IMG/VR virus record: IMGVR_UViG_3300046028_003137
Location: 1 to 25,407 of that record
Strand: one strand, 5' to 3'
Length of the DNA stretch: 25,407 nucleotides
DNA from: a virus
The notes under the pieces: model-generated
What the model was told of the DNA's origin: nothing
Seen by the model: only the letters and a program-made list of their open reading frames with translations
Database searches by the model: none
Made by a program: the position numbers and the translations under genes
Shown: positions 1 to 25,407 of the stretch, one piece after another
How positions within the stretch are numbered: position 1 is the stretch's first letter
How the letters are laid out: each line of letters begins with the position of its first letter

Positions 1-304
1 TTTTATACCAACTTTCAAAACGATTAGCCTTACTCAAAAATTGGTCCGCAATTTCGTTTTGTTCTTCGTTAACTGCCTTCAAACCACGGCCCCATAAATA
101 GCGCGCCTTTGCATTTACTATCGCACCATGTTCAGCGTGTTCTTCAAAGTAACGTATTAGTTCTTGTGGAAAATCGTTTTTCTTACCATACTTAATATAG
201 TCATGTTGCCAGTCTTTCTTTAGCTCAGGTCTTTTTTCTTCGCCAAATTGAACGAAAGCTAAATTACTATTAAGCACTTCGATTGATGTATTATTTTTAG
301 CCAT
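1..304 (-). CDS. Portal protein, N-terminal part (cut by window edge)
   Basis: The ATG at 304 opens a frame that runs without a stop to the left edge, giving about 101 residues, so only the N-terminus is present. Around residues 32-70 it reads DWQHDYIKYGKKNDFPQEL, then EHGAIVNAKARYLWGRGL. A 'YGxxNxxPxxL...H..II..K...iwGxGL' pattern is typical of the start of portal proteins from Bacteroidota phages (family knowledge from memory). The portal forms the dodecameric ring at the capsid vertex through which DNA is packaged and to which the tail joins. The gene overlaps the stop of the upstream 130-aa gene by 8 bp, which suggests translational coupling. Finding it after the capsid and tail genes is unusual. 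The identity rests on a partial sequence but the pattern is good. Confidence 0.75.
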   Translation of the reverse strand, partial: MAKNNTSIEVLNSNLAFVQFGEEKRPELKKDWQHDYIKYGKKNDFPQELIRYFEEHAEHGAIVNAKARYLWGRGLKAVNEEQNEIADQFLSKANRFESWYK

Positions 305-689
305 TAAACTCAGTATATGTTGTTTGTTCGCTTATAAATTCTGCTAAATTAGTTGATGTTCCTTTTACTTCTACTTTTCCGTTTTCAACCAATGCGCCAC
401 TATTATCCACTACTAAATTAGTAGATGATGTTTGTTCGTATATGTTGTATTTCCAGTCGCCAACTGTTAATGATATTTTGCCTATCAATAAATTTTCTAT
501 TGCATTTTCTTCAATCAAAAATTCGTTGTATCTCAGCTTGTTAGTTGATACATCGGCACAAATAAATGTCTTTACTTGCTTTGTACTATCATTTGTAAAC
601 TCAAATAAATACTTCGCATTTGTTAACGTAGTTCTTTCGCTTAACGTCAGGATGCAAGTATTCACACTATTCTTGTTAATCAATATCAT
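297..689 (-). CDS. Probable virion structural protein, 130 aa
   Basis: This small protein starts MILINKNSVNTCILTLSE and contains alternating hydrophobic, beta-rich stretches followed by SLTVGDWKYNIYEQ and ENGKVEVKG. I recall similar short beta-rich proteins next to capsid and portal genes of Bacteroidota siphophages, where they are annotated as hypothetical or structural; a head-tail joining or virion decoration role is inference only. It lies between the tail-tube-like gene and the portal gene and overlaps the portal start by 8 bp. An 11-base motif (TATTAAGTATT on the plus strand, 694-704) sits just upstream of its start and recurs before two other late genes. There is no signal peptide or membrane segment. 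Confidence 0.6.
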   Translation of the reverse strand: MILINKNSVNTCILTLSERTTLTNAKYLFEFTNDSTKQVKTFICADVSTNKLRYNEFLIEENAIENLLIGKISLTVGDWKYNIYEQTSSTNLVVDNSGALVENGKVEVKGTSTNLAEFISEQTTYTEFNG

Positions 690-693
690 TACC

Positions 694-704
694 TATTAAG
701 TATT
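694..704 (-). promoter_or_regulatory. Recurrent motif TATTAAGTATT before a late gene (copy 1)
   Basis: The exact 11-mer (RNA sense AATACTTAATA) lies 4 bp before the start of the 130-aa gene. The same motif is at 3153-3163 (before the scaffold gene) and 12122-12132 (before the tail chaperone gene). It may act in translation start or as a processing site. Confidence 0.4.
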
Positions 705-726
705 ATTTTATAAAATAAATGATAAA

Positions 727-754
727 TAAAAAAAGGTAGCCACATGACTACCCT
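727..754 (-). terminator. Intrinsic terminator after the tail-tube-like gene
   Basis: On the minus strand GGTAG pairs with CTACC around an 8-nt loop (735-752 on plus) and is followed at once by seven T residues (728-734). It lies about 30 bp past the stop of the 171-aa gene. With no promoter box visible before the next gene, it is probably a partial terminator that lowers expression of the two genes beyond it. Confidence 0.75.
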
Positions 755-781
755 CTTTTAAAACAAATCAATAATAACCGA

Positions 782-1297
782 TTAATCAATAGTTAAGCCA
801 GTGATAACAGCTGATGCAACCGAAGCAACTCTAGTAAATCCACGTCCTTTAAATTGTATCTTGTTACCCATGAAGTCACCTAATGCAACACCCGATTCTA
901 AACCGTCTGAAACTAAGTCCATTCCGTAATCTTCACCCAAATACCAAAACGTTCCGTCTGTCATTTCAGCGATTAAAACAACTGTATTTTTGATTAATAA
1001 ATCAAGTTCAGTTTGAGTAGCTTGGTCTAATCCTAAAAGCTCTAAGTTTGCTTCTAAATCATAAGCAACTGTTCCTGTTTTTACATCTGAAGCACCTGTT
1101 TGTTTCCAAGATGCAACTTCACTTTTTTGTTTGTAACGAAACCAGTCAGTACCAACAGCCGCTGTAATAGTTGTAATCACACCAGCTGTTCTAGTTAATG
1201 ATGTTACGTTTGCAAATTCTGTAATTAAAAAAGACTTAACACCCGCTGAGGTCTTACAAACCTTGGGAGTGTGTCCTTGCGTTAATGAACATGGCAT
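782..1297 (-). CDS. Probable major tail (tube) protein, 171 aa
   Basis: The protein begins MPCSLTQGHTPKVCKTSAGVKSF and continues with alternating beta strands, including a central GTVAYDLEANLELLGLDQAT region and a C-terminal stretch GSGVALGDF-like (residues about 133-143, SGVALGDFMGNK) before QFKGRGF. I recall this layout from a family of structural proteins encoded next to the capsid gene in Bacteroidota phages. The gene is framed by strong terminators on both sides (1323-1350 before it, 727-754 after it), as expected for a highly expressed, separately tuned virion component. Size and beta-rich composition fit a tail tube subunit, but another capsid-associated role cannot be excluded. No sheath gene is nearby, in keeping with a non-contractile tail. 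Confidence 0.55.
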   Translation of the reverse strand: MPCSLTQGHTPKVCKTSAGVKSFLITEFANVTSLTRTAGVITTITAAVGTDWFRYKQKSEVASWKQTGASDVKTGTVAYDLEANLELLGLDQATQTELDLLIKNTVVLIAEMTDGTFWYLGEDYGMDLVSDGLESGVALGDFMGNKIQFKGRGFTRVASVASAVITGLTID

Positions 1298-1321
1298 AAT
1301 AATATTTTTTTTTAAGGTTTA

Positions 1322-1351
1322 TAAAAAGGGGTGGCTTTCAACTCACCCCTA
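1322..1351 (-). terminator. Strong intrinsic terminator after the major capsid gene
   Basis: On the minus strand AGGGGTG (1344-1350 on plus) pairs with CACCCCT (1327-1333), with a 10-nt loop, followed by a T run (1323-1327). It sits about 10 bp beyond the capsid stop codon. No TAnnTTTG box is visible between it and the next start, so the downstream genes probably depend on read-through. Confidence 0.85.
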
Positions 1352-1359
1352 TGTTAATA

Positions 1360-2376
1360 TTAAGATCCGCAATATAAAACGTTGAACGCTTGGTTAGCTA
1401 CATAAGCCGCAATAGTTCCAACGTGTTTCACGAACAATAAATCTTGGTTTAAAGCTACTTTATTAACCTCGAATTTGTTAACATCAGAAGTTAAATCAGT
1501 AACCCAGAATAAATGTTCTTTTGGAGCAGCGATGATTACATTCTCAGGAACTGGTACAAATTTAATTTCGATTCCGTTGTAGAAATATTTCTCACCTACT
1601 ACGCTAAATAAATCACGGTAAGTAGCACTAACATTGTAGATGTTAATTAACTGCATGTGAGATTTAGGAGCGTAGATATAAGGTGTTAATCCGCTAGCTA
1701 ATACAGTCGCAGGAATAGCAGCATACACACGTGCGTATTCTTGTGCAATGTTACTTGAAGTAATTGCGATACCGTCAACTTTTAAACGAGTACCTACACC
1801 AGCTGGAGATGTTGAGTTCCAAGCGTTGTACATCATTGATGCAACTACACCATTGAATTGACCAGCTGTTAAAGCCGCCGCAACTGTTTTTTCATCAGCT
1901 CCAATTTGGTTGTTAGCAGTACCAGCAGTTAAAGCTGCGATAGCTGTTTTTTGAGCTGAAGTAATACCACTCCAAAATTGAAACTCAGCATCAAAAGCGA
2001 TTTTCTTAGAGTACATACCACCAATTACAACTTGTTCAAATTCATTTGATAATGTTTCCCAAGCACCAGGTTTCATATCACGTTTAAATCTTGAAGGACG
2101 TAAAGTGTTAGGGTCAAATGTTTGGTAATACAAGTATTTAGTTGGAGTGATAGACACGTCAAATAAATCTAATGAACCAGCTGAAGTTGGCGCACCGCTT
2201 GTATAAGCTTGCATTGATGCAGTTGTAGCACCCTCTGTAAAGATAACTTCGTTTTTAACTTCCTCTTCAAAGGTAACGTAACCTTCGCCTAATGTTTTGT
2301 TTTCGAATAGAACTTCCTCTATCACGGGACTAGCGGCAACCCCTCTAATGTCAATTGTAGAATAATTTATTGGCAT
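1360..2376 (-). CDS. Major capsid protein, 338 aa
   Basis: Length, position directly after a scaffold-like gene and an XkdF-type protease gene, and the overall character of the sequence fit a HK97-fold major capsid protein. The N-terminal region (about residues 1-45, FEEEVKN) resembles an E-loop or N-arm; GAWETLSNEFEQVVIGGMYSKKIAFDAEF (residues about 106-134) resembles the long spine helix; a central Ala/Thr-rich part and a C-terminal beta domain with APKEHLFWVTDLTSD follow. The codon choice looks more GC-rich than in the early genes, as is common for abundant virion proteins. It is preceded by a 68-aa gene and followed by a strong terminator. The assignment is by context and general pattern; no single diagnostic motif exists for this family. 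Confidence 0.85.
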   Translation of the reverse strand: MPINYSTIDIRGVAASPVIEEVLFENKTLGEGYVTFEEEVKNEVIFTEGATTASMQAYTSGAPTSAGSLDLFDVSITPTKYLYYQTFDPNTLRPSRFKRDMKPGAWETLSNEFEQVVIGGMYSKKIAFDAEFQFWSGITSAQKTAIAALTAGTANNQIGADEKTVAAALTAGQFNGVVASMMYNAWNSTSPAGVGTRLKVDGIAITSSNIAQEYARVYAAIPATVLASGLTPYIYAPKSHMQLINIYNVSATYRDLFSVVGEKYFYNGIEIKFVPVPENVIIAAPKEHLFWVTDLTSDVNKFEVNKVALNQDLLFVKHVGTIAAYVANQAFNVLYCGS

Positions 2377-2381
2377 AATTT

Positions 2382-2588
2382 TTAGTTTTTAGTTTTTGTT
2401 TTTATTTTTTTTTCTGTTTGTTTTTTTTCTTGTTGTTCAGTTGCTTCATCTTGTATTTCAAAGTCTTCTAATTTTACACGACCCTTTGATAACAAATGAA
2501 TAGCAACATCATCTGATAAGTCTTCGTTTGTTATGCGCCCACCATTGAACACATACTCAAAGCCCTCTTTAAATTTATACTTTGCCAT
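2382..2588 (-). CDS. Small protein between scaffold and capsid genes, 68 aa
   Basis: This 68-residue protein has an N-terminal ordered part (AKYKFKEGFEYVFNGGRITNEDLSDDVAIHLLSKGRVKLEDF) and a lysine/glutamate/threonine-rich disordered tail (about residues 48-68). Its start overlaps the stop of the scaffold gene by 14 bp and it ends 6 bp before the capsid start, so it is in the same operon and probably coupled in translation. Short proteins with a 'NGGxIT...Lsd..a..LL..G' layout occur at this place in other Bacteroidota phages as I recall, usually without a function. A role in head assembly is inference. Confidence 0.6.
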   Translation of the reverse strand: MAKYKFKEGFEYVFNGGRITNEDLSDDVAIHLLSKGRVKLEDFEIQDEATEQQEKKQTEKKIKTKTKN

Positions 2589-3141
2589 ACTTAGCTAACT
2601 TGTGTTTTTGATATGGGCTTAAAGAACTGAAATCTACTTTCGCTTCAATCGGCTCAGTTACTGGAGTTTCAATGATTTTATTGATAGCTGACAAAGTCAA
2701 TTTTGAAGTTTCATTTTGTTTTTCAAAACTAGCTTTCAAAGATTTTAACTCAGCTAACATTGAAGCCATTTCAGTTTTTAACTTATTGATTTCACTCATT
2801 TGCTCAGGCTTTTCAGCTTCGATTTCTTCTACTTCTTCTTTAGCTTCGATTTCAGTGATAACACCGTCCATAACAGTAACTACTGTTCCGTCTTCTGCTG
2901 TATGTTCTCCGTTTGGCGCTGCTACCAATCCTTCGGGCGTCACTAAATAGATTTTAGCACCAACAACAAATTCACCTTCTACAGATACCACGTTGCCATC
3001 TACTAATTTAATTTCAGCCATTTTAATTGGCTCTTCTTGCGCTACTGCTACTGGCTCAGCACCAAATTGCATAAAAGCACTTTTTAACTTTGCTTTCAAA
3101 TCAGAAGGCAAAATGTTATTTATTGTTTCGTTTAAATTCAT
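2575..3141 (-). CDS. Probable scaffold / head assembly protein, 188 aa
   Basis: The N-terminus is helical, followed by a small beta domain at about residues 41-98 (KLVDGNVVSVEGEFVVGAK, then AAPNGEHTAEDGTVVTV). Next come an acidic linker rich in Glu (98-113) and a coiled-coil segment (about 117-160, MSEINKLKTEMASMLAELK). The C-terminus is FSSLSPYQKHKLAKYG. An acidic coiled-coil protein directly after a prohead protease gene and before the capsid gene is the usual setting of scaffolds, which the protease removes during maturation. The beta domain (DGxxVxVxGxxxxGxxVyV...pApnGeHtxxDG) is common in such proteins from Bacteroidota phages as I recall. The start at 3141 is preceded at 3153-3163 by the recurrent TATTAAGTATT motif. 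Confidence 0.65.
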   Translation of the reverse strand: MNLNETINNILPSDLKAKLKSAFMQFGAEPVAVAQEEPIKMAEIKLVDGNVVSVEGEFVVGAKIYLVTPEGLVAAPNGEHTAEDGTVVTVMDGVITEIEAKEEVEEIEAEKPEQMSEINKLKTEMASMLAELKSLKASFEKQNETSKLTLSAINKIIETPVTEPIEAKVDFSSLSPYQKHKLAKYGKV

Positions 3142-3152
3142 CTTGTTTTTTT

Positions 3153-3163
3153 TATTAAGTATT
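3153..3163 (-). promoter_or_regulatory. Recurrent motif TATTAAGTATT before the scaffold gene (copy 2)
   Basis: Exact copy of the 11-mer, 11 bp before the scaffold start, in a gap of 46 bp that has no promoter box. Confidence 0.4.
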
Positions 3164-3187
3164 TATTTTTATTTGAGTGATAACTTT

Positions 3188-3760
3188 TTAATCTAATAAA
3201 CTCATTAAGGCTTTTATTTCAGCGTCATTCAAAGGCTCTACGGGTTTTAACTTGAATAAGGCTTCTAAACTAAAACCATTAAACTCACCTTGTTTAACTT
3301 TCTCCCACACGTCATCGTTGTTGATTTTCATAGTCATAAACCAAGTACCAAGTGGCAAATCTTCAAAGCCCTTAACAGATTGAACTCGATTTTCGTCCGT
3401 AATGAATGATTCAAAAATAAATACGTCCTCAACATTACTTTCTGTTTCATGTGTAGCTTTTACGTTTAGGTTTCTGTTTTCTTTTGCGAATTTTTGTGAC
3501 GCTTCGTAAATGGTTTCTTTAGTTGCACCTACATAAAAAGGCTTGCCGTTTTCTTCACGATAAACCAATTTGTCAGGTATCATAACTGCTCCACAAACGA
3601 TTCTCTTTTCTTCGTTTTGAATTGCAAACAATGCTTTATGGCTTTCAAACTTTAAAAAGTTAGATTCATAAGCTGGGGAATTAACAAGGGCTACATCTTG
3701 CAAGCCATATTGTTCGTTTCCGTTTTCGTCTAGTTCTAATAAATAAACAGGATATTCCAT
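3188..3760 (-). CDS. XkdF-type prohead serine protease, 190 aa
   Basis: The sequence carries the pattern of the XkdF-like phage protease family: VNSPAYESNFLKF (about 27-39), a central beta region with GAVMIPDKLVYR, then NVKATHETESNVEDVFIFESFITD (about 99-122). It ends with LPLGTWFMTMKINNDD and VWEKVKQGEFNGFSLEALF (about 136-168). In the family the His in the ATHE segment and the Ser in the GFSLE segment are the likely catalytic residues. The role is cleavage of scaffold and capsid precursors during head maturation. It lies between the tape-measure gene (4 bp gap) and the scaffold gene, which supports the assignment. Length is normal for the family. Confidence 0.8.
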   Translation of the reverse strand: MEYPVYLLELDENGNEQYGLQDVALVNSPAYESNFLKFESHKALFAIQNEEKRIVCGAVMIPDKLVYREENGKPFYVGATKETIYEASQKFAKENRNLNVKATHETESNVEDVFIFESFITDENRVQSVKGFEDLPLGTWFMTMKINNDDVWEKVKQGEFNGFSLEALFKLKPVEPLNDAEIKALMSLLD

Positions 3761-3763
3761 AAT

Positions 3764-5791
3764 TTAAAATGTTGATTGTTTTTCTAATACATTAACTCTA
3801 TTTGTCTTTGCTGATATTTCGTCTACACCAACCGTTGCATTTACTTGTATAGCTGGCATTGTAGATCCGTTACTTATCTTGTTTCCTTGCTCATCAAACC
3901 TACTACCTTCAATGTTAGCGTTTGCATTACTTACTGTTGGTGGAGCAGGTATTGGTTGTGGAGCAGGAGCAGTACCACCGCCACCTGTTGCACCGCCACC
4001 AGCAGAAAATTGACTAGCCGCTATCTTAGCAATATTTGCGGCACTTGCAACACCGACAGCGATAGCGTTGGATATTCTAAACGCTGTGGCCATAGGCTCA
4101 GGTAAAATGCTTGTTGCACTTAATGCGTTTTGAACTCCTTGGATTCCAGCAATAGTAGCCGATGCGATTTGTAGACCTTTGTTAATATCAAACTGTCTTT
4201 TAGCTTGTCTTAATTCCTCTGCACTACCTTTTTCTAAATTCTTAGTTTTAAAAAGAAAGTACATGTCTGATAAGCCTTGCAAGCTATTGATTGAGTTTTG
4301 TGCTATTTGAAACCTTGCATCTTCAACTGCTTTTTCTTTAGCTAATGCTTCTTCGTCTTTCTTTTTCTTTTCAGCAACTAATAAGGCAGTCGTTTGTTTT
4401 TCCTTTTCAATATCTGCTAGCCTTTTAGCTTCCGCATCCGCTTTCGCTTTTTCTTCGTCTGCTAATTTTTTATCCGCTATTTGTTTATCGAGTGCTTCTA
4501 CTTTTAAAACGTATTCTTGGTATGCTGAATACCTCGCTTGTTGCTTAACTGCTTCACTAGCTTTCGTTGCGTCAATCTCTTCAATAGCCTTTTGTTTGTC
4601 GAGTTCAAGTTGCATGTATGCCGCCTTGTCTCTATCACTCATTGATGCTAAACGCTCTCTCTGAATGTCGCTGAATAGTTTCTTTTCGTCTGCTAATTGC
4701 TTTTGTCTATTAGCCTCTGCTGTTGCATTGTTAGCTTTAGTTGTAGCGTCTTTTTCTTTTTGTGCGTTGGCTTCTATTATTTTGATTTCAGCTTTAGCAT
4801 CCTTAATGGCTTTCGCACTTTCTTTGATTAACTTTCTTTCTTCGTCAGTAATGGCACGTGTTTTAGCCATTTGTTCTAACTGTAAAAGATACTGTTTATT
4901 AGTTTCAATGATAGCTTTTTGTTTCTCGATTTCCATCTCGACAGTATTCTTACCCATCGCTTTGGCAACCTTAATGTTTCTATCCATTTCAGCTGTTTGT
5001 TCGCCTAATGCTTCCTTTGACTTAGTAAACGCATCAATGGCGGCCTTGCCCATAGCTTCCATATCACGTTCTGCCTTGGAAGTCAAACCAATTAAATCAG
5101 TAACTACCGTAGCCATCTTCATAGCTGTATCAACTACTTGACCAATGATGTCACCAACAAATCTTAAAGCCTTTGCTAATACACCACTACCTTTTGACAG
5201 CTCATCAAAATTTTCAATCAAATAGGTAACACCTTGCACCAATAGCATCACACCTGTAGCCGCTAATGCCGTACCCATCAATTTAGCACCTTGCGCTACA
5301 CCTTTAAAATCTAATTTTTTTAAAGAGTCACCAAACTTTGAGAAACCAGCTTCGGCTCTTTCAGCACCACCACCACTTAATGACTGATTAACCTCATCTA
5401 TCTTTTTATTTAAGCCAGCCGCTTCAATGGTTAATTCTCTAAACCTTTCAGTATTCTGTTTACCTTGACCAGCAAGCATAAACAACTCATCCTCTAATAC
5501 CTCGAATTGCTTTCTTAAATCGCCTGTTTCCTTTGCCGCCTCTTTCTCAGCTTTCGCTAAATCCTCTGCCGCCTTAGCCGCTTGCTTTTCGGTTTGAGTT
5601 ACTTCCTTTAATTGGTCATTTAACTTTTCAAGGTCTTCAATAGCTTGCTTATATTGCTCACTACCAATGTCAGAATTTTCAGCAACATCTTGAAGGTCTT
5701 TGATAGCACCTTTTAAATCTTTTATTGATGAAATGGACTTTTCAACCCCGTTAATCTCGAGTTTAAAACCTATGTCTTTATTTTCTGCCAT
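3764..5791 (-). CDS. Tail tape-measure protein, 675 aa
   Basis: The protein is dominated by long alpha-helical, charged and alanine-rich coiled coils (about 25-140 and 225-500, rich in K, E, A, D and Q). It has one hydrophobic segment at about 171-192 (LMGTALAATGVMLLVQGVTYL), a GA-rich stretch near 585-600, a Gly/Pro-rich linker (GGGATGGGGTAPAPQPIPAPP), and a C-terminal end RVNVLEKQSTF. This architecture fits tape-measure proteins, which set tail length and are ejected toward the membrane with the DNA. Tape measures of Bacteroidota phages often end in a similar 'RVxVLExdI' motif as I recall. It is short for a tape measure, predicting a short tail. The start overlaps the preceding small ORF by 14 bp. 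Confidence 0.8.
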   Translation of the reverse strand: MAENKDIGFKLEINGVEKSISSIKDLKGAIKDLQDVAENSDIGSEQYKQAIEDLEKLNDQLKEVTQTEKQAAKAAEDLAKAEKEAAKETGDLRKQFEVLEDELFMLAGQGKQNTERFRELTIEAAGLNKKIDEVNQSLSGGGAERAEAGFSKFGDSLKKLDFKGVAQGAKLMGTALAATGVMLLVQGVTYLIENFDELSKGSGVLAKALRFVGDIIGQVVDTAMKMATVVTDLIGLTSKAERDMEAMGKAAIDAFTKSKEALGEQTAEMDRNIKVAKAMGKNTVEMEIEKQKAIIETNKQYLLQLEQMAKTRAITDEERKLIKESAKAIKDAKAEIKIIEANAQKEKDATTKANNATAEANRQKQLADEKKLFSDIQRERLASMSDRDKAAYMQLELDKQKAIEEIDATKASEAVKQQARYSAYQEYVLKVEALDKQIADKKLADEEKAKADAEAKRLADIEKEKQTTALLVAEKKKKDEEALAKEKAVEDARFQIAQNSINSLQGLSDMYFLFKTKNLEKGSAEELRQAKRQFDINKGLQIASATIAGIQGVQNALSATSILPEPMATAFRISNAIAVGVASAANIAKIAASQFSAGGGATGGGGTAPAPQPIPAPPTVSNANANIEGSRFDEQGNKISNGSTMPAIQVNATVGVDEISAKTNRVNVLEKQSTF

Positions 5792-5927
5792 TTAGTATTT
5801 TGTTTAGTTCAGGGTCATTAATTTCTTTAAATTTCAAAAGCAATTCAAACAAGGCAAAGCCCTCTTTAATGCTATTATCAAAATCCTTTAAATCAAAAGG
5901 CTTAGTCATTCTATCTTCAATTTCCAT
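5778..5927 (-). CDS. Small protein before the tape measure, 49 aa
   Basis: A 49-residue ORF starts at the ATG at 5927 (MEIEDRMTKPFDLKDFDNS) and ends inside the first codons of the tape-measure gene, overlapping it by 14 bp. Its start overlaps the stop of the previous 56-aa ORF by 11 bp. The tight chain of overlaps and the good coding character (helical and charged, with few rare residues) make it a likely real gene. Its place just before the tape measure is where tail assembly helper proteins often lie, but no family was recognised, and the true chaperone pair seems to be at 11418-12118. Confidence 0.6.
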   Translation of the reverse strand: MEIEDRMTKPFDLKDFDNSIKEGFALFELLLKFKEINDPELNKILNGRK

Positions 5928-6087
5928 TGCGAATAATATAATCTTCTATGATTTGTTTTTGTATCAATAACTCATTTGCCACCTCACTATTTGCAACTTC
6001 ATTAGCTACTGTTATTTTGTCAAGGTGCGACGAAGTTACATAAGTAATGTCGCCTCTATTTTCTGTATGTGTCGTGATTTCTACCAT
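5917..6087 (-). CDS. Small protein, 56 aa, function unknown
   Basis: The ATG at 6087 opens a 56-residue frame (MVEITTHTENRGDITYVTSS) that stops at 5917-5919, overlapping the next ORF by 11 bp. It begins 3 bp after the stop of the fibre-like gene, so the spacing is that of an operon. The first half looks beta-rich and the second half is helical (NEVANSEVANELLIQKQIIEDYI). No family was recognised. A role in tail assembly is inferred from position only. Confidence 0.6.
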   Translation of the reverse strand: MVEITTHTENRGDITYVTSSHLDKITVANEVANSEVANELLIQKQIIEDYIIRNGN

Positions 6088-6089
6088 AA

Positions 6090-7121
6090 TTAAGCTATTG
6101 ACGATATTACCATTTGTGAATAATCAAAAGAACATGCGTTGGATGAAGCGCCCGACGTTCTACATGCTTGCATTGTTAACAAAGTAGTATTACTTGGTAA
6201 GTTAGTTGTAATCGTTCCGCTTGTTTGATAAAATGCATTCTGTATTGATGTTACTCGATATTGAACTTCTAAACTATTCGGCTCGTTGTATAATTCAAAG
6301 ATAAAAAAGTCAGTAGCGGGTGATGCGTTACGATTAGCAGGAAATTGACTTCCTAAATCTATCTTCGTACATGTACCTGACCCATCATTGTGGAATATCT
6401 GTAAATTAGTATCTAATGCATCAGAGCCAATACCAATACAATTTAGCAATGTATCAACTAATATTGTTGAACTTATTGCAATAGCACCCGTTGTCGCTGT
6501 CATTCCATAGAATTGACGTGCTCCTGTATTTAATGTCGAATCTGAATAACTGAATCCAAAACTAAATCTGAAACCAGTTCCTACGAAATGCATAGCCGTA
6601 GTTGAGCGATAAGAACAAATGCCATTCGTTGCAGGCGTTGATACTTGTACCCTTGTTCTAACCATTTTAGATAATTCACTACCACTCGCAACTGTTACCG
6701 CCGTAGTCGTACCAACAGCCGAACCGACCGCAATGTTTTCAAGAAACAAAGTAGTTGAATTATTCTGAGCTACAAAGCCCCTTCTAACTTCCGTACCTTT
6801 TGCCATGAAGTAATTAGCTCCAGCTAACTTAACATCTATATAACTATCAACAGCCTGAGTTGATGGGTATTTAGTATTATTGATAGTTGTAAAATCAGTT
6901 GCTTTATTAGCTAACACCTCATAGGATGCAACGTCATAAATCACTTCCTCAATACCACTAGCCGTACGCATGTATATTTTGTCGGTTGCCGTATCCATGT
7001 AGAATTCCCCGACATACAAATCGGTTGCTAACCAAGTGCCAGAAGTATGGTCATTATTTGTTGGTATCGTTGGAACTCCTGTTCCTTTTTTTATTACGAT
7101 TCTTTTATATTCAGTTGCCAT
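6090..7121 (-). CDS. Tail appendage / putative receptor-binding protein, 343 aa
   Basis: The N-terminal part (about 1-110) reads like a virion-attachment module: EYKRIVIKKGTGVPTIP, TWLATDLYVGEFYMDTATDKIYMR, and then ATDFTTINNTKYPSTQAVDSYI. The last motif, 'tT.NntkYPSTqAVdsYi', recurs in tail-fibre and appendage proteins of Bacteroidota phages as I recall. The remaining 230 residues are Ser/Thr/Gly/Asn-rich beta sequence that resembles a jelly-roll or fibre tip domain (GTGFRFSFGFSYSDST, DFFIFELYNEP) and probably recognises the host surface. It overlaps the preceding tail protein gene by 11 bp. A receptor-binding role is inferred. Confidence 0.6.
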   Translation of the reverse strand: MATEYKRIVIKKGTGVPTIPTNNDHTSGTWLATDLYVGEFYMDTATDKIYMRTASGIEEVIYDVASYEVLANKATDFTTINNTKYPSTQAVDSYIDVKLAGANYFMAKGTEVRRGFVAQNNSTTLFLENIAVGSAVGTTTAVTVASGSELSKMVRTRVQVSTPATNGICSYRSTTAMHFVGTGFRFSFGFSYSDSTLNTGARQFYGMTATTGAIAISSTILVDTLLNCIGIGSDALDTNLQIFHNDGSGTCTKIDLGSQFPANRNASPATDFFIFELYNEPNSLEVQYRVTSIQNAFYQTSGTITTNLPSNTTLLTMQACRTSGASSNACSFDYSQMVISSIA

Positions 7122-9729
7122 CTATTAAAATTGAATTTTGTAAATTAGAATTAACACCACCACTTAACACATTAACGTCTGCATCAACATCCAAACCACC
7201 ACTTAAAATCGTATATGTTGGATAGTAAACTCCATTAATGTAGCTCACGTTTGATTCTGTTACTACTATGTTTGAAGTATTAATTACCGTCACATTTGAT
7301 ACGTTTTCTCCGATAGTTACATTAGATGCGTTTACAAGCACGTTCGATGCGCTTTCTGGTATGAATATACCTTCGCCAATTGCAATGCTGTTATAGCCTA
7401 AATTAATGCTATTCTCAGCTAAATTAAGAGACGTTGTATTGACTGGCTGTTGTATATTTTCGCCCGTTGGTATGGATGGGTTGCTGTATAGAAATTCCGA
7501 TGTTGGTACAAACAAATCTGTGTTTAATATTTTGATTAACTCAACCTTTGTCGATTGTACTTCGTATGGATTGTAATCAATTATCTTGTTAACTATGTAG
7601 TAAGCATTGTCAATGAAGTATTTTTTTCTAAAGCTAAACAACTTAATATCTAAAGGAGATAGCCAAAGATAAGCTGTCATCACTTTTGAATTTTTACTCG
7701 TTACATTTTGAATAAAGTTTTTATGGTAACGATTGTAAAGGTTGTTATTTGTGAATTTAGAATTTACAAACGTATAATAACTCTCTTTTAATATTCCGAA
7801 ATTCAAATCATACGTTGGATTTTGTGGGTCATCTACGTGTCCACAGTAACCATAATTAGTCATTAATTGGTCACTTAATCCTGTTTGCTTAAATGTCCAT
7901 GTTGCCGTTGTTGGCTTAACACCGCCAGCGTACAATAAGCGAATGTTAGGTACAATATTAGCCCCTGTTTCGTCCTTATAAATCTTTGGTATAGCAATAC
8001 CTAAACCATAGTTAGCCACGTTTGGAGTGGGAGAAAAAATCAACTCGTTAACCTTATCCTCTTTTTTGAAGTCATTATCAATGTCTATTTTTTCTGTTCC
8101 GAAATTTTCAGCGTGTTTGTTTAGATACTTTTGATTATAGAAATCTTTATCCTCTTTATATTGATAGATATAGCGTTTGCCGTCTACCATAGAAATCGGG
8201 TTAATCTCGATTTGTTTATCTAAATCTATCTTGTTGGCCCAATCAATCGTGCCATTATTGAAATAGTCATTGTAGTTTTCAATGATTATATTCTTAGGAT
8301 TGTTTTTATCAAAGTCCAAATACAAATTGAATGCTTGCATAACTGACTTAACGAAGTCACGCTGTTTGATTTGTTTAGGAATAGCTACGTTAACAGTCAT
8401 CGTATTACCCTCGATAACCTCTTTTCTTGTTGGTAAACCATAGAATGAAGAACCCAACGCTCCGCTATCTAATTCCATTAATATAGTACCAGCTGAGTCA
8501 TCATCAACACCGATTTGAACTCCGTTAATATCAAAGTATCTCACACCTCGAATAGCACTATTTACATAAAACTGTCTAGTCCATGATGCATTAACTCTAA
8601 ATCTATCATTTGCTGTAAATAATTGTTCGCCCGTTGCAACTTCGTTTACATAGGTGTAATCAGTGTTAACATTGAATGTATTACCAATAGAACCATTCCA
8701 ATAGCTATTATTGTTAGTTAATGTAAACCATGAAGCACCGCTATTTGATGACTTCTCTAAGCTATTTAAAGTAGTAAGTTGTATAATAGTCGCATAAGCA
8801 ACCGCCGTATCTGTATGCGTAATTCTTATCTTATATTTTAAACGTGATACTAAATTATAATAACCACTACTACCAAGTGTTACCGATGTTCCGTTAATCT
8901 GACCTCCATTATCAAAGAATGGTGCGTTTGTTTCATCAGTCCAGTTAACGATTTGACTTGCATTGACATTAATAGTCGAATCAGTTAACAAACCGCCATA
9001 CCATTGCAACAAATCTAACTGTGCTTGAGTTAATTCTAATTTATTAATATTCGGCTCTACGATTAGCTTTTTAAACTCAATACTATCTAAGAATGCACTA
9101 GTCCAAGTATAGCCATATTCACTAAATATTTTCTCTAAATATTCTCTTACAAATAATTGCGGAAAAAACTCCTTAACGCTAAATACAGTATCACTATTTG
9201 TCCCCAAACCACGTTGAACAAAGCCATAGTAATAACCCTTACCCATTCCTACGTTGGTAGTCACACCACTAACTTTGCAAAGGTTGGACCAACTATCAAT
9301 TTGATTAGCTCGGCTGTATGTGTGGTCGTATTCGCTAAAATCTAACTCTTCAAGATATTTATCTCCAATATCAACAAACAAGTTACCCTCATTGCCTATA
9401 ATAGAACATTCATAAACGATATTGTTGTCACTTGACTTAGAAACCTTCAATAATTGCAACGCACCAACAAGAACCTGGGTTTCATCAACAAAGTATTTAG
9501 CCTCTATTTTTTTGTTAGGGTCAAACGTTTGTAAGTCAATATTAACCTCAAAGATATTTTCAAATAGCTTGTTTAATTTACTATTTCCGTAAAGAGTAAT
9601 AGTCTTTGTAAACGATGCGTTACGTTTGTCAGGCTCTCTCAAATCAGCTTGGACAAAGTTTGTCGAAATCGGTATGTTATTTACAATAGCATAGTTTTCA
9701 GTACCTATCTGTAGTCGTGTGTTTATCAT
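7111..9729 (-). CDS. Large tail tip / baseplate protein, 872 aa
   Basis: The N-terminal region (about 1-100) reads MINTRLQIGTENYAIVNN, then REPDKRNASFTKTITLYG and a long beta-rich part. I recall a very similar start in large tail proteins of Bacteroidota siphophages that sit in the tail-tip position. The middle (about 100-740) is mixed beta with many aromatic residues. From about 775 to the end the sequence changes to short Asn/Ser/Val-rich repeats (NLAENSINLGYNSIAIGEG, then SNVLVNASNVTIGENVSNV). These look like a beta-helix or YadA-head-like trimeric stalk. This suggests a tail-tip protein with a built-in fibre-like C-terminus. The gene overlaps its neighbours by 4 bp upstream and 11 bp downstream. 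Confidence 0.6.
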   Translation of the reverse strand: MINTRLQIGTENYAIVNNIPISTNFVQADLREPDKRNASFTKTITLYGNSKLNKLFENIFEVNIDLQTFDPNKKIEAKYFVDETQVLVGALQLLKVSKSSDNNIVYECSIIGNEGNLFVDIGDKYLEELDFSEYDHTYSRANQIDSWSNLCKVSGVTTNVGMGKGYYYGFVQRGLGTNSDTVFSVKEFFPQLFVREYLEKIFSEYGYTWTSAFLDSIEFKKLIVEPNINKLELTQAQLDLLQWYGGLLTDSTINVNASQIVNWTDETNAPFFDNGGQINGTSVTLGSSGYYNLVSRLKYKIRITHTDTAVAYATIIQLTTLNSLEKSSNSGASWFTLTNNNSYWNGSIGNTFNVNTDYTYVNEVATGEQLFTANDRFRVNASWTRQFYVNSAIRGVRYFDINGVQIGVDDDSAGTILMELDSGALGSSFYGLPTRKEVIEGNTMTVNVAIPKQIKQRDFVKSVMQAFNLYLDFDKNNPKNIIIENYNDYFNNGTIDWANKIDLDKQIEINPISMVDGKRYIYQYKEDKDFYNQKYLNKHAENFGTEKIDIDNDFKKEDKVNELIFSPTPNVANYGLGIAIPKIYKDETGANIVPNIRLLYAGGVKPTTATWTFKQTGLSDQLMTNYGYCGHVDDPQNPTYDLNFGILKESYYTFVNSKFTNNNLYNRYHKNFIQNVTSKNSKVMTAYLWLSPLDIKLFSFRKKYFIDNAYYIVNKIIDYNPYEVQSTKVELIKILNTDLFVPTSEFLYSNPSIPTGENIQQPVNTTSLNLAENSINLGYNSIAIGEGIFIPESASNVLVNASNVTIGENVSNVTVINTSNIVVTESNVSYINGVYYPTYTILSGGLDVDADVNVLSGGVNSNLQNSILIDGN

Positions 9730-10877
9730 AGCCCTCTTTGTCTAGTTTCTTGCGTGTTATATTCGATGTTAACAGTGTAATTGAAAAGCTTATCACTATT
9801 ATGCTTTTTAAACTCATAAGTTGTATCAGTTATGGTTACCGGTATGTAATTAGTCCCATCATGTTGCCATACGATAGGGCTGTCAAATAGTTCTTGCAAC
9901 GCTTCGTTTTGGCTTTCACTTATCCAGTCGCTGATTAATGTATTTGTGTACGTAGTTACATTAGAAACCTCATGTACTTCACGTTCGTATCTGTTTGATA
10001 CCATAATGCCACTTATTACATTGCCCTTGCCTAAACGTACATTAGACGTTTTCTTTGACATTTTCTTTGATGAAGCTAAACTAAATTGTTTGTATAAGAT
10101 ACGGCCACTACGTGATAAGTAGTATAAACGTGTTACATCGTACTTTGAGCAAATGTTTGTAACTGTATAAGTGTAATCAAACAAAGGAACATCAAACCCT
10201 GTATTATTGATAAATGACCATGTAATGACATCGCCAACAGCCAACGTATGGCCTAAATCTAATAATGTTTGATAACCTAAATTCAAAGCATATATTTTAT
10301 TCTCATTATATGATGCCATTGTGATAGTATCATAAAGACTACCATTAATAGACACATCTACATAATAAGTCCCTGTCCCTGTTGGTGTTTTCGGAAACCA
10401 ATGCACCCAAATATCCGTTGTTGGTGTTACTATGCTATCAGCTGGGTTAAGTTGTTTTGGTAATCCTAAAATATTTGTATTGCAAAAAGTATTTGGTAAA
10501 TAATCTTCGAAATCAGCTTCATTCAAACAACCGTCAAAGGCTATATAAGTAAATGATGACGGTGTTTTCAAACTACCCGAGTAATACTCGGTAACTGTCA
10601 ATGTAATTGATACCGCCTTATTTGTAGCTTCTACAATGGTTACATCATTTGGATTAAAGTAATGTTCAATGAAATTTTTAGCTTTCTCTTTAGCATTATA
10701 AACAAAACGACCGTTTGGGTCAGGAAGAACTTTCTCGGTTAACGTAATGCTATTACAAGTGAAATCTATTTTATAATAGAAATCACTTATAGCCGTTTGA
10801 TTAGATGATCCGATAAACCATTGGTCATTATATGCGGGTGTTTTACTTAGTGGGTATTGCGTTATTGTTAGTGCCAT
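9726..10877 (-). CDS. Tail structural protein, 383 aa
   Basis: A beta-rich protein starting MALTITQYPLSKTPAYNDQW, with no transmembrane segments. It has motifs such as CNSITLTEKVLPDPNGRFVY (about 42-61), FDGCLNEADFEDYLPNTF and a C-terminal ISEWISES-like part (about 318-327, SDWISESQNEALQELFDSP). The latter resembles the 'LISDWISesqAeWLqelf.SP' segment I recall from Bacteroidota phage tail proteins. It lies in an uninterrupted chain with the large tail-tip gene (4 bp overlap) and the gp10-like gene (1 bp overlap). A distal tail or tail-tip hub role is inferred from position; the precise subunit is unknown. Confidence 0.55.
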   Translation of the reverse strand: MALTITQYPLSKTPAYNDQWFIGSSNQTAISDFYYKIDFTCNSITLTEKVLPDPNGRFVYNAKEKAKNFIEHYFNPNDVTIVEATNKAVSITLTVTEYYSGSLKTPSSFTYIAFDGCLNEADFEDYLPNTFCNTNILGLPKQLNPADSIVTPTTDIWVHWFPKTPTGTGTYYVDVSINGSLYDTITMASYNENKIYALNLGYQTLLDLGHTLAVGDVITWSFINNTGFDVPLFDYTYTVTNICSKYDVTRLYYLSRSGRILYKQFSLASSKKMSKKTSNVRLGKGNVISGIMVSNRYEREVHEVSNVTTYTNTLISDWISESQNEALQELFDSPIVWQHDGTNYIPVTITDTTYEFKKHNSDKLFNYTVNIEYNTQETRQRGL

Positions 10878-11431
10878 TATCTTTTTATCTCAATTAATAT
10901 TTCTATTTGCGTTGCTTCGATCAAATCTTTTTCAAGTTGTTCAAGTCGTCCATCATTAATTACTTCGCTGAAAAATTGGTTTCCTTTGTAGCCTTTCATG
11001 TGAATTTTACGAGCGATTAAATATGATAGTTGTTTAACTGCTTTTTCAAAAGCTAATTTCTTTAAAGGTTTTTTTGGACGATTAGTTTTATTCTGAGCCT
11101 GTTTAGATAATCTTTGTTGTAAATTATCATTTTGAAACTTACCAACTAAAGCCCTACGTTTAACCCAATCTTCAACACCTTTCTGTACTGCACCATCTCC
11201 GCTATTCTTTGTCTTACCCCTACCCTTATCCAATACCTTACCATACTCAGGCATAGATAAAATATACTGAGTTAAATCTCCCATGTGTTTAATAGGTAAT
11301 GATTTAATCTTAGAAGAAAGCCTTGCATTGTAAGCTCCGCCCATCTTAGTGGCTAAATTATCTTGCAAGTCCTGTTCAAGTTTTAAACCAAACTCAACCA
11401 GTATTTCATCAACTTTCTTATCTATTGCCAT
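10877..11431 (-). CDS. HK97 gp10-like tail completion / head-tail joining protein, 184 aa
   Basis: The protein is basic and helical. It carries EYGKVLDKGRGKTKNSGDG at about residues 61-79, which matches the 'EYaxxvexGrG' core seen in the gp10-like family. The later segment ARKIHMKGYKGNQFFSEVI (about 137-158) fits the 'aakI...G..g..FF..v' end of that family. These proteins form the head-proximal tail completion ring in siphoviruses. The start overlaps the preceding chaperone T-frame stop by 14 bp. Presence of this gene next to the tail chaperone is consistent with the tail-joining function. Confidence 0.6.
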   Translation of the reverse strand: MAIDKKVDEILVEFGLKLEQDLQDNLATKMGGAYNARLSSKIKSLPIKHMGDLTQYILSMPEYGKVLDKGRGKTKNSGDGAVQKGVEDWVKRRALVGKFQNDNLQQRLSKQAQNKTNRPKKPLKKLAFEKAVKQLSYLIARKIHMKGYKGNQFFSEVINDGRLEQLEKDLIEATQIEILIEIKR

Positions 11432-11729
11432 TTAACGCTATTTCAAATTTTCCTTTGTCCTTTAAATAACTTATCTTGTTTAAAAACCTAGTCACATTCC
11501 ACATGTACACGTCGTCCCACGTTATCCTCTCGTTTTGTGCGCACTGGTCGATGTTGTATTCCCATCCCCAGTGTTCAAGAAATCCTGAAACTCTTTGTCG
11601 GTCTGTATCTCCGTTTGAAACGTCTGTATTGCTTTCAAATGATTCTCCAAATATTCCGCTATACGTTTCTCGCATCTCAAATAGTAGTTTCTGAAAAAAA
11701 AAACAGTTCCTAATACTTCGCCCACCTTT
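11418..11729 (-). CDS. Tail assembly chaperone, C-terminal (T) frame, probably made by -1 frameshift
   Basis: This frame is open from 11729 to the stop at 11418-11420 and lies in the -1 frame relative to the 198-aa chaperone gene. Both frames are open together for over 200 bp. The first ATG is at 11675 (85 aa), but it follows no clear start signal. A run of ten T residues (11694-11703 on plus as A) lies in the shared part, with zero-frame codons GTT TTT TTT, a good T-TTT-TTT slippery site. Slippage would give a fusion of about 141 + 92 = 233 aa. The segment HWGWEYNIDQCAQNER, then TWDDVYMWNVTRFLNKISYL (near the C-terminus) resembles the T domain of tail chaperones in Bacteroidota phages as I recall. 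In lambda the same logic makes gpGT. Confidence 0.6.
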   Translation of the reverse strand, partial: KGGRSIRNCFFFQKLLFEMRETYSGIFGESFESNTDVSNGDTDRQRVSGFLEHWGWEYNIDQCAQNERITWDDVYMWNVTRFLNKISYLKDKGKFEIALNGNR

Positions 11730-12118
11730 TTAGATAGGAATGCTTCTGATATTTCTTTGTGTTTATCAGGGTTGTATGGTTTGTAAATAACAGCTAACAA
11801 CTCATTGATAGGAGCGTTGTTCTTATGTAAAGAATAAAAGTCAACTAATTGATTAACCCCTATTTCGTTTAGATCCGTACATGCTTTATAAAACTTCAAT
11901 CCTATCCTTGTTTTATCTCTGAATTTTATTTGACTTGGAATGTTTTCTAAGAATTTAATTTTGTCGAAAGCTGTAATCGGCATAGCTTCAATTTCGCTTT
12001 CTTGTTTATCCAAAACAATAGATAATTTCTTAATCTTTTTCTCAATCTCAGAAATATCAGAATTGTTAATCTCTAATAATTGAATGTATTGCTTTATGGT
12101 TAAATCTTCGAATTTCAT
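11522..12118 (-). CDS. Tail assembly chaperone, G-type, 198 aa
   Basis: The protein begins MKFEDLTIKQYIQLLEI and is almost wholly helical and charged. I recall the opening 'fedlTv.qyqqL..I......d.i.k....lsvl' in chaperone-like proteins encoded downstream of terminase in Bacteroidota phages. The reading frame overlaps the -1 frame ORF (11418-11729), and the pair has the layout of lambda G and GT, which coat the tape-measure protein before tail tube assembly. The start at 12118 follows the recurrent motif TATTAAGTATT (12122-12132 on plus). Its C-terminal 59 residues, beyond the T10 run, remain charged and helical up to about residue 180, so the unshifted product is also likely to be functional. 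Confidence 0.6.
   Translation of the reverse strand: MKFEDLTIKQYIQLLEINNSDISEIEKKIKKLSIVLDKQESEIEAMPITAFDKIKFLENIPSQIKFRDKTRIGLKFYKACTDLNEIGVNQLVDFYSLHKNNAPINELLAVIYKPYNPDKHKEISEAFLSKKVGEVLGTVFFFRNYYLRCEKRIAEYLENHLKAIQTFQTEIQTDKEFQDFLNTGDGNTTSTSAHKTRG
11694..11703 (-). other. Probable -1 programmed frameshift site (T10)
   Basis: Ten consecutive T residues on the coding strand. In the zero frame the codons are GTT TTT TTT TTC, so tRNAs on TTT-TTT can re-pair after slipping back one base. This moves the ribosome into the open -1 frame that encodes the T-like domain. A stop in the -1 frame lies about 26 bp upstream (11730-11732), so slippage must happen downstream of that point, and the T run is the best candidate. 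A homopolymer length error is the alternative. Confidence 0.55.
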
Positions 12119-12121
12119 CTT

Positions 12122-12132
12122 TATTAAGTATT
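12122..12132 (-). promoter_or_regulatory. Recurrent motif TATTAAGTATT before the tail chaperone gene (copy 3)
   Basis: Exact copy of the 11-mer, 3 bp before the chaperone start, in the 24-bp gap after the large terminase gene. Confidence 0.4.
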
Positions 12133-12142
12133 AAAATATTAG

Positions 12143-13333
12143 TTAAACGATATCTATAATGTTGGTAAATCTAGACTTCAAAGCGTTATAAGCAATACAG
12201 CAGGCCATTACCCCGTCATCATGAAATCCTTGAGGGGCTGAATACTTTATGTTTCTTGTTTTATGCGAATATTCATAAGTGAATATATCAAACTCCTTTT
12301 TTATCCAGTCAATCTCTAATAAACTAAACTCATTGTTTTGAATTGCAACCTGTAAAGCCTCAACCGCATCTTGTTTACTTTTACTTGTTGTGGTAAATGG
12401 CTCTATGTTTGTATATTTAGCTTGTAATTGCTCAAATATAACATCACCTATACTATTTACCTCAACTTTACACGATGCGTTAAAACGTCTTAAAACGCTT
12501 AATAGTGCGTCAACTATATTCGACCATGTATTGTGGCGCCAACGTTCGCATAAGACCATTTGACCCCGTTCATTAAGAATTACAATAACTGTGTAATCGT
12601 CTGCACGTCCAAGGTCAATACCAGCATAATAGCGTGCTGTTCTTTCAGGATTTTTATTAATTGTGATGTTACTGAATACACCCGAACCACTATCTATAAA
12701 TTCAGCTAAATATTCTTGTTTAAACACATTATCGGGTAGTGTGTGCCTTGCTCCATCTATTTCATCTGCTTGCGCTAATCCATCATAAGATGTCATCTTA
12801 AATGACTTATAAGCAGGATTAACACCGTCTAAATTAAATAAGTTGTAAAAATGATTCTTACCCTTTGGAGTGCTAATCAATAGAACTTTTTTACCCTTAA
12901 CTAAAACAGTGGCTCTCAGCACTTCCGTCCATGCACGTTCATCAATAAATGCGAACTCATCACAAACCAAGTAATCAAAAGTGAAACCGCGTAAGTTGTC
13001 GTATCTCTCAGCACTAAAAAACTGAATGGTACTATTATTCTTTGTCTTAATGATTAACTCACTTGCATTTGAAGTAATTAAATTACTATTATCGAAAGCT
13101 CTAGTCATCTCATCAAAGACTTTCTTAGCTTGCTTGTAAATAGGACTTACCCACGCTATCTGTACCCCCTTTTCATTGAAAGCCCAATAATAGCATTGAT
13201 TCATTGCTAATAAAGATTTTCCGAATTGCCTACCTATGTTTAACACATAGTATTTATACGGCTCACTGTTTATGCTATTGTGTATCTTTGCTTGGTTGTG
13301 ATGGGGACTGTAAAGCGTTATTGAAACCGGCAT
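12143..13333 (-). CDS. terL: Terminase large subunit, 396 aa
   Basis: All parts of a packaging ATPase-nuclease are visible. A Q-type motif YSPHHNQ (8-14) precedes the Walker A motif GRQFGKS (34-40). The Walker B motif is YLVCDE (121-126) with the catalytic Glu, and a coupling motif LLISTPKG is at 151-158. The C-terminal RNase H-like nuclease has AGIDLGRADD (Asp240), SIGDVIFEQ (Asp297) and GFHDDGVMA (Asp372, Asp373). It translocates DNA into the prohead and cuts it to length. At 396 aa it is at the short end of the family but complete. The start at 13333 overlaps the small subunit by 59 bp. The next Met is beyond Walker A, so this long overlap seems real. Confidence 0.95.
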   Translation of the reverse strand: MPVSITLYSPHHNQAKIHNSINSEPYKYYVLNIGRQFGKSLLAMNQCYYWAFNEKGVQIAWVSPIYKQAKKVFDEMTRAFDNSNLITSNASELIIKTKNNSTIQFFSAERYDNLRGFTFDYLVCDEFAFIDERAWTEVLRATVLVKGKKVLLISTPKGKNHFYNLFNLDGVNPAYKSFKMTSYDGLAQADEIDGARHTLPDNVFKQEYLAEFIDSGSGVFSNITINKNPERTARYYAGIDLGRADDYTVIVILNERGQMVLCERWRHNTWSNIVDALLSVLRRFNASCKVEVNSIGDVIFEQLQAKYTNIEPFTTTSKSKQDAVEALQVAIQNNEFSLLEIDWIKKEFDIFTYEYSHKTRNIKYSAPQGFHDDGVMACCIAYNALKSRFTNIIDIV

Positions 13334-13724
13334 GATAGTCTATATTAGTATTTTCGTTTTTATTATCAGTCTTTTCAACTAAGCCATTTAATCGTTGTGT
13401 TATTGATGGATTATACTGCCCTACCATACCGCCGTCTATTTGGTCATTTCTAATCATATCCCTTATATGCGTACAGATTGTACTATATTCATCGTATCTA
13501 TTATCTGTATTATCGAAATAATGCTTAATACAGCCAGCTTCTATAAAACAATATACTCTAAACCCTTCCATCGTTAAAGGTCTCTCTAAAAGCTCATATT
13601 CGCTTTTTCCATCCTTACCAACAAACACATGTTTCTTTCTAGGATTAGATTTAACTTCATTTGAATAACCTTTAAATAATTCCAAAAGTTTTTCAGGTGT
13701 TTCTATATATTTATGCTTTGCCAT
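13275..13724 (-). CDS. terS: Terminase small subunit, 149 aa
   Basis: The protein shows the layout of P22 gp3-like or Bacteroidota small terminases. It has a basic N-terminus, then LERPLTMEGFRVYCFIEAG (about 47-65), YDEYSTICTHIRDMIRNDQIDGG (78-100) and VGQYNPSITQRLNGLVEK (101-118), with a disordered Asn/Gln/Ser-rich tail. The 'LTmEGf..yc...G......f......f...i..ir..i..dq.dGgmvG.YNpsIt.R.nGL.dk' pattern is one I recall from this family. It recognises the packaging site and loads the large subunit. It lies directly upstream of terL with overlapping frames and is the first gene behind the promoter-like box at 13828-13835. Confidence 0.8.
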   Translation of the reverse strand: MAKHKYIETPEKLLELFKGYSNEVKSNPRKKHVFVGKDGKSEYELLERPLTMEGFRVYCFIEAGCIKHYFDNTDNRYDEYSTICTHIRDMIRNDQIDGGMVGQYNPSITQRLNGLVEKTDNKNENTNIDYHAGFNNALQSPSQPSKDTQ

Positions 13725-13827
13725 CGTTCCAAAAGTTTTGTGATTCGTATTCGTCTTGCATTAATTTAAAAAAATTATAATATTACTCAGTTGTCCTTTC
13801 AATAGTTGCACCTCGCATCTCTCTTTA

Positions 13828-13835
13828 CAAAGATA
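13828..13835 (-). promoter_or_regulatory. Late promoter -7 box, TATCTTTG
   Basis: The minus strand reads TATCTTTG, an exact match to the Bacteroidota primary promoter box TAnnTTTG, about 105 bp before the small terminase start. No good -33 TTG is seen at the usual 19-22 nt spacing, so the promoter might need an activator or an alternative sigma factor, such as the sigma-like protein encoded at 14177-14698. The leader of about 100 nt contains no obvious gene apart from a 15-16 codon frame. Confidence 0.5.
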
Positions 13836-13842
13836 CAACATG

Positions 13843-14082
13843 TTACCATAAATTATTATCTTTTGCATAGAGATAAATTTTATCAAAGACGTTATTTTTA
13901 CCGCATGTGAAACATTGCTTTCTATTTACTTTCGTTCCTGTTATTTGCTCATACTCATTGATAATGTTCATAGCTGTTTTATTAGATATGTCTGGCTTGT
14001 TACCATAAGCTACTACACCTAAAATAAATTCTTTATTATTCCTTATAAAGCTCATAGTGTCTAATAATTTCATCAATAGCAT
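13843..14082 (-). CDS. Small protein with CxxC motif, up to 79 aa
   Basis: Function unknown. The sequence is helical in its N-terminal part (FIRNNKEFILGVVAYGNKPD, about 12-31) and ends with NRKQCFTCGKNNVFDKIYLYAKDNN, with a single CxxC pair (Cys57, Cys60). The first ATG (14082) overlaps the preceding 46-aa gene by 47 bp; an internal ATG at 14055 (MSFIRNN) would reduce the overlap to 20 bp and gives 70 aa, and I find that start equally likely. It is the last gene before the late promoter. I recall short CxxC proteins with similar C-termini near terminase genes of Bacteroidota phages, without known function. Confidence 0.6.
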   Translation of the reverse strand: MLLMKLLDTMSFIRNNKEFILGVVAYGNKPDISNKTAMNIINEYEQITGTKVNRKQCFTCGKNNVFDKIYLYAKDNNLW

Positions 14083-14176
14083 CTGAAAGTATCTTTGGGT
14101 CAGTCATCTCTATGTCAGCACCCTTTCTCCATTTATTATGGTGTTTTAATATTTGCACGGCTTCAATAATTGTCAT
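14036..14176 (-). CDS. Small helical protein, 46 aa
   Basis: A 46-codon frame from ATG 14176 to TAA 14036-14038 reads MTIIEAVQILKHHNKWRKGA, then DIEMTDPKILSDAIDEIIRH. The pattern 'TI.EAv.iLk.HnkWRrG.d..m.dP..l..AID.ii' is a common small phage protein that I recall from several Bacteroidota and other phages; its function is not known. It starts 1 bp after the stop of the sigma-like gene, which indicates the same operon, and it overlaps the next gene. Confidence 0.75.
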   Translation of the reverse strand: MTIIEAVQILKHHNKWRKGADIEMTDPKILSDAIDEIIRHYELYKE

Positions 14177-14698
14177 CTAATAAATGTTTACGTTGCTAAC
14201 TATTTTGTTTATGAGTTTCTTTCTGTTTAATCGTATTGTATGATAAGACATATCTAGATCCTTTGATAATTCCTTAAGTGTTTTATCATTAGTTGATTCA
14301 AATAATACATAAACATCCGTCTCTTTAATCGTGCTATCTTTTTGTATGTAGTTAATCACCTTATCGAAATCTTCGTCTATCTTATGGTTGTATTCGCTAT
14401 GCGTTATGTTGGCTCCGTCGAATTGTCCGAATTTTGATGACATTTCAAACAACACGTTATCTTTACCATTCAAGTTGTAGTTTCGAGCCTGACTATTTGA
14501 TTTACCAAACATGACAGTAAATGCAAAAGCCTTTAAGTTGTTTATTCGGTCAAACTTTTCGTCGGGCATCTCCAACAAATAAATGAATGTTTCTTGAAGC
14601 AAATCATTATAAATGTCTCTATTATTGCAGAGCTTTCTAGCGTTGTTAGTTAACGCCGTATCTTTGAATAATATTTCGATTTGCTTGTATTTATTCAT
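14177..14698 (-). CDS. Sigma-70-family-like factor, 173 aa
   Basis: Two helical domains are separated by a linker of about 35 residues. The N-terminal one has NRDIYNDLLQETFIYLLEMPDEKF (26-49) and NNLKAFAFTVMFGKSNSQ (53-70), which follow the region 2 pattern 'a.DllQetfi.l.e....f..i.n..af...i..n'. The C-terminal one has KTLKELSKDLDMSYHTIRLN (139-158) followed by RKKLINKI, a region 4 helix-turn-helix. This size and layout is that of ECF-like sigma factors. Its place just before the late region suggests that it may direct host RNA polymerase to late promoters, but this is inference; it could also be a diverged DNA-binding protein. A structured leader (14709-14819) ends 10 bp before its start codon. 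Confidence 0.65.
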   Translation of the reverse strand: MNKYKQIEILFKDTALTNNARKLCNNRDIYNDLLQETFIYLLEMPDEKFDRINNLKAFAFTVMFGKSNSQARNYNLNGKDNVLFEMSSKFGQFDGANITHSEYNHKIDEDFDKVINYIQKDSTIKETDVYVLFESTNDKTLKELSKDLDMSYHTIRLNRKKLINKIVSNVNIY

Positions 14699-14708
14699 TC
14701 TGTTTAGT

Positions 14709-14819
14709 AGTCAGGTAAAGGTTTAACACGCTTCCGCTCTACAGCGTTAATCAATGTTTTGTTTAATGTGAGAATCGCTTAACTCATTACAGTTTTTTGT
14801 GCTATTCCTTTACCTAACT
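14709..14819 (-). ncRNA. Structured leader RNA before the sigma-like gene (candidate)
   Basis: Minus-strand arms AGTTAGGTAAAGG (14807-14819 on plus) and CCTTTACCTGACT (14709-14721) form a 13-bp closing stem with one G-U wobble, enclosing about 85 nt. Inside are two hairpins, TGAG/CTCA with a 10-nt loop (14769-14786) and ACGCT/AGCGT with a 10-nt loop (14728-14747), giving a three-way junction. The C-A mismatch on the plus strand becomes G-U only in the minus RNA. It fills the whole gap between the nuclease stop and the sigma-like start. Confidence 0.55.
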
Positions 14820-14821
14820 AA

Positions 14822-15283
14822 TCATTTTACTAAAGTAATATAAAAGCCATAAAATTCATCAAAATTTTTAGCAATAAAGTAAATTCCCCCAGCTTTCTCA
14901 ATCATTTGCTGATATTTGATTTGTGCTTCGCTTTGCTTGTCCTTACCAATTTTTACTTCTATCTTAATTGATTTGCCCTTAATTGTTGCGCTTATATCAG
15001 CCGATCCATTCGTTCCCGTACCTTTGATATATTTACCGCTTCCTATCTTTTTACGATTACCAAGTACATCGGTTACTATCTTTGAGTTATCTACATAACG
15101 CCCTGTAGTGCTGATACGTTCCGCTTGATACCCGTTTAAGTTAATCCATGAGATAATTGCATAAGTTAATGCATTAGCTGTCTTATCTAAGTATATTTTC
15201 TTAGCAACATAGTCAGGTCTCATTCTAGTATTAGCGCATCGTATTTGCCAGTCTAATTCGGTTAGTTGTTGTAGTGGGGTCAT
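14822..15283 (-). CDS. VRR-NUC type nuclease, 153 aa
   Basis: The core has GSADISATIKGKSIKIEVKI (residues 93-112), with Asp96, Glu109 and Lys111 as the PD-(D/E)xK triad. It is followed by DKQSEAQIKYQQMIEKAGG (115-133) and IYFIAKNFDEFYGF, as in VRR-NUC nucleases (Gln121 in the Q-containing helix). These enzymes cut branched or structured DNA in phage recombination and replication. The N-terminal 60 residues are helical and include RPDYVAKKIYLDKTANALT. Its start overlaps the preceding 38-aa gene by an ATGA, so translation is coupled to the replication operon. Its length is slightly above the usual 100-130 aa. Confidence 0.8.
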   Translation of the reverse strand: MTPLQQLTELDWQIRCANTRMRPDYVAKKIYLDKTANALTYAIISWINLNGYQAERISTTGRYVDNSKIVTDVLGNRKKIGSGKYIKGTGTNGSADISATIKGKSIKIEVKIGKDKQSEAQIKYQQMIEKAGGIYFIAKNFDEFYGFYITLVK

Positions 15284-15396
15284 TTGACTTCGTATTTGGA
15301 TTTAAAATAAACATAAGGCATTGTATTAAAGTGTCCGTTTAGCTCATAGTCAACTAGCTGAATGCCGTCGACTGTGTATATTCTTAAGATTTTCAT
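15280..15396 (-). CDS. Very small protein, 38 aa
   Basis: A 38-codon ORF (MKILRIYTVDGIQLVDYELN, ending YFKSKYEVK) starts 1 bp past the stop of the primase-helicase gene and overlaps the nuclease start by the tetranucleotide ATGA. This tight packing on both sides, and its beta-hairpin-like sequence, support it as a real gene. No family was recognised. Confidence 0.6.
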   Translation of the reverse strand: MKILRIYTVDGIQLVDYELNGHFNTMPYVYFKSKYEVK

Positions 15397-15397
15397 G

Positions 15398-17173
15398 TTA
15401 AAATGGTGTTTCTTCGTTATTAAATATTATATCATTTAAAAAGTTAGTATTGTTTTGTAATGGTTTTTTTTCTTCAGTAAATAACCAATTTTCATAATTT
15501 GGAGTTCCTTTGTAATATCTACCATTTGTTTTATCCCAAGATACTTGAACGCATCCAGTTTGTCCCCAATGTTTAAATTTAACTTTCTGAATGTATATTT
15601 CAGTCATTAATGTTTTAAAGTTTCTATAAACTGTAATACCATTGGCTGTTTTATTATAAAAGTTTGCAGAACCACTAATTGAATAAAGATTTGGAATATC
15701 GTACAATTCATGGTCATCTTTACTTTTTTGAATTTTAGTTGGATGTGCTACTAAAAAACAATGAACTTTATTTAATTCACAAAACCTTGTAATTTTATCC
15801 AATTGCTCACTAATATATTTAGTTTCATTAGTTGTATAATGGTGGTCAAGTTTATTCCATGCATCAATAACAAAAGCATTTATCCCTTTTTTTCTTACTA
15901 ACTGTCTAACTGCATCCAATATAGTTTCAAGTTTAAAATCATTTTCAGGATTAATAAAAAAGAAATTGTTAGCGTGATAATTAATCATTTTTTGTAAATC
16001 TAATGGGCTTAATCTATTTGCTCCCTCGAATGGTTTACCTATTATTTTTTCTGCAAATTTACTAAAATGTAATTCCAACGGATGATTTTCAGGCGAATAT
16101 AAAGCAGTTTTCCAACCATGCGAAATATTTAATCTACATAAAATAAAATCTAAAAACTCGGATTTACCATGTCCCGGTATTCCAGTTATAGTTGTTAAAT
16201 AACCAGGCTGAAATTTTATATGACTATCCATTTCTGCCATACCAATACCCGAACCACTTGGCAAACCATTATTGTAAAAATCGTAAATATTCTTTTCAAT
16301 ATCATTAGCTGTAAATACACCAATTATCGGAAACTCTTTTTGATTATTAATGCAATCAATAACTGTTTGAATACCATATTTTATTAAACATTCGTTTGCA
16401 TCTTTGCAATCTTTAAATGTAACTGTCGTGCAATTTTCATAACCTAAACGTCTAGCTAATTCATTTTGAAGATTTAATCCAGCATTATCATTATCCAATG
16501 CTAAAATAAACTTTGTATTATCAGAAAATGATTCAATTGAATTATCTAAATAATCAAAATTAATTTTACCTAACCCAGCACCATTTGGAACTGATATAAC
16601 ATTACGATAACCACATTCATAAAGAGCTAAGCAATCCATTTCACCCTCAACTATAATTATAGTTTCGTTGTCAATTGTTGCATCTAAATTGTAAAATATC
16701 AATTCAGCATCTTTGTAAAGTTTAAAATCTTTGTTTTTACCACGATATTTAATATTTATAATTTCACCATTTCTATAATAATTAAATTGAATAGTTGGTA
16801 TTTCTGCCTTAGCTTTTGGCATCCACTCAACCGACTCAGTAACTTTCATATTAATTAGTGTTTTTTCGCTAATTAAACGTGATTTAAAGAACTTTAAACA
16901 GTTTTCTGTATAATTACTTACATATGATATTTTAGGACGCTTATATTCAATCTTTTTAAATTTAGGTTCAAACTCTTTAAATTCAACCAAAACAATATTA
17001 CAATGGTTACATCTTCCGGCTCCTTTATTTAAATTAAAACTAAAACATTTATCTGTTTTCTTTCTCCTACTTGGTGAACATTCAGGACATGTCATTTTAT
17101 TTTCACCATTTTTGTGAACGTCAATAACATATTCTTTTTTGTTAGCCAAATTAATAACTTTTAAATCTGCCAT
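15398..17173 (-). CDS. Bifunctional DNA primase-helicase (T7 gp4 / Twinkle type), 591 aa
   Basis: An N-terminal zinc-binding domain has CPEC (Cys29, Cys32) and CNHC (Cys55, Cys58). A Toprim primase core follows with VEGEMD (175-180) and ALDNDNAG (225-232). The C-terminal hexameric RecA-like helicase has Walker A GIPGHGKS (331-338), Walker B-like FVIDAWN (434-440) and LVAHPTK (474-480, H4-like sensor). The order Zn-Toprim-RecA is that of T7 gp4. It unwinds DNA at the fork and makes primers. Its start overlaps the loader gene stop by 1 bp. Zn ligands and helicase motifs appear intact. No DNA polymerase gene is in the window, so this phage probably uses a host polymerase or one encoded elsewhere. 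Confidence 0.93.
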   Translation of the reverse strand: MADLKVINLANKKEYVIDVHKNGENKMTCPECSPSRRKKTDKCFSFNLNKGAGRCNHCNIVLVEFKEFEPKFKKIEYKRPKISYVSNYTENCLKFFKSRLISEKTLINMKVTESVEWMPKAKAEIPTIQFNYYRNGEIINIKYRGKNKDFKLYKDAELIFYNLDATIDNETIIIVEGEMDCLALYECGYRNVISVPNGAGLGKINFDYLDNSIESFSDNTKFILALDNDNAGLNLQNELARRLGYENCTTVTFKDCKDANECLIKYGIQTVIDCINNQKEFPIIGVFTANDIEKNIYDFYNNGLPSGSGIGMAEMDSHIKFQPGYLTTITGIPGHGKSEFLDFILCRLNISHGWKTALYSPENHPLELHFSKFAEKIIGKPFEGANRLSPLDLQKMINYHANNFFFINPENDFKLETILDAVRQLVRKKGINAFVIDAWNKLDHHYTTNETKYISEQLDKITRFCELNKVHCFLVAHPTKIQKSKDDHELYDIPNLYSISGSANFYNKTANGITVYRNFKTLMTEIYIQKVKFKHWGQTGCVQVSWDKTNGRYYKGTPNYENWLFTEEKKPLQNNTNFLNDIIFNNEETPF

Positions 17174-17838
17174 TAGTACACCATTTTTAAAGGTTTATCA
17201 ATATTTGAATTTTGTCCGTCTTTAATGTACGGAAGAGTATTTAGTAAAGATGACTTCCAATTTTGTATTTTTTTATCATTACCATTTTTCCAGTCATTAG
17301 CTATCCAACTATCATATTTTAATTTTAAATCTGATTCATTAACATTCGGTCTATGTTCAAAAGCATAATTTAAAAAATCAATAAATGCGGGAATAGTTTT
17401 ATTTTCTATTTCTATTTCTTTTTTTATTTCTCTTTCTCTTTCTCTTTCTCTTTGCTTCGCTATAGGCTTCTCATTTTTTTCGTCAAGGCTTTCAAAAGGC
17501 TTCGCTATAGGCTTCGCTATAGGCTTACTTTTTTTACCACCATTATGCCCTCCACGTACTAATTTTAAACGGCTTTCGCAACTTGGAATAAATAAAATAT
17601 TATCAATAAATTGTATTAAGTTTAGCATCCTTAATTTATCTAAAATTGACTCTAAATCCTCTTTTGATACACAAAATTTACGAATCCAAACATCTTTTTT
17701 TATTTCTGTTTTATTATCATTTAGCATAGCTAAATCAATAAATTCACGATATAAACCACGTTCACTTAATGATAACTCAAAAACACTTTCAGAATTTCCC
17801 CAGTCTTTTGGGTACCAAGTATAACCTAATTTAGCCAT
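17173..17838 (-). CDS. Replication initiator / helicase loader-like protein (DUF1376-like N-terminus), 221 aa
   Basis: The first 90 residues (GYTWYPKDWGNSESVFELSL, then SERGLYREFIDLAML, then a winged-helix-like NLIQFIDN...FIPSCESRL) match the DUF1376-type domain of phage replication proteins, 'Y.p.Dwl.d..v..Ls..erGlY..li.l.w'. A disordered basic linker (98-140) carries KPIAKPIAKP, KPIAK and an RE repeat (130-137) coded by repetitive DNA. The C-terminal part (146-215) has WIANDWKNGNDKKIQNWKSSL, typical of the DnaB/DnaC-interacting end of helicase loaders. It overlaps the primase-helicase gene by 1 bp and probably loads it. The internal DNA repeats recall the origin inside lambda O. Confidence 0.75.
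   Translation of the reverse strand: MAKLGYTWYPKDWGNSESVFELSLSERGLYREFIDLAMLNDNKTEIKKDVWIRKFCVSKEDLESILDKLRMLNLIQFIDNILFIPSCESRLKLVRGGHNGGKKSKPIAKPIAKPFESLDEKNEKPIAKQREREREREIKKEIEIENKTIPAFIDFLNYAFEHRPNVNESDLKLKYDSWIANDWKNGNDKKIQNWKSSLLNTLPYIKDGQNSNIDKPLKMVY
17427..17522 (-). repeat. Direct repeats inside the initiator gene (candidate origin element)
   Basis: The plus strand shows TTTCTC four times in tandem (17427-17450) and the 12-mer GCTTCGCTATAG three times (17454-17465, 17499-17510, 17511-17522, the last two in tandem). They encode the RE and KPIA repeats of the linker. The third-base pattern is identical between copies, so the DNA itself is repeated, not just the protein. Confidence 0.75.
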
Positions 17839-18064
17839 TACACACCTCCATTTCTTTTATAAGAGCAATTTCTTTTTTTAAATGCTTTACAAATTTTATA
17901 GCAGTTGTTAAATCTAAAACAATAAAAATATTATTATATTGATGGTCATCATCATTATTTTTAATATTAATATAAATTTCATTGTGATGATTAGCGTATG
18001 CTAACATTTCATGGTTTACATCTGATATATCAGATGAGCAGAATACTGTTTTTATTTTTTCCAT
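17831..18064 (-). CDS. Small acidic protein, 77 aa
   Basis: First gene behind the kissing-loop leader at 18107-18201. The sequence reads MEKIKTVFCSSDISDVNHEM, then a His/Asn/Asp-rich part (YANHHNEIYINIKNNDDDHQ) and a C-terminal helix LDLTTAIKFVKHLKKEIALI. I recall similar 70-80 aa proteins upstream of helicase loader genes in Bacteroidota phages; they are uncharacterised. It overlaps the loader gene by 8 bp, so it belongs to the replication operon. Function unknown. Confidence 0.7.
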   Translation of the reverse strand: MEKIKTVFCSSDISDVNHEMLAYANHHNEIYINIKNNDDDHQYNNIFIVLDLTTAIKFVKHLKKEIALIKEMEVCNG

Positions 18065-18106
18065 AATAATAATGGTTTTAAGATAACCAATAACTTTTTT
18101 TAATGT

Positions 18107-18188
18107 AAAAACCTCTAAACTTTGAGCTGGAAGTCTCGCAGAATAGAGGTCTTTAGTTTAATGTTTTTGTTAGTTGCTTCCAGACAAC
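18107..18188 (-). ncRNA. Kissing-loop leader RNA, copy A (before the replication operon)
   Basis: On the minus strand, hairpin 1 is GTTG-TCTGGAAG-CAAC (18173-18188). After a linker with AAAACATTAA comes a terminator-like stem ACCTCTA/TAGAGGT (18111-18117 with 18144-18150) ending in TTTTT. Within its large loop an inner GAG/CTC stem presents ACTTCCAG (18127-18134). Loop 1 CTGGAAG is fully complementary to CTTCCAG (7 bp). The same design recurs in two other leaders with unrelated sequence. Confidence 0.65.
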
Positions 18189-18193
18189 AGATG

Positions 18194-18201
18194 CAAATAT
18201 A
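18194..18201 (-). promoter_or_regulatory. Promoter -7 box TATATTTG of the replication operon
   Basis: The minus strand reads TATATTTG, an exact TAnnTTTG match, 5 bp before hairpin 1 of leader A. Transcription would then start in or next to hairpin 1. The -33 region is weak (GGTTTT), so activation may be needed. Confidence 0.6.
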
Positions 18202-18246
18202 ATAAATAAAGAACGTTTAAAACCTATTGTTAATTTCTATTTAATA

Positions 18247-18270
18247 CAGAGTATCATTGATGATACTCTG
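18247..18270. repeat. Perfect 10-bp inverted repeat in the main intergenic gap
   Basis: CAGAGTATCA-TTGA-TGATACTCTG. It lies about 45 bp upstream of the TATATTTG box and about 40 bp past the stop of the 161-aa gene. On the minus strand it is followed by TATTAAATAG, which is a poor terminator tail, so a protein-binding dyad (operator or origin element) is as likely as a terminator. Confidence 0.6.
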
Positions 18271-18280
18271 ATTTTTACTT

Positions 18281-18306
18281 TACACTACTTTACACTACTT
18301 TACACT
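18281..18306. repeat. 10-bp direct repeats TACACTACTT
   Basis: TACACTACTT occurs at 18281-18290 and 18291-18300, followed by TACACT (18301-18306); a partial copy (TTTACTT) precedes. The period equals one helical turn. Together with the adjacent dyad and AT-rich DNA this resembles iterons or an operator array. It sits directly after the stop codon of the 161-aa gene. Confidence 0.6.
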
Positions 18307-18307
18307 T

Positions 18308-18793
18308 TTAAGGCTTTTCCCACTCATTATTTTCAATTAAACTAATAACAAACCCATTCACATATTCATCGCACGATTGTAAGTTAGCCTTATCAATAGC
18401 CATTGTGTTACGGAATATGTTGCATGAATTATTCAATGAAGTAAAATAATCCTTTGCAGAATGTTTGTATGGTTTAAGATATTTAGCATAAATCTCAGGA
18501 AGCACTTTACAGAACGCTAAGAATGTTTCAATGTCTTCAAAATTATCTTTTTCGATAAGTTCTTGTATAATGCTATGCTGGTAGTCTTGTAAACGTTCCG
18601 CCGCATCTATTCCTTCCATATTCATCTGACTTCTTACTGTGCTTTGAAATGCGTTTAAATCAGTTATTAGGTTGTTGAATCTACGTTTGTTCTCATGTTT
18701 AAACGTGTTAATAAAACGGCATGTTTCATCGTTTAATGTTTTGGCTATGCCAACATACATTAATAAAGCTCGGTGTGTTTTCTCTATATTCAT
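18308..18793 (-). CDS. Helical protein of unknown function, 161 aa
   Basis: The sequence (MNIEKTHRALLMYVGIAKTL...) is predicted by eye to be nearly all helical, with motifs RRFNNLITDLNAFQSTVRSQ and IIQELIEKDNFEDIETFLAF. There is no membrane segment or recognised motif. It is the last gene of the recombination operon; its start overlaps the zinc-protein stop by 4 bp, and it is followed by the repeats and dyad at 18247-18306. I recall helical proteins of this size in the same place in related phages but no function. Confidence 0.65.
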   Translation of the reverse strand: MNIEKTHRALLMYVGIAKTLNDETCRFINTFKHENKRRFNNLITDLNAFQSTVRSQMNMEGIDAAERLQDYQHSIIQELIEKDNFEDIETFLAFCKVLPEIYAKYLKPYKHSAKDYFTSLNNSCNIFRNTMAIDKANLQSCDEYVNGFVISLIENNEWEKP

Positions 18794-19023
18794 AAATAGT
18801 ATTTTATAATGTTTATTAAATTAATTTTGATTGTAATATCATCGTATTTATTAGTTAGATAATTATATTTAAGTACTTCGCCATTCTGTTTAAGTAGTCG
18901 CTTAACGTTACATAATCGGCAATCAACCGCCCTATTTTTGTCTGATTTTAACTGATACTTTCGTTTATTAATTTTAAACCAAATTAATGGTTTTAACCGT
19001 TTGCAAGTGAAACAACGCTTCAT
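18790..19023 (-). CDS. Small zinc-ribbon-like protein, 77 aa
   Basis: The N-terminus reads MKRCFTCKRLKPLIWFKIN (Cys4, Cys7) and a second pair occurs at RAVDCRLCNVKR (Cys35, Cys38). The two CxxC knuckles are about 28 residues apart, as in zinc ribbons of HNH or recombination endonuclease VII-like proteins. No catalytic His or Asn follows, so it appears to be a stand-alone DNA- or RNA-binding zinc protein. It overlaps both neighbours by 4 bp. The remainder is hydrophobic and Ile/Asn-rich without recognisable domains. Confidence 0.65.
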   Translation of the reverse strand: MKRCFTCKRLKPLIWFKINKRKYQLKSDKNRAVDCRLCNVKRLLKQNGEVLKYNYLTNKYDDITIKINLINIIKYYL

Positions 19024-19223
19024 AATACATCATTTAAGTGTTTCATTTCTTCCTTGTAAATCTCTAATACCTTAATCGTTTTCTCTATGTCACTTAACCA
19101 TTGACCTTTTTTACGGCATCTTACTAATCTTTTTATGCAATCGAACTCCCATGCATTAAGTTCGTGATGTTCAGCAAATTTATATAGGCTTCCGTTTTCG
19201 TTGTTATAGTGTTTGTATTCCAT
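19020..19223 (-). CDS. DUF3310-like protein, 67 aa
   Basis: The segment EFDCIKRLVRCRKKGQWLSD and then IEKTIKVLEIYKEEM (residues about 26-60) follows the 'f..g.aiKYl.R...Kg...DleKa..yl' core of DUF3310 phage proteins. The N-terminus HYNNENGSLYKFAEHHELNA fits the family's 'HY......e.w.....' start. The family is widespread in phages and its function is not firmly known. This copy is short. It starts 2 bp after the methyltransferase stop. Confidence 0.6.
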   Translation of the reverse strand: MEYKHYNNENGSLYKFAEHHELNAWEFDCIKRLVRCRKKGQWLSDIEKTIKVLEIYKEEMKHLNDVL

Positions 19224-19225
19224 AG

Positions 19226-20026
19226 TTATTCAAATAATGATAGATTAATTTTATTTATTTCTGATTTTGCAAAGCCTAATTCTTTTAACTCTTGTTTAAT
19301 TATTTTATTTTTCATAACCCATGCATTTGCTTTTTTATAAAAATCTTTTTTTATTTCAAATCCATAAGATTTTCTATTTGTATTTTCAGCAGCTATTAAT
19401 GTTGAACCACTACCAGCGCATGGGTCTATTATTATATCGCCTTCATCTGTAAAAATTTTAATTAATTTTTCTAATAATTTAACTGGTTTTTGTGTTGGAT
19501 GTAATTTTTCATTATCTGTATCTTTTACCCAGTCAAAACAATTAAAAATCATTTTTCCATTATTATTAAATTTTGGTAATTTTTCACGATAAAATAAAAT
19601 AGCATATTCGCAATTACCAACTACTTTCATATTAGCTTTTAAAACTTGTGCTGAAAAATTTTTTCTAAAAACTAAATTAATATAGTTTGGTAATCCATAT
19701 TTTTTACCAAGTTGGATTAATTGAAATTGTTGCTCAAACTCACAAAACACTATCATGCATGGTGCTTTTCCTTTTTCTTTAGGCTCTTTTTTTAGCATAG
19801 TGCTACAGAAATGCATAAACTCAGCTGGTCTAAAATCTTTATCTGTATCAAAAAATTCTTTACCAGCTAAAACGCTTTCACCATTTTTATTGTCGCCTCC
19901 TTCATACCAAGATGGATTTGAAGCATAGGCATTGTTACCTAAATTATAAGGAATGTCTGCAATAATTAATTGCGCTTTTGGAATTTGATAAACTTTAAAG
20001 TTTTGAAAATGGTCGTTAATTAACAT
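19226..20026 (-). CDS. Orphan DNA methyltransferase (N6-adenine / N4-cytosine, beta class order), 266 aa
   Basis: Motif IV is ADIPYNLG (residues 23-30, DIPY in place of the usual DPPY) near the N-terminus. HPTQKPVKLLEKLI (176-189) and the SAM-binding motif DPCAGSGST (201-209) come at the C-terminus, which is the beta-class order. There is no restriction endonuclease gene nearby, so it probably modifies the phage's own DNA to escape host restriction or to mark replicated DNA. The enzyme is compact, with the target recognition region in about residues 35-170. It lies in a tight operon between a 75-aa protein (2 bp gap) and the DUF3310-like gene. The gene is AT-rich like its neighbours. Confidence 0.9.
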   Translation of the reverse strand: MLINDHFQNFKVYQIPKAQLIIADIPYNLGNNAYASNPSWYEGGDNKNGESVLAGKEFFDTDKDFRPAEFMHFCSTMLKKEPKEKGKAPCMIVFCEFEQQFQLIQLGKKYGLPNYINLVFRKNFSAQVLKANMKVVGNCEYAILFYREKLPKFNNNGKMIFNCFDWVKDTDNEKLHPTQKPVKLLEKLIKIFTDEGDIIIDPCAGSGSTLIAAENTNRKSYGFEIKKDFYKKANAWVMKNKIIKQELKELGFAKSEINKINLSLFE

Positions 20027-20028
20027 GA

Positions 20029-20256
20029 TTATTTAATTTTAGATAGTAAATATTTTAATTCAGCGGCTTCCCCATAGTTGAGAAAGTTTTTTTTGTTTTG
20101 GGTTATTTCTAAACCATTGCCATTGTCAACTATTTTATAAGCTACTTTACCTTTTAATTCTGCTCCCCAGTCATCAGATGGGTCATAGGTTAATACGTAT
20201 GTATTTTCGCTATGGCTGTAAATATACTTGCAACCACCTATTTTAACTTTTTTCAT
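20029..20256 (-). CDS. Hypothetical protein, 75 aa
   Basis: A beta-rich small protein with KIGGCKYIYSHSENTYVLTY at the N-terminus, KGKVAYKIVDNGNGLEIT in the middle and a C-terminal helix NYGEAAELKYLLSKIK. Its start overlaps the Gp157-like stop by an ATGA, so it is translationally coupled, and it ends 2 bp before the methyltransferase start. No family was recognised. Confidence 0.65.
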   Translation of the reverse strand: MKKVKIGGCKYIYSHSENTYVLTYDPSDDWGAELKGKVAYKIVDNGNGLEITQNKKNFLNYGEAAELKYLLSKIK

Positions 20257-20747
20257 TTTATCTGTAAGTTAGTATTAGTAATAATTGAACACCCAGTAAC
20301 CTGTTCACCATTCTGTAAAGCCTGTTTGATTTTCATTTTATCAGCTTGCTCAGTAACTTTCACAACTTTGTATTCGCTAGGTAAACTATTCACGTCCCCA
20401 ACCTCAACAGCTTGCGATTTACGGAATGATAGTTTAATCAATGGGCTTTCTATCTTATCAACTTCAAAAGTATGCATAGCGTGTGTAATATTATCTTTTA
20501 AGCGTTCAGATAAGTTTTGACGCACTTTCTTTAATTGGCTTAACCTTTTTATCTCAGCATCAATTACGTCGCTCTCAAAGTCTAATTTTCTAATTACATA
20601 GGCATAATTAATCCCTTTACTTTGCAACTGCTCCTTAGCTATTTGTAAATTTAATTCTTGTTGAGGTGTGATTTCTCCTTCCGCTTCAATAATTTGGTTT
20701 ATCAATAGTTGGTATTCGTTTTCTATTTGATATATTGATTTGTCCAT
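20253..20747 (-). CDS. Siphovirus Gp157 family protein, 164 aa
   Basis: The first two thirds form a long coiled coil (about 1-100) with DAEIKRLSQLKKVRQNLSER and LKDNITHAMHTF. These are followed by IESPLIKLSFRKSQAVEVGD and LPSEYKVVKVTEQADKMKIK with ALQNGEQVTGCSIITNTNLQIK at the end. This order, 'E.kRL...kk...n..erLk..i...m...........plikLsfrkS.aVev.d...lP.ey.......ADK..IK.alk.GE.V.G', is diagnostic of the Gp157 family, first named in Streptococcus phages. In phages it usually sits among recombination genes, as here beside ERF. Length is normal. Confidence 0.85.
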   Translation of the reverse strand: MDKSIYQIENEYQLLINQIIEAEGEITPQQELNLQIAKEQLQSKGINYAYVIRKLDFESDVIDAEIKRLSQLKKVRQNLSERLKDNITHAMHTFEVDKIESPLIKLSFRKSQAVEVGDVNSLPSEYKVVKVTEQADKMKIKQALQNGEQVTGCSIITNTNLQIK

Positions 20748-20752
20748 GATTT

Positions 20753-21424
20753 CTATTTGCTTGTGATTTTATATTTCATCAAAATATTAAATTGGTTATT
20801 ATACTGAGTTAAATTAGCGCATTCGATTACTGAGTAAGCATTCAATTTTAATCGTTCAATATGTTTAGGTTGCAAATCTTTTCTATTAACTAAAACTATT
20901 ATTGATTCTATGAATTTATTTGTTTTAAAGAATTTTAATTTACCTCTGAAAAACTCAATTAAATCAATGCTTTCAGCTAATTTTAAATTTTTTGAAGGCA
21001 TTTCACCAGCTCTTATATGTTTAGGCTTTACCGAAAATCCGCAATAAATGCTTATACAATTTGAAACACCATAGTCGTTTGAGTTGATGAATTTGTTTAG
21101 TTCTAAAAAATCAGTAAATCCCATTTTCGCATAATGTTCAATGAACTCGCTTAATCTCCAAATATTAGATGTTGTGTTAACAGTTACCATTGCTTCATTT
21201 AAATCAACATTATCGATTTCATAAATAATATCAATGCCTAATTTTTGAGCGGCTAAAAACCGATGCTGTCCATCAATGATTTCAAAATTTGAATTTACTG
21301 TTATTGGTTTTGAATTTAGAAACCCATACAATTCCATTGATTTGCAAATTTTATTAATGTGCGATTGCTTAACTGTCCTATTAGTTTGAGCTAACTTGAA
21401 TAAGTTATAATTATTAGTTTTCAT
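20753..21424 (-). CDS. ParB / sulfiredoxin-fold protein, 223 aa
   Basis: The first 80 residues form a ParB-type nuclease domain: NRTVKQSHINKICKSMELYG, PITVNSNFEIIDGQHRFLAA (40-59, with the DGQHR signature at 51-55) and LGIDIIYEI. The remaining part is helical without a clear HTH. Phage proteins of this type include ParB-like nucleases and DNA-binding regulators. The DGQHR motif and surrounding hydrophobic strands are intact. The gene lies 2 bp before the ERF gene stop and 5 bp from the Gp157 gene. A role in recombination or DNA processing is likely but not proven. A partition role is unlikely because no ParA gene is seen. Confidence 0.8.
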   Translation of the reverse strand: MKTNNYNLFKLAQTNRTVKQSHINKICKSMELYGFLNSKPITVNSNFEIIDGQHRFLAAQKLGIDIIYEIDNVDLNEAMVTVNTTSNIWRLSEFIEHYAKMGFTDFLELNKFINSNDYGVSNCISIYCGFSVKPKHIRAGEMPSKNLKLAESIDLIEFFRGKLKFFKTNKFIESIIVLVNRKDLQPKHIERLKLNAYSVIECANLTQYNNQFNILMKYKITSK

Positions 21425-21426
21425 GA

Positions 21427-22026
21427 TTACTTAAATTTAGATTTTAATTCTTTCGCTAATAAAACAACTGGCATAAATGCTTGTTCAACTTTCGTTAACT
21501 TATTCCATTTGTCCGTTAAATCTTCAATACTAGATGCTGTGATTATCTTAGCCTTTGCAGTTTCGATTTGTTCTGATAGTGTAATTGGCGCAGATTTCTT
21601 TAAATCAGGATTATCAATGTCATCTTCATCTGTAGCGATATGAAAGTATTTTAATAAAAAATATCTTTCACCATAAGTAAGTGCAGAACCTACTCCTTTG
21701 TCCCAATCATTCTGCCCATTGGCCCCAAATAAATTTTCATCACGTTCGCCAGTTGCAGTATCTATCCAAGTAAATTTCATCATTACTTTTGAATTTATTT
21801 CAGATTTACTCCCATTTCGAGTTTGATAATCATGACGAACATTATCTATTGATAGTATTTCAGGCTTTAAAATTAAACCTAATTCGTTCATTATTGGTTT
21901 AATATGTTCTAATACTTTATTGCCAGTAACATACTCAAAATTATTTCCTTTTTTATCTTTTCCTAATCCACTAATTTTTTGCTGAATGGTTAGTAATTTT
22001 TGATATATATTTAATGTTTTTTCCAT
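21427..22026 (-). CDS. ERF family single-strand DNA annealing protein, 199 aa
   Basis: The ERF domain is visible in order: IQQKISGLGKDKKGNNFEYV (14-33), GNKVLEHIKPIMNELGLIL (35-53), a beta stretch with FTWIDTATGER, then WDKGVGSALTYGERYFLLKY (108-127) and DEDDID (133-138). The 'GsAlTYgeRY' motif is characteristic of this family. The protein anneals complementary ssDNA in phage recombination and genome circularisation. It is followed by a helical tail (about 145-199) that could mediate protein partners. It starts 1 bp after the stop of the preceding 103-aa gene, in the operon driven by the promoter at 22436-22443. Confidence 0.9.
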   Translation of the reverse strand: MEKTLNIYQKLLTIQQKISGLGKDKKGNNFEYVTGNKVLEHIKPIMNELGLILKPEILSIDNVRHDYQTRNGSKSEINSKVMMKFTWIDTATGERDENLFGANGQNDWDKGVGSALTYGERYFLLKYFHIATDEDDIDNPDLKKSAPITLSEQIETAKAKIITASSIEDLTDKWNKLTKVEQAFMPVVLLAKELKSKFK

Positions 22027-22027
22027 G

Positions 22028-22339
22028 TTATAAATAGTTTAAAGTTTTTAAATGAATGTCTGATAAAATATCTGTAATATCACTAACTACTCCGCTGATA
22101 GTGTCTTTCTCATAGATCTTGATCCAGTTTTCTTCAAGCTCTGAATCAATGTCCCATTTACTTGAAACCGTTAATTTGTAAGTAAAAATAATTTTACAAC
22201 CTACAACGTAATGACTGCCAGTGAATATCTCATATCTTACTGTCATCTGTTTGTCCGCTGGAATGCGTCCGTTTGTTAGCTCATAGAACTCGATTGTAGT
22301 GTCTACAAGTCCTCTTAAATAATCTGTGTTTATTTCCAT
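22028..22339 (-). CDS. Hypothetical protein, 103 aa
   Basis: First gene of the recombination operon; its start lies only 11 bp after the T run of the kissing-loop leader B, so terminator formation could also block the start region. The sequence begins MEINTDYLRGLVDTTIEFYE and contains a beta-rich central part (VRYEIFTGSHYVVGCKIIFT) and an acidic, helical end (SDITDILSDIHLKTLNYL). No known family was recognised. The next gene, ERF, follows after 1 bp, so a helper role in recombination is possible but unproven. Confidence 0.7.
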   Translation of the reverse strand: MEINTDYLRGLVDTTIEFYELTNGRIPADKQMTVRYEIFTGSHYVVGCKIIFTYKLTVSSKWDIDSELEENWIKIYEKDTISGVVSDITDILSDIHLKTLNYL

Positions 22340-22350
22340 AATGTTAAATA

Positions 22351-22431
22351 AAAAAGCCCTTGATTAGATGTGAGAGAGTCTAACCAAAGGCTTTAATGTT
22401 TAATGTTTTACGTTTGTCGCTCTCACCCGAC
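22351..22431 (-). ncRNA. Kissing-loop leader RNA, copy B (before the ERF operon)
   Basis: Minus strand: hairpin 1 GTCG-GGTGAGAG-CGAC (22416-22431), linker with AAAACATTAA, then a 16-bp terminator stem (22353-22368 with 22379-22394) followed by six T residues. Two C-A mismatches on plus become G-U wobbles in the minus RNA. The terminator loop CTCTCTCACA contains CTCTCAC, the exact complement of GTGAGAG in loop 1 (7 bp). This is the clearest copy of the family. Confidence 0.75.
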
Positions 22432-22435
22432 GTTG

Positions 22436-22443
22436 CAAATTTA
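22436..22443 (-). promoter_or_regulatory. Promoter -7 box TAAATTTG of the ERF operon
   Basis: Exact TAnnTTTG match on the minus strand, 4 bp before hairpin 1 of leader B. A TTG (22466-22468 on plus as CAA) lies 22 nt upstream and could serve as the -33 element. The box is just beyond the stop codon of the 92-aa gene. Confidence 0.7.
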
Positions 22444-22479
22444 CAAATAATTATTTTAAAATGGACAATTTTTTCTCAT

Positions 22480-22758
22480 TTAGTGGCTTTCGTTTGGTGA
22501 TGGTAAATCTGCCGAAAATCTTTTTGCACAATCTACATATCCACGATTATATTCTCTTTCTCTAACAGCTTCTAATATTTCAGCTAAATCGTCTAAAGTA
22601 TCATCAACGGTACATCCAAATTTTCCTCTTGTTTGTAATTCTTTTTCTAATAGTTCTCTCATTTTATTTAGGTTATTTAATTTATCATTTAATTCTTTTC
22701 TCATTAATTTATGTAATTTTTCAGAAGCAACTTGTATGTAAAATGTTTTATCTATCAA
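22480..22758 (-). CDS. Small helical protein, up to 92 aa
   Basis: The frame can start at a TTG (22758) that directly abuts the 3' arm of the structured RNA at 22759-22867, or at the ATG at 22704 (74 aa, MRKELNDKLNNLNKMRELLE). The sequence is a charged helical protein with EKLHKLMRKELNDKLNNLNK and a C-terminal DDTLDDLAEILEAVREREYN. It is the last gene of the unit that starts at leader C, and it ends about 36 bp upstream of the next promoter box. No family was recognised. I slightly favour the ATG start because the TTG start has no room for a ribosome site outside the stem. Confidence 0.6.
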   Translation of the reverse strand: MIDKTFYIQVASEKLHKLMRKELNDKLNNLNKMRELLEKELQTRGKFGCTVDDTLDDLAEILEAVREREYNRGYVDCAKRFSADLPSPNESH

Positions 22759-22867
22759 GGTATAAAAAGAAATGTGGCTTGCACCGCCCGTAGCAGGGTT
22801 TGTTCTGTTGCGTCACAGAATTGACAGAGGTGCAACTTATTCCCCCATACCACACTTCTTTTATACC
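22759..22867 (-). ncRNA. GC-rich structured RNA with a long closing stem (candidate)
   Basis: Arms of 19 and 18 nt (22759-22777 and 22850-22867) form a closing stem with one bulged base and one G-U wobble that exists only in minus-strand RNA. Inside lie a 7-bp stem TTGCACC/GGTGCAA (22829-22835 with 22779-22785), a 6-bp hairpin TTCTGT-GACGCA-ACAGAA (22803-22820) and a small CCC-TGCTAC-GGG hairpin (22787-22798). The core is clearly richer in G and C than its AT-rich surroundings, which is a typical sign of functional RNA. It is not a tRNA. Confidence 0.65.
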
Positions 22868-22888
22868 CATATCGTTAGGTGCAATAAT

Positions 22889-23188
22889 TTAATCTTTTAC
22901 AAAAATTCCGTTAATTGTTTTGCCTTTTCTTTCTTTAATTACGTTGTATGCTAATTCTATACATTCAAAAAAATCATACCCTAATTGATTTGATAATATT
23001 ATCATCACGATTCCTATATCACCTAATGCATCTTTTATTTCAATTTCATTTTTTGAAATCATAGAGTTATACAATTCATTAGTTTCTTCTAATAATTTTC
23101 CAAATTGTTTAAGAGCGTTTTCTTTATGACATAAATTCCTATCATTTGCCCATTCTAATACAATTTTTGTTATTTCATTTTTTTCCAT
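22889..23188 (-). CDS. MazG-like nucleotide pyrophosphohydrolase, 99 aa
   Basis: The sequence fits a short MazG-like all-alpha NTP pyrophosphatase: VLEWANDRNLCHKENALKQF (10-29), GKLLEETNELYNSM with the metal-binding EExxE (Glu34, Glu35, Glu38), then EIEIKDALGDIGIVMIILSN with DALGD (53-57, Asp57). It ends with AYNVIKERKGKTINGIFVKD. Such phage enzymes may clear (p)ppGpp or non-canonical dNTPs, or keep up the nucleotide supply during infection. The start overlaps the HNH endonuclease stop by 14 bp. The gene is followed by the structured RNA at 22759-22867. Confidence 0.88.
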   Translation of the reverse strand: MEKNEITKIVLEWANDRNLCHKENALKQFGKLLEETNELYNSMISKNEIEIKDALGDIGIVMIILSNQLGYDFFECIELAYNVIKERKGKTINGIFVKD

Positions 23189-23735
23189 TGTAATTAATTT
23201 TTTTATGTCTTAATTTAATATTAATCATTTCATTTAAAGTATAATCTTTATTATATCTTAAAAGTAAACAACTATATGATATATTATATTTTTTAGATAA
23301 TTCTTTTAAAGAATATTTTATTCCATTTTCAAAAACATAATTTTTTGTAGCTGAATCTAATGTTTTTATTAATAAATTATTTTTTAAAGCATGTTTCATA
23401 TTTTCAGACCTTGTAATCAATTCTAAATTTTCAATAAAATTATTTTTTTTATTACAGTCTATATGATTTATATCTAATTTATTATTATAATCATTTTTAA
23501 AATTAGAATATACTAATATATGTGCTAAATATCTTTTTCTTATACAATTTTTATAAATATCATAATATATGTACCCATTTCTATTAATACTTTTAGATTG
23601 AATTTTACCTTTAAATAATCTTTTAGTTTTATTTGGATAGATTATATATCTATCTAAACTTTTTAAATTTCCATAATTACTGATTTGATAAAAACCTTCA
23701 TAGTTTTTTACATCTAACCAAATTTCATTTTCCAT
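23175..23735 (-). CDS. NUMOD4 / HNH homing endonuclease, 186 aa
   Basis: From the ATG at 23735 the protein starts MENEIWLDVKNYEGFYQISN, a NUMOD4 DNA-binding motif. The HNH core follows with LAHILVYSNF and DINHIDCNKKNNFIENLELI (His, His, Asp and Asn at residues about 72, 91, 93 and 99 from this start). The end (about 140-175) has an HTH-like NUMOD segment, GIKYSLKELSKKYNISYSCL. An upstream ATG at 23759 falls inside the stem of leader C and is less likely. The gene is markedly more AT-rich than its neighbours, which points to a recent free-standing mobile endonuclease inserted between leader C and the MazG gene. It overlaps the MazG gene by 14 bp. Confidence 0.9.
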   Translation of the reverse strand: MENEIWLDVKNYEGFYQISNYGNLKSLDRYIIYPNKTKRLFKGKIQSKSINRNGYIYYDIYKNCIRKRYLAHILVYSNFKNDYNNKLDINHIDCNKKNNFIENLELITRSENMKHALKNNLLIKTLDSATKNYVFENGIKYSLKELSKKYNISYSCLLLRYNKDYTLNEMINIKLRHKKINYNGKK

Positions 23736-23739
23736 AATT

Positions 23740-23838
23740 AAAATACCAATCCAATACAAAGGCTTATCCGACTGCTAAGTGTTAGCAAATGGCAATGTAA
23801 AGGATTGGATTTAATTAATGTTTTCATGTCGAATAAGC
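23740..23838 (-). ncRNA. Kissing-loop leader RNA, copy C (before the HNH/MazG unit)
   Basis: On the minus strand GCTTATTCGAC (23828-23838) is followed by a linker with AAAACATTAA and a terminator-like stem AATCCAAT/ATTGGATT (23748-23755 with 23804-23811). Its loop holds a 6-bp hairpin (23773-23787) and GTCGGATAAGC (23762-23772). The latter pairs with the 5' segment over 11 positions with one U-G wobble, present only in minus RNA. The tail TATTTTAATT is only partly T-rich, so termination may be weak. Confidence 0.6.
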
Positions 23839-23842
23839 GAAG

Positions 23843-23850
23843 TAAATTTA
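23843..23850 (-). promoter_or_regulatory. Degenerate promoter -7 box of leader C
   Basis: TAAATTTA on the minus strand, one base off TAnnTTTG, placed 4 bp before the 5' pairing segment, which is the same spacing as in copies A and B. Upstream DNA (23850-23888) is nearly pure A and T. No -33 box was found. Confidence 0.4.
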
Positions 23851-23888
23851 ATAAAAAATATTAATATATAAAAATAATTTTTAATATT

Positions 23889-24137
23889 TTACCAAGGCAA
23901 ATCGTTATCCGCTAAATCCTGAGCAGTATTTTGATTAATAATTTCTTGGCTAACTGGCTTCACATACGGCTCTTGGAACGATGCACTAAAATACTTTGTA
24001 CCTGTTTTGCTTTCTTTTACCCATAATGACACTTCCATATCTTTGCCATTTACGTTTACTTTGCCTCGGTATGAAGGCTGGTTACCTGTTGCTTTTTCGT
24101 TACGAAATATTGCTCCTGAATTGTTCTTAATTTCCAT
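23889..24137 (-). CDS. Small SSB-like protein with acidic tip, 82 aa
   Basis: The N-terminal part (MEIKNNSGAIFRNEKATGNQ, then PSYRGKVNVNGKDMEVSLWV and GTKYFSASFQEP) has the beta-strand pattern of DUF736-like or OB-fold small DNA-binding proteins. I recall it as a common short gene of Bacteroidota phages. The C-terminus ADNDLPW ends in an acidic-hydrophobic tip like the DDIPF tail that SSB uses to recruit partners. A single-strand DNA binding or SSB mimic role is inference. It starts 5 bp after the previous gene's stop. Confidence 0.65.
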   Translation of the reverse strand: MEIKNNSGAIFRNEKATGNQPSYRGKVNVNGKDMEVSLWVKESKTGTKYFSASFQEPYVKPVSQEIINQNTAQDLADNDLPW

Positions 24138-24142
24138 TTTGT

Positions 24143-24499
24143 TTAAATTTTATAAGTTAATAATAGTTTATGTATTTGTTTGTGTTCTTCGATTATTGCG
24201 TCTTTTTCTCGCTGTCTTAATATTTGAAAGTCTAATGGACTGTTTATCAAATCTGTTAAACCTTTGAAATATTGCCGCATCTGATAGCTATCATAATCAG
24301 CTTTTTCTCCTATTGTGTTTGGTTGTTCAGCGTTTAACAAACCCTTAAGATAGTCAAATTGTTCTAAAGATATGTTGTATCTTGATATATATTTATCCTG
24401 TCTTTTTATCTTTTCTGAAAAATTTAATCTACTTTCAACTGATAGGCTTCTATACAAATGATAAAATTCTTTAGGCTCAATAGTTTTATAATCTTTCAT
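24143..24499 (-). CDS. Hypothetical protein, 118 aa
   Basis: A charged helical protein starting MKDYKTIEPKEFYHLYRSLS with Tyr/Arg/Asp-rich segments (DYDSYQMRQYFKGLTDLINS) and a C-terminal helix REKDAIIEEHKQIHKLLL. The start is coupled to the RMF-like gene by an ATGA overlap. No family was recognised. It precedes the SSB-like gene by 5 bp, in a run of early genes. Confidence 0.65.
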   Translation of the reverse strand: MKDYKTIEPKEFYHLYRSLSVESRLNFSEKIKRQDKYISRYNISLEQFDYLKGLLNAEQPNTIGEKADYDSYQMRQYFKGLTDLINSPLDFQILRQREKDAIIEEHKQIHKLLLTYKI

Positions 24500-24651
24500 A
24501 TTCCGTTAAAATTTGTGTTATATCCCCTATTCCATAGTAGCCAATAATCACTGCCTTTCTCGTAAGGATTTTCTATTTTGATATTTTTTTCGCATTGAAT
24601 ATCCCAAGCTCTCGAGCCTTGTTTAATTATTTCCCATTCTTGCTCCGTCAT
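24496..24651 (-). CDS. RMF-like small protein, 51 aa
   Basis: The ORF reads MTEQEWEIIKQGSRAWDIQC and ends with NPYEKGSDYWLLWNRGYNTN. The spacing 'eG..A.......i.NPy......y.lW.rGy' is like ribosome modulation factor and CrpP-type proteins, where a GxxA...NPY...WxxG core is kept. Phage copies could affect host ribosomes or enzymes, but this is inference from a short pattern. It overlaps the preceding 56-aa gene by 29 bp and the next by ATGA. The tight coupling supports expression. Confidence 0.6.
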   Translation of the reverse strand: MTEQEWEIIKQGSRAWDIQCEKNIKIENPYEKGSDYWLLWNRGYNTNFNGI

Positions 24652-24793
24652 TTTGTTTTAATTTAGCTTCAATTACACGTTTTAGTAACTCTTCGTTAAA
24701 TGTTGATCTAACTTGGTTTTCAACATTTTTGTTTAGCCAAAATCTTTTAATGGCTTCATTGTTAAAGTTTAGAGGAAAAATACTAGTACACAT
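24623..24793 (-). CDS. Small basic helical protein, 56 aa
   Basis: ATG 24793 opens MCTSIFPLNFNNEAIKRFWL, with NVENQVRSTFNEELLKRVIE as its centre, and stops at 24623. Single-domain proteins with 'f...R..FNeelLkrvie' are frequent in phage early regions; the function is unknown. It overlaps the 31-aa ORF before it by 25 bp and the RMF-like gene by 29 bp. Confidence 0.55.
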   Translation of the reverse strand: MCTSIFPLNFNNEAIKRFWLNKNVENQVRSTFNEELLKRVIEAKLKQNDGARMGNN

Positions 24794-24864
24794 AGTATGA
24801 AAGTTAAATCGGTTAATATTCTTTTAGCTAGTGGGCTTAATTCGTCGTTTAGTTCGTTTTCCAT
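24769..24864 (-). CDS. Very small membrane peptide, 31 aa
   Basis: ATG 24864 gives MENELNDELSPLAKRILTDL followed by the hydrophobic stretch TFILCVLVFFL up to the stop. One short transmembrane helix with an acidic N-terminus is predicted. Its start is preceded by AAATAGAAATC, the same leader found before two other genes, which favours real translation. Phages use small membrane peptides as early host-takeover or superinfection-exclusion factors, but no function can be assigned here. Confidence 0.5.
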   Translation of the reverse strand: MENELNDELSPLAKRILTDLTFILCVLVFFL

Positions 24865-24869
24865 GATTT

Positions 24870-25004
24870 CTATTTTTTAAGTTTTGGTTTTTCTTCGAGT
24901 AACATTTGAATAAATACTTTGAATGTGCTTCCGTTGGCTTTGGCAATGTCAGACCAGTAGGCAATGGTTTCGGGGGTTAAGTGTATTAATTTTGCTTTCT
25001 TCAT
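24870..25004 (-). CDS. Ribbon-helix-helix-like small protein, 44 aa
   Basis: The sequence MKKAKLIHLTPETIAYWSDI then AKANGSTFKVFIQMLLEEKP fits a ribbon-helix-helix fold: a short strand (AKLIHLT), helix 1 (PETIAYWSDIAKANG) and helix 2 (STFKVFIQMLLEE). Such small phage proteins often act as transcription repressors of early genes. It overlaps the start of the 46-aa gene's stop by 4 bp (ATGA) and ends 5 bp before the 31-aa gene. DNA binding is inferred from the pattern. Confidence 0.65.
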   Translation of the reverse strand: MKKAKLIHLTPETIAYWSDIAKANGSTFKVFIQMLLEEKPKLKK

Positions 25005-25141
25005 ATTATGTCTAGTATTATATAGTTTGAATTTTTATATTCTTTCAATCTGTTGCTATTTGTAACCGTTGTAACAAATTCACCGTCTTTCGTAAATACT
25101 ACTTTTATTACTGTGTGATTTTCGTAGTTATATTTGCTCAT
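25001..25141 (-). CDS. Small protein, 46 aa
   Basis: ATG 25141 gives MSKYNYENHTVIKVVFTKDG, then EFVTTVTNSNRLKEYKNSNY and IILDII before the TGA at 25001. The frame shows a beta-hairpin-like pattern, and its start overlaps the 64-aa gene stop by 14 bp and its end overlaps the RHH-like gene by 4 bp. No family was recognised. Confidence 0.6.
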   Translation of the reverse strand: MSKYNYENHTVIKVVFTKDGEFVTTVTNSNRLKEYKNSNYIILDII

Positions 25142-25322
25142 GGTTAGCTTGTATTATTCTATATCTTAATAAATTGATTGCTTTTTTATAACCTCTTTCT
25201 TGAGAGTTAATTAAGTCATAAGTTGGTGCATCTGTAAAATGCATTGAGATTTCTTTGCCGTAATGGTTAGTGATTGCTTTCCATTGTCCGTAACCTGTTT
25301 GTTTAAAATTTACTGTTTTCAT
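25128..25322 (-). CDS. Hypothetical protein, 64 aa
   Basis: MKTVNFKQTGYGQWKAITNH, then YGKEISMHFTDAPTYDLINS and QERGYKKAINLLRYRIIQAN. The sequence looks like a small beta-alpha protein and is similar in style to other short phage early proteins. The start follows the shared leader AAATAGAAATC. It is coupled to the next gene by a 14-bp overlap. Function unknown. Confidence 0.65.
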   Translation of the reverse strand: MKTVNFKQTGYGQWKAITNHYGKEISMHFTDAPTYDLINSQERGYKKAINLLRYRIIQANHEQI

Positions 25323-25348
25323 GATTTCTATTTTTTACTTGTTATTTA

Positions 25349-25407
25349 TTATACCATTGCCATATAAGCTGTACCTTCATATTTTGCTCTCAAAGCATTT
25401 GTTACTT
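25349..25407 (-). CDS. 3' end of a gene cut by the right window edge
   Basis: A frame enters from the right edge and reads VTNALRAKYEGTAYMAMV before two consecutive TAA stops (25346-25351). Only 18 residues are visible. The sequence is coherent coding (helical, 'LrAKYEG') and the gap to the next start is 26 bp with the shared AAATAGAAATC leader. Product unknown. Confidence 0.55.
   Translation of the reverse strand, partial: VTNALRAKYEGTAYMAMV

Follow-up and report, generated by a model that had tools for sequence, protein, structure and literature searches.

Downstream of MazG, the viral DNA analysed here (the window; a 25 kb IMG/VR record taken over its full 25,407 nt) carries a 109-nt segment that is richer in GC than the phage and had been predicted, from its letters alone, to fold into a multi-helix RNA. 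Is this segment a functional RNA, and if so of what kind, or is it a leader for the next gene, a DNA element or a fold produced by chance? Flavobacterium, Cellulophaga, and Olleya phages are among the named records with relatives of the window's ERF, a distribution that suggests Bacteroidota as the phylum of the hosts.

The original prediction placed the structure on the minus strand, and folding bears this out. The minimum free energy of the minus strand (-39.9 kcal/mol) was reached by 0 of 1000 dinucleotide shuffles (mean -25.2, sd 3.35, z = -4.38), and the ends of the closing stem fall exactly on 22759 and 22867 (Table 1). The plus strand folds less well (-35.4 kcal/mol, z = -3.8). A scan of the minus strand in 10-base steps ranked the element in the top two 109-nt regions for stability, the other (near 3961) lying within a coding gene. 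The closing stem, P1, has 18 pairs, one bulged U, and one G.U pair, with ensemble pair probabilities of 0.97-1.0 except near the sliding bulge; the 7-bp inner stem, P2, reaches 0.88-0.95. Both stems had been proposed beforehand, as had an asymmetric purine-rich internal loop, which is present (13 nt, AUGGGGGAAUAAG) and lies between a U.G pair and P2. Two hairpins had also been proposed. One of them, P3, stands (0.65-0.98, and rebuilt in the second type described below), but the CCC/GGG hairpin has a pair probability of only 0.53 and is not conserved. In the predicted fold the two stems and one hairpin are thus solid and the second hairpin is weak.

Table 1. Coordinates of the element, its parts and the surrounding insert in the window.
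Feature	Position	Strand	Evidence or remarks
Insert with RNA and ORF (approximate extent)	22450..22880	-	Junctions aligned with relatives
Orphan ORF, TTG start or ATG at 22704	22480..22758	-	CAI 0.81; codon use like that of phage genes
Whole structured RNA element	22759..22867	-	MFE -39.9, z -4.4; like architecture in L042/L119 and L120
P1 closing stem, 5' arm GGUAUAAAAGAAGUGUGG	22850..22867	-	Fold; compensatory change relative to L119/L120
P1 closing stem, 3' arm CCACAUUUCUUUUUAUACC, one bulged U, U-rich	22759..22777	-	Fold and pair comparison
J1/2 purine-rich internal loop AUGGGGGAAUAAG, 13 nt, kept as GnGAnUAAn	22836..22848	-	Comparison with L119/L120
P2 5' arm UUGCACC	22829..22835	-	Pairs with 22779-22785; 3 compensatory pairs
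P2 3' arm GGUGCAA	22779..22785	-	Pair comparison
P3 hairpin UUCUGU-GACGCA-ACAGAA	22803..22820	-	Fold; L119 counterpart GUAAGU-GCCUGAA-ACUUAC
Unpaired core UGCUACGGGC, directly before P2'	22786..22795	-	10/10 identical in three copies

A covariance model of the single window sequence was run over 98 sources (0.7 Mb) and returned one other match (L042, 7370-7479, 24.1 bits, E = 0.0038); the best score of the same model in 690 kb of unrelated viral DNA was 15.8 bits. Searching IMG/VR with a motif pattern recovered L119, which is the L042 contig, and L120, with zero chance matches. The RNAs of L119 and L120 are nearly identical, so the three sequences amount effectively to a comparison of two types. 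Common to both types are the core UGCUACGGGC, the loop motif GnGAnUAA, a P2 frame of UUnnnCC/GGnnnAA, a single G separating P2' from P1', and a spacing of exactly 7 nt from P3 to the core. Nearly all stem pairs differ. P1 is rebuilt in L119 as 12 bp (AUAAAAUGCCGA/UCGGCAUUUUAU), and P3 as a different perfect 6-bp hairpin (GUAAGU/ACUUAC, ~4 compensatory pairs). The covariation suggested as a check on the fold is therefore present, with 10 double compensatory changes in P1 and P2 between L119/L120 and the window; all 9 alignable P1 pairs are paired, 7 of them by doubly compensatory change. These pair counts come from a model-fitted alignment, which leans towards structure, and a slid-register control was therefore added: the alignable pairs of P1 and P2 are 100% standard in register, as compared with 43-53% paired when slid by 1-3 columns. 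MAFFT misaligns the cores, and its alignment was not used for the counts. Because the model did not score P3 in L119, that hairpin serves as an independent check. Since the stems change compensatorily while the unpaired motifs and the 7-nt spacing stay, we consider it very probable, on these sequence comparisons, that the copies form a genuine structured-RNA family, small and undescribed so far, and not a product of chance.

A U.G pair closes P1 beside the loop in both types and would read A.C on the opposite strand, in agreement with the earlier claim of a wobble specific to the minus RNA. In all three contigs the element also runs in the same direction as the genes around it. Taken together, the retained U.G pair and the shared orientation favour a sense RNA over a DNA structure. 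Few members were found in the sequences screened. A descriptor with a relaxed core (7/10), applied to 3.5 million strand-bases of partly overlapping loci, gave 29 architectures; those with a 10/10 core were all copies of the window, L119, and L120 places. The others, among the best 25 listed of the 29, lacked the J1/2 motif and matched the core at 8/10 or fewer positions. Of 106 stretches obtained with a looser motif pattern, none but L119 had the P1/P2 architecture, and a three-sequence model found no further member in 98 whole contigs and 6 Flavobacterium/Cellulophaga phages. A match in phi19:1 (14 bits, E = 0.75) was set aside as it does not contain the core. Pseudoknots from J1/2 to the 7-nt linker (GGG/CCC; UGAU/AUCA) were likewise rejected, being out of register between types.

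Comparison with known classes agrees with the earlier statement that no riboswitch, ribozyme or tRNA could be matched. Rfam 15 gave 0 matches in the window at the gathering threshold and, with the limit relaxed to E 10, only a 15-bit chance match to a CRISPR repeat (E = 6.8); the L042 copy likewise matched no Rfam 15 family, and ARAGORN found no tRNA cloverleaf or tmRNA in the element. Direct DNA similarity to annotated phages and plasmids was limited to chance matches, and exact patterns of the window sequence gave no matches or chance matches in IMG/VR. An intrinsic terminator was rejected, with no terminator-like site in 22300-23250 and with P1 closing a loop of ~72 nt, as was a MITE or repeated palindrome, the element being single copy in its own record and present once each in L119 and L120. 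The segment is also non-coding. A 40-codon frame (ATG at 22870) crosses it with a CAI of 0.45, its codon use lies below that of all 1133 gene windows of the phage (35 codons each), and the corresponding stretch of the L119 copy contains an early stop; a protein-coding segment was rejected on these two grounds.

The locus of the element differs among relatives. In the window, ~430 bp with the RNA and an ORF separate MazG from the next leader. In relatives found through MazG and the gene at 22028-22339, the MazG stop (or another gene) runs straight into a conserved promoter-leader. As to whether homologous phages lose the stems, which had been named in advance as a point against the structure, the answer is divided: ten relatives (L002, L005-L008, L010, L011, L013, L028, and L029) lack the whole insert, L002 among them although its MazG is 94% identical, and the divergent copy keeps the stems by compensatory change. 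Two further relatives, L009 and L012, hold other small genes after MazG, which identifies this spot as a cargo site.

Several other features of the locus were recorded. The region after MazG, 22448-22880, is a cargo hotspot in which the small genes vary by relative, and in L012 the MazG end GGAATATTTGTAAAAGATTAAATAAT is repeated beyond the cargo gene. A search for relatives of the orphan ORF at 22480-22758 found none. A NUMOD4/HNH endonuclease ORF (23175-23759) overlaps the MazG start. The leader of the gene at 22028-22339 (22350-22443, minus strand) contains a -7 box, TAAATTTG, followed by a hairpin, GUCG-GGUGAGAG-CGAC, then a 15-bp hairpin whose loop contains CUCUCAC, and a U run. The two loops are complementary over 7 bp (a kissing loop). 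Across 11 phages all 26 pairs are kept, with double changes at 5 stem pairs. This leader, which belongs to no Rfam family, resembles a conserved phage attenuator.

In L119 and L120, the RNA moves together with a 32-aa ORF as a 282-nt unit, 97% identical between the two contigs, and the adjoining segments differ. Six co-oriented attC-like palindromes occur in ~5 kb of L119 and three co-oriented attC-like sites in the first 1.4 kb of L120; the background in kin loci is 24 per Mb strand. The same arrays hold a Mom-family protein and a type II DNA methyltransferase. Mom-family proteins and DNA methyltransferases are known types of phage accessory genes. Given the insert that ten relatives lack, the shared unit, the differing segments next to it, and the attC-like arrays with their accessory genes, the RNA is, as judged from the compared contigs, mobile and optional cargo among phage accessory genes. 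The integron-like arrays extend over 8840-14700 in L119 and 120-1700 in L120, with no integrase seen and many orphan small ORFs. The 32-aa hydrophobic ORF (MKKYTYRDLKIAFLLGSILSSLLHILIVEFFF; L119 10663-10758) directly precedes the RNA in both cassette copies and is like small membrane toxins only in its general type. At L119 9259-9862, the halves of what is seemingly one attC-like palindrome (TATAACGGTTTCGGGCTTGGC ... GCCAAACCCGTGTTATG) have an HNH-like endonuclease gene between them, as if it had been inserted in the palindrome's loop.

Our preferred, tentative reading is that the element serves the phage as an accessory noncoding RNA, transcribed along with its operon and acting via the conserved unpaired core. 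A Bacteroidota-type promoter (TTTG...TAnnTTTG) was found in neither type directly upstream of the element, so there is no indication of an independent transcript, and the element would be transcribed in the sense direction within the operon mRNA. The RNA would then fold into P1, the asymmetric purine loop, P2, and a hairpin-bearing junction, a fold that would present the invariant single-stranded motifs GnGAnUAA and UGCUACGGGC. It may be released from the mRNA by processing or may act in place, its unpaired core binding a molecule of the infected cell, be it a protein, an RNA or a ligand, and not regulating the adjoining gene. A binding or catalytic core is indicated because invariant unpaired bases sit amid freely changing stems; a dedicated riboswitch is not, because no constant gene follows the RNA. 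The trans-acting mechanism itself is advanced with slightly more reserve. The broader proposal, a class of phage-borne accessory RNAs moved by cassettes beside anti-restriction genes and acting in trans in counter-defence or host takeover through the 10-nt core, with the stems free to change, is speculative and in our judgement unlikely.

The main rival, which we regard as somewhat unlikely, is control in cis, by a leader or intercistronic element (riboswitch-like or acting on translation), of the small gene next in the cargo unit. Its appeal lies in position, both types having a stop codon before the element and a possible start codon no more than ~55 nt after it: in the window a TTG at 0 nt (22758, touching the 3' arm as had been noted) or an ATG at 54 nt, and in L119 an ATG at 31 nt with an A-rich stretch before it. 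Invariant unpaired bases beside changing stems are, moreover, typical of aptamers. However, the downstream ORFs are unrelated between types. The L119/L120 element lies between the 32-aa ORF and an attC-like site, and the frame downstream of it enters that site and differs between the two contigs. Neither contig has a relative of the window's downstream ORF, which leaves the control of the next gene suggested by the original prediction unsupported. With unrelated neighbours in the only two types known, a constant place before one gene family is not seen, and no alternative fold, terminator-like or obviously start-masking, was found for the element.

A small self-cleaving ribozyme that trims phage mRNA, with an unpaired core and interchangeable stems, would by analogy be short, with three helices and strictly conserved unpaired nucleotides on the sense strand of phage intergenic DNA, as is the element. 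We nonetheless consider this improbable, since no Rfam ribozyme was matched at the gathering threshold or up to E 10 and the three sequences suggest no cleavage site. To our knowledge, the combination of the core UGCUACGGGC with an 11-13 nt one-sided loop fits no named small self-cleaving ribozyme.

It is quite improbable that the element works at the DNA level, as a single-stranded hairpin for the recombinase (attC-like or other) that moved the cargo. The strand does fold as DNA (-19.8 kcal/mol, z = -3.4), the L119/L120 copies lie in an integron-like cassette array, and a GTTAGGT box is found a few bases outside the window copy. The conserved parts, however, are unpaired inner motifs and not R''/R' boxes. 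An attC site was rejected, as no R''(RYYYAAC)/R'(GTTRRRY) boxes occur at the element's ends and no GTTRRRY/RYYYAAC pair flanks P1, which ends in GGTATAAAA/TTTTATACC in the window and ATAAAATGCC/GGCATTTTAT in L119. In L119/L120, an attC descriptor finds sites beside the RNA and not the RNA itself, the hairpin sits inside the 282-nt moved unit and not at its border, and the sense-strand U.G pair is kept in both types. Finally, a functionless chance fold of a GC-rich foreign insert would suit an RNA that is rare (three sequences only) and GC-richer than its phage, but is strongly disfavoured, and most improbable, given the z-score, the complete compensatory change, and a second type with identical core and spacing.

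The element thus defines a compact RNA family by sequence. It has no Rfam match, and the compensatory change that supports it is complete across its two divergent types. Its carriers are phages of a phylum in which little work has been done on phage RNAs. Its movement as cargo, in some contigs within integron-like cassettes next to genes for DNA modification, offers a testable case for phages trading functional RNAs, not genes alone. The Rfam 15 candidate structured RNAs from bacteria and metagenomes are alike in having covarying stems round conserved unpaired bases in intergenic DNA; unlike them, the element matches no family, has been found only in phage contigs, and has no constant neighbour. 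The hammerhead, twister, twister-sister, pistol, and hatchet ribozymes are similar in size and general anatomy, but none matched. CALINs, arrays without an integrase, have been reported from phages, a Polaribacter phage among them (Qi et al. 2023, PMC9892861). Departing from these, structured RNA as cassette cargo was not found in the literature searched, and the window copy lies outside any recognisable attC array, the RNA itself being no attC site. What L119 and L120 share with phage CALINs is the attC-like array of short cargo units, one of which here holds the RNA.

Follow-up and report, generated by a model that had tools for sequence, protein, structure and literature searches.

Leader-peptide attenuators such as trp and tnaC carry a short ORF just upstream of a terminator-like hairpin and running into it. 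In phage lambda, the nut site is a promoter-proximal element of the nascent RNA located upstream of terminators. The put RNA of phage HK022 is likewise a nascent phage RNA and acts directly on RNA polymerase (PMC9378689). In corrinoid riboswitches, a kissing loop in the expression platform acts together with a terminator (PMC10653944). Homing endonuclease genes of the T4 group are commonly held down by RNA hairpins that cover their ribosome-binding sites (reviewed in PMC2988022).

The locus described here, leader C, lies on the minus strand of an IMG/VR virus fragment that was analysed over its whole length of 25.4 kb (the window). As in the T4-group cases (mobE of Aeh1, segB, and I-TevI/II/III), an RNA structure is found directly before a phage homing endonuclease gene. 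However, the T4-group hairpins limit endonuclease expression by sequestering the Shine-Dalgarno sequence, whereas leader C is a pseudoknotted hairpin with a T-rich tail, 7–12 nt before the start codon, which has its own promoter and relatives that also precede replication genes. No Shine-Dalgarno sequence is present within its main stem, P2, which ends 7–12 nt before the start codon. By analogy, the biological purpose of the two may be the same, with a different structure. Similar to put and nut, leader C is a promoter-proximal nascent phage RNA upstream of terminators, but the element itself includes the terminator-like hairpin and pairs with its loop, and the pair sequence varies between leaders. 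Unlike the corrinoid riboswitches, the leaders described here lack an aptamer-sized domain, are about 100 nt long, and use the 5' end of the RNA itself as the partner. C-type leaders share with trp and tnaC a short ORF that runs into a terminator-like hairpin, but differ in having no conserved control codons, a variable ORF end, one lineage devoid of the ORF, and a pseudoknot over the start region. No prior description of such leaders was found in the literature searched, the coverage of which was limited, and the leader structure probably represents a type of gene-control switch that has not been described before.

Structure of leader C

The TAnnTTTG boxes, the low GC content, and the protein matches in Cellulophaga and Flavobacterium phages assign the window, on sequence features, to a Bacteroidota-type phage. 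All elements that a first-pass annotation had placed in leader C were recovered at their positions, all on the minus strand. The degenerate -7 box, TAAATTTA (23843..23850), reads TTTA where the consensus TAnnTTTG has TTTG, and is followed after exactly 4 nt by the 5' strand of helix P1 (RNA GCUUAUUCGAC, DNA GCTTATTCGAC; 23828..23838), which is supported by covariation and is probably the 5' end of the leader C RNA. The start site was placed from the known spacing of Bacteroidota promoters, and since P1 begins exactly 4 nt past the box in all 28 aligned leaders of this type, the first nucleotide of P1, or one close to it, is the probable transcription start. The related loci L090 and L098 carry the box TATATTTG at a spacing to the leader identical to that in the window.

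The 3' strand of P1 (RNA GUCGGAUAAGC, DNA GTCGGATAAGC; 23762..23772), also supported by covariation, lies inside the loop of P2, whose arms CCAAUCC (23802..23808) and GGAUUGG (23746..23752) were identified by folding and comparison. As annotated, the two P1 strands match over 11 nt, with 10 Watson-Crick pairs and one U-G pair in the minus-strand RNA. The top of P2 and then its loop are formed by the conserved block UACAUUGCCA (23790..23799), in which the ACA/UGU pairs covary in the alignment of 28 leaders, followed by P3, a small variable hairpin UGCUAA/UUAGCA predicted by folding within the P2 loop (23773..23789). A T-rich tail, UAUUUU (DNA TATTTT; 23740..23745), completes the leader. Because P2 encloses only one strand of P1, leader C is a pseudoknot; the P2 5' arm is located between the two P1 strands, which is the H-type topology with P3 as an extra hairpin in the loop. 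Leader C has no clear 5' hairpin.

An 11-nt match of this kind arose in six of 4000 dinucleotide shuffles of the 108-nt leader C, and a scan of both strands of the window found no second 11-nt match with the spacing and GC content of leader C. The A-rich linker AAAACATTAA (23815..23824), common to leaders A and B, is present as annotated, but is a weak marker taken alone because the minus strand of the window contains six exact copies of it. Of the earlier impression that both the box and the tail are weak, the part concerning the box holds, and the tail TATTTT is of middling strength, perhaps below average. The suggestion that the P1 pair is decaying was not borne out, as the U-G column has U-G in 10 of 28 leaders and C-G in the other 18.

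The HNH cassette at the MazG locus

The gene behind leader C (23175..23735, minus) is predicted to encode an HNH homing endonuclease of 186 aa with the Pfam domains NUMOD4 and HNH_3. Both its domain content and the empty sites in related phages are those expected of a free-standing NUMOD4/HNH homing endonuclease. Promoter, leader C, and HNH gene make up a mobile cassette (23180..23888, minus, edges approximate) that is missing from HNH-free relatives. Homology to L087–L089 and L091–L093 ends at the stop codon of an 82-aa gene (23889) and restarts within MazG, and in the HNH-free loci L087, L089, and L093, MazG follows the 82–84-aa gene after 14–15 nt, with no leader at this site. These relatives rule out the proposal that the HNH gene invaded an ancestral MazG leader. 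The same cassette as in the window is found in L082. In L090, a near-identical leader precedes a gene for a different HNH protein with a related N-terminus, at a position upstream of the 84-aa gene, and in L098 a near-identical leader precedes yet another ORF. Since the leader is absent together with the HNH gene and present elsewhere before another HNH gene, leader C belongs to the homing endonuclease cassette. The idea that the HNH gene may use the leader promoter agrees with the position of leader C, which is suited to drive this gene.

Relatives and covariation of C-type leaders

Relatives of leader C were gathered by two patterns, TACATTGCCA...CCTTTGTATT and ATGAAA...CATTGCCA...GCCTTT, made up of blocks that exclude the paired strands. 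The family size given by the viral pattern scan is a lower bound, and most of the loci are metagenomic fragments. The pseudoknot recurs in dozens of related viruses, differently spelled each time. Among the matches listed, P1 of at least 8 bp is present in 73 of 74 viral matches with a -7 box, so that the complementarity is conserved in relatives as the first-pass annotation had expected, compared with one of 24 viral matches without a box and none of five boxed matches in bacterial genomes. The conservation of P1 is not a selection effect, because P1 is absent from the pattern by which these 73 boxed matches were found. The alignment comprises 28 diverse leaders, and its representatives were chosen with P1 of at least 8 bp required, which hardly matters because nearly all of the unselected boxed matches satisfy the same threshold.

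In this alignment, the nine core pairs of P1 form in 99.2% of cells, seven of the nine show double changes, and all four Watson-Crick pairs are used in columns 7–9. The covariation score of the whole structure is 0.751, against 0.237 ± 0.022 for shuffled alignments, and sliding the pairings gave no more than 0.143. Covariation extends to the top of P2 (ACA/UGU and the pair after it). The spacing from box to P1 is 4 nt throughout, and the unpaired blocks UUGCCA, CUUU, and the A-rich linker are conserved. P2 and a T-rich tail lie between promoter and gene in 27 of 29 representatives, which is the layout of a transcription attenuator with an intrinsic terminator, and the T tail is poor in some members (L014, L104). 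The downstream start codon is located 7–12 nt past P2 in nearly all C-type leaders, and 10 nt past it in the window.

About half of the genes after diverse C-type leaders encode endonucleases (NUMOD4/HNH_3, GIY-YIG, endonuclease VII), and the remaining leaders precede genes for early replication or for DNA modification. Endonucleases thus have no monopoly on the leader, which is also followed by DUF6291, DUF1376/primosomal, replication-initiator, methylase, and helicase genes. One phage contig, L102, carries two C-type leaders on opposite strands (8174-8301, plus; 10277-10404, minus) with different P1 sequences, one preceding a NUMOD4/HNH gene and the other an endonuclease VII-like gene.

No C-type match was found in named phages by blastn. 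A host-borne element was considered and rejected, since in the family to which a Flavobacterium genome belongs, 397 genomes gave two matches, neither with box and P1. E-values of the purpose-built leader model are rough. Rfam 15 gave no match in the window or for the leaders in 22 related loci, and at a relaxed E-value only a chance match to snoR99, far under its threshold, was obtained. Gene timing in Bacteroidota phages is poorly understood, and a covarying leader class outside Rfam provides a concrete handle on it.

Leaders A and B

The window contains two further leaders on the minus strand, leader A (18107..18201), in which CUGGAAG pairs with CUUCCAG and compensatory changes occur in orthologues, and leader B (22345..22443), in which the loop GGUGAGAG pairs with CUCUCAC in the terminator loop. 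Both consist of a -7 box and a short hairpin with an 8-nt loop that can pair with the apical loop of a strong terminator, and neither has a leader ORF. Leader C had been described as a third copy of A and B. The general plan is indeed the same, but leader C constitutes a separate family, in which the 5' end of the RNA pairs directly, whereas in A and B a 5' hairpin kisses the terminator loop, a design that is widespread in its own right.

Kissing-type leaders were sought in the loci examined as a 5' hairpin plus terminator behind a box, without using the complementarity for the choice. A loop-loop match of at least 6 nt occurs at 41 of 170 sites, compared with 4.9 (at most 11) when permuted 200 times. 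Compensatory changes are seen in the seven orthologues of leader A, both in the kissing helix and in the inner terminator stem, with 100% pairing. Leaders on the same contig shared the pair sequence in none of 10 pairs, compared with 5.6% between contigs, a sample too small to show that each leader of a phage has a private address. The genes after kissing-type leaders include small early genes, ERF and replication genes, and homing endonucleases. Two cultured phages carry the type, Cellulophaga phage phi19:1 with its box at 10353 and Flavobacterium phage elemoE with its box at 9325 on the minus strand, and vB_RanS_PJN03 has no convincing case. Below the kissing loop, the terminators often contain an internal loop (e.g., at L008 8803, L036 5882, L057 8725, and L070 10762), such as GAGUAA/CGAAA or AAGUAA/UGAAA, that resembles a bulged-G (sarcin-ricin) module.

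The leader ORF

In leader C, an ORF of 29 codons plus stop (MKTLIKSNPLHCHLLTLSSRISLCIGLVF; 23738..23827, minus) begins with an ATG adjoining P1 and stays open through the P2 5' arm. Almost every C-type leader has an ATGAAA start directly after P1, and this also holds for leaders detected without that pattern. In frame 0, none of 27 representatives has a stop before the loop, so that the frame is open across the P2 5' arm, compared with 12 of 27 with a stop in frame +2; frame +1 is no control because ATGA itself contains TGA. Thus, with one lineage excepted, an ORF in a selected open frame overlaps the hairpin, as in leader-peptide attenuators.

The encoded peptide is variable. Owing to indels, the conserved TTGCC falls in different frames in different families, which rules out a conserved leader peptide, and the ORF end and stop position vary across families. 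A 13-residue peptide is encoded by 47 of 73 C-type leaders among the matches listed, mostly of one lineage, and most of these peptides end in TALP before the stop, an ending confined to one lineage. Neither conserved control codons nor a stalling peptide was found across families of C-type leaders. In the lineage of L014, L017, L020, and L026, P1 and P2 are kept and the leader start codon is absent. Together with leaders A and B, this lineage rules out the ORF as a universal mechanism; the leader ORF is a common but not obligatory part of C-type leaders.

Proposed mechanism and alternative explanations

We lean slightly towards a cis-acting switch that is read during transcription, with leader C as the beginning of the HNH mRNA, moving with the HNH gene as a cassette. 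The model builds on the observed covariation of P1 and the P2 top, the cassette linkage, the open frame, and the geometry; termination at P2, repression through P1, and an input from the ribosome would be its presumed steps. In this family, the first 9–11 nt of the transcript pair as P1 into the P2 loop, and this pseudoknot would close the leader. With P1 and P2 formed, P2 would stop transcription or mask the start region, and the endonuclease would stay low. Alternatively, a ribosome may load on the leader ORF before the P1 3' strand emerges and cover first the P1 5' strand and next the P2 5' arm, so that the hairpin would be prevented and the gene read. The P1 3' strand is transcribed about 55 nt past the leader start codon, which would give time for such a race.

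The arrangement of P1, start codon, P2, and tail suggests these two competing states, a ribosome on the leader versus the pseudoknot. P1 is not a classical antiterminator, because its 3' strand lies in the P2 loop and not in the arms, and P1 and P2 are topologically compatible; for the latter reason, the effect of P1 on P2 cannot be deduced from the anatomy. Ribosome gating is not the whole story, since the L014/L017/L020/L026 lineage and leaders A and B have no leader ORF.

A broader and more tentative reading, which we think somewhat more likely to fail than to hold, is that many early promoters in phages of Bacteroidota-type hosts are under an undescribed RNA control. Each would make a leader whose first nucleotides tie a gene-specific knot with the following terminator-like loop, in one of two designs. 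The outcome would be set by a race of knot formation against ribosome loading (in C-type leaders) or against a shape-reading factor, and homing endonucleases would have captured the pseudoknot type as a mobile on/off element that keeps their cost down. By travelling with a regulatory RNA of its own, a homing endonuclease gene would have a simple way to limit its cost at any landing site. The conserved structure is open to base-by-base mutation and rescue, and because the pair sequences vary yet always match, the leaders would be attractive candidates for orthogonal expression switches in Bacteroidota.

The leaders without an ORF also accord with a switch that depends on structure only, which we consider rather unlikely overall. 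The knot or kissing complex would be recognised by RNA polymerase itself or by another protein, either an antiterminator of the phage or a factor of the host, leading to read-through of P2 in the manner of nut or put, with the ORF being secondary. The paired sequences vary freely with the shape kept, the A-rich linker and the UUGCCA and CUUU blocks are conserved as RNA, and a knot recognised by RNA polymerase or by a factor of the phage would fit all leaders equally. The put RNA of HK022 offers a precedent for nascent phage RNA acting on RNA polymerase (PMC9378689). However, such a switch leaves the selected open frame of C-type leaders unexplained and has no candidate factor.

It is improbable that the product is the terminated leader alone, a stable small RNA of about 100 nt acting in trans or as a decoy with its 5' end sheltered in the P2 loop and the gene expressed by leak-through. 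The probable +1 nucleotide is base-paired and the terminators of leaders A and B are strong, as would be expected of such an RNA, but the position of the start codon just past P2 in nearly all C-type leaders points to control in cis, and P1 sequences differ between leaders, so that a common trans target is absent.

The weaker tails of C-type P2 hairpins relative to those of leaders A and B, and the poor T tails in L014 and L104, could be taken to mean that P2 is no terminator in vivo and that P1 does no more than protect the HNH mRNA against decay from its 5' end. This explanation appears even less probable, as it does not account for a partner strand that, in each of two unrelated designs, always lies within a terminator-like hairpin loop. 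That the leader DNA is a homing target or recombination arm of the endonucleases would explain why C-type leaders adjoin many unrelated endonucleases, but it is very improbable given that P1 covariation needs an RNA function, that many C-type leaders have no adjoining endonuclease, and that the empty MazG site has no leader sequence.

Other structured elements

L082 lacks a segment of about 427 bp that separates MazG from leader B in the window (22457-22883, minus). It comprises an ORF of 92 aa with a TTG start and a GC-rich element, about 130 nt long, whose extended ends are complementary (GGGTATAAAAGAAGTGTGG / CCACATTTCTTTTTATACC), has no Rfam match, and is possibly another inserted structured element. 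An intergenic long stem, TTAGGTAAAGG...CCTTTACCTGA, is located around AAAACATTGATTAA at 14695-14820 (minus), with no obvious promoter or T tract. Just upstream of the leader A promoter, a strong hairpin, CAGAGTATCATCAATGATACTCTG (18255-18285, minus), is probably the transcript end of the preceding gene. In L070, a viral contig that also has a kissing-type leader, a permuted tmRNA is encoded at 1247-1451 on the plus strand (Rfam RF04321, 55.8 bits).
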